Position numbers and translations under genes: made by a program
From: Ochromonas danica
Taxonomy: Eukaryota > Sar > Chrysophyceae > Chromulinales > Chromulinaceae
Direction: 5' to 3'
Assembly (NCBI GenBank): GCA_015146655.1
Contig: VKHL01000096.1
Coordinates: 1 to 64,000, forward strand
Length of the DNA stretch: 64,000 nucleotides
Shown here: one piece after another, positions 1-64,000 of the stretch
Position numbering within the stretch: the stretch's first letter is position 1
How the letters are laid out: every line of letters starts with the position of its first letter
The notes under the pieces: model-generated
Databases searched by the model: none
Told to the model about the DNA's origin: nothing
Seen by the model: the letters and a program-made list of their open reading frames with translations, nothing else

Positions 1-117
1 ACCCTAACCCTAACCCTAACCCTAACCCTAACCCTAACCCTAACCCTAACCCTAACCCTAACCCTAACCCTAACCCTTACCCTAACCCTAACCCTAACCC
101 TAACCCTAACCCTAACC
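1..117. repeat. Telomeric repeat array (CCCTAA)n
   Basis: About 19 head-to-tail CCCTAA units, read 5' to 3' away from the chromosome end, i.e. TTAGGG on the G-rich strand. Units are perfect except CCCTTA near position 76 and a degenerate final unit (CCGTAA) near 115, where unique sequence starts. This marks a real chromosome end and gives the polarity of the window. Confidence 0.97.
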
Positions 118-580
118 GTAAGACACTCTCTGCGAGTCCTTTGAATTCTTCGAGCAGTAGTGATTTAGACAGCAGCTCTTTGCTTGATTATGACTTGATC
201 TCATCTAATGGCAGAGAGTTTTCGCAATGAGGATGACATTTCCTCTATAGCCGTTGCTCTCTTCATGAGAAGTTTCGCAAACAAACACTTGGTAGTATCA
301 GCAGTAAATAACATTAGCAGTGTTATACTATTAGTAGTGTTATAGCTAGTCTATTAGTAGTAGTGTTATACTATTATACTGTAGTGTGTTATATTATGTT
401 ATAGGTTGTGTACTGTAGCAGCAGGCTAGCAGGCCATAAATGAAGTCTACTAGACTAGTCTATACTACAGAACACCACAACAAACTGTACAAGAGGTCTC
501 CATTACACAAAGAAGGTGTTGATTGACAGCATCAGATACTGTAGCATCAGATAGCATGAGATAGGAGGAGGAGGTGGTGG
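118..580. other. Subtelomeric AT-rich spacer, no gene seen
   Basis: Non-coding by inspection: short ORFs only, none with family-like composition. Positions about 300-420 contain irregular runs built from TATTAGTAGTGTTATA-like words, suggesting a decayed short tandem repeat. No Y'-like element, no transposase and no RNA gene is visible. The thymidine kinase gene begins immediately inward. Confidence 0.6.
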
Positions 581-1344
581 TCACAGCGAGGGCTTCCACG
601 ACGTCACGGGACTCTGCCCTGCGGACAAGACGTGCGTGTAGTAACACGAGAAGCAGGTAGGATAGTACTTTTCTTCAGCACCCAGCTGTACGCTAGGCCC
701 CGTGGTATCAGCCACACCGTTGACATGCTTGAGGTTGAGAATGGCCTTCTTGTTGCAGTAAAAGCAAGTGGTTTTCACCTCTTCGATGTCATCGGCCAGT
801 TCCATGAGGCGTTGACTGCCAGGGAAAAGCCTCGTACGGAAGTCCGTGCGCAGACCGTAGCATATGACGGGCACCTTCCAAGCCACTGTCACGAGACGCA
901 GCTGGTCGATCTGGTCGGCCGAAAGGAACTGCGCCTCATCAACAAGGATACAGTGAGTTGGGCTGTTCTTGATCGGCAGTGATAAGATGTCCGTGTCTGC
1001 GCGAATGAGGTAGTCGGCCTTCTGTGAGAGGCCAGCGCGGGACTTGACGTGTTCCTCGCCAAATCGGTCGTCCAGTGCAGGCTTTGGAATGGAAAGGCAC
1101 TGTGAGGCGACGATGGACGGTTGCTGGAATGAAGAAAGAGAAAGCAAACCTTGATGATGACCACAGACTTGCCCTGCATCTTGTAGCTGTGGGCCACGGC
1201 CAGCAGGTTCAGAGTCTTGGCCGAGCAGACTGCGCCATGGCGAAAGTAGAGCTTGGGCACGGAAGTGGTGGCAGCGGCAGACATGGCAAAGAAGAAGAAC
1301 AGTGACAGAATCAGAATTGGCAAGGGCATGTAGAGTCGAGGCAA
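581..1344 (-). CDS. Thymidine kinase (bacterial-type TK1 fold)
   Basis: Phosphorylates thymidine to dTMP in the salvage pathway. There are two exons: 1344-1150 and 1081-581; the 68-bp intron (1149-1082) joins ...VVIIK to PALDDRFG. The P-loop region follows PKLYF, the Walker B/lid region reads ILVDEAQFLS, the substrate loop VICYGLRTDF, and a C-terminal zinc knuckle pairs CFYC with CFSC. Oddly, the P-loop reads GAVCSAKT, with Ala where the family normally has Gly before Lys. The first ATG (1344) gives a hydrophobic, signal-like N-terminus (ILILSLFFFFA); an internal ATG at 1284 (MSAAATTS) would give a cytosolic enzyme of normal length, so targeting is uncertain. It is the most telomere-proximal gene. 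Confidence 0.88.
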
Positions 1345-1585
1345 CGAAAGTCCTCAACAATGGAATGAGCCAGACTGTTTGATTTCAAATCTTCTGGAAA
1401 TCTGGAGATCTGACAGGGAAGTCTGACTCGCACGCACCGTGATAATAAGGGCCCTCTTTGCGATGGAATGATTCAGAACGTTATGAAGAAGAAGATGACT
1501 GCTTTGTTCTCTTTCCTCCTCCTCCTGTCTTGCTGCTTTTTTAATGGTTCCTCCTTTCAATCTCGAAACTGGATATATCGAAGCA

Positions 1586-2844
1586 ATGTCAGTGGCAGTA
1601 GTAGTGTTGCTTTAGTTGTTATGATATGATGTGATATGATGGTGACAAGTTGTGTTCATTGTTTGTGTTGTCATGTAGAGGGTGCTGTCGTCCACCAAGT
1701 CAGACGTTGTGCTCAACCAACCTGAGATTGACCTTCAGTTCGAGTCTGTTGTTGTGAGTGGCACTGTGTCGAGTGAGAAAAATGAAGCTGACTCGAATAT
1801 TCTGTCCATTCTCTTCGAAAAGGTAAGTGAGGATGAATGTGACGATGATGGTGATGATGATGTCTCGTCCCCTCCTAATCTTTGCTAGTGCTAATAGAAA
1901 GTAGCCAAAGAGCTCAAAGTTGTGGTTGATGACTTGAAGTTCGCCAGAAAGCGTCTGGTCACTCCCAAGACGGTCTACAGGTGAACCACAACTAACTAGC
2001 AAACACTATTGACAGACACAGTGTGAGTCCTAATGCTGCGAACTCTCTAGTGGTCTTATTGATATTCTTCGCTTCACGGAAGGCGATCTTGCCCACGAAT
2101 CATCTCTGAAGGTGATCGAATCTCATCACTCAGTTTGTTGCTTTCTCAGTCATAACTTGTGAATGTGTTCAATAGAATTCACTGAGCGGTGCGTCAGCTT
2201 GGTTGGCATTCAACATCAGCTCGCATGATGTCAAGCGCTATGCAGCTTTGGCCAGCGAATTGTCTCTGCAGGTAAGAGCTAACCAGATAGACTAACGCTA
2301 TCGATTCTCGGTGACTAAGCGGAGCCTCGGCTCAATATTACCTTAGCGTGTTGTTTTCGTTGTGCGCGAAACTGCAGAAGATGCAGCTCAACCCCATGGC
2401 TACAACGAGTCGCTGCAAGTGCTGGCGGATCACAATGTCCTCGCAACCATCTTGCGCTTCGAACAAACTGTACCGCTGGAAGAATCTACTGCTCCATTTC
2501 GTGTCATGCGCGGAGAGCTACCTGTTCCCCGCGCCTTGAAGAGCAAAGAAGTGCTGGCCGTGGGAGATCTGCAGCGCATTGCCGCTGAGGCTCTGGACCT
2601 GCCCAAGACGCTGGGTCATGTCTATGGTATTGGCCCAGGCAACGATCTAGACGCAGAAGTCCAGATGTATATTAAAGCTCAAGGCTGGTCTCGAAGCTCT
2701 CAAGTGGCCGTGTTGCTTGGAAGTTTGATGGAATCTGTGGAGAGACGCTTTGTGGAGGCCCAGCAAGCAGTCGAGGCGGGAAAGGAAAAGCCCGCGGCGG
2801 CAGTGGCTGCAGCCACGAAGAGCACGGGAGGCTTCTTCGTGTAA
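1586..2844 (+). CDS. Unrecognised protein with Rossmann-like segment
   Basis: Six exons fit by frame: 1586-1597 (MSVA, weakest), 1679-1822, 1898-1980, 2051-2111, 2176-2271 and 2347-2844, all GT-AG with phases that match. The middle of the product (YSGLIDILRF, then GASAWLAFNISSHD and VVFVVRETAED) has the alternating hydrophobic strand and helix pattern of an NAD(P)-binding or atypical SDR fold. I see no clear GxGxxG or YxxxK motif, so no enzyme activity is claimed. The C-terminus is Ala/Lys-rich and probably disordered. I do not recognise the family. The first 12-nt exon could be wrong; the rest is well supported by reading-frame continuity. Confidence 0.6.
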
Positions 2845-2891
2845 ATGGTGCTAAATCTAAATGCCGCCTTTTAATGTTCAAACCCACTCTT

Positions 2892-3416
2892 TCAGACGCC
2901 TACGCCTTCTTGTGTGTTGTCGCTGACGAGGGGCGGGAAGACGAGCTGCCAGAAGCCAACGTCCAGCCACTGGCCGAACTTCCATCCCGCCTCAGAGAAC
3001 TCGCCCACCTTCTTGAAGCCAAGCTTTTCATGTAGGCGAACACTCTTCTCATTGGGCAAGGTGATGCCTCCCACCAGCAGATGGAAGCCTCGCTCTCTCA
3101 ATTGGCAGAGGAGCGCTTCGTAGAGTCTCTGGCCACGGCCGCAACCATCCAGTCCATGCTTCAAATAGATGGACGTTTCACAGCTGAAGCGATAAGCATT
3201 GCGTGTCCTCCAAGTGTTTGCATAGGCATATCCAACGACCTCCTCCTCCTCCTCCAGCACGAGGTAAGGGAACTTGGAGCTGATGGTTTGCACTCTCTCT
3301 TGCATCTCAGAGAGGGTGAGGGCGTTTTCTTCGAAGGTTATCACCGTGTTCTCAATATAATAGTTGTAGATACTCCGGATGGTTTCAACATCTTCTGCAC
3401 TCACTGGTCGAATCAT
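2892..3416 (-). CDS. GNAT N-acetyltransferase, phosphinothricin-acetyltransferase type
   Basis: A single-exon protein of 174 residues. The start MIRPVSAEDVETIRSIYNYY and the order of motifs match the Pat/Bar/MnaT group of GCN5-related acetyltransferases, which move an acetyl group from acetyl-CoA to small amines such as amino-acid sulfoximines. The acetyl-CoA pyrophosphate loop is seen as GCGRGQRLYEALL (canonical Q/RxxGxG/A), then a LVGGITLPNEKSVRLHEKLGF segment split around NEKS, typical of the family, and a final W/F-rich strand. No targeting peptide is obvious. Lack of introns and bacterial-like family membership are compatible with old transfer, but base composition is like the neighbours. 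The true substrate is unknown. Confidence 0.85.
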   Translation of the reverse strand: MIRPVSAEDVETIRSIYNYYIENTVITFEENALTLSEMQERVQTISSKFPYLVLEEEEEVVGYAYANTWRTRNAYRFSCETSIYLKHGLDGCGRGQRLYEALLCQLRERGFHLLVGGITLPNEKSVRLHEKLGFKKVGEFSEAGWKFGQWLDVGFWQLVFPPLVSDNTQEGVGV

Positions 3417-3765
3417 TTTCTATTCTATTATATATATAGTAGACTAGACTAGGTGGTCTACTCCTGCCCTGCTGTGTCGTCGCTGTCTCGAGGGGAAAAT
3501 AGGGGAAAATAGTATTTTGACGCAAATGCGCATCCCATAACAGTTGTTACACACACAGTCTGATTGTTAACTATGCATGCATTGGTATATCTATCGTAAG
3601 CTTAGTCATAGAGTTCTGTTATGTGAAAGGTAGTGAAAGGTAGTGAAAGGTAGCGAAAGGAAAGAGTTGGTTATGGTTATTGCGGTAACAATCTGTCTGA
3701 AGCAGTCCCCGCCTTGGGTCATTATATTTGGATCTAACACAGCTTCTTAGCATATTAGCAGGTCA
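3417..3765. repeat. Intergenic spacer with short GTGAAAGGTA tandem repeat
   Basis: 349 bp between two minus-strand genes. Around 3626-3662 there are four copies of a 10-bp unit (GTGAAAGGTA with one variant). The rest is AT-rich promoter-like sequence for the GNAT gene and 3' flank of the next gene. No ORF of substance. Confidence 0.6.
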
Positions 3766-4640
3766 TTAAGGCTTGGGTTTAACTTGGTTAGCTGCTGCTT
3801 TCTCCTTGTCATCTTCTTCATCTTCTTCTTCAGAGCCAGACTGAAAGATATTTGCGAATCCGTCCTTCAGCTTGTCCAACCAGTCCTTCTCCATGCTGCG
3901 ATCAACCTTATTCACCGTGGGACTCCCCATTTTCTTCGCCAGTGGTTCATAGTCAATGCGATACCCGAACTCCAATGTTTCAGGAATGCCTTTGCGGAAC
4001 ATTCGGTAGTTTTCCTTCAAGTTCTGTCTCACATGGACAAGGAAGTTAGTTACCCACTGGGATTGCTAGTCAAGGGACCAGGTACTACCTCTAGAAACTT
4101 CTCCTCTTGCGCGAAGATGGACTTGGCAATGCCGCGGTCGAGCTGCTTCTTGTAGAGATCTGTGAGGAAGCCCGAGGAATAGGCGTTGACTAGTGCTCGT
4201 GCACGCTAAGGAGACAGCAGTTGGTTCATCCGAATCAGCACACAAGGAAGGAAGAGAAATAGTGAGAGAGAGAGAGAGAGAGAGAGAGAAATAGTGAGTT
4301 AAAAGCAGTGTTATTGTTGTTGTTTTGGCTGACTGACCTGGTCGCCTACCAGCTGCCCCACAGGCATCCAAGGCGAGCCATCAGAGACTCGAGCCAGAAT
4401 AACAAAGGTGGGCAGATCTTTAGATCGAAACTTGTTCATTTCCTCGCGTTGTTGCATCATCTTTTGTTGTTGCAGGAACTGTCCTCGTAGTTGAATTGGA
4501 ATCCTCCGCCCTTTCTTCATCACCATTCCATGCAAGGAAGAGCGCGTCGAGGTCCTGGTTGAAGAATAAACTGCGAAGCCATGGCAATGAAGGAGGAGGC
4601 AGGATAGCAGAATGAGCAGCAGTGAGCGGGCAGGCAACAT
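3766..4640 (-). CDS. HHL1: HHL1-like plastid protein
   Basis: Three exons: 4640-4338, 4205-4089 and 4023-3766. The start MLPARSLLLILLSCLLLHCHGF is a signal peptide with Phe at the likely cleavage point, followed by a Ser/Thr/Arg-rich transit stretch, the secondary-plastid pattern. The mature part has LPTFVILAR, then PVGQLVGDQ, then a segment with DLYKKQLDRGIAKSIF and an acidic tail. In land plants this order belongs to HYPERSENSITIVE TO HIGH LIGHT 1, a thylakoid protein that protects photosystem II under strong light. The match is by memory of the motif order, so the assignment is likely rather than certain. The first intron carries a (CT)n microsatellite. Confidence 0.68.
4264..4290. repeat. 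(GA)n microsatellite in intron
   Basis: A perfect GA/TC dinucleotide run inside intron 1 of the HHL1-like gene. On the transcribed strand it reads as CT, so it may double as polypyrimidine tract. Confidence 0.9.
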
Positions 4641-5012
4641 GATGGGATGACGACCAATCTGATGACTGCCAGCTACCCACTTCACAGACAGCCAGACAGC
4701 CAGACCAGACTAGGGGAAGTTAACCAGCCAGGCCCAGATCCAGATCCAGATCCAGATGGCAGCTCTAACGAAACACCGAGCTACAATGAACTTGTTGCAA
4801 AGCTGGTATTTAATCCGATCAGATTTTCATTTATGTGATGATCTACAATTCGAATACGAATAGGGATTGCAAATCGAACACAATATGGAATAGGCATCAG
4901 ACTAGTGCCAATAGAGGAGTGACTTATTAGATAAGCTGGTTTTTCTTGAAACGCGATCTTTGACGAGCGGGTGAGAGAGTGAGCGGGGAGGGCAAAAGCA
5001 AAGGAAAGCAAG
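4641..5012. promoter_or_regulatory. Divergent intergenic region (HHL1-like / JmjC gene)
   Basis: 372 bp between two head-to-head genes, so it should contain both promoters. It holds a short GATCCA tandem (about 4735-4760) and an AT-rich middle. No TATA box or known operator can be named with confidence. Confidence 0.45.
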
Positions 5013-5861
5013 ATGAGCAGCAAGAGGGACAAGGTCACGAAGCCGAGACCACTGAGCTCATTGAAGCGATCAGCTAGGTGCCACTTTTATCAACATGCTC
5101 TTCAAGATCGCCCTCTCCCCATCTTTCCAGTGCGGAAGATTGAGGCGCAGAGCTTCGACTACAGCAAGATCCTGGCCGAGGGTTTCCACGAGCCGCTCGT
5201 TGTCACAGGCAATACGGAACGCTTTGGCATTGTGATTCCTCCTCGAGAGACAACAGACATGCAGTACATCGCCAAGTGTGCTGGGCCGGAGCTTCCTGTG
5301 CGCCTCATCGAAGTGGGCGAGCAGGCTGAGATGGCTGGCTACTCGCTGCAGCAGTACGCAGACTACCTCTCCACGAACATCGCCTCTAACGAGGAGACTG
5401 CGCACGCCAAGATCCTTAACATGATATCTCTCGAGTTCTCAGGCACTCCCCTGTCCAACGAAGTCTCCTGCCCCTCTTTCGTCAATCGCATCGACTGGGT
5501 GCGCTCTATCTGGCCCACGGAGCGCTTGTCTCGCCAAGACTATCCTCGGGTCCAAAAGTATTGTCTAGCTGGTATGGCTGGATCCTACACAGACTTCCAC
5601 ATCGACTTCGGGGGAACGAGTGTTTGGTATCACATTCTGCGCGGAGCCAAGCGCTTCTACCTCATCCCGCCCACAGCGAAGAATCTGCGGACATATGAGC
5701 AGTGGACCACCAACCCTGATCAAAGCAGCGTTTTCCTGGGCGATCTGTTGCCGGGGCAATGCTCAGTGTTGGATCTGTCTACCGACGAGACGCTTCTCCT
5801 GCCCAGGTTAGACCTCATCGTTAATCCCTCTTTGTTGGTGTCTTTCACTTTCCACGTCTTA

Positions 5862-5892
<31 letters not shown>

Positions 5893-7048
5893 CTTCTTCT
5901 TCACGGTTTATTTCAGTGGCTGGATTCATGGAGTATACACGCCGAAGGATAGCATCGTCTTCGGAGGGAACTTCCTTCACTCTTATTCTATTTGCAGGTA
6001 CTGTATTCAATGGAATACAATCAAACACGATCTATTCCACGCTAATGACTGACATGGATTCTTTCTTTGGTGCAGACAATTGCAATCCTACGAGATTGAG
6101 TGCCGCACTCGCGTAGGCAAGGACTACCTTTTCCCTCACTTCAAGCAGATTCACTGGTACACTATCTGATTATGATTGACTGCTTATGATTGTTTATATC
6201 TGCACTGCACTGTGACAGTAGTTATTGACGAACCAATCCATCCCATGCTGTGTAGGTACTTCTTGAGCGAGCTGCTTCGGATAGTGAAGGAAACATATCC
6301 ACTTCTCTCTGATGACGCGGTGCTGCCCGACGTTTTCCTGCAGCAAGAGGACAATGAAGAGGAGGAAGATGTGAACATTGTGCACCTCATTGTGCGCCAT
6401 CTTCACACCCCTGTGGTCTTCCGCCAGCTGCCTGTGCTTGTCAAGCAGTGCGAGGAGTGGCTGGAGCATGGAAGTGCCCAGGAAGTGCGCGCTTTTGTGG
6501 AGGCGACCACTACTGGCTGCGGATTAAGTCCCAAGGCTGTGATACAAACCTGGTGGGAACTTCTCTATCTCCTTGCTGCTTATGCGGCACTCAGAGAAGG
6601 TCTCGATGTGACGAAACTGCGCCGCGAAGTAATGCGCATCCGCGATATGACTTCGTTTGACTTGTTCTCGAGGCCTCTGTTGGCTGCTTGTGGCTTGGCA
6701 GATGAGAAGATCTTCTCCATCGACCTCTCTGATGCCCCTCATGCAGTTGCGCTGCCTCCTTTGCCCGAGCACGGCATTCCGGAATGGCAGCATGGGCTGA
6801 CGGACGATGAGGCGGGTCGCGAGGAAGCGTCTAGTGAGGCCAGCAGTTTGTTAGAAGATGATCATTCTATTGACGGCCTCGATGGGATGGGAACAAGAAA
6901 GCAATCGCGGCCAGCGTCAAAGAAGACTAAACAAGGGCCTGGTGGCTCAGACCAGCAAAAAAAAAGGGCCAAGTCGAGTGGCCGATCTGTGAGAGAGAAT
7001 ATTTTGAAGAAATGCAGCTCCTCGACGCGGTCACGAACCAGGCGTTAG
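5013..7048 (+). CDS. JmjC-domain protein, KDM2/PHF8-like
   Basis: Four exons: 5013-5806, 5917-5997, 6074-6156 and 6256-7048. The JmjC core is clear: [17 protein letters not shown] carries the His-x-Asp iron ligands, [11 protein letters not shown] carries the Lys that contacts 2-oxoglutarate, and exon 2 supplies [10 protein letters not shown] with the second His and [11 protein letters not shown]. All key residues of an active Fe(II)/2OG histone-lysine demethylase of the KDM2/KDM7 group are present. Unlike animal members, I see no CXXC, PHD or F-box, only an acidic stretch and a basic Ser/Lys/Arg tail ([10 protein letters not shown]) that looks nuclear. Intron 1 contains a (TTC)n run. Convergent with the E2 gene downstream. 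Confidence 0.88.
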
Positions 7049-7223
7049 TGCATACGCTGTCTCATTGACGGTTGTCCAGAGTTAAGAGTGTAGTTTTTCG
7101 TGTTTGTGTGTTCTTATGTGACTAACTAGTGCAGTAACACAGCCTTCATTGGACAGTCAGTAGACATGAGAGGTGCAGAGTGGTGTGCAGATTTCAAGTT
7201 ACAGCCTCTTTCTAACCAGCCGC

Positions 7224-7798
<575 letters not shown>

Positions 7799-8182
7799 CT
7801 AGATAGCACCAAAACACGACAAATGTCATGAGAAGAAAATTTGCATGCCCAAGACAAGAATCTCTACACATCCCCCGAAAGTACAGTTGCCAGGGAAAGG
7901 TAGAGACGGCTAAATGGAGGAATAGACTCACCTTGAAAAATAGGAGATGATCGAAGAACCTTCTTTGCTGGGATGGAGTCACGCCGGCTTGTGCGGCGCG
8001 GGAAGTGTGATCAGGGGAAGGTGCTGGCGCTTCTCCTCCGGAACCAGTTCTTGGAACCTTCTTCCAACTCCCGTTCTCTCCCGCGCACTGGAATATTCGA
8101 ATTGCTTGTTAAGTTAAACTGTTCTACCCTTTCTTGTCACTTGCTATCACATTCTGTTGCTATACTATACAGTAATAGAATA

Positions 8183-9103
8183 ATGGATTGGAGAATACTC
8201 CTGCTACAGCTTTCTAATTATCATCCCCTCCTCCTCCACACCGTTTACACGGTCATCTTCGTTAGCTTTGGCATAACTTCCTTGGTGTTGGAATATGAGA
8301 AGCAGTGCGAGGAAGTGGACCTCCACCTCTGGCTCATTCTGAATCTCTTCCGAATGGCTTCGAGACTGATGGTGCGCCACTACGTCTCCTGCGCCACGCA
8401 TCATATCATCGCTCTGCAAGGAAGCGCCCTCGTGCTGCAGAAGTTCGCTGACCTGCTGGACCTCTTCGGAATCATTTGGTTCGCTGTGGGCAATCTGCTC
8501 CTCTTCAACAACACGCTCTGTGCAAACGTCATTCCCTTCACCTTTGGCACTTGTCTAGCGTATCTCGTAGCCACATACCTTATAGTTGGCGTGCCAATTT
8601 GTCTCAAGTTGACTCTGGCCAGCTGTCCGCCTGCCAGTGAAGCGGATCGCCTCGCTCTGCAGGGCTGGGGCAATCGATATCTGGCACCGCCTTTCATGGG
8701 GAATGCGATGCGAGAAGGCGTTTCTCAGCTAACGGAGGAACAGAGTCGGCGCTGGAAGCGATGGTTGGAGGAGGAGGGCTGCGCGGAGATTCCATTCCAA
8801 TCGCCAGCCAGTGGCAGTCAAACTGACAATGACGAGAAAGGTCCTGCGGAGGAAAAGGATCCAAATGATGCTTGGGTAGTGTGTGCTATTTGTTTGACTG
8901 CGTTCGAGGAAGCGGAGCAGCTGGTACCGTATCCCTGCCAGGCGCGCCACCTCTTCCATCCCGCCTGCTTGCGCTCCTGGCTGCACGTCTGTTACGAGCG
9001 CACGGGACGGCTCGATGGTCTATCATGCCCATGTTGTAGACAACACCCTAGATCTTCTGTGACGTCCATAGCAAACTCTGATGGTGTTGGACAGGCAGTC
9101 TAG
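8183..9103 (+). CDS. Membrane-anchored RING-H2 E3 ubiquitin ligase
   Basis: Intronless from the ATG at 8183 (MDWRILLLQL); the open frame continues upstream to 7973, but that part is AT-rich and overlaps the E2 gene promoter, so I use the inner ATG. The first half has about four hydrophobic segments (for example VYTVIFVSFGITSLVL and LFGIIWFAVGNLLLF) and a conserved RLMVRHYVSC loop. The C-terminus has a RING-H2 finger: CAICLTAF, then HLFHPACLRSWL, then CPCCR. An extended insert (HVCYERTGRLDGLS) lies before the last Cys pair. This layout suits an endomembrane E3 ligase. Substrate unknown. Convergent with the next gene. Confidence 0.85.
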   Translation: MDWRILLLQLSNYHPLLLHTVYTVIFVSFGITSLVLEYEKQCEEVDLHLWLILNLFRMASRLMVRHYVSCATHHIIALQGSALVLQKFADLLDLFGIIWFAVGNLLLFNNTLCANVIPFTFGTCLAYLVATYLIVGVPICLKLTLASCPPASEADRLALQGWGNRYLAPPFMGNAMREGVSQLTEEQSRRWKRWLEEEGCAEIPFQSPASGSQTDNDEKGPAEEKDPNDAWVVCAICLTAFEEAEQLVPYPCQARHLFHPACLRSWLHVCYERTGRLDGLSCPCCRQHPRSSVTSIANSDGVGQAV

Positions 9104-9396
9104 TCTAGTCTCTACTCACTACCTAGACTACCTACAGTACCTACCTAGGCTACCTGTTCTTGTTGCTAGTGTACAATTGTACAGTCCTGTCTACTATCTA
9201 CTATGTTAAACTATCTACTATGTTAAACTATCTACTATGTTGTACTATGTTGTATATATCCTATTTCGCAGTTATTCGATACTTTCCTTGTGATTAACAA
9301 CCAACTGACGTGATTGAGTAACTATTAAATGGTCATCTAGTCCCTCCTTTGATATGAGGAGGTCAACTACGAACTAGTCCATCTAGTCGGTGTAGA
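9104..9396. repeat. AT-rich spacer with CTACTATGTTAAACTAT repeats
   Basis: 293 bp between convergent genes. Positions about 9190-9255 contain three to four copies of a 16-18 bp unit built on CTACTATGTT(AAACTAT). No ORF, no RNA gene seen. Likely the shared 3' region. Confidence 0.6.
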
Positions 9397-10487
9397 TTAG
9401 ATGTTGATGTTGAAGGAGAGGCCGACATTGCCAGGCGTGACTCCTTGCACGAATCCGTTGGGTCCCAGCAGCGACATGCTCTCATCAGGTACGCAAGAGA
9501 TCTGCACCGAGGCGCGGCCTTGTTGGTAAGCGCATTGCAAGTGAAGGACTGAGTCTGGAATGCGGTAAGCCAGCACGGCGTTCCACGGAGAGCTCTGGCC
9601 TGTCAGCTGCTGTTGAATGGCTGCCATCTGCTGCTGTTGCACACGAAGGTAGTCCATGGCCTGTTGGTTCGACTTGGCGGCAGAGAGGCGCATTTCCGTG
9701 ACCTTTTTGGCCTTCTGAGCCACTTCCTGCAGAGAAGTCTTCAGCAAGGAAGCCTCCTTGGCGAAGGACCAGTCAGGCGACTGCCTGGTTGCAGCCAGTG
9801 CCTCCTTGCGAAAGAGCTCATCTGCTTGCAGCATGGCTTCGAATTCCGTTCCTTCTGACGTGGACAGCGTTTGCTTGAACGATCGCAGCGCGCGCTCTTT
9901 CAGCAAGCTCAGTTGGCGCAAATAGAGCACTTGCAATGGCGCATCCAGCATGCGCTCCAAATCCTCCACCTACAAGCATTAAATAGAGAGAGAGCAGCAT
10001 TGGTCGACTAGTGAGACAGAGACTGCAAGAAGAGTCAGACAGACAGGCAGACACTGTTGGGCAGACCTTCTTGTCGTAGAGCAACTCGTTCTCTTGACTG
10101 TCATCGGGCAGCGGCGCTTCCTGAGAAAATAATTCTAATGCCTAAAGAGTGGCCAGGAAGGGGTTGGTCAGCAGCGAGAACTCGAGGAGGTCAATATGGG
10201 AGACCCACGGAATTGCAAATCTGGTCCGCCTTGACGCCATACTGTGGAATACAGGTGTCCTCGTCCACCAGCTTCTTTAGTGAGGAGATCTCCTCGTTGG
10301 CCTTGTCGAGAATCCGGCAGAAGACCTGCAGTGCAAGGAGGTGCGGGATGAAGGAGACGATGGCAGAGGGCGGTGCAATGCATTCACTCACCGAGTCGCA
10401 GAGGCGGGAGTATTCTCCAGAGGCATCAATCCTTTTGGAAAGACAGGCAATTACAGCGATGAGAAGACAAAGGCTGGACAGGAACAT
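9397..10487 (-). CDS. Unrecognised secreted or plastid-targeted protein
   Basis: Four exons with matching phases: 10487-10392, 10325-10209, 10120-10067 and 9969-9397. The first exon is a signal peptide (MFLSSLCLLIAVIACLS). The rest is mostly helical, rich in Gln, Glu and Lys (KEASLLKTSLQEVAQKAKKV, QQQQMAAIQQQL), and ends with a beta-like domain: WNAVLAYRIPDSVLHLQ, then GPNGFVQGVTPGNVGLSFNI at the very C-terminus. This tail looks conserved rather than random. I do not recognise the family. A secretory-route or plastid location is inferred only from the signal peptide; no Phe is seen at the cleavage site, so the plastid is less certain. Confidence 0.72.
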
Positions 10488-10612
10488 GGCGGGCAAGGTG
10501 GTCTAGGAAGGGAGCAAGCAAGCAAGGACTGGAAGGAAGCACAACCAAGCCAAGCCAAGCCAAGGGAAGGGAAGCCAAAGCAGCAGAGCAAGCCTTCAAG
10601 CCTCAGCAGAGC

Positions 10613-10657
<45 letters not shown>

Positions 10658-10892
10658 CAAGGTTAACTTCACCTTAAGTTAAGACGGATGTGACCAACTT
10701 TAGACTAAATTGAGCGACAGCAGCAGTTGATGAGGATGAAGAAGAAGAAAATATTGAGGTTACATCACATCAGCGCAGAGAGAATTGACTGCATTCAAGT
10801 AGACAAAGTAAAAAAATCAAGCACATCCACAGCAGCGACCACACAAGTACAAAGGGATGTATGTGGTCATAGCAAATACTCCACCAAACGCT
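10488..10892. repeat. Spacer with (CA)n microsatellite and AAGCC repeats
   Basis: 405 bp between two minus-strand genes. A perfect (CA)n run of about 20 units lies at 10614-10655, preceded by AAGCC/AAGGG short repeats (about 10550-10580). No gene is supported; short ORFs here are repeat translations. Confidence 0.85.
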
Positions 10893-13112
10893 TCAGACAA
10901 AATTGACAGTTTGCGCTTGCTGTGGTAATGTGGAAATGGAGATGGGCACTCCAGTAGCGATAAATTGCACCCTCGAAGAGGAAGAAGGCAAAGAAACCAT
11001 CTCTCGGCTCTCCTCCTCTCCCAGCAGAGGCACATAGAAAGCGCCTCCAGCATCAGCCGCTGAGCTGCGATTAGTGAGGAAGGTTGGCATCCACGCGGTG
11101 AAACGACCCCATGTATCCCGAGCAGTAAGGCTAGAAGCAGTTGTTGCAGAGGCAGAGGGAAAGGTCTGAGGAGGAACAGTCAGGGCTGGGAACTCTGACT
11201 CAGCGACTGGGTGAACAAGCGGAGCACTGGGAATACCTCCTCTTCTGTGTGGACAAGTGGTGCGACGGCATCCACGACGAGATCCTGGTCCTCCTTCTGA
11301 AGATACCTCTCCAGCCGTTCGAGACTCTGCGAAGCGGCGATACAGACAGCGAGCCCCCCGCATGAGCAAGGCCAGCATGATGACCTCCGCTGAGCAGATG
11401 GCGAAGAGCAACGCCAGCACAACAGCCGGAGAGACTGGATGGGCAGAGTCATCCATGGGCTCTCCAGTCTGAGGATCAACAACGGGATTGTTTTCCCACT
11501 GATCAACAATAGAGGTGGTGATCTCAATGGAGGAGATCGATATGAGAAGGCTGATAGCAAAGGTAAACAACAGCATGCACAACACGCGCACGATCCTCAA
11601 CGCGAAAGTCGTCCATGAACTCGCCACAGAATCACTGGTGGGAACAGATGAATTGGCGCAAGGACAAGTGGGTGGTGCAGGCACAGAAAGGCCAAGCTCC
11701 TCCTCCACAGACTTCTTGAGCTCTGGGCGATCGTGCAGGCCTGCGAGAAGGGCGCGGATGGCTTGCTTGCGAGCACCAAACTTGCGATAATATTTCTTCA
11801 CCGCAACAGCCAGTACAACTCCAAGCAGGAAGAGTCCGCCAAAGCCGAACAAAGCGCAACCTACTCCATGAGGAGGAGGAGGAGGGGCTGCGGACTCTTG
11901 GTAGTAACTGGCACGAAGCATGTGGAGCTGGGCGATGGAGGCGACGCATCCAGACGACAAAGAGTCGGGCTGGTTGGCCAGCGCATCATAGAGACAAAGA
12001 TCTCCTTCAGCACCATAGCCTAGTGCACCAGGGAAGGAATGATCCTCCATGAAGGGTGGAGTTGGAGGAGAAAGACTGTGGTCATGCCCTGGGCCATGCA
12101 TGTGACCATGGTCTGGGCCATGATCTGGGCCATGCATGTGACCATGGTCTGGGCCATGATCTGGGCCATGCATGTGACCATGGTCTGGGCCATGATGGCT
12201 GTGGTGGCCGTGGAAATGATCAACGGCAGGCGGCGCTTGATCGTGACCTACGCGGGGCACACCAAGAAAATCAGCAGGCGGAGCATGGAACTGAGGGTTG
12301 TCTTCGGGCAGGGGCATCAAGTTGGGGAAATGGTTGGGGAAGGGTGCCTTGTTCTTTCTCGCACGACCTCCGTGACGAGGCCTCGCTCTCTCTTCCTCTC
12401 CTTCACTCTCGCTCTCACTGTTGCTGAGACTCCCAAAATCAGTATTGAAAGTCATCTGCGAATGCTCGGAGAACATCGTCTTCCTCATAGGAGGGAGAGG
12501 GTCAACGAAGGGCAGGGGAGCCTTGGCGACTGGCTGGTCCTCGAGCGTGTCCAATTCACCACGCAACCCTCTGTGAGAAGCGCGTGAGATTGCAGGCTTG
12601 AGCGGCATGGGGTGGACCCCGGGGGCGATGGGCGAGACTCTCTTCACGGGAGGAGTGACTGCTTGGCGGTCTTTGCGGATGGCGTGGCTCTTGGGCTTGT
12701 GGTAGAAGGAGCGGAACTGCTCCAGCATCCTGCGGCCAGACCCTTGAGGAAACTCGCTGCTATCCACGGCAAGACGGCGGTTGACATCGAAGACAGTGAT
12801 CTGCTGCAAAGTGTCGAAGAGGTCCACGGCCACCCCGCGGCCGGCGCATTGCTGCTGGAAGTCCCAGGCGCACTGATCCTGGATGGTCTGCAGAGAGAAG
12901 TAGACTGCGTCGGAATACTTCTCAACCAGCGGAGTGTTATAGAAAAGGCTTTCGGCGCGGAGCATCTCCGGATCGCTTTCGCCTCCGCTGGGCACGTTGT
13001 AGGAATATTGAAAATCAGAAAAAATAGGAATCGCGACGTTCATGGACGATAAATCATCCTCGTTGGTTGCAGTGTCTGTCTCCATCGTGTTGGAGTCGGC
13101 GGAATAACACAT
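10893..13112 (-). CDS. Histidine-rich repeat membrane protein, unrecognised
   Basis: A long intronless frame of about 739 residues from the ATG at 13112 (MCYSADSNTM). The N-terminal third has paired Cys (QDQCAWDFQQQCAG) and basic/Pro-rich stretches. Around the middle a 36-bp unit is repeated three times (12094-12201), coding GPDHGPDHGHMH, in a larger His/Pro/Gly/Asp tract of more than 20 His. Then come a second Cys-containing segment (CLYDALANQPDSLSSGC) and three hydrophobic segments: FGGLFLLGVVLAVAVKKYY, VLCMLLFTFAISLLISISS and ALLFAICSAEVIMLALL. The tail is Ser/Pro-rich. The His tract resembles metal-binding loops of Zn/Ni/Co handling proteins, but the membrane part matches no transporter I know. 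Function is not claimed. Confidence 0.75.
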   Translation of the reverse strand: MCYSADSNTMETDTATNEDDLSSMNVAIPIFSDFQYSYNVPSGGESDPEMLRAESLFYNTPLVEKYSDAVYFSLQTIQDQCAWDFQQQCAGRGVAVDLFDTLQQITVFDVNRRLAVDSSEFPQGSGRRMLEQFRSFYHKPKSHAIRKDRQAVTPPVKRVSPIAPGVHPMPLKPAISRASHRGLRGELDTLEDQPVAKAPLPFVDPLPPMRKTMFSEHSQMTFNTDFGSLSNSESESEGEEERARPRHGGRARKNKAPFPNHFPNLMPLPEDNPQFHAPPADFLGVPRVGHDQAPPAVDHFHGHHSHHGPDHGHMHGPDHGPDHGHMHGPDHGPDHGHMHGPGHDHSLSPPTPPFMEDHSFPGALGYGAEGDLCLYDALANQPDSLSSGCVASIAQLHMLRASYYQESAAPPPPPHGVGCALFGFGGLFLLGVVLAVAVKKYYRKFGARKQAIRALLAGLHDRPELKKSVEEELGLSVPAPPTCPCANSSVPTSDSVASSWTTFALRIVRVLCMLLFTFAISLLISISSIEITTSIVDQWENNPVVDPQTGEPMDDSAHPVSPAVVLALLFAICSAEVIMLALLMRGARCLYRRFAESRTAGEVSSEGGPGSRRGCRRTTCPHRRGGIPSAPLVHPVAESEFPALTVPPQTFPSASATTASSLTARDTWGRFTAWMPTFLTNRSSAADAGGAFYVPLLGEEESREMVSLPSSSSRVQFIATGVPISISTLPQQAQTVNFV
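12094..12201. repeat. Three tandem 36-bp repeats coding GPDHGPDHGHMH
   Basis: Unit CCATGCATGTGACCATGG followed by TCTGGGCCATGATCTGGG on the plus strand, three near-perfect copies in frame (36 = 12 codons). The unit is full of CATG/CCATGG palindromes, so it is open on both strands. Confidence 0.92.
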
Positions 13113-13435
13113 AATAATGATCAAATGGAAGAATTTCTACTGACCAGTGTGACTGTGACTGTGACTGACCCAGTCTTCTCTTTCGACAAGAAGCACAGTG
13201 AGGGAGAGACTTCCCGCGCATGAAGCAAGAACATCTTCAACCACCTCCGAATCACGAAAATGCGAAAACTATTATTAAGGAATTGTGTAACTCTCTAAGG
13301 ATTTCCTCTAGTCTATACAGTGGTGTCTGTCTCTCTGTCTCATCAGATCTCATCACATCTTGTTGGGGTCAGTGAGGTCAAATTGGGTGTCGGGGTAAAG
13401 CAGTCGTTCCTTGAAGAAGCTGGATATTTGCCATA
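13113..13435. promoter_or_regulatory. Divergent intergenic region
   Basis: 323 bp between head-to-head genes (His-rich membrane protein and RING protein). Contains (TGTGAC)n at about 13148-13168 and a CTCATCAGATCTCATCACATC stretch near 13340. Presumed bidirectional promoter; no named motif. Confidence 0.45.
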
Positions 13436-14894
13436 ATGACTGATCCGTCCTTCAACGCCAGCGCCTCAGACACAGTGTACATCTTGGTGTGCTTCTTCCT
13501 GGCGCTGTGGTTCCTCAAGGCAGCGCTGCGCTTCTATCGAGTGCTGCGCATCCGCGACGGCGTGCTGTCAGAGCGTGTGATTGCCATCGATGGCCTGGGA
13601 AGCTTCCTGTCTTACTTCGAGTCCGCCACTCGTGCTCACGTCCACGCGATCGCCCACACGAGACAAGCGCTGCCCCCAGAGAAGATGCGCCTGCTCTTCA
13701 TGCCTTACCACCTGCTGCTCAGCCAGCTGGCTCTCTCTGATGACTCGGAGGAAGTGGCGCTGAACCTGCGGCTTCGCTGTCCCGGGCAGTGCCGCCTCCT
13801 CCTCCTGCAGAGCTTCAGTGCCAAGCGATGGACTGCTTTCCTCTCAGCGCTGAGAGAGAAGGCCTCGCCTCGCAGACGAGAGGGGAGGACGCAGAAGACC
13901 TCCTCCAAGGGTCTGGGCAGGGCTCTGTCAGCTGGCAGCGTGTCTCTGGAGGTGCAGCAGGAGGAGGAGGTGCCCAGGCTGCTAGTCAGTCTCCTGCAGC
14001 CCTCCTCCTCCTCCAGCCAAGCCATCGCTGGCAAACCCTTCCGAGTCTCTTGCCCTGCTCTCGTCCAGGCAGAGGCTTGTGACGACCACATCACAGCAGT
14101 GGACATTCCAGGCGGAGAGTGCTCGGTATCGTTACCTCTGCGCTCCTCCTCCTCCTCCTCCTCCAACAGGTCCGATCAGATGAGGTAACTTACAGTCATT
14201 TCTATTATTATTGCTATTTCCTCCTCAATTAGTCTCTATCTCATTGCTTTGTAGGAAGACACTGGAAGAGCTACGGCCTGCAATACTGCTCCTACCTCTG
14301 CACCCCCTCGCACCTCCTCGCCTGCGCACCGCCTTGCTACCTCCTCGCGACCCACAAGGCGGTAGACCGTCCGAGGCTAGCAGTTGCAATAGTCCCGCGT
14401 CGGACACGAGCACATCTCAGGAAGAGGAGGTGGAGGAGGGGGCAGCAGTGTGGGTGTTGGGTAGCAGCACCTCCTCGGAGGTGTCGGACAGTCTCTCTCT
14501 CGACCTCTCCGCTGACTGCTACCTCCTCGACAGAGACGGAGCCACCTTCTCCATGCAGGAAGTCTTTGGCTTGCATGCATGCAGTCCTCCCTCGACCTCT
14601 GCAACTACCCCCTCCTCCTCCTCCTCCTCCACCACCTCCTCCTCCTCCACAGGGATGAACGGTGGCCACTTCGTGCGAGAAGAGTGCGTTGTCTGTCTCA
14701 CGGAGCAGCGAACAGTGTTGCTGCTACCCTGCAGACACCTGTGCGTGTGTGTGCAGTGCTTGCTGTTCGTGGACAAGTGCCCCGTGTGCAGAGCTTTCTT
14801 CCAGCAATACGCCGTCATACAGTGCCCCTCCTCCTCCACCACCACCTCTGCTACCCTTCCCGCTGACCCCATCCCCGCCATTCAGACCGTTTAG
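13436..14894 (+). CDS. RING-finger E3 ligase with N-terminal membrane anchor
   Basis: Two exons: 13436-14184 and 14255-14894; the junction restores SDQM-RKTLEELRPAILL. An N-terminal hydrophobic segment (YILVCFFLALWFLKAALRF) is followed by a soluble region with several Ser and Glu runs, and a C-terminal C3HC4 RING: CVVCLTEQRTVLLLPCRHLC, then CVQC, then CPVCR. The CVVCLTEQRTVLLLPCRHLC spacing is that of the MGRN1/LOG2 and MUL1 type of RING. With a single anchor it may sit on an organelle or the plasma membrane. A long Ser tract is coded by a (TCC)n run. The gene is convergent with the nuclear-protein gene, about 100 bp apart. Confidence 0.82.
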
Positions 14895-14998
14895 AGAACA
14901 AAACTTGTTGTATACCACACGATGATGACGATGACGTCATAGCCTTGTACATAACCTCCTCCTCCTCCTCCTCCTCTCTCTCTCTTCTTCTCCTTCTC

Positions 14999-16215
14999 TC
15001 AGCAGCTGTCTGTCTGACTTGCTATGGACTGCCTGGTGTCAGGGAGGCGGAGGAGGGCGAAGGCAGTGTGTGGCAACGCGTTAGTGTCGAGCAGCTCGAG
15101 GCGCAAGGCGAGGGGACGACTCGAGCAGTCCATCGCCAGACAGCGCAGCCGCCCCAGACAAGCGTAGCCCTCTTGGGCCTTCCCGTCGTTAGCGCGCCTC
15201 AGACGGCGAGCGAAGAGCAGCGCCTCTTGGTTAGCCTCGCCTCTCTCTCGCAAATCTCTCTCTTTAACTTGTCCAGCTGATAGCAACCGCTGCACCACAC
15301 GACTCTCTGACAAACAATAGACAATAAGAGAGAGACAGAGACAATGAGAGAGAGACAGAGGACTGACTGACTGACTGACTGACCTGGCTGCATGCGATTA
15401 CTAGCGAACCACGTCACCACAAGACTTCTCCTCCCTCCTCCTCCTCCTTCTTCTTCTCCTTCTTCTCCTTCTATGTTCTCCCAAGAGAAGGCGTTGGCGT
15501 AAGTCTCTCCCTCCAAGTTGATCCAAAGGAAGATCGCGTTGCGCCACTCAGTCACGCCTAGCCAGCCAGCACAGAGGTGAGAGAAGAACAGGTAGGAGGA
15601 GGAGGAGGGGGTTAGGGTTAGGTTAGTCTCACCAGAGAGCTTGCTGAAGCGAGGACAGGCTGCCTGGCCTCCTCCATCGCCATTGCCTCTAATGCCTCTA
15701 TTGGCTAGCTGCATGACCGCAGCCTTGCCTAACAAGTCCAGAGGTCTGCCCAGCAGGCCAGGCTGAAGGAGAAGGGCGACGTCAGCGAAGAGACTGCTGG
15801 AAGACCCGGACACGGCTGAGGAAGGCTTCTTTCCCTTTGGCTTGGAGAGGCCATGGCCATCCCCCTCCTCCTGCTCCTCCTCCTCCTGCTTGACCCCCTG
15901 CACAGCCTCCTTCTTCACTTTCACCTCTCTTTTCACAAGTAGTTGAGAAGAAGTCGAGTGGTCGAGGCCAGCCAGGCGAGAGGATCTCCTCAGAGGGAAA
16001 GGAGGAGGAGGAGGAGGAGGGGAAAGGGGATCGTCCACCTTCGCCCTCTTCGATCTGCCCTGGCAGTCAGTCTCCGCGAGACCCAACTCTCTCAGACAGC
16101 GATTGTTGCGGGCGATGTTTTCTAATCGACGCCTTTCCAGCGCGGACAGCTCCATGACCTCATCAATAGCAAGCATGGTGATGGGCGATGTCATTCCATG
16201 GAATGATTCCAACAT
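14999..16215 (-). CDS. Conserved-looking nuclear protein, unrecognised domain
   Basis: Three exons: 16215-15633, 15557-15384 and 15306-14999. The N-terminal part has LSALERRRLENIARNNRCL, an opening seen in several nuclear proteins, then a Pro run, RRSSRL and a Lys/Glu-rich region (nuclear-localisation-like). The rest forms one compact domain: TEWRNAIFLWINLEGETYAN, VVTWFASNRMQPESRVVQRL, LLFARRL and GYACLGRLRCLAMD followed by LRLELLD. This strand pattern (WFA..., FARR..., Y-C-GRL, LLD) recalls a domain in algal hypothetical proteins whose name I cannot give. A telomere-like CCCTAACC stretch sits in intron 1. Start codon uncertain: 16215, 16194 or 16176. Confidence 0.65.
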
Positions 16216-16445
16216 TCCAGAGAGAATAAACGAAGTTCGCGAGGTGTTTTATCGAAAACCTGTTTCTTGGCTTGCGTCTGCATGGGTCGATAGCGAAAGA
16301 TTGACTGACTGCTTGACTGGCTCCTCTCACTGGACGCTGCCTGCACAATTGCAAGTAAGTCCCCCCTGTGTCTGAAGCAGAGCTTCTCTTGTCTTAGAGC
16401 GCAAGGACTTGCATGAGCTGACTTTTCCTCCTCTGGTGCAGAGAA
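16216..16445. promoter_or_regulatory. Divergent intergenic region
   Basis: 230 bp between the nuclear-protein gene and plastid trigger factor, head to head. Contains an inverted CATTCCATGGAATG palindrome at 16194-16207 near the minus-strand start. Confidence 0.4.
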
Positions 16446-18159
16446 ATGAAAGTCTTCGTCGTCCTTGCCTTCACCCTCGCGCTGCTGGCCTTGCTGCTCT
16501 GTCCAAGTGACGGCTTCTTCAGCCAGACTCTCTCTAGGACAGCGTGGAGGGCCTCGCTGTCGATGACCTCCAAGCCCGGAGCCCCAGTGATCAAGGTGAG
16601 CCAGCGCCTCTTGCCTGCCTGTGAGTGAGTGAGTGGCGGTCACTGTGGTGGTGGCGATGGTGTGCAGGAGGTGGACAAGGAGAAGCTCATCGCACGCCTT
16701 CTAGTCTCTGTGCCCGGCGCGAGCACTCAGAAAGCCTTCGCCGCCTCCTGCGACCTCTTCAACCAAGAGGTCAAGCAGAGAGGAATAGCCGCGCCAGGCT
16801 TCCGCCCCGGTGCCACCTTGCCCTCCAAGTACCTCTTCGAGATGTTCGGAGAGGACCAGGTGAAGGGTCTGTGCGCCTCGCTGCTGGCTGCGGACATCCA
16901 AGAGCAATGCGCTCTCAGCCAGCTGCAACTGGTGGGCAGAGGCCGCGTGGTGGACTTCCGCACCAAAGACTTCCAGCCAGGTCAGCCAGCCTTCTCTGTC
17001 CTTGCTTCTTCACTTCTCGCTGTTCTCTCTGTCTAACTGTTCTCTCGTGGTATCAGGCGCTGACCACGAGTTGGAGGTGGAATGCGATCTCTGGCCTGTC
17101 ATCGCATACAAAGGAGAAGCACCCGGCTATCGAGGACTGAAGGTGACTGTGCGCCGCGCCGTGGAAGACACTGACAAGGTCGAGAAGGTGCGCCAGAATA
17201 TCCGCGAGAAGTACGCGGTGCTGTCTGAGATGCCCGCGGACTACCGCGCGGCCGAGGGAGACGTCGTCACCGTGGACATGCAGGGCTTCGCCAAGGCAGC
17301 GGACGGCAGCAAAGGAGAAGCGCTGCCAGACATTGCTCGTGGCGGAGATGTGGACATCACGCTAGAGAAGGGGCGCTTCATGGAGGGCATGGTGGAGAGT
17401 CTCTTGGGCAGCGCTGAGGGCGAGCGACGACTCGTGGCCGTGCGCTTCCCAGAGAGAATGCGCGGCCCCGGCGCTGCGCTCTCTGGACAAGAGGCACTCT
17501 TCGAGGTCACCGTAAAGAAGGTGAAGAGTAGGACACTCCCTGCCTGGGATGGTCAGCTGGCAGGGCGCATCCGCGAAGGTCTCTCTCTGAGTCAGCTGGA
17601 GGAGGAGGTGGAGCAGGCCGTGCACGGCGAGGCTAGCACTTCTCTGGAGGCGCGACGCAATGATGCTCTGGCCAACGCCTTGCTTGAGGCCACCGTGATA
17701 GAGAAGCTGCCCGAGTCCCTCGTGGAGGAGAACACGCAGGGACGCTTCCAGAACATGTTGATGGACTTCCGCGCGCAGGGCTCGACGCCAGAGCAGCTGC
17801 AAGAGATGTCCTCGCCGGAGAACTACGACAAGTACAAGGCTCTCTCTCGCAAGAACGTGGAGAAGACTGTGGCTCTGGGCCTGGTCTTCAGAGACATCGC
17901 GGACCGCGAGAGTCTGCGGGTGCAGGAGGAGGAGGTGCAGGAGCAACTCAATCTGCTCAGAGCGCAGGCCAAGCAGAAGAAGTCCGACGGGCCCATCGAC
18001 GAGGAGCAGGCGCGCGAAGAGATCGAGAGCGTTCTGTTGAGGAAGAAGGTTTTCGACTACCTGGCGCAGCACGCGGTCATCACCTTGCTGGACCCCGAGC
18101 CCTCCACTCCTCCTCCTCCTCCTGCTCTTGCTACCTCTGCTGCCAGTGCCAGTGCCTGA
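16446..18159 (+). CDS. tig: Plastid trigger factor (ribosome-associated chaperone, PPIase)
   Basis: Three exons: 16446-16595, 16668-16980 and 17057-18159. Exon 1 is a bipartite plastid leader: signal peptide VFVVLAFTLALLALLLCPS, then GFFSQTLSRTAWRASLSM. The mature protein has the ribosome-binding domain (IARLLVSVPGASTQKAFAAS, with the loop GIAAPGFRPGATLP; the bacterial signature is GFRxGKxP, so Lys is replaced here by Ala-Thr), an FKBP-type PPIase domain (GDVVTVDMQGFA, FMEGMVESLLGSAEGERR, FPERM) and the long helical arm domain. It would bind nascent chains at the plastid ribosome exit. The tail ends in Pro/Ala runs. High GC at third positions like the other housekeeping genes. Confidence 0.92.
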
Positions 18160-18370
18160 TCCTCCTCACTCCCACTTAGTTAAGATGAACTCGCCTCGCC
18201 GTTCACTGACAATTAGGGTTACAATACACACAAACCTAGTAACAGACACTTCACTAACTAATTCCTTCCTAGCTACCTAGCAGTTCCTCCTCCTCCTCCT
18301 ACAACTACTACAGCGCAATACTGGAATAGCTCTGCTAGCGACAGAGTGATGATCATGACGGAGACTGCTT

Positions 18371-20020
18371 TTAGGCTTCCGCATGGACAGAGGCAGCTAC
18401 TTCAAGGACAGGAGCATCCACTTCAAGGACAGCAGCATCTACTTCAACTGCAGGAGCATCCACTTCAAGGACAGTGGTATCTACTTCAACTACAGGAGCA
18501 TCCACTTCAAGGACAGTGGTATCAGGAGCGGCTACTTCAAGGACAGGAGCTTCTACCTCAAGGTTAGTAGTATCTACTACCTCTACTACCTCAGGGACAG
18601 GTGCGGCTACTTCAAGCAGCACAGTGGTATCTGCTACTTCAGCTACAGCAGGGCTAGTTTCAGTTTCAGTTTCATTTTCAGTTTCAGTTGTGGTGCGAGC
18701 AGTGAGTGTGTGTCGCGGTCTGTTGCGCCGCGCTTTTGTCTCGCAGGCAGCGCAGAGCGCCTCAGCCAGACTGCGCACTTCACTTTCACTGACGCGCTCG
18801 CCCAGCACGCACGCCACGTGGCTCCACACTGCACAGGTAGTGCACTGGTAGATCGGCCCCACGGGGTGGTAGCGAGCGTTCTCATAGGAAGAACACGTCT
18901 CACCACATCGACATCGGAACTGCCAGTCCCCTTCCTCCTCCTCCTCCTCCTCCTCTTCCTCCTGGCAGTTGCTTCGTCGTCGTTTGCGCTGCTCCTTCTT
19001 AATTTTGTCTTGCAGTTGCTGGAGCAAAGGCTGCAGTTGTGTCTTGGGCAAGCCGCTGCTGGAGAGAGTTTGCTGGTCGAGGCCGTGCCGCCGCTCCCGA
19101 TCGACGCGAGAGCGACAAAGATGGCACAGCGCGCACTGCATCTCCTCGATGTCCTCGTCTGTCACGTCCGAGCCCAGCACGCAAGCCACGTGAGCCCAGA
19201 CGCCGCAGAGCGTGCACTGGAACATTCGCCCCGTGGGCTGCACTCTGGCTGGCTCATAGGAGGAGCAGACCTCCTTGCAGGCGCAGCTGAACCTCCACTC
19301 TCCTCCTCCTCCTGCATCGCCCCGCCCTGGACCCTTCTTTCCCTTCACAGGCCGGTCCCCATCTTTCTCCTTTCCCTCCTTCTTCGAGGGGGGATGGAGG
19401 CATCCGTCCGCTCTGCCCGATAGCGCCTGCGCGTGTCTGAGGGAGTTGATGGGGTTCCACCAGCAGTGCGTGCAGCGCTCAATCACGGCGAGGTTGCGAG
19501 GGTTGCAGTGGAGGTCGTGCTTCTTGCGGTTCTCGCGGATGCGGTCGCGCACTTCCGTCTTGAGGTCCGCGGAGATGACGTGCTCGGAGATGTAGAGGTG
19601 CGTCACTGAGGTGGAGGGGAGCGCGTCCGAGAAGTCCTGCCAGTCTTTCTCGGAGACCTCGTACAGCTCGCCGAGGTTGAGGCACCACAGCCGCTTCTTG
19701 TGCCGCAGCAAAGCGATCAGCGCGAGCAGCTGCGGCCGGCGGAAGGCGCAGGAATGGTTCTGCAGGTACAGCGCCTGGCAGACGCGATTGCGCTCCAGCG
19801 CAGCTAAGATGGCGTCCATCACGGCGCAGTTGATGTCCGCGGGCAGGTGGTCCTTCAGCTTGAGCACGACTGTCTCGGGGTCGTTGGCCTCGATCTTCTG
19901 CAGCAGCTTCTGCACCTGCTTCGTCGAGAGCTGCGCGTGGAGAGGGTCTCGACTGGAGCGCCGCAAGGAGAGGGGATCGCCCACGCCCACGGCCTCCGGC
20001 AGCCCTTCCGTCACGGTCAT
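18371..20020 (-). CDS. Double PHD-like zinc-finger protein with repeat tail
   Basis: A single exon from the ATG at 20020 (MTVTEGLPEA). Residues 1-200 form an LRR-like helical region ending in a module (LGELYEVSEKDWQDF, SVTHLYISEHVIS, RENRKKH, CTHCWWNPIN) that I recall from stramenopile chromatin proteins. Two PHD-like fingers follow: CACKEVCSSYEPAR with CTLCGVWAHVACV, and CRCGETCSSYENAR with CTTCAVWSHVACV, so they are paralogous copies. A Glu run separates them. The C-terminal 120 residues are a tandem of VEVDAPVLEVDTTVLEV-like units coded by 18-24 bp repeats (18380-18620). The fingers suggest binding to modified histone tails; no enzymatic domain is present. Confidence 0.8.
   Translation of the reverse strand: MTVTEGLPEAVGVGDPLSLRRSSRDPLHAQLSTKQVQKLLQKIEANDPETVVLKLKDHLPADINCAVMDAILAALERNRVCQALYLQNHSCAFRRPQLLALIALLRHKKRLWCLNLGELYEVSEKDWQDFSDALPSTSVTHLYISEHVISADLKTEVRDRIRENRKKHDLHCNPRNLAVIERCTHCWWNPINSLRHAQALSGRADGCLHPPSKKEGKEKDGDRPVKGKKGPGRGDAGGGGEWRFSCACKEVCSSYEPARVQPTGRMFQCTLCGVWAHVACVLGSDVTDEDIEEMQCALCHLCRSRVDRERRHGLDQQTLSSSGLPKTQLQPLLQQLQDKIKKEQRKRRRSNCQEEEEEEEEEEGDWQFRCRCGETCSSYENARYHPVGPIYQCTTCAVWSHVACVLGERVSESEVRSLAEALCAACETKARRNRPRHTLTARTTTETENETETETSPAVAEVADTTVLLEVAAPVPEVVEVVDTTNLEVEAPVLEVAAPDTTVLEVDAPVVEVDTTVLEVDAPAVEVDAAVLEVDAPVLEVAASVHAEA
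18380..18620. repeat. Degenerate 18-24 bp coding repeats (LEVDAPV units)
   Basis: Imperfect tandem units such as TCCACTTCAAGGACAG with TATCTACTTCAAC on the plus strand, coding VLEVDAPVVEVDTT on the minus strand. The repeat leaves an open frame on the opposite strand as a by-product. Confidence 0.85.
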
Positions 20021-20490
20021 CTTGTTGGTCTTCTGCTGGCTGGCGATTGCCGCCAAGGCGAAGGAGAGAGAGCAGCGCAAATCTAGAGAAACGCGTTTCT
20101 GCAAAAGTGCTTCGCCCAGGGCGTTTATTCGTTAACTTAGCAGGGCTGGAGTGTGTGACTGTGTCTGTTACCTCTTTACTGTAAACATCAACGAAGACTC
20201 AATATGATGAGAATTAAAAACAACAACAACATCTCCTCGCATGAGTTCGAAAGAGAGGAAATCACAAAAGAGGTCGCACAAAGATCGCAATCGCAAGATA
20301 TCATTCGCCCTGCCTGCCTGCCTGCCATGGGAGCATCGCTACACTACACTACACTACACTACAGTCAGATGTAGTCTAACTGTAGCTAAGCTAAGCTAAG
20401 GATAGGCAGGTTAGGCAGGTTAGGGAAGATGGACGCAAGCCAGCCAGTCGCCTGGATGGTGTCTAGGCTGCAGTGGCTACAGCGGCTAGC
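20021..20490. repeat. Spacer with CTACA and CTAAG short tandem repeats
   Basis: 470 bp between two minus-strand genes. (CTACA)n at 20341-20362, CTAAG repeats at 20385-20402 and GGTTAGGCA repeats at 20405-20425. No gene is supported. Confidence 0.7.
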
Positions 20491-22585
20491 CTACAGGGGA
20501 GACATGAGGGCGAAGACTTCGATGGTGTCTATCTTCACCTCCTTCACTATCGACGCTATCCCCTCCTCCTCCTCCTCCTCCTGCTCCTTCTCCTGCTCTC
20601 CGTCCTCAGCTATCGCGCCATTGCCTTCTCGCCAAGTACTGCATAGCGAAGGGTTGTTGAAGGTGTCTGAGGGACCCAGCGTGATGGACCCCGTGTTGTG
20701 TGCGTCGATGCGCAGCGCTGCACAGCTGTGCTCGATGGAGGCGCCGAAGAGGATCGCAGACTTCGTGGCCACGCAGAAGTGCTGCAGAGCGGCCAGCACC
20801 TCGCCAGAGACCTCTCCACTCTCAGTCATTCGCCGCAAGTTCTCGATGTCCTCGGGCTCTTTGGTGCCGATCCACGGGTAGGCCGTCACTGCCACTTCTC
20901 CTGCTGCACTCTCTGTGGCTGGGCTCCGAGAGGGGGAGATAGCCGTGAACAGAAGAGTCGACCGCCCCTCGCCCTGCACGACGCCAGCAGCGGGTCTCAA
21001 GGGGCCCTGGAAGGTCACGCCCACCGTCACCTCTCGCTCCTGTTGGATGGGGTGGAAGAGAAGCAGCAGCGGCTTCTTGATGCCGTCCAAGCAAGCGTAG
21101 AGAGAGGACAGGTCCCAGCCGTGACGCTGTGTGGAGAAGACGAGCTCCCACGCAGTCGCCGAGCTACCCCTCCAGAGCTCGGGCAGCACCGCCAAGACCT
21201 TCTCCACCGCCGCGCGAGGCAGATTGGCGGAGTCCAGCAGGTTGAGCTTCTCGGGGATGATCGCGGGCGTTGACTCGTCCAGAGCGCCGCCAATCGACGG
21301 CCTGGAAAGCGATGCGCGCAGAGAGGATTTGCGAGAGAGCGACTGTCCCTTGCCGGGGCTCTGCTCCTCCAGCACCGCCTCAGACACGCTCTTTCTCTGC
21401 TGGGCAGCCGAGCCTGTCGACAGCGAGTTCCTCCGAGATAACCCTCCCACTGCAGCAGAGCCGGGAGGGGGAGGAGGAGGAGCGCTTCTCTCTTGTGTCT
21501 CCAGGGTCTTCTGGATGGTCTGCCGGCTAATTGGCATCGGCCGCATCGCCCTTTGGAAGGCTGAGCGATGGCGATCGAAGGCCCAAGAGCTCAGCGAGAC
21601 CTGACTGTGCAGGGTGCTGTGCAGGCAGTGCTCGTGGAGAATGAAGGGGTCCACCACTGGCAGGAACTCCTCGACGTTCAGCACTTTGGCCAGCAAAGCC
21701 TCCGAGCGGTCCATAGCGTAGGAGGTGCTGTCTGCCTTCACTGTGATCCAGAAGTCCTTCGCGCTTGTGAAGTCTCCCGCCTTGATGAATTTCTAACACA
21801 ACCAAGAGAGAGTGTGCGTGTGTGTATGAGGGGGTAGAAGGGACAGAAACAGCACAAAGTTATTCTTCACTTCATTTCAGTTTTCAGTTTTCAGTTCTCA
21901 CCTTGTAGGCGGCAATGATGGCGAGAGCGTAGCGATAGAGGACCTTGTCTCCTTCCAGCAGAAAGGCGTCAATGATGGAGTAGACCACGCTGGGAGGCAG
22001 AATCTCCACGAAGAAGTTGGCGAAGATGAGGTTGAGGTACTTGTCCTCCAAGGCGCCCATGCCGTGCAGGATGCTGAAGGTCTTGGGGCAGTAGCTCTTC
22101 ACCATCTCCTTGAAGGTGTTGATGGCCGCGAAGTTGCCCACGTAGTCGTACTTGCCGAAGCGCTTGGGCTCGTCCAAGATGGTGTTGGCCATCCAGCAGA
22201 CGATGTCGACCCTCTTGATGACGTGGACGAAGATGCGCAGTAGAGAAGAGAAGTAGACCAGCCCGTAGGAGGAGGTCTTGCTCGTGTTGACCAGCACGTA
22301 GCTCAGGTTGCGCAGCGTGGACTCCAGCAGCTCGCTGGGGCTCTCGTGCTGGTAGATGGTCTCCATGGCCTTATAGTCCAGCAGCGGCTCCTTCAAAATA
22401 CCCGCCAGACGCTCAGCGCAGCCAGGGATGTCTGGGTCGGAGGAAACCACAGCGCTGGTGGGGCTGCAGGAGGGCAGCACGGGCCACCAGAAGGCGCGGC
22501 TGCCCGCCGACAGGCCCTGGCGCAGTTGATTCTTCAACACCGCGATCTGCACCGGAATGGCAGGCAAGACTCGGTCATCCTTCAT
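20491..22585 (-). CDS. TBC-TLDc domain protein
   Basis: Two exons: 22585-21902 and 21792-20491. The N-terminal part ends in a TBC-like C-lobe (YLNLIFANFFVEILPPSVVY, then IIDAFLLEGDKVLYRYALAI), while the Arg and Gln finger motifs of an active Rab-GAP (IxxDxxR and YxQ) are not evident. The C-terminal third is a TLDc domain: WELVFSTQRHGWDLSSLYAC, then TVGVTFQGPLRP, LLFTAISPS and GASIEHSCAALRID. A Ser-rich linker joins them. The combination is that of TBC1D24-like proteins, linked in animals to vesicle traffic and oxidative-stress tolerance. If the TBC half is a pseudo-GAP it may only bind Rab or lipid. It is divergent from MsrA, another stress gene. Confidence 0.82.
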
Positions 22586-22849
22586 CTTGCAGCGCTAATC
22601 TAGACGGAAACAAAAATAAGGGCCTGGAACCGAATGCCTAAGATGAGCGACTCTATGATGCCCTCGATGATCTCAAATTAGACATCCCCGTTGCTCCCCG
22701 CTAGGACGAGTTTAAACCCCAGAAATACGCCTTTTCAAAATGCGTTTCTGAGTCGTGTTTTTCGCAGCTTTGGGGAGTTTCTTCACTTCGTCAGCGCCCC
22801 AGAAACTGAAAAAGAAACAGAACTTCTTCAGTTCCCAGTAGACTAGTAG
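22586..22849. promoter_or_regulatory. Divergent promoter region, TBC-TLDc / MsrA
   Basis: 264 bp shared by two head-to-head genes that both have oxidative-stress associations. No defined motif recognised. Confidence 0.4.
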
Positions 22850-23867
22850 ATGCTACCCCTCCTCCGCCTCCTCCTACCTCTGATTGTCCTCCTCGCGACT
22901 AACTCCTCCTGCTCCTCCTCCTCCTCCCACTTCGCCAGACGACTTGGTTCGAAGCTGTCGTTGCTATCGAAGGGCTCCAAAGTAGCGCTTGCTTCCGCTC
23001 TTTCCTGCCTGGCGCTGGCGGGACCTCTCAGCTCAGCCCCTGCACTGGCCGACCCTCCCAAGCAGCAGCAAGTCTACTTCGGCGCGGGTTGCTTCTGGCA
23101 CGTGCAGCACGAGATGGTCGAGACGGAGCGGAAGGTGCTGGGCAGGCAGGACTCGCAGATCACGGTAGCGCCTCTCCCTCGCCTCTGCCCCTCTCGATAC
23201 CCTCTTTGAGCTGGTCTTTCCTTCATGTTCTCAAGAGTTTGGCTGCCTATGCGGGTGGAAAGGAGGGCTCGAAGCCCCAGCGGGTGTGCTACCACAACTT
23301 GAAGGGAATCCCCGACTACGGCTCTCTGGGCCACGCTGAGGTGGTCAGCCTGACCCTTCCAGAAGACCCCGACGCTTTCGAACCCTTCGCAAAGACTTAC
23401 TTCTCTCTCTTCTCCAACAAAGACAGGACCGACGTGGGCGATCGCGGGGCAGAGTATCGCAGCGTGATCGGTAATCAACACTCCTCCTCCTCCTGCTCCT
23501 CCTCCTCCTGCTCCTCCTGCTCCTGCTGCTGCTAGTCTTTTCTCACTCCACCCCTTTCTTAGGAATCCCCGGAGGATTGAAGGGGGCAAAGCCAGAAGTT
23601 CTGGAGAAGCTGCAGGCTGCTGCTAAGGAGAGTGGCCTGCGGCTAGAGGAAGGACGCGGCAGTGACGAGGACACGCTGCACAAGGGCATAGTCTACGTCT
23701 ACGATAGCGACTTGTACCCCGCGCACCAAGCAGAGGTCTACCATCAGTTCCATGACGGCTTCCTGCCCGGCGAGAGCTACCCGCGAACCTACAACAACTT
23801 GCAAGCACAGGCTCTTGACAACGGCCTCCTCCACCGCATCGAATGTCCCGAGCAAATCCTCTTCTGA
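22850..23867 (+). CDS. MSRA: Peptide methionine sulfoxide reductase A, plastid (lumen?)
   Basis: Three exons: 22850-23164, 23236-23470 and 23573-23867. Reduces Met-S-sulfoxide in proteins. The catalytic motif is YFGAGCFWHVQHEM; later landmarks are AAYAGG, GHAEVV, DRGAEYRSVI and EVYHQFHDGF. The leader is unusually long: a signal peptide (LLRLLLPLIVLLATNS), a Ser/Arg-rich stretch, then SKVALASALSCLALAG with a second hydrophobic core and ...APALA-D. The last part looks like a thylakoid lumen signal (Ala-x-Ala before Asp), so the enzyme may be lumenal, which would be unusual for MsrA. Pfam-type length after the leader is near normal. Intron 2 carries a (TCC/TGC)n run. Confidence 0.93.
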
Positions 23868-24397
23868 CCCACGACTAGCTCAGAGCAAATGTAAAGATGT
23901 ACACTGTATCACAATTGACCTTCGATTAGAAGTGGTACTAGTAGATCGAATGGCATACACACCAGATCTATCTTATGCACTATCTAATATACAGCAGTGA
24001 TAGTCTACTGTATCAATGATAGCAACACATACAGTACAGTACAGTACAGTAGACTAGGATATCTAGCATACAATGTACTACTGTAGACTAGTACTGTACA
24101 GCAGCACACATAGCACTGCACTGTACAGTACATACTGTGTGAGGAAGACTCACTGTCTCACTCTCTCACGCATCGTAGTACTTTGTCAGTGAAACGGTCA
24201 GATCGCTTTCTCTGCCATTAGACTACTAACTACTACTGTTAGGGTTAGGGTTACTGTGTACTGTACTGTACTGTACTGTACTGTACCCTTGGACTGTTAA
24301 GAAAGAGGCAGAAGGCATCCCTTGCACCACCTTGACACCACCTCAAGCTGTCCCAGAAGAGAATAGCATAGCATAGCATAGCATAGCATAGCATCAG
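23868..24397. repeat. Repeat-rich spacer with telomere-like motif
   Basis: 530 bp without a gene. ACAGT/TACTG short tandem repeats at about 24027-24050, 24110-24130 and 24255-24287; a TAGCA(TAGCA)n run at 24365-24394; and GTTAGGGTTAGGGTTA at 24238-24253, about two and a half TTAGGG units. These words resemble the CTATA-rich satellite 2.5 kb away only in composition. Confidence 0.75.
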
Positions 24398-26684
24398 ATG
24401 GACAGAGGAAGGGCAGGAGGCTTCGTCACAGACAACAACTACTTCGGCACGAGGCTGAAGAAGAAGCAGCTGAGGGACCACAAGCTGCGGCTGGAGAAGA
24501 TCATGAGGCGCAAGCCAGGCACCTCCGTCACTCTGGACAACGCGCCCCCTCAAGTCATGCGCGGCTCCGTCGTGCTCAACCCGCGCAAAGAGGCGCTGAA
24601 GGAGCACCTGAACCAAGTGACCGAGAAGGAGAACAAGTCCCTGCTGAAGAGGATCAGCTTGATCCTCACTGCGCCGCCCAAGATCACCGAGAAGGACTAC
24701 CTCGACATGAAGAAGCTCTGCAAGTCGCAGAAGAACGGTCAGTGCCAGTCACTCCTCCTCCTCCTCCTCCTCCTCCTCCTCCACCACCAACACCCTCTAC
24801 CACACCATCCACTCATCTCTCTCATCTGTCTTGTCTTGTGTGGCAGACCCGCGCGCTCAGTTCGAACGCGATCTGCAGCAGCAGAAGGTGTCGTCGTTCT
24901 TCCGCCACCTGCACCACACAGGCTCCTATTACGACCCCAGGCAGTGGGAGGAGGACTACCGCGTGCAGAAGAAGAACCAGCGCTTCATGCGGCAAGTCAA
25001 GTACCGCCGCAGGCCAGGCAGCGTCCTGGACCCTTTGCGCTCGGGCCCTTCCTCTCCCGCCAGCCAGCTGGGGGCCTCCTCAGAGACTACACGACCCTGG
25101 GTAACCTCCTCCTCCTCCTCCTCCTCCTCCTATGGTATAGTAAGCTAATGTCTATTGTTGTTGTTGTTGTTGTTTGCTCAGCGGTCCACGGCGGTGGGTA
25201 GCAGTGCTCATATTCATCGTGTGCGAGCCAGGAGGCACACTTCTTCCTCGGAGATGTTCGGCAGTCTCGCGGCGAGCAGAAGCAGTGAGAGCGAGGTTAG
25301 CACTTTGTCGCCTCTCAACCCCGCAGAGTCGCAGCAGGAGGAGGAGCAGCAGGAGCAGGAGGAGGGGAGGGCAGACGATGACCGCGACGCCTTTGCGTAC
25401 TATTACCGCGATGGCCGCGTCGAGATCGCCTCTGTGGACCGCCCCATCAGGCTGAGCTACCCCAGCGACGTGCTCGAGGCAGAGCTTTCTCTCAGTGAGA
25501 GCAGCGCATGGCCTGACTGGCTCATCAACCTGGCCAGAGCCTCTTCCATGTCCAGGAAGGCCAGCAGAGTGGCCGAAGACCATTCCTCCTCCTTGGAGAT
25601 GCCCTTGATCGAGAAGCAGGTAGAAGAAAGCGGAGAGGAGGAGGCGGAGGAGGAGCAGGAGGAGGAGGAGGATGGCCACTGGATCCCTGGCCGAGTCTCT
25701 TGCTTCCTTCTCAAGGACCAAGGCTGCATCCTCATTGCTGCAGAGGCCACCTACCACGTGCTGCCCGTCCATCACCACCTTGGAGGAGGAGGAGGAGGAG
25801 GAGGAAGCAACAACAGCGTTGCCTCTGCTGCGGGCCTGTCCTCTGTAGTGCTCAGCGCAGAGGCAGAGATCAGCTTCGAGAACCTCAAAGTCATCGCGGA
25901 CTGGTCGGCGGATGAGGACGCTTACCGCAACTCGGAGGCAGGGGTCCTGGGCGATGGAGGAGGAGGAGGAGGAGGCTTGGGCGGGCTAGACGTGGAGACC
26001 ATCAAAGACCTCGCCCAGGAGATCATCGACAACGTCGAGCTGCGGCAGGAAAGTCCCTCGGAGACTCGCTTGCTGCTCTCACTAGTCAACGAGCAGAGAA
26101 GCATGGCGTCGGGCAGCTGCACTACCGAGGGGGTGAGCGACGGCGAGTCGGTGGGGGCAGGCGAGGGACTGCTAGGCAGAGAGAGCGCGTCGCCCTTCCC
26201 GGCCAACCCCAACGAAGAGGAAATCCTGCTGCCCGACCCGCCCACCACAGTCTTGTCAGCCGGCTGCCGCGTGACCGTCCACTACACGCTCTTCTCCTCC
26301 GCCTTGAGCCCCCCGCCGTCCCTCACCACTTTGATAGGAGGAGTGGCCAGAGCCTCGGGGGGGCCGGGCATCGGCAGCAAGCCAGAAGTGCTGCACGCTC
26401 TGTGCCGCGTCTGCTTGTCTCCCAGCGAGGACAGCCTCACCTGCTCGGCGCTCATCGCGCAGGCCTCCTCGCAGAGCTACAAGAAGGGCACGCGCACTCG
26501 CCCCGCAGTGCCCCACGGCACGATGCTAACCCTCACCGCAGCGCTGCCCAGCGTGGTCCAGGCAGACAGCGACCTCATCGTCTCCTTCGCTGAGAACCTC
26601 CTGCAAGGCCTCAAGGTCGAGCACGACTGCCGCACTGGAGAGAACATGCTCGTGCTAGCCTCCTCCTCCTCCTCCACCACATGA
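24398..26684 (+). CDS. CFAP97-like (Hemingway) domain protein
   Basis: Three exons: 24398-24737, 24847-25100 and 25192-26684. Exon 1 carries a basic region (RLKKKQLRDHKLRLEKIMRR), then VTLDNAPPQV and a helix ending EKENKSLLKRISLI. The pattern DN-x-PP followed by a helix with ExEN-x-LL-x-x-I is that of CFAP97/Hemingway proteins, which are associated with cilia and flagella. The rest (about 550 residues) is low-complexity: Gln/Glu runs, two Gly runs coded by (GGA)n, and a C-terminal beta-rich part (CRVTVHYTLF, LVSFAENLLQGL) that I do not recognise. If right, it implies a flagellate stage. The family call is moderate. Confidence 0.58.
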
Positions 26685-26797
26685 CCATGACTTCACATAG
26701 CGAGGATCCTTGCTTGGCCTGTGTTTTATAAATTGTATCATAAGAGCTCATCTCAACCTTGTTAATGTTAACGTTAATCATAACTATACTAGTCATT
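26685..26797. other. AT-rich edge of the satellite array
   Basis: 3' flank of the CFAP97-like gene grading into the satellite; contains GTTAAT/AACGTTAA words and the first decayed CACTATA units. No gene. Confidence 0.5.
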
Positions 26798-26888
26798 AAC
26801 CACACTATAGCTACACTATACTATAACTATACTATAGCTATACTACACTCTAACTATACTATAACTACACTATACTCTAACTATACTA

Positions 26889-27038
26889 NNNNNNNNNNNN
26901 NNNNNNNNNNNNNNNNNNNNNNNNNNNNNNNNNNNNNNNNNNNNNNNNNNNNNNNNNNNNNNNNNNNNNNNNNNNNNNNNNNNNNNNNNNNNNNNNNNNN
27001 NNNNNNNNNNNNNNNNNNNNNNNNNNNNNNNNNNNNNN
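26889..27038. other. Assembly gap (150 N)
   Basis: An exact run of 150 N inside the satellite. The true array length is therefore unknown; the round size suggests a placeholder gap. Confidence 0.99.
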
Positions 27039-28129
27039 ACTATAACTACACTATACTATAACTACACTATACTATAACTACACTATACTATAGCTACACT
27101 ATACTCTAACTACACTATAACTACACTATACTATAACTACACTATACTATAACTACACTATACTATAGCTACACTATACTCTAACTACACTATACTCTAA
27201 CTACACTATACTCTAACTACACTATACTCTAACTACACTATAACTACACTATACTATAACTACACTATAACTACACTACACTATAACTACACTATACTAT
27301 AACTACACTATACTATAACTACACTATAACTACACTACACTATAACTACACTATACTCTAACTACACTATACTATAACTACACTATACTATAACTACACT
27401 ATAACTACACTACACTATAACTACACTATACTCTAACTACACTATACTATAACTACACTATACTATAACTACACTATAACTACACTACACTATAACTACA
27501 CTATACTCTAACTACACTATACTATAACTACACTATAACTACACTACACTATAACTACACTATAACTACACTACACTATAACTACACTATACTATAACTA
27601 CACTATACTATAGCTACACTATACTCTAACTACACTATACTATAACTACACTATAACTACACTACACTATAACTACACTATACTCTAACTACACTACACT
27701 ATAACTACACTATACTCTAACTACACTACACTATAGCTACACTACACTATAACTACACTACACTATAACTACACTATACTATAACTACACTACACTATAA
27801 CTACACTATACTCTAACTACACTATACTATAACTACACTATACTATAGCTACACTATACTCTAACTACACTATACTCTAACTACACTATACTATAACTAC
27901 ACTATACTATAACTACACTATACTCTAACTACACTATACTATAACTACACTATAGCTACACTATACTATAACTACACTACACTATAACTACACTACACTA
28001 TAACTACACTATACTATAACTACACTATACTATAACTACACTATACTCTAACTACACTATACTATAACTACACTATAGCTACACTATACTATAACTACAC
28101 TACACTATAACTACACTACACTATAACTA

Positions 28130-29175
28130 CACTATACTATAACTACACTATACTATAACTACACTATACTCTAACTACACTATACTCTAACTACACTATA
28201 CTATAACTACACTATAACTACACTATACTATAACTACACTATAACTACACTATACTATAACTACACTACACTATAGCTACACTATACTCTAACTACACTA
28301 TACTCTAACTACACTATACTCTAACTACACTATAACTACACTATACTATAACTACACTATACTATAACTACACTATACTCTAACTACACTATACTCTAAC
28401 TACACTATACTATAACTACACTATAACTACACTATACTATAACTACACTATAACTACACTATACTATAACTACACTACACTATAGCTACACTATACTCTA
28501 ACTACACTATACTCTAACTACACTATACTCTAACTACACTATAACTACACTATACTATAACTACACTATACTATAACTACACTATACTCTAACTACACTA
28601 TACTCTAACTACACTATACTATAACTACACTATAACTACACTATACTATAACTACACTATAACTACACTATACTATAACTACACTACACTATAGCTACAC
28701 TATACTCTAACTACACTATACTCTAACTACACTATACTCTAACTACACTATAACTACACTATACTATAACTACACTATACTATAACTACACTATACTCTA
28801 ACTACACTATACTCTAACTACACTATACTATAACTACACTATAACTACACTATACTATAACTACACTATAACTACACTATACTATAACTACACTACACTA
28901 TAGCTACACTATACTCTAACTACACTATACTCTAACTACACTATACTCTAACTACACTATAACTACACTATACTATAACTACACTATACTATAACTACAC
29001 TATACTCTAACTACACTATACTCTAACTACACTATACTATAACTACACTATAACTACACTATACTATAACTACACTATAACTACACTATACTATAACTAC
29101 ACTACACTATAGCTACACTATACTCTAACTACACTATACTCTAACTACACTATACTCTAACTACACTATAACTAC
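28130..29175. repeat. 209-bp higher-order repeat within the satellite
   Basis: The word CTATAGCTAC recurs at 28271, 28480, 28689, 28898 and 29107, exactly 209 bp apart each time, and the order of unit variants between them is the same. Each 209-bp block is made of eleven 16-bp and three 11-bp units (176 + 33). About five copies are present with partial ends. Confidence 0.93.
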
Positions 29176-29425
29176 ACTACACTATAACTACACTATAACT
29201 ACACTATACTATAACTACACTATACTATAGCTACACTATACTCTAACTACACTATACTCTAACTACACTATACTATAACTACACTATACTATAACTACAC
29301 TATACTCTAACTACACTATACTATAACTACACTATACTATAGCTACACTATACTATAACTACACTACACTATAACTACACTACACTATAATTACACTATA
29401 CTATAACTACACTATACTCTAACTG

Positions 29426-29648
29426 TAGCTGTACTATACTAACTGTAGCTGTACTGTAGCTACAATGTAGTTAGCACTACAATCAATCAGACATAATAGT
29501 CTACTACACTATCTCATACTCTACTATAGCATACAGTATTCAAAGCATAGTGTTCTACTACCAACTAACTGCAAGTACTCTACTGTGTGTACACTGTACA
29601 GTACACATGGTGTTGGTACCAGTCCAGTAGAAGGCAAAAAGCGTTGGT
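29426..29648. other. AT-rich spacer between satellite and tRNA-Lys
   Basis: Decayed satellite words (TGTAGCTGTACT) fade into unique AT-rich sequence. An AAAAA at 29636-29640 is the T-tract terminator of the minus-strand tRNA. No protein gene seen. Confidence 0.5.
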
Positions 29649-29721
29649 CACCCGATGAGGGACTCGAACCCTCGACCACCAGCTTAAAAGGCTGGCGCTC
29701 TACCGACTGAGCTAACCGGGT
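29649..29721 (-). tRNA. tRNA-Lys (anticodon UUU)
   Basis: A 73-nt cloverleaf without intron: acceptor ACCCGGT pairs with ATCGGGT (one G-T), D-arm TAGCTCAGTCGGTAGAGC, anticodon arm CCAGC-CTTTTAA-GCTGG giving UUU, and T-arm GAGGG-TTCGAGT-CCCTC. The discriminator is G. The first pair is A-U, which is uncommon for this tRNA. A T5 tract lies about 9 nt downstream as pol III terminator. Confidence 0.95.
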
Positions 29722-29854
29722 AGACTCCTTATGATAAGGTGAGTGCTTATCAACAATATGAATAAAGCTAATTAGAGCTGAGGAAAGATGTGGGAGGTGA
29801 CTGTGATTGAAGAATCCTGACAGATCACAACATTCTCAGACATCATCATTGAAG

Positions 29855-30474
29855 ATGTTCACGGTATGTCCTGCTGTCACTTCCCTCTCTTGCTCATTCT
29901 CATCGAATGCTCTCTGTCTGGCTAGACTTCTCTGCGAAGATCCGCCTTGAGCCTGACCCGCTCTTTCTCCACCCAGCGACCCTTCCGCATCTTGGGCCTT
30001 CAGCAGATCGCCATCGGCGGTCTCAGCAAGCAAGAGCTCTCCAACTTCTGGGTGGATGCTCTGGGTGTGGAGAAGACTGGCACCTATCGCGCAGAGGTAC
30101 CCCTCCCCCTCCCCCTCCCCCTATCAGCCCTCCATGACTCCCTCGATGCCGTGTGGTAGAAAGAGAACGTTGACGAAGACATTCTCTCTCTGGGCCACGG
30201 GGCGCACAAGGTGGAGATCGACCTGATGCAGCCTCTGGACCCGGAGAAGTCTCCCAAGGTGCACATCCCGGCGCTCAACCACGTGGGACTCTGGGTGGAC
30301 CACCTCGAGGCCTGTGTCGAGCACCTGACTGCCAAGGGCATTCGATTCGCTCCTGGAGGCATTCGAAAGGGTGCGGCTGGCTACAACGTCACTTTCATCC
30401 ACCCGAAGTCTGCTGGAGGAGTCCTCGTCGAGCTGGTGCAGGCCCCGCAGGACGTCATCGACGCTCACAAGTAG
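29855..30474 (+). CDS. Glyoxalase/VOC family lactoylglutathione lyase-like, mitochondrial
   Basis: Three exons: a 9-nt first exon 29855-29863 (MFT), 29926-30096 and 30160-30474. The leader [17 protein letters not shown] is Arg/Ser-rich and amphipathic, typical of mitochondrial import. The body has two beta-alpha-beta-beta-beta half-modules: [10 protein letters not shown]...FWVDALG and [18 protein letters not shown], then [18 protein letters not shown] and VLVELVQAP. The final Glu in VLVELVQAP is a metal-ligand position of this fold. It is closest to bacterial-type short lactoylglutathione lyases, which isomerise the methylglyoxal-glutathione adduct; other VOC activities are possible. The mini-exon is supported by frame and splice signals only. 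Confidence 0.8.
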
Positions 30475-30854
30475 ACTTCTATCTCTCGATATGGAGAGTG
30501 TGTGTGTGCTAGACGAGGGCTACAACAGAGGAAATCCTTTACAATTAATTAATTAAATTAGCACAGAATCTTCTTCCTCGCTGTTAGAAGTTAGCTGCTG
30601 CTATTGCATGTCTTTGTGAGCTCTTCTAAAGCTAGAACTGCAGAGTTTATAGCTATCGTAAACTACAGTACTGTACACAAATAACACTAGACCTAGACTG
30701 GGAACCTATCGTACTGTATTGTACAGTAGCTAAGCAGGGTTCGTTTCATCACCTTTTAAGTTAATCTCGGTCATTGCGCGGGAAGTAATAATACCCGCCA
30801 CTCGCCGCCTCGGCCAAGAAGAGGAAGAAAGCAAACCTGCCGCCCGCCTCCGCC
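30475..30854. other. Spacer between two plus-strand genes
   Basis: 380 bp: the 3' flank of the VOC gene with an AATTAATTAATTAAATTA run (30543-30560), then AT-rich sequence and a GC-richer promoter zone before 30855. No gene or RNA seen. Confidence 0.5.
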
Positions 30855-31273
30855 ATGTTCGCCTCCTTCTCTAACCATCTCTTCAGAAGTCCTGTCGTGT
30901 CCACCATCAGTGGACTGCTGAGTCAGAGGAGCACGTTCAACCTGCAGCAGGTGGCGACCTTCTCAAAGTACATCTCCAACTCGCGCGCCAAGCGCCTCCC
31001 GCTCACCACAAAGCGAGCAGGCAAGGGCTTCTACAAGGGAAACCGAGGTAGAAAGGAAGGAAGACTGACTAGCAAAGGTAATTGGCTCTTCTCATCTGAA
31101 GCGTCCTCTCTTTCCCTCATGTTTCCGATCTCTCTTCTTGCTCAGGTCGCTTCATCATGATCCCCGAGAAATGCACAGAGCTGGTGGTGCCTGACCTGAC
31201 TGGCTTCACTCTCAAGCCCTATATTGCTGTGGGAGCGAAGAGAAACCTTCGTGAAGAGATTGTCAAGCTCTGA
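30855..31273 (+). CDS. MRPL41: Mitochondrial large-subunit ribosomal protein mL41
   Basis: Two exons: 30855-31077 and 31146-31273. The N-terminal 45 residues (MFASFSNHLFRSPVVSTISG...) form a mitochondrial presequence. The core RAKRLPLTTKRAGKGFYKGN, followed after the intron by RFIMIPEKCTELVVPDL and GFTLKPYIA, is diagnostic for mL41 (yeast MRPL27). Length of about 116 residues fits the family. It is a structural part of the mitoribosome and has no bacterial counterpart. Closely convergent with the ankyrin gene (114 bp). Confidence 0.92.
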
Positions 31274-31387
31274 GTCTGCCCTACACTATTTTACACTACA
31301 ATCATAACAATAAATAACAATACCTCGCGCCAACTCTTCCCTCTCTTCTCCTGCCAACTCTTTGCTTTCTGCTAGCACGTCCAAACC

Positions 31388-32274
31388 TTAGATTCCCTGC
31401 CAGGTTAGGCTGCCGACATTGTTTCTAGCTTCAGCGTCCGCTCCCTGCAAGAGCAAACCACAAGAAGTGAGAGGAGCAAGAGAAAGCATCGCATACCACC
31501 TACCTTGCTAATTAAATACTGTCCAAGAGTATCTCCATAACCATCTGGAGGGAACAAACAAATAGTATTCGTCAGTCAAGAAGGAGGAAGAGAGCGGCAT
31601 GGAGACCTACAATGATAACAATAGTGAAGGGGCGTGTTTCCTTTGTAGTTCCTCGCGTTTATATTAGCGCCTCGCCGCAACACAGTCTTCGCTACTCGTT
31701 TGTTGCCATTCTGGCACGCCGTGATAAGCAGCGTGTTGCCATAGCTGTCGCGCACATCAACAGGCACGCCCTGACCCAGGAGGCGCTCAATCTCTTCCAC
31801 TCGACCATGTCGAGCGAATCTGAATACATCTTCTATATCTTGCTCTGAAATATGGGAAGGAATGGCTTCCTCGTGGTCTGCAGCGGACGAAGTGGCTGCC
31901 TGCGGCTTCTCCATCGGGGCGGAACGATACCCAGAGGGTGGTCGCTTTGCTTGCGCCTCAGCGTGTTGATAGCTCTGATAATATCCGTCGTAGCTGTTAG
32001 CATAGTAGTGCTTGGCCTGCATTGCATAGGCTGTCTCATTGTTGCCGCTATCCCTGCTGCCATAGCTGCCGTGACTTCCATTCGATCTCTGGCTGAGCGG
32101 CAAGCGGCCACTATCCTTTCTGTCAGTATCCAAATAGGTTCTAGGAGTGACGTAGTCTCGCGGTGAGGTCCACTCGTCGCTGTTGCTGGCTGAGTTGCTT
32201 CTCGCGATGGTCCGAGGCGTGTAGAAGCGGTCGTCGCGCGGAGAAGTGTAGCTGCGCGGCGTATCTTCACTCAT
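31388..32274 (-). CDS. Ankyrin-repeat protein with Ser/Tyr/Arg-rich N-terminus
   Basis: Three exons: 32274-31611, 31544-31504 and 31444-31388. The first 130 residues are low-complexity with repeated T/S-P-R motifs (YTSPRDD, YTPRTIA, WTSPRDY, VTPRTY), likely phosphorylation sites for proline-directed kinases. Then ankyrin repeats: FRFARHGRVEEIERLLGQGV, DSYGNTLLITACQNGNKRVA and NYKGNTPLHYC..., continuing across the introns as YGYGDTLGQYLISKGADAEA and ending NVGSLTWQGI. The last repeat (GYGDTLGQYLISKGAD) is the form common in protist ankyrin proteins. Partner unknown. Confidence 0.87.
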
Positions 32275-32594
32275 CGAATGTGAATCACAAACTGAAAAGG
32301 AATTCGAGCAGGAAGGAAAGGATACCAAAGTTAGCGCACTTCTTGATTTTTCAGTCTGTTGTTGTGAAAGTGAGATGTGGGTGTTGGCTGCTGGAACTGA
32401 CGAAACGTTGTAATTGAAAAACTAGTTTCACAAACTATTTTTCTACACCATCAACTCCTATCGAAATATAAGCTAGACTATACCAGACATAGTAAACTGC
32501 ATTACATTATATAAGAGAAAGTATCATAATAGCTAATACACATTAACAGCTTGAAAGAAAATGAAAGGAAAATCGACATGTGAAAAAGTCAAAA
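32275..32594. promoter_or_regulatory. Upstream region of the ankyrin gene
   Basis: 320 bp of AT-rich sequence between the ankyrin gene start and the tRNA-Thr 3' end. The T-tract terminator of the tRNA is at 32576-32594 (AAAAAGTCAAAAAG on the plus strand). No coding potential. Confidence 0.5.
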
Positions 32595-32668
32595 AGCCTT
32601 TATTGGGGCTCGAACCCAAGACCTTACGCTTACTAAGCGCATGCTCTAACCAACTGAGCTATAAAGGC
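32595..32668 (-). tRNA. tRNA-Thr (anticodon AGU), copy 1
   Basis: 74-nt cloverleaf: acceptor GCCTTTA with TAAAGGC, discriminator U, D-arm TAGCTCAGTTGGTTAGAGC, anticodon arm TGCGC-TTAGTAA-GCGTA (AGU), T-arm TTGGG-TTCGAGC-CCCAA. Identical in sequence to the copies at 38718 and 43791. The 5' flank (TTCAACG) and T-rich 3' flank are shared too. Confidence 0.96.
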
Positions 32669-32765
32669 GTTGAATATCGTCCAGCAGAGAAGCAATAGAA
32701 TTGCTGATTAGAACTTGTCGTTGCTGTTTGTTGAGTCTCCTTCTTGATTGTTTAATCGATAAAGG

Positions 32766-33401
32766 ATGGGCTCGGCTTGTTCTCATATGAATATCTGGGC
32801 ACTTGCATGTATTATTCGTGCACCTAACTCCATCGCCTTGGACATGATGGAGGACTACGAGAAGCACTGCAAGGCTCTGCCGGATGAAGAGCCTTACGCC
32901 ATCGAGGATGCGCAGTTCTCAGACATCCTCAGTCGACTGGAAGTGCACCCCTCGGACCGCGACGTCTTCGAGGACTACTTCCGCCTCCTGGATAAGCGCA
33001 ACAGAGGAGTGTCGAACCTGCGCCACGTGTTGATCTGTATCGCGATGACGACAGCCAAGGACCTGCCCTCCCTCTTCCTCACCTGCTTGAAGCTGATGGA
33101 CCGCCAGAACTCTCTCATGATCAGCAAGGCAGACCTCGTCATCATCTTCAAGACCATCAACGACACGTGCTACTATGTGGGAGACAAGTACCTGCCCGTG
33201 GAGCAGGTCTACGACCTCGTCAACTCAGTCTTCACCTCCTGCGGCAAGATCGACGGCGACCTCTACTACCCAGACATCCTGGACTATCTCCACCAACACC
33301 CCATAGTCCAGCTCTTTGTCTCTCGGCCATTTCAAGGCACCATAGCCTCGAAGCTCCTCAGTGAGGACCAGATCGAGGCAGTGGCTCGGGCAGACAAATG
33401 A
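32766..33401 (+). CDS. EF-hand-like protein with N-myristoylation signal
   Basis: A single exon of 211 residues. The start MGSACS fits N-myristoylation plus palmitoylation, so membrane attachment is likely. The rest is all-helical with an order like calcineurin-B/CBL proteins: VFEDYFRLLDKRNRGVSN, LFLTCLKLMDRQNSLMIS, LVNSVFTSCGKIDGDLYYPD. The loops (DKRNRG, DRQNSLM, GKIDGDLY) are only partly canonical, so Ca2+ binding may be weak or limited to one site. I would call it an EF-hand-fold adaptor. It follows tRNA-Thr by 97 bp. Confidence 0.72.
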   Translation: MGSACSHMNIWALACIIRAPNSIALDMMEDYEKHCKALPDEEPYAIEDAQFSDILSRLEVHPSDRDVFEDYFRLLDKRNRGVSNLRHVLICIAMTTAKDLPSLFLTCLKLMDRQNSLMISKADLVIIFKTINDTCYYVGDKYLPVEQVYDLVNSVFTSCGKIDGDLYYPDILDYLHQHPIVQLFVSRPFQGTIASKLLSEDQIEAVARADK

Positions 33402-33800
33402 ACCCAATCAGATAGCCAACCAGATAGACAGACAGACGGACAGACAGACAGACTACCAGGTAGGTAGGCAGACAGTTTCTAGCCAACCCTTGGGAGTCAG
33501 ACTGGCTTGATCCAGCTTGAGAATAGGATAGCAGGGGGTCTTCGAAGAAAGATCTCTCTCAGCTTAGTGATCTCTCGAGAGAGATTCTGCAGACTAAGTG
33601 ACTGACTGACTGACTGACTGACTGACTGAGAGGCCAGTGTGTTTGTCGAACTAATTCACTTCTCACTACAGTTACAGTTCCTCCTCCATCATCACTGCTA
33701 GCTACATCATCCATTAATCGTAAGTTATGTTAAGTTAATAAGTCTGTTAATGATCAGCCCAGTTTCTTTTCTCGAGACATCACCTAGTAATAGACAATCA
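33402..33800. repeat. Spacer with CAGA and GACT short tandem repeats
   Basis: 399 bp between convergent genes. GACAGACAGAC repeats at 33425-33455, a self-complementary ATCTCTCTCAGCTT..CTCTCGAGAGAGAT zone at 33551-33582, and (GACT)n at 33601-33628. No gene. Confidence 0.75.
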
Positions 33801-34751
33801 TCATAAATCAAACTCTAGCGATGATGATGCAGGAGCAAAGCGAAGCAGCACTACCTCTTGAGAGAACTTGATCAGAAAGACTGTGCGCTCATTTCCTTCC
33901 ATCTCCAGTGAATGAGCTGAGACCTGTGCGGGCTGGACAGACAGACAATCGGGGTATTTAGAGTATTAGACAATAGGCAGACAGACAGAGTTGGTCAAGT
34001 ATCGGGGAACTTACAAATCGAGCGCTATCCAGGACCCCAGCAATAATGCCAGCAATATACGCCGCACAGTTCAAATGGCCCATATCAGCTGGCACGGAAA
34101 TGAAAGCGTTGGTCACAGGGGAAGATTCGTGAATCATATCTGAGCAGCATGGTAGGGAGAGATGAGAGAAGGAGGTGATGAGAGGAGGCAGTCTCACATT
34201 CGTCTTCATTCTCCATGGATCTCTCGAGATTGTCCGCTGCCTTGTTGAAGAGATACTTCCAGATGGCGTTCGAGATATACTGAAATGAAAATGAAAATGA
34301 AAACTGAAGAATTAGCGGAAGTGCAAACTGAAAGAAGCGAAGAAGATACCCCACCTGGAGAATGTTGACTATCCGGACCTCTCTCTTAGTGAGGCGCTCT
34401 CGACAGCTCACGAGCTCAATGACCTTCTGACCCACTCCGAAGCCAGCAGACTCCAACCTGATCAAGTCAATGGAGAGAAGAAGATCAGCAGAAGACAAAG
34501 ACAGAATCACTGGCTCTCACTTTTTCTCCAAGTCCGCAATGCTCTCAACTCTTGTCTGGTAGTATTGAACAATTTCTGAGAAGAGGAAGGCAAAGGCGCT
34601 CAAGGCCACCTGGCAGGCAGTCAAGAACAAGTGATGTCAGATGACACAGAAAGAGATAGCTCGAGGGTCATTCTACCTCAGTCTTGGGTCGTATGAGAGA
34701 TTTGTCAAGTATGGTCTGTCGAACAATGACTTTCCTTGGATCAGTTGCCAT
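33801..34751 (-). CDS. TRAPPC5: TRAPP complex subunit 5 (Trs31)
   Basis: Six exons, all GT-AG with compatible phases, the first from ATG 34751 (MATDPRKVIVRQTILDKS) and the last ending at 33801. Diagnostic stretches: VALSAFAFLFSEIVQYYQ, then LESAGFGVGQKVIELVSCRE, VRIVNILQ, ISNAIWKYLFNKAADNLERS, ISVPADMGHLNCAAYIAGI and the final ERTVFLIKFSQEV. All of these are typical of TRAPPC5/Trs31, a core subunit of the TRAPP tethering complexes and Rab1 exchange factor. The exon count is the highest for its length in the window. It is head to head with plastid EF-G over 232 bp. Confidence 0.93.
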
Positions 34752-34983
34752 GATTCGCTTTCTTTGATGTTGTTGTTAGTCTTTTCAGTTTTACCACTTG
34801 GACAGATATTGACACTGTGGTAAAAGTGTCAAAACACAGTCTGGGTGTCGTCAGTGTCTCTCTTCGCGGCCACGCCCGCCACGCGCTGCTGGCATCAGAG
34901 AGTGCAACCAACAAGCCAAAGCAACAATCACTTACTCGCTCGCAGCAAGCCCTCCCCCTCTCATCCCAGGAAACCTTCCAGAG
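34752..34983. promoter_or_regulatory. Divergent promoter region, TRAPPC5 / plastid EF-G
   Basis: 232 bp between two head-to-head genes. No defined element recognised; GC-rich toward the EF-G start. Confidence 0.4.
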
Positions 34984-37426
34984 ATGATCTGCTCTCTAGC
35001 CTTGTTGCTAGGGCTAATTGCCCAATCCTATGCTTTTAATTTGCATCATTTTGGTCTGCGACCAGTCAAGCTCCGAACATCCTCCTTGCGCATGGATGGC
35101 GGTGCTGATGTAGTTGCACAAGCAAGAAAAGAAATTGACGACATTGCTCAGATCCGCGAAGGACGCAATGTCCCTTTGACCAAGTACCGCAATATTGGTA
35201 TTATGGCTCACATTGATGCGGGCAAGACCACCACCACTGAGCGCATCCTCTACTACACTGGCAAGGCCTACAAAATTGGCGAAGTGCATGAAGGAACGGC
35301 CACCATGGACTGGATGGAGCAGGAGCAAGAACGCGGCATCACCATCACCTCCGCGGCCACCACCTGCGCCTGGAAGGACTGCCGCATCAACATCATCGAC
35401 ACGTGAGCCACACACTCCTCCCCTCTGACCTGACCACTCCTTTATTTTCTGATATTGGGTGCTGTTACAGTCCTGGCCACGTGGACTTCACCATCGAGGT
35501 GGAGCGCTCTTTGCGAGTGCTGGACGGCGCCGTGGCAGTCTTCGACGGCGTGGCGGGCGTCGAGCCTCAGAGCGAGACCGTCTGGCGCCAGGCCAACAAG
35601 TACAAGGTGCCTCGCATGTGCTTCCTCAACAAGATGGACCGCATGGGCGCCAACTTCTATCGTTGTGTGGAAATGATCGAGAAGCAGCTGGAGACCAAGC
35701 CTGCCGTGCTGCAGCTGCCCATTGGCGTCGAGTCCGACTTCAAGGGAGTCATCGACCTCGTCGCCAACACCGCTGTTATCTGGGAAAACGAAGAGCTCGG
35801 AGCTAAGTACCAGGTCTACCCTCTGGCTGAAGCTCCTGTGGCTGACGAGCTAAAGGCCAAGGCTGCCGACTATCGCGCTCAGCTGATCGAACTGGTCGTC
35901 GAGCAGGACGAAGAGGCGCTCATGAACTATCTTGAAGGCGTGGAGCCTTCCATTGAAAAGCTCAAGGAATGCATTCGTAAGGGAACTCTGTCTTTCTCCT
36001 TCACCCCTGTGATCACCGGCACCGCCTTCAAGAACAAGGGAGTGCAGACCCTGCTAGATGCAGTCGTGGACTACATGCCCTCTCCTCTCGACAGACCTGC
36101 TATCCAGGGACATGACGCCATTGACCTGGAGAAGGTCATTGAGAGACCTTCCGATGACAACGTGCCCTTCTCTGCCTTGGCCTTCAAGATCATGAACGAT
36201 CCCTTCGTGGGAACCCTCACCTTCACCCGCATCTACTCTGGCGTCCTCAAGTCCGGCTCCTCTGTGAGGAACTCTGTCAAGGGCAAGTCTGAGCGCGTGG
36301 GCCGCATGTTGCAAATGCACGCCAACGAGCGCACTGAAGTGAAGGAAGCTCGCGCCGGAGACATCATCGCCCTTGTTGGTCTGAAGGACACCGTCACTGG
36401 AGACACTCTCTGTGACCCTGACAACGCCGTCATCCTCGAGAGAATGGACTTCCCTGACCCTGTGATCAAGATCGCTGTGGAGCCAAAGACCAAGGCTGAC
36501 CAAGAGAAGATGGGCATCGCTCTCAATCGTCTCGCTAAGGTGACGACCTGGTCCATCATAATCAACAAACCTTCTCTTCTGACAACAACACTGACCTGTT
36601 ATCTTAGGAGGATCCTTCCTTCCGCTTCTCTCGTGACGAGGAGACTGGTCAGACCACTATTGAAGGCATGGGAGAGTTGCACCTGGAGATCATCGTGGAC
36701 CGCATGAAGAGAGAGTTCAAGGTCGACTGCAATGTGGGCGAGCCTCAGGTCGCCTATCGTGAGGCTATCACGCAGCCTGCCACCGTCGAGTATGTCCACA
36801 AGAAGCAGTCTGGCGGAGCTGGACAGTACGCCAAGGTGAAGATCGACTTCTTCCCCAAGGAGGATGACTCCAACGCAGACCTCGAGTTTGTCTCCGATAT
36901 CAAGGGAGGTGCCATCCCCAAGGAATACATTCCTGGCGTGCAGAAGGGTATCGAATCTGTCTTGGGCAATGGTGTGGTGGCTGGCTTCCCTGTCTTGGGC
37001 ATCAAGGCTGTTCTTATCGATGGCGGCTTCCACGATGTCGATTCCTCCGTGCTGGCCTTCGAGATTGCTGGCCGCGCTGCCTGCCGTGAGGGCCTCAAGA
37101 AGTGCAAGTCTCGTCTGAAGGAGCCAGTCATGAGGGTGGACGTGCTCAGTCCCGACGAGTTCGTTGGCGATGTCATCGGAGACATCAACTCTCGTCGCGG
37201 ACAGATCACCGAGCTGGGAGAGAGAGGCAACATGCGCACTGTCTCAGCCTTTGTCCCTCTGGCCAACATGTTCCAGTACGTCTCCACATTGCGCTCCTTG
37301 AGCAAGGGCCGCGCTCAGTACTCCATGGAGCTGCACAGCTACGACTTCGTCCCCAGCAATGTAGAGAAGGAGCTGGCCGCCAAGTTCAAGCCCTCAAGTG
37401 CTAAGGAGGAGGAGGAAGAGCAATAA
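34984..37426 (+). CDS. fusA: Elongation factor G, plastid
   Basis: Three exons: 34984-35402, 35471-36539 and 36608-37426. The leader is bipartite: signal peptide [17 protein letters not shown], then Phe and a basic transit stretch. The GTPase domain has [19 protein letters not shown] (P-loop), [11 protein letters not shown] (switch I), [20 protein letters not shown] (switch II) and NKMDR (guanine specificity). Domains II-V follow, ending [19 protein letters not shown]. Full length, all catalytic motifs intact. It drives translocation on plastid ribosomes. Strong G/C bias at third positions marks high expression. Convergent with CHMP5. Confidence 0.97.
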
Positions 37427-37754
37427 ATCACTGCAGGGTTGTTGTTGTTGTCGCAGTCTCCGAGTAAGAAGAAAGGGACAGAAGAGAGAGAGGAGGTGTA
37501 GAGCAGAGCTGATGTTGTGCGTGTGTGTATTTGCAATAAAGAGATGCTGCCTAGTCTATGCTACCCGCTGAGCTGCTAGTCTTCAGTTGAGGGACCAGTT
37601 CTTCAGTTGAGGAGAATCATCCTAAACAAACACAGTAATTACACATTACATTACATTATTACCAAGATGTGATGCTATCATATCTACTGCACCATCTTCT
37701 TCTTGAGACATACAGAGCATGATTCAAGTGGAACAGAACAAGAAGGATGATCGA
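37427..37754. other. Shared 3' region of EF-G and CHMP5
   Basis: 328 bp between convergent genes. Contains a (TTG)n stretch at 37439-37451, AATAAAG at 37536, and a twofold CTTCAGTTGAGG repeat (37580-37612). No gene. Confidence 0.55.
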
Positions 37755-38572
37755 TCAGGTGTAGGAGACGGCGTTAGTGGTGTTAGACAGCTGGGGGGCG
37801 GAGGAGGAGACAGCTTGAGAGGGAGTGCTGATGCTCGTGGGCGCCGCTCCTGGCACTGCAGGCATGGAGACCTGGCTTTCCTCCACGGCGGCAGGGGCCA
37901 TGGCAGCTTCCATCTCCTCCTCCGCCCACTCGCCCTCCAGCCCGGCCAGCTCTGCCTCGAGGTCTGCCTCGTCCAGACCCTCGGGCGTGCCGTAGCTCCT
38001 GCCCAGAATGTCAGAGATCTCTCCCACGTCTTCCAGCATGTCCTCCATGTCGTCCTGCATGTCTTCGATCTCGCTCAGGTTGATCTTCTTGTTCTCCTTC
38101 TTCAGCGTCTTGGCCGCGGCCTGCATGGCCACCACCGTCGACTGCGTGCTCTTCACCGTCTCGATGGCGAAGGCGGTCTGGTCCACGTTGAAGGCCTGGT
38201 TGGCCAGCTGGTCTCTCTGGTTCTCGTACATACGCTTCCGCTTCAAGGTGTCCAAGGCGCGCTTCTTGATGTTCGCAGCGCTGGAGCCCGTCACTTTCTT
38301 CAGCTGCTCGTTGTATCTCCTCAGCTCATTCTCCAGCTCCTTGATCTTCTTGTCCACTAGACAGCCACAGTGAAGACAGAATGACAGTGACAGTGACAAT
38401 GACAGTGACAGTGAGGACAGAGCGAGGAGAGGCAGAGGCAGAGGCAGAGGGAGAGGGAGAGGGTCAGGAAGAGTGACTCACACTCGGCAATGCGGCCGTT
38501 GATTCCAGCTGTGGTCGCCTCCAAAGTAGGAGCTTCAACCTTTGCTTTGGGCTTTCCGAATAATCTATGCAT
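37755..38572 (-). CDS. CHMP5: ESCRT-III subunit CHMP5 / Vps60
   Basis: Two exons: 38572-38482 and 38356-37755; the junction restores AE-LDKKIKELENELRRYNEQL. The start MHRLFGKPKAKVEAPTLEAT is the CHMP5 signature (MNRLFGKxKPK), and the core ALDTLKRKRMYENQRDQL, NVDQTAFAIETVKSTQS, IEDMQDDMEDMLEDVGEI and the SYGTPEGLDEADLEAEL segment match Vps60. It acts late in ESCRT-III filament turnover at endosomes with LIP5/Vta1. The C-terminal Ser/Thr/Pro tail is longer and simpler than in animals. The intron holds GACAGT and GGCAGA short repeats. Confidence 0.95.
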
Positions 38573-38717
38573 TCCACAGAGCTGAGAATAATAACTAAAA
38601 TATAAATAATGACCACCGTACTGTAGGATAACACTATCCCACACTGTTTCTCCCAGACTGCAACAACCACTTTTCATCATGTGGCTTTCTATATCACTGA
38701 TTTTAACAGGTTTCAAC
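38573..38717. promoter_or_regulatory. CHMP5 upstream region
   Basis: 145 bp between the CHMP5 start and a tRNA-Thr gene transcribed away from it. AT-rich, no motif recognised. Confidence 0.4.
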
Positions 38718-38791
38718 GCCTTTATAGCTCAGTTGGTTAGAGCATGCGCTTAGTAAGCGTAAGGTCTTGGGTTCGAGCCCCAATAAAGGCT
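38718..38791 (+). tRNA. tRNA-Thr (anticodon AGU), copy 2
   Basis: Same 74-nt sequence as the copies at 32595 and 43791, on the plus strand. 5' flank TTTCAAC, 3' flank TTTGGACTTTTTT, nearly identical to copy 3 at 43791. Confidence 0.96.
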
Positions 38792-38859
38792 TTTGGACTT
38801 TTTTCTCTCTGGGCCGACTTTTTGCAGTTTAATGAATGTCTGTTTTGTTTATTTAGCTG

Positions 38860-38952
38860 ATGTCAGCCCCTCAACGCTATGCGGTCAAGAAAGATGTAAA
38901 TGGTATCTGCTGCTGGAGTAGTCCAGGACTTTGTGACGATCTTTATGACAAG
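38860..38952 (+). other. Possible orphan exon (31 codons)
   Basis: ATG-started frame MSAPQRYAVKKDVNGICC... ending in AAG just before a good donor (GTGAGA). It is preceded by a pyrimidine-rich TTTATTTAG. No in-frame continuation into the ITPase exon could be established, and the peptide is unrecognised. It could be an upstream exon giving ITPase a different N-terminus, or nothing. Confidence 0.2.
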
Positions 38953-39013
38953 GTGAGATCTCTAGAATCTGGGGGTTTGTACTTCTGGCTCTACTGTGAG
39001 GTCCAGTCCGCTA

Positions 39014-39728
39014 ATGACTTGTTGGTTAGTGGCGAGGCAAGGCATTCTCTACTTCGCAGTCATTCTCACTCTCTGCTCCCTCATACCCTCCTACGCTCTC
39101 AGAGCCTCCTGCGCGCAACGGCTGTCCAGTATGACCACCACTAAGGGCTCCATCACCTTCGTGACAGGAAACAAGAAGAAGTGCGTTAGTCCCTCCCTCT
39201 CTCTCTCCCACTGACCGCTCTGACTCCACTGACTGCTCGCTCTGCTCAGGTTAGAGGAGGTCGTGGCGATCTTCGGGGACCAGATGCCCTTCCAGCTCGA
39301 GGCGCAGAAGATCGACCTCCCAGAGCTGCAGGGAGAGCCAGACCAAGTGGCCATCGAGAAGTGCAGGATCGCCGCCAAGCAAGTGGCAGGGCCTGTGATG
39401 GTCGAGGACACTAGCCTGTGCTTCAATGCCCTTGGAGGACTGCCAGGCATCTACATCAAGGTCCTCCTCCTCTGACTGCTCGCTATGCTGTGTCTCACTC
39501 ACCTGACCTGACCTTCTAACTGATATCTGATGTCTTCTATGCAGTGGTTTCTGGAGAAGACAGGTCACGAGGGTCTGAACAATCTGCTGGCTGCCTACCA
39601 AGACAAGTCTGCCTACGCGCAGTGCATCTTCGCCTTCTCTGAGGGACCGCACGACGAGCCGCGAGTCTTCGTGGGCAGAACCCCCGGGCGAATAGTGCCT
39701 GCACGCGGCCCCACAGACTTTGGGTAAG

Positions 39729-39770
<42 letters not shown>

Positions 39771-39969
39771 CTCTAACTGAGAGAGGTTGGTCACGAACAG
39801 GTGGGATCCAGTCTTCCAGCCCGATGGATTCGATGAGACCTACGCTGAGATGGACAAGGCCATTAAGAACACCATCTCTCATCGCTCTCGCTCTCTTGCG
39901 CTGCTCAAGAACTACCTCATCGACCACGCAGACACTATCGTAGCCGACAAGAAGGCGAAGACTTCTTAA
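39014..39969 (+). CDS. ITPA: Inosine triphosphate pyrophosphatase (HAM1/ITPase)
   Basis: Four exons: 39014-39180, 39250-39460, 39545-39723 and 39801-39969. Hydrolyses ITP, dITP and XTP to monophosphates, keeping deaminated purines out of nucleic acids. Core motifs: [55 protein letters not shown] and ISHRSRSL, all as in eukaryotic ITPA. The first ATG (39014) adds a signal-peptide-like leader ([18 protein letters not shown]) and 15 more residues before an internal Met ([10 protein letters not shown]) that matches the usual ITPA start. Dual targeting, organelle and cytosol, by alternative starts is possible. Confidence 0.93.
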
Positions 39970-40127
39970 GTTAACATCCTCTCCAAATATTTGATTTTCT
40001 TGTTAAATGAAGCAATGGTACAACCAAAGAATAGTAAAAGAAAGTCGTCCAAGTAGACTACAGTAACAGAGATGATACTACGGTTTCAATAGCAAAGTCA
40101 AAGCGAAGAAAAGGCAGAATGGCAAAA

Positions 40128-40199
40128 AGCCTTCAATGGGGATCGAACCCACGACCCTACGCTTACGAAGCGCATGCTCTACCACTGAGCTATAAAGGC
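40128..40199 (-). tRNA. tRNA-Thr (anticodon CGU)
   Basis: 72-nt cloverleaf: acceptor GCCTTTA with TGAAGGC (one G-U), discriminator U, D-arm AGCTCAGTGGTAGAGC, anticodon arm TGCGC-TTCGTAA-GCGTA (CGU), T-arm GTGGG-TTCGATC-CCCAT. Clearly a relative of the AGU copies, with a shorter D-loop. A T5 tract follows directly. Confidence 0.95.
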
Positions 40200-40371
40200 A
40201 CCACTCACGTCATGTTTGCTGTATAATAAGAAGAGCAGTAAAGAGCGGTTGTGGGGATATTTCGGATCTCATCTCTTGATGACGACTTTCTCGCCGCCAT
40301 CGACAGGCTCACGATCCCTCGGCATCATTCGGTGTGAATCTCTCACTTCTCTCTATCTCTAGGCGTCGAAT

Positions 40372-43101
40372 ATGGAGGAGTCGCTGCGCGCTCTGGTCGT
40401 GCGGAGTGGCTTTCTCTCTCTCGCTGACTACGTGAAGCTGCAGTGGATCTCTCGCGCTCCTTACAACTGGTAGACCTCCTCCTCCTCCTCCTCCTACTCC
40501 TCCTCCTCCTCCCTCCACTGACACCTGCACTTGTAGGTTGGACTTCTGGCAGTCTGCTGGAGAAGAGCGCGACGGGCGGAGGCGCTGCAGGCAGTGGCTG
40601 TACGCGCTGCTGAGCTCCGACCTGCTGGACATGAACTATCTGCGCCACTCACAGCTAGCCAAGCAGCTGCGCTGGCGCCTCGAACCCAACGGCGACTCGC
40701 GCATAGACCCGGACAGTCTGGGAGAGCTCTACCGCAGGTCAGCTGAGTCAACCTCCTCCTCCTCCTGCTCCTCCTCCTCCTCCTGCTCCTGCTCCTCCTG
40801 CTCAACCTGTTTTGTCTTCTTCCTCACGCAGAACAGTCGCTGAGATTGACTTCTCCTCGGTGAGCAAGCTGTCCTCGGGGGTGGAGGGCGAGGTAGTGCG
40901 AGATGTAGTGCGCACCTTCCAGCGCGAGCAGTTCTTCCGCGGCGGGCCAGGCAGGCACTTCTTGACTCGCGTGCTGCTAGCCTTCGCGCGCTGCTGCCCT
41001 GAGATGGGCTACTGCCAAGGCATGAACTACGTGGTGGCCGCACTCATCGTGGGGCGGCTGGGCATGGAGGCGACGATCTCTTCCACCCCTCCTCCTCCTG
41101 CTACTCCTCCTCCACAGCTGTCTGACGAGGAGGTGCTGCAGGCTGAGAGCGACGTCTTCTCAGTCTTCTACGCGATGGTCTACAGCGAGAAGCTGTCCCT
41201 GCGGGGGCTGTGGGCGCCTCGACTGCCTCAGCTGAAGCTGCGCGTCTACCACCTCGACCGCCTCACTCGCTGGCAGCTGCCCGGGCTGCACGCGCACCTC
41301 TCGGCCATGCAGATCTCGCCGGAGGTGCTGGCCGCGCAGTGGCTGCTCACAGTCTTCGCCTACGCGCTGCCGCTGCCCCTCCTCCTGCGCTGCTATGACG
41401 CCATCTGCACTGGCGGCTGGCCGGTAGTCTACGGCCTCGCCCTCGCGCTGCTCTCCTTCGGACAGAAGCACTTGCTCGCTGCCAAGGAGATGGAGGGCGT
41501 GGCCATCTTCCTCAAGAAGTGGAACATCGTCACTCCCTCTCCCGCTCCTCCTCCTCCTGCCGCATTGCTGAGCGCGGAGGAGGAGGAGGAGGAGGACTAC
41601 AAGATCGCTCTCTCTCCCGACCTCCTCTTAGGCACTGCCTCGCGTCTGCTGGTGGGGCAGGAGGCGATCAGCAAGCTGTCCGAAGCCTTTGGCGCTGACC
41701 TGCTGGCCCTCGGCAGACTGAGACTGAAAGAGCTAGCCTCCTCCTCCTCCACCTCCACCTCCCCCCTCCCCGGTACCTCTGTAGGCAATACAGGTGATTC
41801 CTTGACTAACACCAGCAGCACTACCTCTTCCTCTGTGACGGAGAAGAAGAGCGCAGAGGTCGTCTTAGCAGAGGACAGAGACTCCTTCTCCTCCACCTCC
41901 AGCTCGGCCACCTCCTCCTCCTCCTGCCAGCCTGTCTTCTGGCTGGCCCGCTACGCCTACAAGCTCACACCGGAGGTAGCACGCGAGCTCGTGGCCATTG
42001 ATCGAGACCTCCGCCAGCTGGACCACTCCATCGACGAGGACAAGGAGGTGCTGCAGCAGAAGATCGTGCATGTCTGCGTGGTTCATCGGGAGGCGGAGGA
42101 GGAGGCGCAGCGCCAGGCAGAGGCTCTGCGCGAGCTACAGCATCGCCTGGAAGTGCTCGACCGCCAAGCGCAGGAGGAGGTGGTGCGCGCCAAGGAGGTC
42201 TACCGCCTCGCTCAGTTGAGTGTGCATCACATCATGCAGGAGGAGGAGGAGGAGGAGGGCAGAGCGGCAGATGGCGGTACCTCTCGCTGGCTGCTAGTCA
42301 AGCCTCCCTCCTTCTTCTCCTCCTCCTCCTCCTCCGCCTCCTCTCCCCGCAAGACAGCTCAGCACAGCCACAGTCGGAGTGACGGCAACCTTCCTCGCGA
42401 CTTAGAGGTAGGAGAGGGAGCAGGAGGAGGAGGAGAGAGCTTTCCCTTCTTCCCGGGTATTAGCACTGGCCCTCTGCGCCACCTCTTCCTGCAGCATTCC
42501 CGCAAGAATGATCGAGTGAACGGTAACGGTAGAGCCCCCTCTGTGGACGAGAAGCACAACACGATAGAGCAGCAGGAGGAGGTCCATGCCACTGTTCCTC
42601 CTCCTCCTCCTCACTCTCCCCCTACCAGAATATTTGAAACCCTTCTCTCCTCCTCCACCAACACCAACACCTCTTCTACTCAGAAGAAGCAACTACAAGA
42701 GGTAGGCCCCTTCCCCTCCTACTCCTACTCCTTCCCTTCTCTGATCGTCGCCTTGCACTTCAGTTGCGCTCCATTGAGGCGAGCAGTCAGCAAGCTCAAC
42801 AGCAGATCATCGCGAAGCAGCGCGCTTGTGAGAGCTGTCGCCGTGAAGTCGATCAAGTGGCGCGAGCCTTGCGGTCGGCGTGGGAACTCGCGGAGGAGTC
42901 CTCGCTGCGCAAGAAAACTCTCTGCGACCAGCTGCAGCTGCTAGTGGAAGACTCCAACAGGTAGACTAGACTAGACTAGACCAGATAGATGCTCCTTCTC
43001 CTTCTCCTTCTCTTTGCTAATGGGAGGTCTGTCTCTTCTGTCTGTCTCACAGGGGAAGGTCACAGAAGCTGCTCTTTGTGGCCAACCATTTTAGTGTCTA
43101 G
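40372..43101 (+). CDS. TBC-domain Rab-GAP with coiled-coil tail
   Basis: Exons 40372-40469, 40537-40737, 40832-42701 and 42764-42960, plus a likely last exon 43053-43101 (pyrimidine-rich acceptor; ends RSQKLLFVANHFSV). If that splice is not used, a stop falls at 42964. The TBC domain shows WQSAGEERDGRRRCRQWLYA, then VVRDVVRTFQREQFF with the arginine finger (RT), and EMGYCQGMNYVVA with the glutamine finger, so catalytic Rab-GAP activity is expected. Downstream are Ser runs, a coiled coil (about residues 420-510: DRQAQEEVVRAKEVYRL), more Ser/Pro/Glu runs and a final coiled coil. Four introns or exon stretches hold (TCC)n tracts. Confidence 0.87.
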
Positions 43102-43790
43102 ATTAGCCTAGCCATGACATAGTCCAGCTCTTCTTCCTAACAATTATTGTATATAACGAAGCACAGAAGTTGTTACTTCTCATCTTCTTAGCTATCACTG
43201 ACACTGTTTTCTCTACCCAGTACTGTGGCCATTAATCGTCTAGAAATTGCAAGCTGTTGAAGACAAAAAGACACACGCTCATGGGTCGTGTGCTGCTGAA
43301 TTGTTGTTATTTTACTCGTTAACCTTTCTTCTACTTGTTTCTCGCTATCCCACTCATTTCCCGCAAGGGTTGGGGGTCAACAGTAAAATACTACTTGTAC
43401 TTGTATCACTTAGACTACGTGAATCACCTTACAGGCCGTAACGAGGGCCAGGTCGGCATAGAAGGACGCGTCTTCATTCATTTGCTTTGCTGCATCATGA
43501 CGGAATATTCCATCGCATCTTTGGCCAGATTCTCGTCCACTTTCAACCTCTCAAATACCTCCTATATCAGTACAAGAACAAGTTATCGCCATTCCGCCCA
43601 CTTTTCTTGTCCCTATCCACAGAAAAATCAGTAATTGATTGTTGATAATAGGATGGGATGGGGCAACTTCGTTCTTGATATCAGCAAGAAACTTGGCGTT
43701 GAAAAGTAATGAACGAAAATTGCCGAGAAACGTTAGCATGTCGTGTTAACTTAAAACTGGGTCTTGGCCCCTCAAGTAAAAAAGTCCAAA
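43102..43790. other. AT-rich spacer, no gene seen
   Basis: 689 bp between the TBC gene and a tRNA-Thr gene. Short ORFs only, without family features; no repeat of note. It is one of the longest gene-free unique stretches and might hide a non-coding RNA, but nothing supports that. Confidence 0.5.
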
Positions 43791-43864
43791 AGCCTTTATT
43801 GGGGCTCGAACCCAAGACCTTACGCTTACTAAGCGCATGCTCTAACCAACTGAGCTATAAAGGC
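43791..43864 (-). tRNA. tRNA-Thr (anticodon AGU), copy 3
   Basis: Identical 74-nt sequence to copies 1 and 2. Flanks match too: 5' TTCAACG, 3' TTTGGACTTTTTTA. The stop of the fusion gene lies 83 bp further inward. Confidence 0.96.
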
Positions 43865-43947
43865 GTTGAATGTTGTCAAGCTGAAATTACACTAAAAGTC
43901 AAATCAAAGTGATTTCCAGACGAGCAAAATGTATGAAAATGAACTGC

Positions 43948-46215
43948 TCAGGCGAAAAATAGTTCTGCAGAAGCTGCCGGAGTATAGTGTAAAGGATCCA
44001 AATTGTTATAGTGGCTATCTTTGTGGAGAATGAAGTCCTGTTTAAAGACGATGTGATCCCCTTCCGCTTCTCCTGTCTTGATCAGTTCTTCTTTGTGACC
44101 AAAGCCAGCATCATCAGTTAGAAAAGGATCATCAGGATGAGGATAGAGATGAGTGTTAAGTGGGCGATGTCCGCGGGCGACGACGAGGAAGTGGACGTGT
44201 GCGGGGAGGTTGGTGTGTTGTTGCAGTGCTCGAGCTAGTTCTCCCACGGGACCGTCAGTGGGAAGTGTGTATGACTTGACTGGTAGAGTGCGGAATGACC
44301 AAGTTCCATCTTCATCAGTGACAAATTTGGCTCGGAATCCTAAGTGAGACAGCTCCGCAGAGAAGTTTCTCTGGACGTCGTAGTGCCCCTGATCATCGCA
44401 ATGCCACACATCGAGCACCGCTCCTGCCACTGGATGTCCGCTATCAGAAAGCACTCGTCCTTGGAAAAGATAAACATGCTGGTCAGAGCTTCTTTTCTTG
44501 TCAAATAGCTCCGATCCGTTGTCCAACACTGTGGAGTCACTGAGATGGAATGGGCCCAAAAGAGATCCAGGAGTAACATCTAGTCGGACTTCACCTTCTT
44601 TTCTGGCCTCCCACTTTTCTTCCAGATTAAGTCGGTATTGTATATCTTCAACCAGAGCCTCCAATCCCAGCATATCTGATAGCATGACCATCTCTTGACG
44701 TTCTTTGGAGCAGCGAAGACCCACTCGAGAAAGGAAGTTGACACCAGCTGCCCATTCTTCCACCGTTAGGTCCACTTCTCTTGCAACAGCATGGAGATGT
44801 TGCACAACTCTCGTTAAAATCTCTTTCAAGCGATAATCTTGGCAAGTTTGGTATCGATCGAGCACAATAGCTGTGGATGTGAGAGTTTGGAAAGCTGGTT
44901 GGTCATTCTGTTGAGCGATCATTGATGCTTCGGTGGTGCATGGAGGCCTTGCCCCTACAATAGCGAGTGAAAGAATTGTGGACAATCTCTCCAATTGCAG
45001 AGGAACTGGATTGTCCACTTTTGATGACAAGAGCGTATTGATAAATGTGGGGATGCTGGTCACCCCCATTCCGAGCAAAAGCAACGAGATACGCTCTGGT
45101 AGGAGGAGATATTGCATGTCATAAATGAAAGTGGAAGGATGACAAGTTCCTAGCTCTTCCAGCACTGCGATCAATAGTCTGTCTTGATTGTACCATGCGG
45201 AATAAGCATGAATAGCCAAATGACATTCATCGTATGGAATGCCATGTCTAGCGTGAAGAATATCAACCATGAAATGATGTAGATGAGTCCTTTCCCTTTG
45301 CCAACATTCCCCACAGAGATAGGTAGCATAAAGAAGATCGTCAACAACTCGGTCAGAAATCGCTTCATTCACTACAGTTGTCTTCTCAGTTTTTTCTTGT
45401 GCCCATCTTAGCAAAAGCTTGACGCAAATGTGGATAGCCTCTCTTGCGGCCATAAGAGATAAAGGAGAGATGGCTGGATCATACAGCTGGTCGGTCAGAT
45501 GAGCCATCAGAAGGAAAGTTCCTTTGATGGCTTCTCCTCTTGTAAGAATCGTTGAGAATAGATGTGTATCATATATCACCAAGACAGGCTTGACAATGTC
45601 ATTGCGAGCAACCAATACAGGTGCATTTCTCATACCGTGGATGATATTTGTCAACTCTCCAGCTGCAATCGTTGTGGGCACCACGATTAACTTCAAGGAT
45701 GGAGAAGTTCTACCCAATAGAAATTGCTTCAGAGCCACAGTCTTTGTCGTTCAATATCGCAACATCTCGTTATTCGCACGCTCAGGATTTGCTTTGCAAT
45801 GTGGCAGTACTTACCTTGGCAATATTAGTCATGAAGGCTTTTCCCACAACAAGAACACAGTCAGCTTGCATATCCTCGATCATTGATGTCAAAGCGTTTT
45901 CCACTTCTTCGATGTCATTTGACCACTACACAATCAAAAATCTTTGAACGAGGGGAGAAGATGATACCTTCCCAAGTATACCTGATCGAAGACTTGGTAT
46001 ACTTTATTCTCAATAGTCTTGTGGAAGTCCTTAATGTACGGGATTCGAAGGGTTTCTGAGGAGCTGAAGAGGACAATTTTGTTTACTCGCTGTTCATTTA
46101 TCTCATAGAGACCTTTCTCCAACAAAGTCTTGGGGCCGAGGACCACCTTAGCCAAAGAGTCTCTGGCAGTGAATTGTCTTCTCCTATGTTCGATGGAAGA
46201 GGAAGCGTCGTGCAT
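43948..46215 (-). CDS. Maleylacetate reductase-like / hydroxyquinol 1,2-dioxygenase fusion
   Basis: Three exons: 46215-45982, 45925-45815 and 45741-43948. Residues 1 to about 380 follow an iron-type ADH fold as in maleylacetate reductase: ARDSLAKVVLGPKTLLEKGL, then LIVVPTTIAAGELTN (family VPTTxxxGSE) and THLHHFMVDILHARHGIPYD. Residues about 430-740 are an intradiol dioxygenase: VDLTVEEWAAGVNFLSRVG, GPFHL, GRVLSDSGHPVAGAVLDVWH, YDVQ, SYTLPTDGPVG and PAHVHFLV, with the two Tyr and two His iron ligands kept. The two enzymes would act in sequence on 1,2,4-trihydroxybenzene. Yet the reductase lacks the GGGS nucleotide loop (reads VVGKAFMTNIAK) and the third His of HHxxxH, and the dioxygenase has Leu where Arg usually precedes PAHxH. 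Lower GC than neighbours. Confidence 0.85.
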
Positions 46216-46445
46216 GAGGACAGGACAGACTACTGGTCACGATTCAATTGTGACTTGACTGCCTTGAGCCTGTCCCTGTCGAACAATGTGGGGCGTATCT
46301 TCACGGCGATCTCTCTCAAGAACTGAAAGGGACCACGAAAGACTTTGCGAGGCGAAAAAGCAGTTTTTAAAGTGTTTTGAGTTGTTGGCATTATTAACTA
46401 TTTTACCCCACGATCAACTGACAGTTGTTGCTATCCTTTCATCAT

Positions 46446-48025
46446 CTACTTCTGTGCACCGGCAGCAGCAGATAAATCACCGAACGACTTTCGAGAAGAG
46501 ATAGTCGTGCTGCGCGCCACAATAGAGAAGACAATGAACAAGGCCATGAAGGAGGCCACAAGCATGAGCGGCTCGACCACCATGCGCTCCTTCGAGAAGC
46601 TGTACGTGATCTCCACCTTTTGGTCGTGTTCTTGCACCAAGTTGCGCGCCTTGAGAATAATAACTGGGCGTCCGCCATTCCATTTAGAGTCCAGGAAAGT
46701 GTATCTAGGCAGAAGAATAACAATAACAATAATGATAACAATAACAAGAGCTAGACTGCTGACCAACTCTGTCTTACCTGACAGTTCGACTCTCCTGCAC
46801 AGTCACGGATGAGGGCTGGTGCACTTGGATATCATCGCAACCTTCGGGAAGGATGACTTTAAGCTCCAAATCCTCCACCCAAACATCACGGAAGGGAGTG
46901 TAGAAGTCAACCTTCAGCTTGTAGCGACCATCCTCAGTCTGGAAGAGAGCCAGCTCGGTGGGGATGCGATAGCCGATGTAGAACTGAGTCTGCCATCCTC
47001 CGAAGATAGGAAAGCGAGTCTGCACCTCCAGATCGAGATCTCCTTTCTGATCGATGTGGACATCAGAGGTGGAGATGTTTCCGATCTGGTCGCGGTAGTA
47101 GATCTCTCTCGCCTGTGCTGGCAACGTGGCAGTTAAGGAGCGGAAAGAGCTGGATGGAGCATTACGACGCATCTGATACTCTAATCGGCTAAAGCCACCC
47201 TTAAGCTTGGCTCCTGCATGCTTCAACTCGTAGACGTCCTCCACGGCGATGCTGCCCCAGTGAGAGACCTCCACCTCTCTCTCCATGGAAGAGAACTTGG
47301 CGAAAGGGAAGTTGTTCGCATAGTGAACACTCAATGGCACGCTCTACCAGACACACACAAGCACAATACGATTATGAACATGTTCACAGCACTCCTGCTC
47401 ACTACTGTCTCTCTCTCTCTCACCTGCAAAGGTCGGATGTCTTTGTACGGCCCGTAGTGGAGATTTGATCCTCGCTGCGCAAAGGGCGTGACTTTCGAGA
47501 AGGATTCCACACTTCCAGAGGGGAGCTTGACCACGAGCTTCTGGCTCTCGGTGGCGTAGGGGGAGTAGAAGTAGTGGCTGCCCTGCAAGCGCACCAGCTG
47601 GTTGTCGTTCTGCTGTATTTCCGCGGGATAGAGTTCGAGCAGCTCTGTGAACACCGCCTGCACCTTGAGAATCGGAGAGCCTTCCAGCACTTGGACGGTG
47701 TAGAGCGTGTGGTTGGTGTTCCTAACAGAGCCAGCGGCTGTTAGAGGGAGACAGACAGACAGACGCACGCATTGGCTTACATGACAGGTGGCTGGATGAC
47801 TAGAGGCTTTCCACCAGAAGTGACGGAGAGAAAGGAGAGATGGTCCGCCCAGTGGTTGAGGAAAGCGAGACTGTAGTCCTTGCTGGCCTGAGAGACTTTA
47901 ATCTCGGCAGACAAGCGCACGATGGAGGTGGAGGCGTCTATGATCCATGATACTTCACGGTTAATTGTCTCGCCTAATACAAGGCTGACTCCAACAAGCA
48001 GGCAGCAGAATAAAAATAGAGTCAT
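46446..48025 (-). CDS. OST1: Ribophorin I / OST1, oligosaccharyltransferase subunit
   Basis: Four exons: 48025-47781, 47721-47424, 47343-46778 and 46704-46446. Signal peptide FLFCCLLVGVSLVLGETI; the lumenal part has AEIKVSQASKDYSLAFL, YFYSPYATESQKLVVKLPSG, FSKVTPFAQRGSNLHYGPY and FAKFSSMEREVEVSHWGSIA, all ribophorin I landmarks. A late FPIFGGWQTQFYIGYRIP segment and one C-terminal membrane span (VASFMALFIVFSIVA) complete it. It is an ER subunit of the N-glycosylation complex. Length and order match the family. Intron 3 carries an AT-rich ATAACAATAACA repeat. Confidence 0.94.
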
Positions 48026-48391
48026 GGAGTACTTCGATCTGAGCCTATACTATCTTCTGATTGATCTCTCTTGGCTGTCCTCAGACCTTCACCCCCGCAC
48101 CGTAATAATAAAGTCTGGCGTCTGCTGTGGACAACCAAACAGTCTGCAGAATATAAATATCCCAGTCAATTACGTAATATCATATTAAACGCCACGCTGT
48201 GTCTAATTCTGTTCTGGTTGATTCAATTCGAGTGAAGATGAATGTTTGTAAACTACAAAAGAAAAATAAAAGTCCGAAAAAAGGCACAACCTTAAATGAT
48301 AACTATACAGGGATGCAAACTCGCTGCGACTTGAGGGCGAGAGAACAAGAAAAGAATGCTATACAAACATAACCACACAAAATGAGAGCCC
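48026..48391. promoter_or_regulatory. Spacer between OST1 start and desaturase 3' end
   Basis: 366 bp: AT-rich promoter of OST1 and the 3' UTR of the desaturase, with AATAAAAG-type signals. No gene. Confidence 0.45.
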
Positions 48392-49357
48392 TTAATCCTG
48401 ATGTTGAGCAGCGGACTTGAGAGGAGCCTTGGCGCTGTTGGCCTTGTCTCTCGCATCGCGCAGTCTGTGCCAGGCGCCAGTGCCACGCTTGAAGTTCTTG
48501 GCAAGTCCCAAGAGACCGCATACATCGAGAAAGATCTTGGTGGGGTTGAACTGAGATTCGACGCCGAACTCAGATGTGACATAATCATAAGGGTACTTGT
48601 GGTGCCAGTTGTGCCAACCCTCACCAATAGCAACGAAAGCCACAATGGGATTCTCAGCAGGCATGGAGGTGGGTTCATAAGGATGATCGCCGTAGAAGTG
48701 AGCACCAGAGTTGACATTCCAGGTGCAGTGGAGGACGAAACAGTAGCGGAGAGCACCAGCAACCCAGAAACCATTCCAGAAGCTTTCGCCCCACTGCATA
48801 GCCACGATAGCAGGGAAGATGAAGCACATGAAAAGAGCGAGCCAAGGGTCAAGAGTGTCCTGGAAAATGACAACAGGATCAGTCTCAAGATCGAAGTAGT
48901 CCAGCTTCTCTCCCGCCTCCTTCACTCTCTTGTCCTTCTGGACGAGCAGCCATCCCATGTGAGAGAAGAAGAATCCGCGAAGGGCATTATGAGGATCGGT
49001 GGGAGTATCAGAGAATTTGTGGTGGACACGGTGGTCTCTGGACCAATGGAAGATAGATCCTTGGTTAGCAATAGAGTTGATGAGCATGAGGAATATTCTG
49101 AGGGGCAAGACAGCCTCATAGGAGCGATGAGACCACAGGCGATGCGCACCAGCGGTGATTCCCAAGCCAGTAATAGGCCAGAGCAGATAAGCCCAGAGGA
49201 GGGTGTATTTCTGGCACTTGGGGATCATGAAAACTCCGATGATTGCAGCCAAGTGAACCAGACCCATGTAGATGATCATGGGCCAGTTCAAGTCCTTCTT
49301 CTGATAGTGCTTGTTCCAAGCATGAATGGCATCGGAGACAAGAGTGACTGGATTCAT
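48392..49357 (-). CDS. SCD: Acyl-CoA delta-9 desaturase (stearoyl-CoA desaturase type)
   Basis: Intronless, 321 residues. The three His boxes of a membrane di-iron desaturase are intact: GAHRLWSHRSYE, DHRVHHKFSDTPTDPHN and EGWHNWHHKYPYDY, with hydrophobic pairs between (AAIIGVFMIP, YLLWPITGLGITA, FMCFIFPAIVA). The order and spacing are those of animal/fungal-type acyl-CoA delta-9 desaturases in the ER, without a fused cytochrome b5, so it needs external cytochrome b5. It introduces the first double bond into palmitoyl or stearoyl chains. No plastid leader. Strong third-position bias suggests high expression. Head to head with the PAPS reductase gene. Confidence 0.96.
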   Translation of the reverse strand: MNPVTLVSDAIHAWNKHYQKKDLNWPMIIYMGLVHLAAIIGVFMIPKCQKYTLLWAYLLWPITGLGITAGAHRLWSHRSYEAVLPLRIFLMLINSIANQGSIFHWSRDHRVHHKFSDTPTDPHNALRGFFFSHMGWLLVQKDKRVKEAGEKLDYFDLETDPVVIFQDTLDPWLALFMCFIFPAIVAMQWGESFWNGFWVAGALRYCFVLHCTWNVNSGAHFYGDHPYEPTSMPAENPIVAFVAIGEGWHNWHHKYPYDYVTSEFGVESQFNPTKIFLDVCGLLGLAKNFKRGTGAWHRLRDARDKANSAKAPLKSAAQHQD

Positions 49358-49797
49358 TTTGGTTGGCCCTTTTCAAAGATTTGCGAAGGCAATCAATTAT
49401 GATTGCAGTGATGAAGTGGTGAGTGGGTTGATGGAGAGCGAGAGGAGTGGCAAGCGGCAGGCCAAGTGCTGATGACACCGTGTCATCATCACATACGCAT
49501 CATCGACTTTGTTGTCTCCTGGGACTTTCAACTCATCTTATTGGACTTTCTGACTCTCCACGTGGTGATGATGCGGGAGAGCGGCGTCACTCTGTTCTGC
49601 CAGCCGCACTCGGGCCCAGACGGCCGTTTGAGGTTTGCAGAGAATCTTCTGGGATTCTGGCGATATTCTGATGCCCCACGCAATGCCTTGCGATAAGATG
49701 GTCTGCATTTTCATCACTTGCACTGCAGCGGATCAATTGAGATCATATTTAATTAGCACTCCGCAAACCTCCCAGTGTTTAGTAAGAGCTCTTAAAG
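49358..49797. promoter_or_regulatory. Divergent promoter region, desaturase / PAPS reductase
   Basis: 440 bp. It contains a perfect inverted repeat TGATGACAC-c-GTGTCATCA at 49470-49488, i.e. two TGAC half-sites facing each other, which resembles a bZIP-type binding site. Short ORFs across it look incidental. Confidence 0.5.
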
Positions 49798-50771
49798 ATG
49801 TTGGCACTTTTTATCGCTTTTGTTCTCGCTCTTTCCGTGAGCGGCTTCACCCTCAAGATGGGGCTGGACCCCGTGCTGGCCAAGACCTTCCCTCGCGACT
49901 TCTCCAAAATCCCTCTTGGCACAGAGTACGGACATGGACAAGACGAGGTGCTCAACAAGCAGGTCGAGGCTCGTCGTCTGCAATTTTTGGAAGGCGAGCT
50001 GTTCGACAGTCTGAAGCAGGCCGTCAACTCCAAGCTGCGCCCCATCTTCACCACCGCTCTCATCGCCGGAGATAACGTCATCCTCGATGCCCTCGCCAAG
50101 ACCAACTTGTTGCATAAGGTGCCTATCATTTTCGTGGACACCTTCACCCTCTTCCCTGAGACCTTGGCCCACCTCCGCGAAGTGGAGCAGCACTACGGCT
50201 TCAAAAGCCAGGTCTATCACGCGCAGGGGTGCAAGGACCAGGAAGACTACTACACCAAGTATGGCCGCGACTACTGGGTGAAGGATATCGATCAGTACGA
50301 CATGCTGTGCAAGGTGGAGCCCATGAACCGCGCGCTGAAGGAGCACGACAGCGACTGCTGGATCAACGGACGTAGACGCGATCATGGTGCTGAGCGCGCT
50401 GCTCTCCCTGTGTGGGAAGGCAAGAAGCTCAACCCTCTGGCCTTCTGGTCATTTGAGGACTGCTGGAGCTACTTGCGCAAGCACAGCGTGCCCTATCATC
50501 CCCTGCACGATGTCGGCTTCTCCTCTCTTGGAGACATGCATTCCACGAAGAAGGTCGAGCACAAGATATGGTTCACTTATGGCGGAGAGCGCTCTGGTCG
50601 CTTCCAAAACCTCGTCAACAAGGTGAGACAGGCTTCGTCTACTCAAATCCTCCTTTATTCTTCTCTGATTGCTTGTTGATTGCTTTCGCGCAGGACGGAT
50701 CGGCAAAGACTGAGTGCGGAATCCACACTGCTATCTCCAACAACGACCTGAGCATTAAGCCCAATGCCTAA
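49798..50771 (+). CDS. Plastid PAPS/APS reductase (no Fe-S, APR-B-like)
   Basis: Two exons: 49798-50622 and 50694-50771. The leader LALFIAFVLALSVSGFTL is a signal peptide with Phe at the cleavage site, typical of red-secondary plastids. The sulfonucleotide reductase core shows VPIIFVDTFTLFPETL, DMLCKVEPMNRAL, INGRRRDHGAERA, LHDVGFSSLGDMHST, GERSGRF and the catalytic KTECGIH. The CC...CxxC cysteines that hold the 4Fe-4S cluster of bacterial and plant APS reductases are absent; there is one Cys before KVEP. So it is PAPS-type or like moss APR-B. There is no fused thioredoxin domain. It makes sulfite for cysteine synthesis. Confidence 0.92.
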
Positions 50772-51006
50772 GAGAGAGCTTCTCTTGGAGGGGCAACCAA
50801 CCTGATAGTGTGTAGCAAGTAATTTTTGAATCTCTCGGTGCTTATGCGATGAATCCTAACTTAATAGACATATCCTATTCATGATTTCGACTACTCACTA
50901 TTCACTATCTACAACAGCTACAGCACAGCCAGCCAGCAGCCTGACAAGACATGACTCTCTGCCCTCTTCCCAATCTTATATACCTGCTTGGCACACAACG
51001 TGAAGG
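50772..51006. other. Convergent 3' spacer
   Basis: 235 bp between the reductase and the small-protein gene. Nothing recognised. Confidence 0.4.
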
Positions 51007-51267
51007 TCAGGTGTGGTAGCGATTGTGAAGGTCTGCGCGAGTTACTGTAGCATGGCTGCGCTCGTCCACAGTGTGCTGGTTGGCGTAGACGGCGCGGCGC
51101 AGCTTGGCCTGGGAGAGGTACTCCTGCATGCCACGCACTTTCGCTAGGCGGTCCGTGATAATGCGATCCTCGATAGGCACGTTGGCTTGCAGGTCATCTT
51201 CAAGGATTTTTCTTCTTTTCTCTATATCGGCTTTGATCGAGTCAACGAATTCATCCACTGAGCCCAT
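51007..51267 (-). CDS. Small helical protein, unrecognised
   Basis: An 86-residue single-exon frame: MGSVDEFVDSIKADIEKRRK, then IIEDR-type charged helix, MQEYLSQAKLRRAV and a His-rich end (RSHATVTRADLHNRYHT). Charge distribution and codon use look real rather than random. The MGSVDEF start could be N-myristoylated. I do not recognise the family; it might be a small subunit of a larger complex. Its start is 225 bp from the DENN gene on the other strand. Confidence 0.5.
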   Translation of the reverse strand: MGSVDEFVDSIKADIEKRRKILEDDLQANVPIEDRIITDRLAKVRGMQEYLSQAKLRRAVYANQHTVDERSHATVTRADLHNRYHT

Positions 51268-51492
51268 TTAGACTATCAATTCTTCACCAGGGACTTGGCT
51301 GCTGTCCGTAACCGTCTGAAAATCGCGTTTGTAAAGCAAAGGTGAACTGAACGCGTTCTTCGATATCGAAGGCAAAGGTCTGTGAAAAGAAAGAGGATCC
51401 AACCAAGATTGAAGATAGAGAGCTTGTCTTGAATTTCACCTCCATTTCAGTTTCCTTTCCTTCATTACACTGAAGATACTGTGAAGTGTCCA
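51268..51492. promoter_or_regulatory. Divergent region, small protein / DENN gene
   Basis: 225 bp. The DENN frame stays open to 51457 upstream of its first ATG, and TTTCAG at 51445-51450 could be an acceptor, so an extra 5' exon of the DENN gene may lie here. Confidence 0.35.
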
Positions 51493-54400
51493 ATGGATAA
51501 GGTTCACCCCATCCAGCTCATCGCGCAGAATGACCACGACCTTAACACCATCCTGCACTCTTTCTTCCTCTTCCACTACGAGGCGGAGACCTCCTCGCTG
51601 GTCATCGACTGCCGCCATCCGCAAGTCAGAAGAGAAATGGACTCTGTGGAGGAGGGTCTGCAGGGACTAGTCTTGGAGTCTCTCAACCTCTCCAGCAGCA
51701 AGGCGCAGGTCTCCAATCTAATTATTTCCAATCACAGCGGCCGCTTCTATGTATTCACGAAAAAGGTGAAGAACAAGGTCTTCGCTTTGGTGAGCACTTT
51801 CGCTATTTTTTCCTTCTGCCGCAGCCTGCTGGATGCCTTGGAGAGCCAGCAGGGAGAGGAGTGCTCCCTGCCGCTGTTGTGCTGCCTCTGCGACTTGCCG
51901 CTCTTCCGCATGCCGGAGATTACCTACAAGTTCCGACTGCCTAACGAGCAGCTTCTCTCTATCCAGTTTTCCTCTCTGAGCTATATCCATGACTTGGACG
52001 TTGATTTGGTCCTACAGTTTGCCCTCACGCCGGCGATGATCGTCAAGGCATGGGAGGCTCTGCTCATCGAGTCCAGGCTGCTTGTCATCAGCAAATTCTC
52101 TGCTGTTCTACTCCCTTGCTGTGAGTTCTTGCGGAGATTGATCGCTCCCATGCCTTACACGGGGACCTTCATCCCCACTCTGCCTCCCACTTGGTTCGAG
52201 GCAATCGAAGCCCCAGGCACTTTCATTATTGGTGCTGAAATGGATGCACAGCGAGCTTCTACGATGAACTTAAGTGGAATGATTGTTTTGGATCTGGATC
52301 GGCAGTCGATCATTGATCTTAGTGCGCCGGCAGCTCCCCATACTAAAGCACCGCCTTTCCTCACGACCAAACTCACCCAGAAGGTGCGCACCATTATGAT
52401 GGATCCCGTTGTTAGCTGGTGTGGGCGCTCAAGAAACGGCGGACCAAAGGAGCCTCACAGCACGACACAGTTGCACCACACGACAGAGCTGATTCTGGAG
52501 CTATTCTCCGAGGTCAACCTCACTCTATTCTCTGCCCAGCTGTGCTACATAAAGGCTTTCTTTCGTTCTTCATTTCAACCCATGCAGCATGTGGTGGACT
52601 GTTTTCGAGGTCTGGATCAAGCTCGTGACTTGATCGCACGATCTCCGGTGATCAGCTTCAGCAAGCTCTTCGACATAACTGTCGGGTGCTTACAGCGTTG
52701 GATCGATGTGGACGTGGACAATAGTGAAGCTCTTCACCATACTGTGCATTGCTGGTTGGAGATGGACAGCGCAGCTCTGGCTATCTATGACTTCGCAGAT
52801 GATCTCCCTCGTATTGTGATCCGCATCGAAGAAATGGAGGCAGTTCTGGGTTCCTTCGTAGAACCTGATGGTTGTGTGTTTGAAATCCAGCTGTTTAGTC
52901 AAAGAATCTATCGCTTTACAACAACCGACCGCGACTCAAGACAGCTCTGGATGTCGATGATCGAGGAGCGGATTAAAGCTGTTCACCAGGTTCATGTGGT
53001 ACTTTCTGCTGCTTCATGTGACCGACAGGCTACTGGAGGAGGAATTGATTTATCAGCTTTGGACAATGTGCCTTCAGATCCTCCGAGTTCTTCGCACGTT
53101 ACTTCTGACGGTAGAGCTCCCAGTATTTACCATCGCTTCGTGGAGCCTATCGCCCCCTTGGCAGTGACGGAACCCAATGACTTCTCAGACCCAGAAACAT
53201 TTTGCGACCTGTTTCGATTTCGAGATGTGATCCGCTCGAGCCAGCTCATGGCCAATCTCTATAGCTTGACGGACTGCCCCAGCTATGCCTCACTACTTTC
53301 TGAGCGTGGGGACTGCCTTCTACAGTATGCTTTACATAATGGCGATCACGAAGAACGATTGCGGCGATACATGCGTAGACTTGGACACACTGGAGACATC
53401 TTGCATCATCTCCAAAAGCATTTGGCCACCAATCCAAGTTCAGACTCTCAAATAAAGAACCCCGAAGAAGGCAATTCAGAGGACAAGGACTCCATGCTCT
53501 GGTATGGTCCTGCTGCCCAGTCTGCGGACAGCAGTAAGTCTCAATGGACCCTCACGGATATTGAAGCAGCTTTGAAGGTTTGCTCTGTCTTTTAGTGAAT
53601 TATCTTGTTCTCGATCACGTCTAAAAGATGGACCATGATGTTAATAGGAATTGGATGGCGATGTGTGCAACTCTCCGGTCAACTCGGCTCAACATGGTCA
53701 TTCACACAATGCCCTCTCGTTGACAAAGGAAGCTCTGGCCATCACATCTAGTGCGCACAATCGATGCTTATCGGATCTGTCACATCAGATGGTTATGGTG
53801 AGCTTTATCTTTTTCATCCGTTTTGTGCCAAGGCTCACGGTTGGGACTGACGACTTTAGGATCGTATTGAGGCAATGAAGACTTACTTCAAACGTCTGCC
53901 CCTTTCTGTTGGCGAGGGTAGTGCAATGCCTACACCTGAAATATTCTTTGATCTAGGATCATTAAGCAAAGCCATAGTGCAACATCTCGAGACAGAACCA
54001 TGTCTTTCTCCGATGAACATGACGTGTGGCCTCACATCTCCACTCGCAAACCGCAAAGCAGTGATTGACGCTTTACATGCATCCATTCCTCCCTCAGAGG
54101 GAAAGAATAGTTGGCTTGTTTATGATCGTGTTAAATCTGCCTTCACTGCGCTAACAGGCTTCGTTGGTGGTTCGACTGCTAGTATCACTCCTCCTCGATC
54201 GCTCAGTCTGGGAGAGGCTGATATTACTGATCGCACAATCAGCACAAGTAGTGTGAGCCACAGCGACACGCCTTTAGAGGGTGGTGTAGAAGAGGCTCAC
54301 CAGGATGACTCTAACGCACTGGCGGATCTACAGGTTGACTTGCAGGACCAAGATAGTGCTGGTGCAGACGGATGTTTAGAAGAGCAATACTCACTGAAGC

Positions 54401-56304
54401 TTCAGCGATTGATCCAAAAAGAGATTTCACTTTGTTTAGAAGATTTGATAGCAACTCATATGCCTTCAAGTGTATCTGCTACGCCGTCATCCTCAGAAGA
54501 CGAAGAAGAATGTGTAAAGAAGACGAAGAGTGATCACTTCCTGAGGCCTGTTGGTGACGTCTTACTGGGATTTGTGCTTCATCAAATGGGAAAAGATGAA
54601 AAGGCTCTACGGACTCTCGCGCGGCATAACCTTTGTCCGCCTCGCTTGTTGTCGCTCACTTTGCTGGAAATGTTCATCAAACAAATTCTGCACGTGCGCA
54701 GCGCAGTCAGCGAAGGCGATCGTGGCGATCCTTCCGATGACGAGGCCTTCCGACCTTTGCAATTTGTCGTCCGTGCCTGGAAACTCCATCCGACCACAGG
54801 ATTGCATGCTTTCCGTCTCCTGCTGGAGCTTCTTCATTCAGAACAGCAGAGCAAGCTCTGGCAGCAAGAAGCAAAGACAAAGCACACCCTATATGATCGC
54901 TCTGCTATGTTGCAAGAGTCATTTCGCAGTCTTCCAAGGTCTGGCTTGACCATGGACAAGGCGGAGAAGCGCTCAGTGTCCATCTCCATGTCGGGGCGCT
55001 TCAATCGCTTCCAGGAGTTCACATGGACTGAGCCAGTGACCAAGTCTCCAATCGTTAATGAGACGTATATTTGCACTCGTCTTGACACAACGGTATACTG
55101 CTTCTCTTCGTCTGGTTGACACTTCTTTTTCACTAACGTCATTTCTTGTGTCTTTGTTGTCTTTCTCAGGTTCATCCATGTGAGTTGTCCATAGATCTGC
55201 TCATGCGGTTAAGAGAAGTACTTCGTTCCTATTCGCAAACGTCTGCCGCGGCCAAGTATTTAAACCGCGCAGCTGATGGGACCTGTCGATTGAAAGCTGA
55301 TGGAGATATGCTGAAGGACATGCAGCATCTTTCGGCCTTCAAGAAGTTTGAAATCGAGACTTGCCAGCTTCAGGTTAGTCTTTATTTTGCTCTCCATGCT
55401 TACAAATCGATGATAATCACGTGATTGGAATAGAAAACTGATCTCACGGAGCTGAACAATAACGAGCGAGCTGTTTTCTTCATCAATGTCTTCAACACTA
55501 TGATAGGTACATGCACTATACCGATCTTTGTTTGTTTGATGGGCCTGGTTGTGACTTGTCTGTTTGTTCCGTAAAATGCAGTACACTCCATGGTGCGCCT
55601 CATTCCCCAGTACAACAAGATTTCTGATTTCATGACTTTCCATCACATGGCCAAGTACAATATTGGGGGCTTGGTCTACTCACTCATGGATGTAAGCCGA
55701 GCAATGCAGTCTTTATGCTATTGAATGCTCATCATTGTCTCTGCCAATCAGATAAAGCAAGGCATTTTGCAGAGCAGTATGACAGCGCCTCAGATACTCA
55801 GTCCCTTCCCCACTGATCTGCGCTTCAATCGTAAGAACAACCAAACTGATCTTATCTCAAATAGTATGAATTAGTGTTTAATCACATCATATGTGCATTT
55901 GATTTTCAGAGAAAGACCCGCGAAGACGATACTCCCTCGCCAATCCTATTCCTTATCTAACATTTTGTCTCAATCAGGGCATCGCGAGCAGCCCTGAGCT
56001 TTGTTTGTTGACTGATCCATCCTCTTTGGAGGTGGACATTGTGAACAATGCCGGCTCTTTTCTTCGTAGATTGGCTGTCTTTGATATACCGCACCGTACC
56101 GTCGTTCTCCCCGCTTTATGCAAACCATTTTGGGCAGATTTTGGCAAGAAGAAGGAGGAGCTACTGCGAGATCTGGCCGCCACGATGGGACCTGAGTATG
56201 TGGAGAAGATGAAACAGATGGCAGGATCCTTCCGCCGCCGCGTGAAGATGACCTTCGCCACCTATGACCTCACTCCCACCTTCATCTTCACTGACAACAT
56301 GTGA
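51493..56304 (+). CDS. DENN-PH-DUF547 multidomain protein
   Basis: Eight exons: 51493-53577, 53648-53797, 53860-55092, 55170-55373, 55434-55506, 55582-55691, 55752-55830 and 55910-56304, about 1440 residues with all phases consistent. The N-terminal third is a DENN domain (SLPLLCCLCDLPLF, ITYKFRLPNEQLLSIQF, WEALLIESRLLVISK, LLPCCEFLRRLIAPMPYTG, FIIGAEMD), normally a Rab exchange factor. A PH-like stretch follows (QRIYRFTTTDRDSRQLWMSM). The C-terminus, over the last five exons, is a DUF547 domain: LTELNNNERAVFFINVFNTM, VHSMVR, YNIGGLVYSLMDIKQGIL, DPRRRYSLANPIPYLTF. I know DENN and DUF547 as separate; the union may be lineage-specific. It may start further 5'. Confidence 0.85.
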
Positions 56305-56730
56305 GGCGAGCTACAGTATGCTTGCAGTAACGCGAACACTTTGCTAACTCACCTCGCTTCACTTCACAGCTAGACTGCTATTGTCTGCCTATTGTTCTTA
56401 AAGTAGACTAACTGGTTATTTATTGAATAGATTCATTCAATCATTGTATTAATTTTGGACAAAGTCTTCCTTTCTCCATTCTTTGATGCCTAGCTCACTT
56501 ACAGTATACTATCATACTTGTAGTATATAATAGATGGTCAACAGCTGAGATGACCTCTGCTATCATACACTACAGTAGAATAGTATTCTGCTGCATCAAG
56601 ACGAAAGAGTCCAGAGCAGAACAACAGAAATTAGTTAGTTAGACTAATTGACATAACCAAGACACCACACACACACACAAGAAAGAGAAGAGACGGAAGG
56701 AAGATGACGACGACAATCACATAGCAGAGC
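56305..56730. other. Convergent 3' spacer
   Basis: 426 bp between the DENN gene and the protease inhibitor. AT-rich with TAGTATATAATAGATG words and a short (CA)n at 56668-56680. No gene. Confidence 0.55.
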
Positions 56731-57091
56731 TCAGCCTATTCTGGGAGGCCTCACGACTTTCCCCGAGGCGTTGACGAAGATTCGCACACGATCGGCGCGG
56801 TAGTCCATAGTTGTCATGGCGTTCTGGAATGAACACGACAGTGAGCAGCAGCCAGCAGAGAGAGAGAGAAAGAAGAGGAGCGCTTACATGAGGAACAGTG
56901 ACCACTTGGAGCTCTGGCCTCTCCTTCTGAATGATCTCCGCCACGATGAATCCTTCTTGTCCCACCAGCTGAGACCACTCGTTCCGATTGTGCAGGTGTC
57001 CGTGCAGCTGGTCGGGGCTGGGGCTGGCCTCGGAGAAGGACATGATGACGAGGAAGAGAAGAACAATGACGACAAGCAGAGGGGAAGGCAT
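56731..57091 (-). CDS. Secreted potato-inhibitor-I family serine protease inhibitor
   Basis: Two exons: 57091-56888 and 56823-56731. Signal peptide LLVVIVLLFLVIMSFSEA, then a compact domain: EWSQLVGQEGFIVAEIIQKE, LQVVTVPH, and after the intron NAMTTMDYRADRVRIFVN followed by GKVVRPPRIG at the C-terminus. This is the complete potato inhibitor I / eglin fold: W near the start, the exposed loop, the RxDRVRIFV strand and the PPRIG end. By alignment the reactive bond is Met-Asp (TTM-DYR), so chymotrypsin- or subtilisin-like proteases are the likely targets. The absence of Cys is normal for eglin-like members. It could act in defence or control of secreted proteases. Confidence 0.9.
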
Positions 57092-57261
57092 TAATCCCCA
57101 CACACTCTTCTTTCAGTCCGCTTTCAGTTTATCCTCCCAACTCATCCATCGTCCAGATCTCCAAATCTTGGATCTGAGTGGTTAACTTGTCGCCTTCGCA
57201 GCCACTCGTCCCACCCAAGCGGCTGCAGATTCATTGACTTAATTGACTTCTTCATCCCACC
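57092..57261. promoter_or_regulatory. Divergent promoter region, inhibitor / eEF1B-gamma
   Basis: 170 bp, the shortest head-to-head spacing in the window. CTTTCAGTCCGCTTTCAGT direct repeat at 57110-57128. No TATA box seen. Confidence 0.4.
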
Positions 57262-58617
57262 ATGGCCACCTACAAGCTCTACACCGACGCCGGAAACTTC
57301 CGTGCCTTTAAGATCTTGATCGCTGCCGAGTATGCGCAGGTTGCTGTCGAAGTGCCTGACTTCAAGCTGGGCCAGGACAACCAGACCCCTGCCTTCCTCG
57401 CCAAGTCTCCTCTCGGCCGCGTGCCCGTGCTCGACACCCCCGCTGGCGCCATCTTCGAGAGCAATGCCATCGCTCGTTATGTCGCTCGCCTCCGCCCTGA
57501 CGTGGAGCTCCTGGGCACTTCCTTCTTCGAGTCTGCCCAGGTGGACTCCTGGATTGACTTCTCCGCTCATGACCTCGAGCTGCCCGCCTCTCTCTGGTTC
57601 TACCCCGTCCTTGGCACTATTCCTGCCAACGCCGCTGTGATCCAGAAGGCTAAGGCTGACTTGGCCAAGGGCCTCGCCGTGCTGAACGCCCACCTCGCTG
57701 ACAAGACCTTCCTGGTCGGCGAGAAGGTCACTCTCGCGGATATCACCGTGGCCTCCACCCTCGTCTACCCTTTCAAGTTCGTCGCTGACGCTGCCTACCG
57801 CGCTGCCTTCCCTCACGTGGTGCGCTGGTTCGTGACTCTTGTCAACCAGCCCCAGTTCGCCGCTGTGGTGGGAACTGTCGTGCTCGCTGAGAAGGAGTTG
57901 GAGAAGGGCACCATCGTGGCCACCAAGTCCAGCGGCGACAACAAGAAGAACAACGCCGCTCCTAAGGAGAAGAAGGCCAAGGAGGAGAAGAAGCCCAAGG
58001 AAGAGAAGAAGCCCAAGGAAGAGAAGCCAAAGGAAGAGAAGAAGCCCAAGGAGGAGAAGAAGAAGGCCAAGAAGGACGACGACGATGATGGCGAGGACGA
58101 GGACCTTGTTCCTCAGGAGAAGAAGGCTGAGCACCCCTTCAAGATCTTGGACAAGACCAACCCCACTCCCTTCGTCATGGACACCTGGAAGAAGACCTAC
58201 TCCAACTGCGCGGACTACAAGGACGCCATGAACACCTTCTGGGAGACCTTCGATGCCAACGGATGGTCCATCTTCCGCGGCGACTACAAGTACAACGAGG
58301 AGTGCAAGGTGCTCTTCATGACCTCCAACCTCATCGGAGGATTCATTCAGCGCACTGAGGAGATCCGAAAGTGGCTCTTCGGCACCATGACCATCCGCGG
58401 CGTGGAGGGCGAGGGCATGAAGGTCACTGGCTACTTCCTCATTCGCGGCGACTCCATCCAGCCCCTCATTGCTTGCAATGACGACGCTGAGTGCTACGAG
58501 TGGACCAAGATCTCCGTCCCCGCCTCCGAGGAGGACAAGCAGAAGCTCTACGACTACTGGTGCAGCGAGGGTCCTCTCGACGGAGAGGCTTGCCTCGACT
58601 CCAGAGTCTACAAATAA
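57262..58617 (+). CDS. EEF1G: Translation elongation factor eEF1B gamma
   Basis: Intronless, 451 residues. The N-terminal GST-like domain (YKLYTDAGNFRAFKILIAAE, SPLGRVPVLDT, IFESNAIARYVARL) is followed by a long KEEKKPKEEKKPKEE linker and the C-terminal EF1G domain: HPFKILDKTNPTPFVMDTWK, WETFDANGWSIFRGDYKYN, FMTSNLIGGFIQR and YWCSEGPLDGEACLDSRVYK. The full-length architecture is canonical. It scaffolds the eEF1B exchange complex that recycles eEF1A. The linker is coded by a 12-15 bp tandem repeat (57970-58080). Extreme codon bias marks a very highly expressed gene. Confidence 0.98.
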   Translation: MATYKLYTDAGNFRAFKILIAAEYAQVAVEVPDFKLGQDNQTPAFLAKSPLGRVPVLDTPAGAIFESNAIARYVARLRPDVELLGTSFFESAQVDSWIDFSAHDLELPASLWFYPVLGTIPANAAVIQKAKADLAKGLAVLNAHLADKTFLVGEKVTLADITVASTLVYPFKFVADAAYRAAFPHVVRWFVTLVNQPQFAAVVGTVVLAEKELEKGTIVATKSSGDNKKNNAAPKEKKAKEEKKPKEEKKPKEEKPKEEKKPKEEKKKAKKDDDDDGEDEDLVPQEKKAEHPFKILDKTNPTPFVMDTWKKTYSNCADYKDAMNTFWETFDANGWSIFRGDYKYNEECKVLFMTSNLIGGFIQRTEEIRKWLFGTMTIRGVEGEGMKVTGYFLIRGDSIQPLIACNDDAECYEWTKISVPASEEDKQKLYDYWCSEGPLDGEACLDSRVYK

Positions 58618-58831
58618 ATGATGAGAGGGATGATGGAGATTGATCGAGAGAAGAGGATTGAGTGAAGGGTGGGTGCTGCCAGAGGGGAAGAGGTGGCGAT
58701 GTGAGCGATGGGCTGCTAAGCTAAGCTAGATAACGCTATGTAACCTAATCGCTGCTGTCAGTTTGTCTTTCTCGATGATCTCTATTTACACTATCATTAG
58801 TCACTGTAGCTGCTGTCATTGTCTCTGTCAT
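58618..58831. other. Convergent 3' spacer
   Basis: 214 bp between eEF1B-gamma and the DHHC gene. Nothing recognised. Confidence 0.4.
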
Positions 58832-60512
58832 TTAGTCTTCCTTGTCCTTCTGCTTCACTGCCTCCTCCTCCTGCTCCTGCTCCAATCGGGCCAAGGCACG
58901 CAAAGAAGGCGGACAAAACACTTTCCTGTCACACATCGGGCCAATGAACAATGTAAGCAGCAAACAACGAGCAATGCAAGCGGTGCAGACTGACCGCAGG
59001 GCAGTGAGGAAGGGGATCTGGTAGATGTTGCGGGGCAGCAGCTGGCCAGGGTCTTGCTCGATGAGGTCGGGGATGCGCTCCGCCCCCGCGGCTTCCAACT
59101 GCTCGATCATGACGCGCACCGCTTGCTGCAGACAATCCCATGAGAGCTATCAGAGCTATCCAAGCAGTCGAGATGGCTCACCTTTCGATATCCCGCGGGC
59201 TTATGAAAGGAGAAGCCTTGAGGCAAGCAGCCCACGAAGTCCTCCTCTGCACTCTTGCCTTCTCTCGACTCTGCAGCACCTTCCGCAGAAGAGGAAGAGG
59301 CGAGGGGTAGTTCAGCAGTAGCAGGAGGGGGAGGAGGAGGTGGTGGGAGTGATCCCTCCGCCAAGCGCTTGAGATACCTCCGATGGCCTTTAACGAGCGC
59401 ATCATGTGCTTGACGGATGGAAGACCATTTGAAGGTCTCGTTAGTGGTCTGTCCGCGGTAGATCAAGTAGAGGTGGTAGACGAGGAAGGCCCCCACAGCG
59501 ACGGCCATGACGGCGGCGAGCACGAAGATGATGAAGATCGCCATCTGAGAGTTGAGCACGTAGATGGCCACGATCGACCAGGTGGGGACGAACTCCTGCC
59601 CCGTCCGTCGATCAATAAACAGAGTGCTGAGCAGGCGGCGCTGCACGACCTCACTGGCCAGCACGCCCCCCAAGACGAAAGAGCCGTAAGCGAAGAAGAG
59701 CGCGTTGGTGAGCAGGAAGAGCAGGAAGTAGCCGTGGTTCAGCTCGCCCACGCACTGGTTCAGCCTGCACATTAACAACCACCACCACTGAGTGAGTGAG
59801 CAGGACCAGACAGCAAGACAGCAAGCAAGGGCTAGGAGAGTGATGGTCACCAGATGCAGTGATGGTCGAAGGTCGGCACACAGACGCCACAGAGTGAACA
59901 GTGCTTGGACCGTGCCAGCTGTGCACAGAGAGACACACACAGTGTTGTCAGACAGAAAGACAGAGACAGAGACAGAGAGAGAGGTCTACCCACCTTGGGC
60001 ACCTGGCAAGTCTTGCAGAACATGTCGCTGGCGTAGAGCAATCCGTCGAAAGGCTCGTGGGCGAAGCAGGCGGCGGTCTGCGCGGTCACCCTCCCAGGAG
60101 ACACGGTGCACGCCCAGTAGAAGGTGAGGTGGCACAGCAAGACGCCGGCGATGGCGATGTAGCGGTGCACCTCAGGCACGTAGACCATTGGCAGCTGCGG
60201 GTCACCGTATAGCAGCCAGCACAGGAAGGCTCCGTTGAGGATGGCCAGGTAGACCATCTGCATGATGGGGTTGCGCTGGTTCATCACATAGTCATAAGCG
60301 CCATGCAGCACTCGCCACACTCGCTGCCCTGCGAGGCGCACGACTGCCTGGCGGAAGAGGCGAGGCAGTCGCACGGACAGAAAGCGAGCGATGCTGCCAC
60401 CGCAGCCCTCCTCCTCTGGATCAGCACAGCAGAAGAGGAAGATGATGAAGGCGAAGACTAGCACATAGAGCAGCAGCACGAAGGCCAGGCCTGGAGAGAC
60501 AGAAGAGATCAT
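58832..60512 (-). CDS. DHHC protein S-acyltransferase (Swf1/ZDHHC4-like)
   Basis: Five exons: 60512-59994, 59918-59851, 59764-59182, 59125-58995 and 58925-58832. The Cys-rich domain spans exons 1-3: MFCKTCQVPK-LARSKHCSLC, then CVPTFDHHCIW-LNQCVGELN. DHHC and the zinc-binding Cys/His are complete. Membrane spans: LAFVLLLYVLVFAFIIFLF, YLAILNGAFLCWLLYG and IAIAGVLLCHLTFYWAC before it, and YFLLFLLTNALFFAYGSFVL and IFIIFVLAAVMAVAVGAFLV after it. The order CVPTFDHHCIWLNQCVG and TNETFKW in the cytosolic tail match the Swf1/ZDHHC4 subgroup. It attaches palmitate to Cys of membrane proteins. A Pro run is coded by (CCT)n. Confidence 0.93.
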
Positions 60513-61001
60513 ACCGTAGCTATTCACTTACCTCACCGCCACCTTGTACTGGGACTGAAAAACAGTTTTCCTACCTTCTTCCAACAATAAACGAGCTTCT
60601 TCTTCTGCTACACTGCGACGGTGCACTGTGTTAGGTGTCTGCTGATGTAATCTAATGTAGCCTAGATCTTGTTGACTATTGGATGCAATCTGTCGTAATG
60701 CTAACAAGAAACAACACAATCATGTCCTAACGAAAACTATCTAATTATATAGTTTACAATTAGACTAGGCAGGTCCTAAACTAAACTAGGCTAGAGCAAT
60801 AGAAACAAGTCTACTTCAACAGTTCCTTCTCACAAGAACTGCGGCGGGCCAATAGCACTCACTAGAATGACAAGACAACAACACACAGTCTCGATCTATG
60901 TACAGCAGGACAGAACAGAATGTATTGATGTGGAGGCACTACCGAGGTAGTGCGGCGCTTATGTGTTGCTAAACAGAGGATGTGCTGAGGCGAGAAGACG
61001 A
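60513..61001. other. Spacer upstream of the DHHC gene
   Basis: 489 bp between the DHHC start and the importin 3' end. A splice-like GAGGTAAGTGAATAG...TCTCCAG pair at 60490-60540 may be a 5' UTR intron of the DHHC gene, since its frame does not extend upstream through it. AT-rich TAGACTAG words at 60760-60790. No gene. Confidence 0.45.
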
Positions 61002-64000
61002 TCAACTCAGAGGAATGGGTAGCAGCTCAGGGCAAGCGGACGCTTGGACCAACTCGAGCAGCTCGTGCCGTCCCAAACGACTCTCGACAACAGCCAGCTG
61101 GTTCTTCATGAGCTCCGCTACTGGCTGGGCCACCGAGACGTCGCTGGCAAGGAGGCGACAGAGGCGGTCGCGCACACCCACTGCAGAGGCGGAATTGGCG
61201 AGGAACTGCAAGAAACAGGTGCAGCCGTCGTCCAGCAGATCCGCTGCTTCTCTTCCAGCAGCACAACCCATCTTAGAGCTACAAGCACACCCACTCGTTT
61301 CAGATGAAGGCTCCACATAAATGTCCTCTTCCCCAGTCCTCACAATGAGCTCGTCCACGCTTCTTATCCACTGCTCTTGAACCTTTTCCCCTCCCTGAGG
61401 ATGTAGGAATGTCTGCTGCAACATGCGATGGAAGAGCGATACCGCTGTCAGCACCAATCGAGCGCTTGTTTCATTCGAGGCACTTGCTTGAGTCACAGCG
61501 ACCCAAGCAGCAATCATCCACGAGCGAAGACAGAGAAGTCCCCCGGGCACGCACTCCAGCTGGTGAATCACTTCTGAGGAGGTGTTCGCAGGCTGCAGTA
61601 AAGCCGCCACTAGCCCTTCCAGACACATCTTGGAGGTCGTGGACTGCTGGGCTTCACATTGCTGCCGACAGACCAGCTGGGCCAACACTGACAAAGCCAC
61701 GGCTCTGTGCGTCGCTCCTGCTACACCTGTTACACCATTCTCATTGCTTGCTGGACAAGGAGCGAGGAGGTGCTGCATAGCAGACGATAATATCCCACTC
61801 TTCTGGAGAACATCCACAACATATTGAGTGGCGTTGGGGTCAACATCTTCGCGAGATTGCAACAGGATGGAGAAGAGCAGGCGCTGGAGGGTGTATAGCT
61901 GAGAGCCTCCAGATCCCATATCAGCTGTTGGAGCATTCAGAAAGGAAGCTGGGCAGAGACAACTCAACAAGCCAGACACTACTTCGCGCACTTCCTCGTC
62001 AGCAAGCCACGATCCCGAAGGAGAAGTTTGAACTGCATAAGCCTGCAAGAGGTTGACAGTGGTGACGATAGCATATTCCAAGTCCATCCTCTCTTTGTCC
62101 TGAGCTCCACCACTACCTCTCGACAGCAGGTGATGGAGGGGCGGACCAAGAATTGCGAGCAGAGGGTCTGCTGCGAGTGGACAGGCACCACATCGCAGAT
62201 ACTCACTGGGAGCCGTTCGAACCAACGCGAGCCAGAAAGCAAGTGCTTCATCAAGCAACACGCTGACCGTGACGAGGAGGCTGCATGTGTTCGCAGGTCG
62301 AGTGGGACGAGGAAAAGGGACTTTAGCACAGCGGGCGGGGGTCAAAGCAGGGAAAGGATAGCGACTATCGCTAACTCCAAAGGCATCTAGAAGGACAGGC
62401 AGATAAAAGCCTTCTACAGAATGACTGACACCGCCTGCTGTTTCCACCAGAGCACGGAAAACCTACAGGGAAACACAACAGTTCCATTAGACAAGCAAGA
62501 AGAGGAAGGAGAGAGGAAGACTTCTTCTATTACCTCAAGCACACCGCGGCGAACCATATCTGATGGCTCCAGGAAAAGCCAAAGACGAACAAGATACTCC
62601 GAGAGGGGTATCAAGAGTTGCTCCATGGAGCCGTTTTGGAAGTTTAACAGGCGAATCAAGTCGGCGCTGGTCTGCAAGATACCAAGTCGAACTTCACTCT
62701 GCTTTAGCTCCCACACTAGCCGACAGAGGCCAGACAATGCAGGCATTGCACAAGGGGGTAGCAAAGCGGGTTGAAAGGAAGGCACTTGCAGCAGTTTATC
62801 TAACGCACGCACTGTGAACAGCTTGACCACAACATCTGATCGAGCTTCACAAGCCACAAGATCCGACAAGAACCGCAACACCACTTGCTGCACAGAGATA
62901 TCGAAGAAAGGAAGATAAGTGGCCAGCAGCCACAGCAGACGAGCTCTCAGCAATTGCTGTTTCTGCGCAGGCCAGGCCCCGGCCGCTGGGTCGACCAGCA
63001 AGAGGTTGAGCAAAGGACCGAGGCCATCCACTAACCACTTCGTGGCTCCTCGGCACTTCTTCTTCTCTTCGTTCACCTCGTTCTCGCTCTCAACTTCACA
63101 TGCCCCTTCTTCTAAGGAAGCTTCCCCATAAGAAGCGTCCAAGCGCTGGGCAATGAGATCGACCGCAAGGCCAGCACAAAGGTACATCGAGTCCCAGTAA
63201 GCCAAACTCGAAGGCTGTGGATTCATTATGGCTTCTTTCTGCTTCTCATAGTCCAGCAAGGCAGGGAGGATTTCTTCCAAAACTGCTTCGCTCTCTAGCC
63301 GAACGAGACCCTTGAACACTTGCACAGCAGCAGCTCGGACTGCACTGCTCTCTTCTCCGCCAGGATCTTGCTCCAAAGCAAAGTAATCCTCGGGATTATC
63401 TGTCCACAGACTCAGCTGCGCAGGAGTGAGCGGGAGGAATGTGCTTGTCAAGGTGCGCAACAAAACCAAACAGTTCTCACGAGAAAAGAAGACTCGCCGC
63501 ATCTCTTGGACACGTTGCGAAGCACTCTCCGCTTCTTCTTCTTCCATAGCATCGAAGCATGCGACAGACTTGTCAGGGTTGGAGAAGTGAAGGTGGCTGT
63601 TCTCGTAGACAGGAGCGGTCAGAAGGGTCGCCAGAAAGCGCAACCCTGCAAGAGACACCGCATGTAAAGGAAGAACTTCTTTCTCTTCGCAGTTAGGCGT
63701 AGAGGAGAATCGAGTGTTGGAGCATTCTTCTTCGTGCAGATGATGGCAGAAGAAGGGCACGAAGGGCTGCAGCAAGGGGAACGCCTTCAGCGGGTACCTG
63801 CACAGCACAGAGGCGGGTAACTCCGCAAGAGTGCGCACCATCTTTGTGAGCAAATAGGTAGTGGCGATGATTCCACGGCGACAAAGAGGGGCGGGAGGCA
63901 TGACTTCATCGTCATCCTCTTCCAGGTAGTGGTCCACAGTCACCTCCACTTTCTCCAGCTCTGTTTGGGAATCAAGAAGCACAGAGGAAGGAGAAGGCGG
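61002..64000 (-). CDS. Importin-beta family protein, importin-11-like (5' partial)
   Basis: Exons 62462-61002 and >64000-62534; the intron joins ...RRGVLE to VFRALVETAG. The frame is open to the window edge, so the N-terminus lies outside. The visible 980 residues are helical HEAT-like repeats with many Leu/Ala pairs, and a segment near the top (FLPLTPAQLSLWTDNPEDYF, then EQDPGGEESSAVRAAAVQVF) matches the L...W..DPE.F motif of importin-11/exportin-type karyopherins. Later: LLDEALAFWLALVRTAP. It would carry cargo through nuclear pores with Ran. The subfamily call rests on that one motif and general length. A Cys-rich loop near the end (CACSSKMGCAAG) is unusual. Confidence 0.7.

Follow-up and report, generated by a model that had tools for sequence, protein, structure and literature searches.

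The window, meaning the whole stretch of 64,000 nucleotides analysed here (positions 1 to 64,000 of contig VKHL01000096.1, Ochromonas danica assembly GCA_015146655.1), carries on its minus strand (46215..43948) a gene with three GT-AG exons and a predicted product of 712 amino acids (Table 1). GT-AG combinations that kept one open frame were considered, and the splice model was chosen by agreement with O. danica protein P0001 of EukProt and by homology. P0001 has zero mismatches to the window protein but is without 17 amino acids at the start of exon 3, a segment also missing from the related protein P0003; the longer form (exon start 45741) is favoured by homology to maleylacetate reductases (MARs), TVALK versus AIALR. 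Exon 3 is a single open frame of 600 codons that holds most of the reductase half, the domain junction, and the whole dioxygenase half. Because this exon alone carries the junction in one frame, the fusion of MAR and intradiol dioxygenase is independent of the splice choice, in agreement with an earlier note on this DNA that had described one spliced gene joining the two domains. The low GC content which that note attributed to the gene was also found: the exon-3 frame has the lowest GC (0.459) and GC3 (0.439) among the 20 window frames of at least 300 amino acids, antisense frames included.

The flanking frames resemble ribophorin and fatty-acid desaturase by eye. The window also has four genes for tRNA-Thr within 11 kb (32595-43864): three carry the anticodon AGT and one CGT, and the copy at 43791-43864 lies immediately downstream of the fusion gene. 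A 2.4-kb satellite array (27039-29424) consists of about 150 copies of the unit ACTATAACTACACTAT, with a plus strand that is nearly free of G.

Table 1. Features of the fusion gene (window coordinates).
Feature	Position	Strand	Basis or remark
Whole fusion gene, 712 aa	43948..46215	-	Splice search; EukProt O. danica P0001 is the same protein minus 17 aa; stop codon 43948-43950
Exon 1, residues 1-78	45982..46215	-	Splice search
Intron 1, 56 nt, GT..AG	45926..45981	-	
Exon 2, residues 79-115, with the changed nucleotide loop	45815..45925	-	Splice search
Intron 2, 73 nt, GT..AG	45742..45814	-	Alternative acceptor (exon start 45690) gives a form 17 aa shorter
Exon 3, residues 116-712, both domains in one open frame	43948..45741	-	Open reading frame and splice search
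Reductase half, residues 1-385, MAR/iron-alcohol-dehydrogenase fold	44932..46215	-	Both introns inside the span
GKAF, residues 106-109, replacing the GGGS nucleotide loop	45833..45844	-	Alignment with MARs
Former active-site segment, residues 253-300	45187..45330	-	Copy-invariant changes include H268, D275, H278, Y285, D286, H293, W298
Phe272, at the MAR Lys position (PcpE Lys238)	45271..45273	-	Alignment; PMC5741723
Asp275, at the third His of HHxxxH (PcpE His241)	45262..45264	-	Alignment
Dioxygenase half, residues 405-690, intradiol dioxygenase	44017..44874	-	
Tyr569, iron ligand position	44380..44382	-	Alignment
Tyr606, iron ligand position	44269..44271	-	Alignment
Leu627, replacing the Arg of 135/135 relatives	44206..44208	-	Alignment
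His630 and His632 (HVH), iron ligand positions	44191..44199	-	Alignment
C-terminal tail, residues 691-712	43951..44016	-	Identity 15/22 to P0002, 11/22 to P0003

Both halves were identified by protein searches, which bore out the assignments of the earlier note. Pfam recognised Dioxygenase_C (1.1e-30) and Dioxygenase_N (2.6e-24) in the 712-aa product, and the iron-alcohol-dehydrogenase (Fe-ADH) family in the N half at 9.4e-6 (25.8 bits, under the 31.3-bit cut-off). Against PDB sequences, the N half matched four MAR or MAR-like chains (best E value, 1.6e-14), and the C part matched hydroxyquinol dioxygenases best (7.8e-44). Predicted models place an Fe-ADH/MAR fold in the N half over 338 residues and an intradiol dioxygenase fold in the C half; the latter was poor in the first model and was refolded alone. 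By closest sequence matches, the substrate of the C half may be hydroxyquinol-like; by fold, catechol enzymes come within 1 Z unit of the best matches.

Three further proteins with the fusion (P0002, P0003, and P0004), at least one of them eukaryotic, were found, and these together with the window gene are the four copies referred to below; the N end is absent in P0002 and P0004, and the C end is absent in P0004. P0003, from EukProt, has 42% identity over 98% of the query. P0004 is labelled "archaeon" by its source and has the same unusual residues; it is probably a misfiled algal fragment or a misassigned metagenome bin. Presence of the same fusion in most algae, which the earlier note had named as speaking against a transferred gene, was not seen: EukProt searches, of limited sensitivity, gave only two clusters with the fusion. 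A profile search with a five-row alignment matched P0001 alone, and a contig scan with peptide patterns of the changed cleft matched 179 stretches with no relative among them. The four copies were aligned with 135 dioxygenase and 34 MAR rows, which were selected by similarity (more than 100 bits, or returned by the protein search) and are no random sample. A column was scored if letters were present in three or more copies and in no less than 80% of the other rows; 271 and 248 columns qualified, and the GGGS loop falls outside them.

The reductase half shares with MARs (GraC, MacA, and PcpE; cd08177) its fold over the 338 residues and the equivalent of the essential His172 (H196; His in 34/34 MARs and 4/4 copies; PcpE numbering matched by spacing), whereas its nucleotide loop, Lys, third His of HHxxxH, LPH His, and both signature Gly residues are replaced; P0001 is 20 to 24% identical to 27 bacterial MAR rows. 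The loop is GGGS in all 32 MAR rows with letters there, GKAF in the window protein, and GGSD in P0003, and P0002 and P0004 stop short of it; with GGS kept in P0003, nucleotide binding may survive in some copies. The MAR signature LHHKLCHTLGG contains Lys238, which is essential in PcpE according to the mutants described in PMC5741723; in the window protein this stretch reads LHHFMVDILHA. The Lys column holds F, H, Y, and Y in the four copies, against K in 30, R in 2, G in 1, and Q in 1 of the 34 MARs. The third His of HHxxxH, present in 34/34 MARs, is Asp in 4/4 copies, and the His251 position is Tyr in 4/4. The loss of both the loop and this third His, as claimed in the earlier note, thus holds. 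According to PMC5125639, the catalytic His of Fe-ADHs follows the third metal ligand by four residues, and MARs function without metal; the Asp-His-His-His ligand positions read L192, H196, H271, and Y285 in the window protein, which is not the ligand set. Judged by these alignments, the N half is without the residues used in NADH-dependent maleylacetate reduction.

The 34 MARs share 47 columns conserved to at least 95%; all four copies keep 22 of these and depart from 19. There are 34 columns that are invariant among the copies and rare elsewhere, ten of them within residues 268-298 (H268, V274, D275, H278, Y285, D286, A291, H293, A294, and W298). Identity to the window protein in P0002, P0003, and P0004, respectively, is 65, 69, and 69% over residues 253-300, 52, 38, and 40% over the whole reductase half, and 60, 55, and 52% over the dioxygenase half; other fold-bearing segments of the reductase half fall to 20 to 50% among the copies. 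With limits first drawn after inspection of the alignment, residues 253-300 are the top 48-residue window of the reductase half in each comparison (1/179 for P0002, tied; 1/220 for P0003; 1/181 for P0004), and rank 84/424, 47/547, and 1/376 in the whole protein. The segment therefore stands out within the reductase half only, since some dioxygenase windows score higher than it for P0002 and P0003, and bacterial MARs also conserve it best (mean pairwise identity, 0.72 versus 0.42 to 0.53 elsewhere).

The earlier note had called the reductase half decayed. Decay is less likely, because many of the lost residues have given way to ones that all four copies share, and no window of that half is better conserved than the former active-site segment. 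The pattern looks like a function first changed and then kept, which a re-purposed pocket fits better than decay.

The dioxygenase half has the fold and the four iron ligands of hydroxyquinol 1,2-dioxygenases (PnpC, 3n9t; RjTsdC, 8r2x; 1tmx), with 29 to 37% identity to the solved hydroxyquinol enzymes and 35 to 42% to aligned rows outside the fusion. Y569, Y606, H630, and H632, which from general knowledge of the family we take to be the iron ligands, are kept, as the earlier note had stated, and agree with 135/135 relatives (P0004 ends before the last three); all copies keep 37 of the 47 dioxygenase columns that are strongly conserved. This half is nevertheless not unchanged either, a point overlooked in the earlier note, since the Arg three residues before the first His ligand (R in 135/135 relatives) is Leu627 in the window protein and L in all three copies that reach it. 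Where the relatives have RHxxR before PAHxH (122/135 other rows; in three more the first R is P, C, or Q, and 10 are unmatched), the fusion has QHxxL in 3/3 copies; it also has an added C-terminal tail. PDB matches include 2buv, titled as the R457S mutant of protocatechuate 3,4-dioxygenase, and R457 is presumably the same position as Leu627. Arg457 has a catalytic role, and its loss cripples protocatechuate 3,4-dioxygenase.

For the origin of the fusion, bacterial neighbourhoods were compared at 84 loci, made up of 80 genome loci (the best 80 of 596 relatives in a dioxygenase scan) and, kept apart from these, 4 plasmid loci from the top matches. When 72,556 plasmid records were searched in translation, 567 matched, and 128 of these had one place covering at least 80% of the query. 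The three annotated plasmid loci that were opened carry MAR and intradiol dioxygenase genes on one strand, with MAR directly upstream, and the reading frames of the fourth, unannotated, give the same order. Among the best 80 of 596 genome loci, MAR is followed by dioxygenase with less than 150 nt between matches in 14, the order is reversed within 150 nt in 4, both genes lie further apart in 11, and the examined stretch has no MAR above 100 bits in 51; a fused frame was found in 0 of the 80. The domains of the alga are therefore ordered as these genes commonly are in bacteria, with MAR first and the dioxygenase after a short gap on the same strand, although the bacterial genes make two separate proteins.

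The fusion also arose in a bacterial-type sequence, P0051, a fused MAR-dioxygenase protein from a metagenome contig among the 55 proteins returned; such bacterial fusions presumably have a RefSeq product name of their own. P0051 (646 aa) has the domain order of the algal fusion and 29% identity to it in one alignment over both halves but, by eye, differs from it in retaining the Arg, GGGS, and LHHKLCH. In the tree, a Streptomyces row is grouped with the reductase half of P0051 (96/96), and a single clade with the algal fusions was not rejected (AU p, 0.152). No algal fusion of this kind was reported in the literature searched. Each part belongs to a known family, and a bacterial-type fusion is known as well.

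The bacterial affinity proposed in the earlier note is supported by the dioxygenase half, whose closest relatives among the proteins returned are bacterial. The trees of each domain, to which that note had looked for a shared donor, agree in setting the fusion clade on a long stem, but its placement is weak or absent and no donor is named. The median tree distance from fusion rows to others was 11.07 for the reductase half, compared with 1.77 within its 34 other rows, and 5.24 for the dioxygenase half, compared with 3.25 within the first 40 of its 135 other rows. A transferred bacterial gene pair is the likely source; we infer transfer of either the pair or the fusion.

Our preferred reading, held with somewhat more than even confidence, is of a ring-cleaving C half with altered specificity joined to an N half re-used as a pocket that does not employ NADH. 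Bacterial-type MAR and dioxygenase genes, neighbours in this order in many bacteria, would have entered an ancestor of the algal lineage and become one gene. The C half, with its predicted intradiol dioxygenase fold, most likely uses bound Fe(III) to cleave the ring of a catechol or hydroxyquinol-type compound, and loss of the conserved Arg may change its specificity or rate. The N half keeps a MAR fold in the predicted model, without the residues for NADH-dependent maleylacetate reduction in its sequence. Its old active-site cleft appears rebuilt from different residues, the same in each known copy, and it therefore probably acts as a non-reductive pocket, which may bind the cleavage substrate or product, alter it without NADH, or control the dioxygenase. 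In a possible but unlikely variant, the MAR fold of the N half carries a new enzyme active site that processes the cleavage product without NADH and perhaps with a metal, the dioxygenase Arg having been dropped for a new substrate; this variant draws on L192, H196, H271, and Y285 at the metal positions, D275 at the catalytic His, and H268, H278, D286, H289, and H293 nearby in sequence.

The reductase half might instead be a structural scaffold only, serving dimerisation or stability with cleft residues conserved for packing. Fe-ADH folds form dimers, the MAR Lys and nucleotide loop are gone, and residues 253-300 are no more conserved than the best dioxygenase windows, yet the top window of this half is the cleft, where His, Asp, and Tyr residues are invariant, and elsewhere fold-bearing segments are at 20 to 50% identity, and we consider a pure scaffold unlikely. 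A sensor or regulator of aromatic compounds in which neither half has kept catalysis is improbable: the Leu in 3/3 copies at the conserved Arg, presumably the residue mutated in 2buv, points that way, but keeping all four iron-ligand positions and 37/47 strongly conserved columns goes beyond the needs of a dead domain. An active bifunctional enzyme would open hydroxyquinol and reduce maleylacetate in place. The two reactions are consecutive, bacteria set the two genes side by side, part of the loop is kept in P0003, and no other HHKxxH frame occurs in the scanned Fe-ADH loci of the assembly. Against this stand the GKAF in the window protein, the Tyr at the His251 position in 4/4 copies, and the absence in 4/4 copies of the Lys essential in PcpE (also absent in 4/34 MAR rows); channelling of maleylacetate, as the earlier note had proposed, is for this last reason unlikely, and we regard the bifunctional enzyme as very doubtful. 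A bad model merging two genes, or contamination, is hardly credible given a junction within a single exon without a stop, the same junction in proteins from other sources, an N part that needs two introns matching P0001, and the ribophorin- and desaturase-like look of the flanking frames by eye.

The locus is a likely case of a bacterial neighbour pair turned into a single gene of a eukaryote, one enzyme half having been re-engineered and kept. Few algae are reported to grow on phenolics; O. danica is among them (phenol or p-cresol), according to PMC8709323. The fusion gene is single-copy in the host assembly (31.2 Mb, 337 contigs) and was its sole intradiol match by family search and protein query; as the only intradiol dioxygenase recognised there, it is a candidate for a step of ring cleavage in a eukaryotic alga. 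Against this, O. danica is described as using extradiol (meta) cleavage, which the fusion enzyme would not carry out.

A bacterial MAR query matched seven other places in the assembly (on contigs C12, C25, and C42; best E value, 4.4e-28 at 33% identity), so that the pathway could have another reductase. These other Fe-ADH places are probably not MARs, judging from their motifs and best models: HHKxxH or HHRxxH was found in 0 of 13 scanned Fe-ADH loci (by six-frame searches, which can miss intron-rich genes), and one C12 frame scored best with L-threonine dehydrogenase and lactaldehyde reductase models. At G000:C12:301686-308571, four similar iron alcohol dehydrogenase frames lie within 7 kb, three on one strand and one opposite. 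The assembly gave no match to PF07976, a phenol-hydroxylase domain. At G000:C38:18648-19883 (L104) there is a flavin monooxygenase related to aromatic hydroxylases, with stops inside the matched span that are probably due to introns. Three LigB-type extradiol dioxygenase frames are clustered on both strands at G000:C228:15732-19035 and may have a link to ring cleavage.
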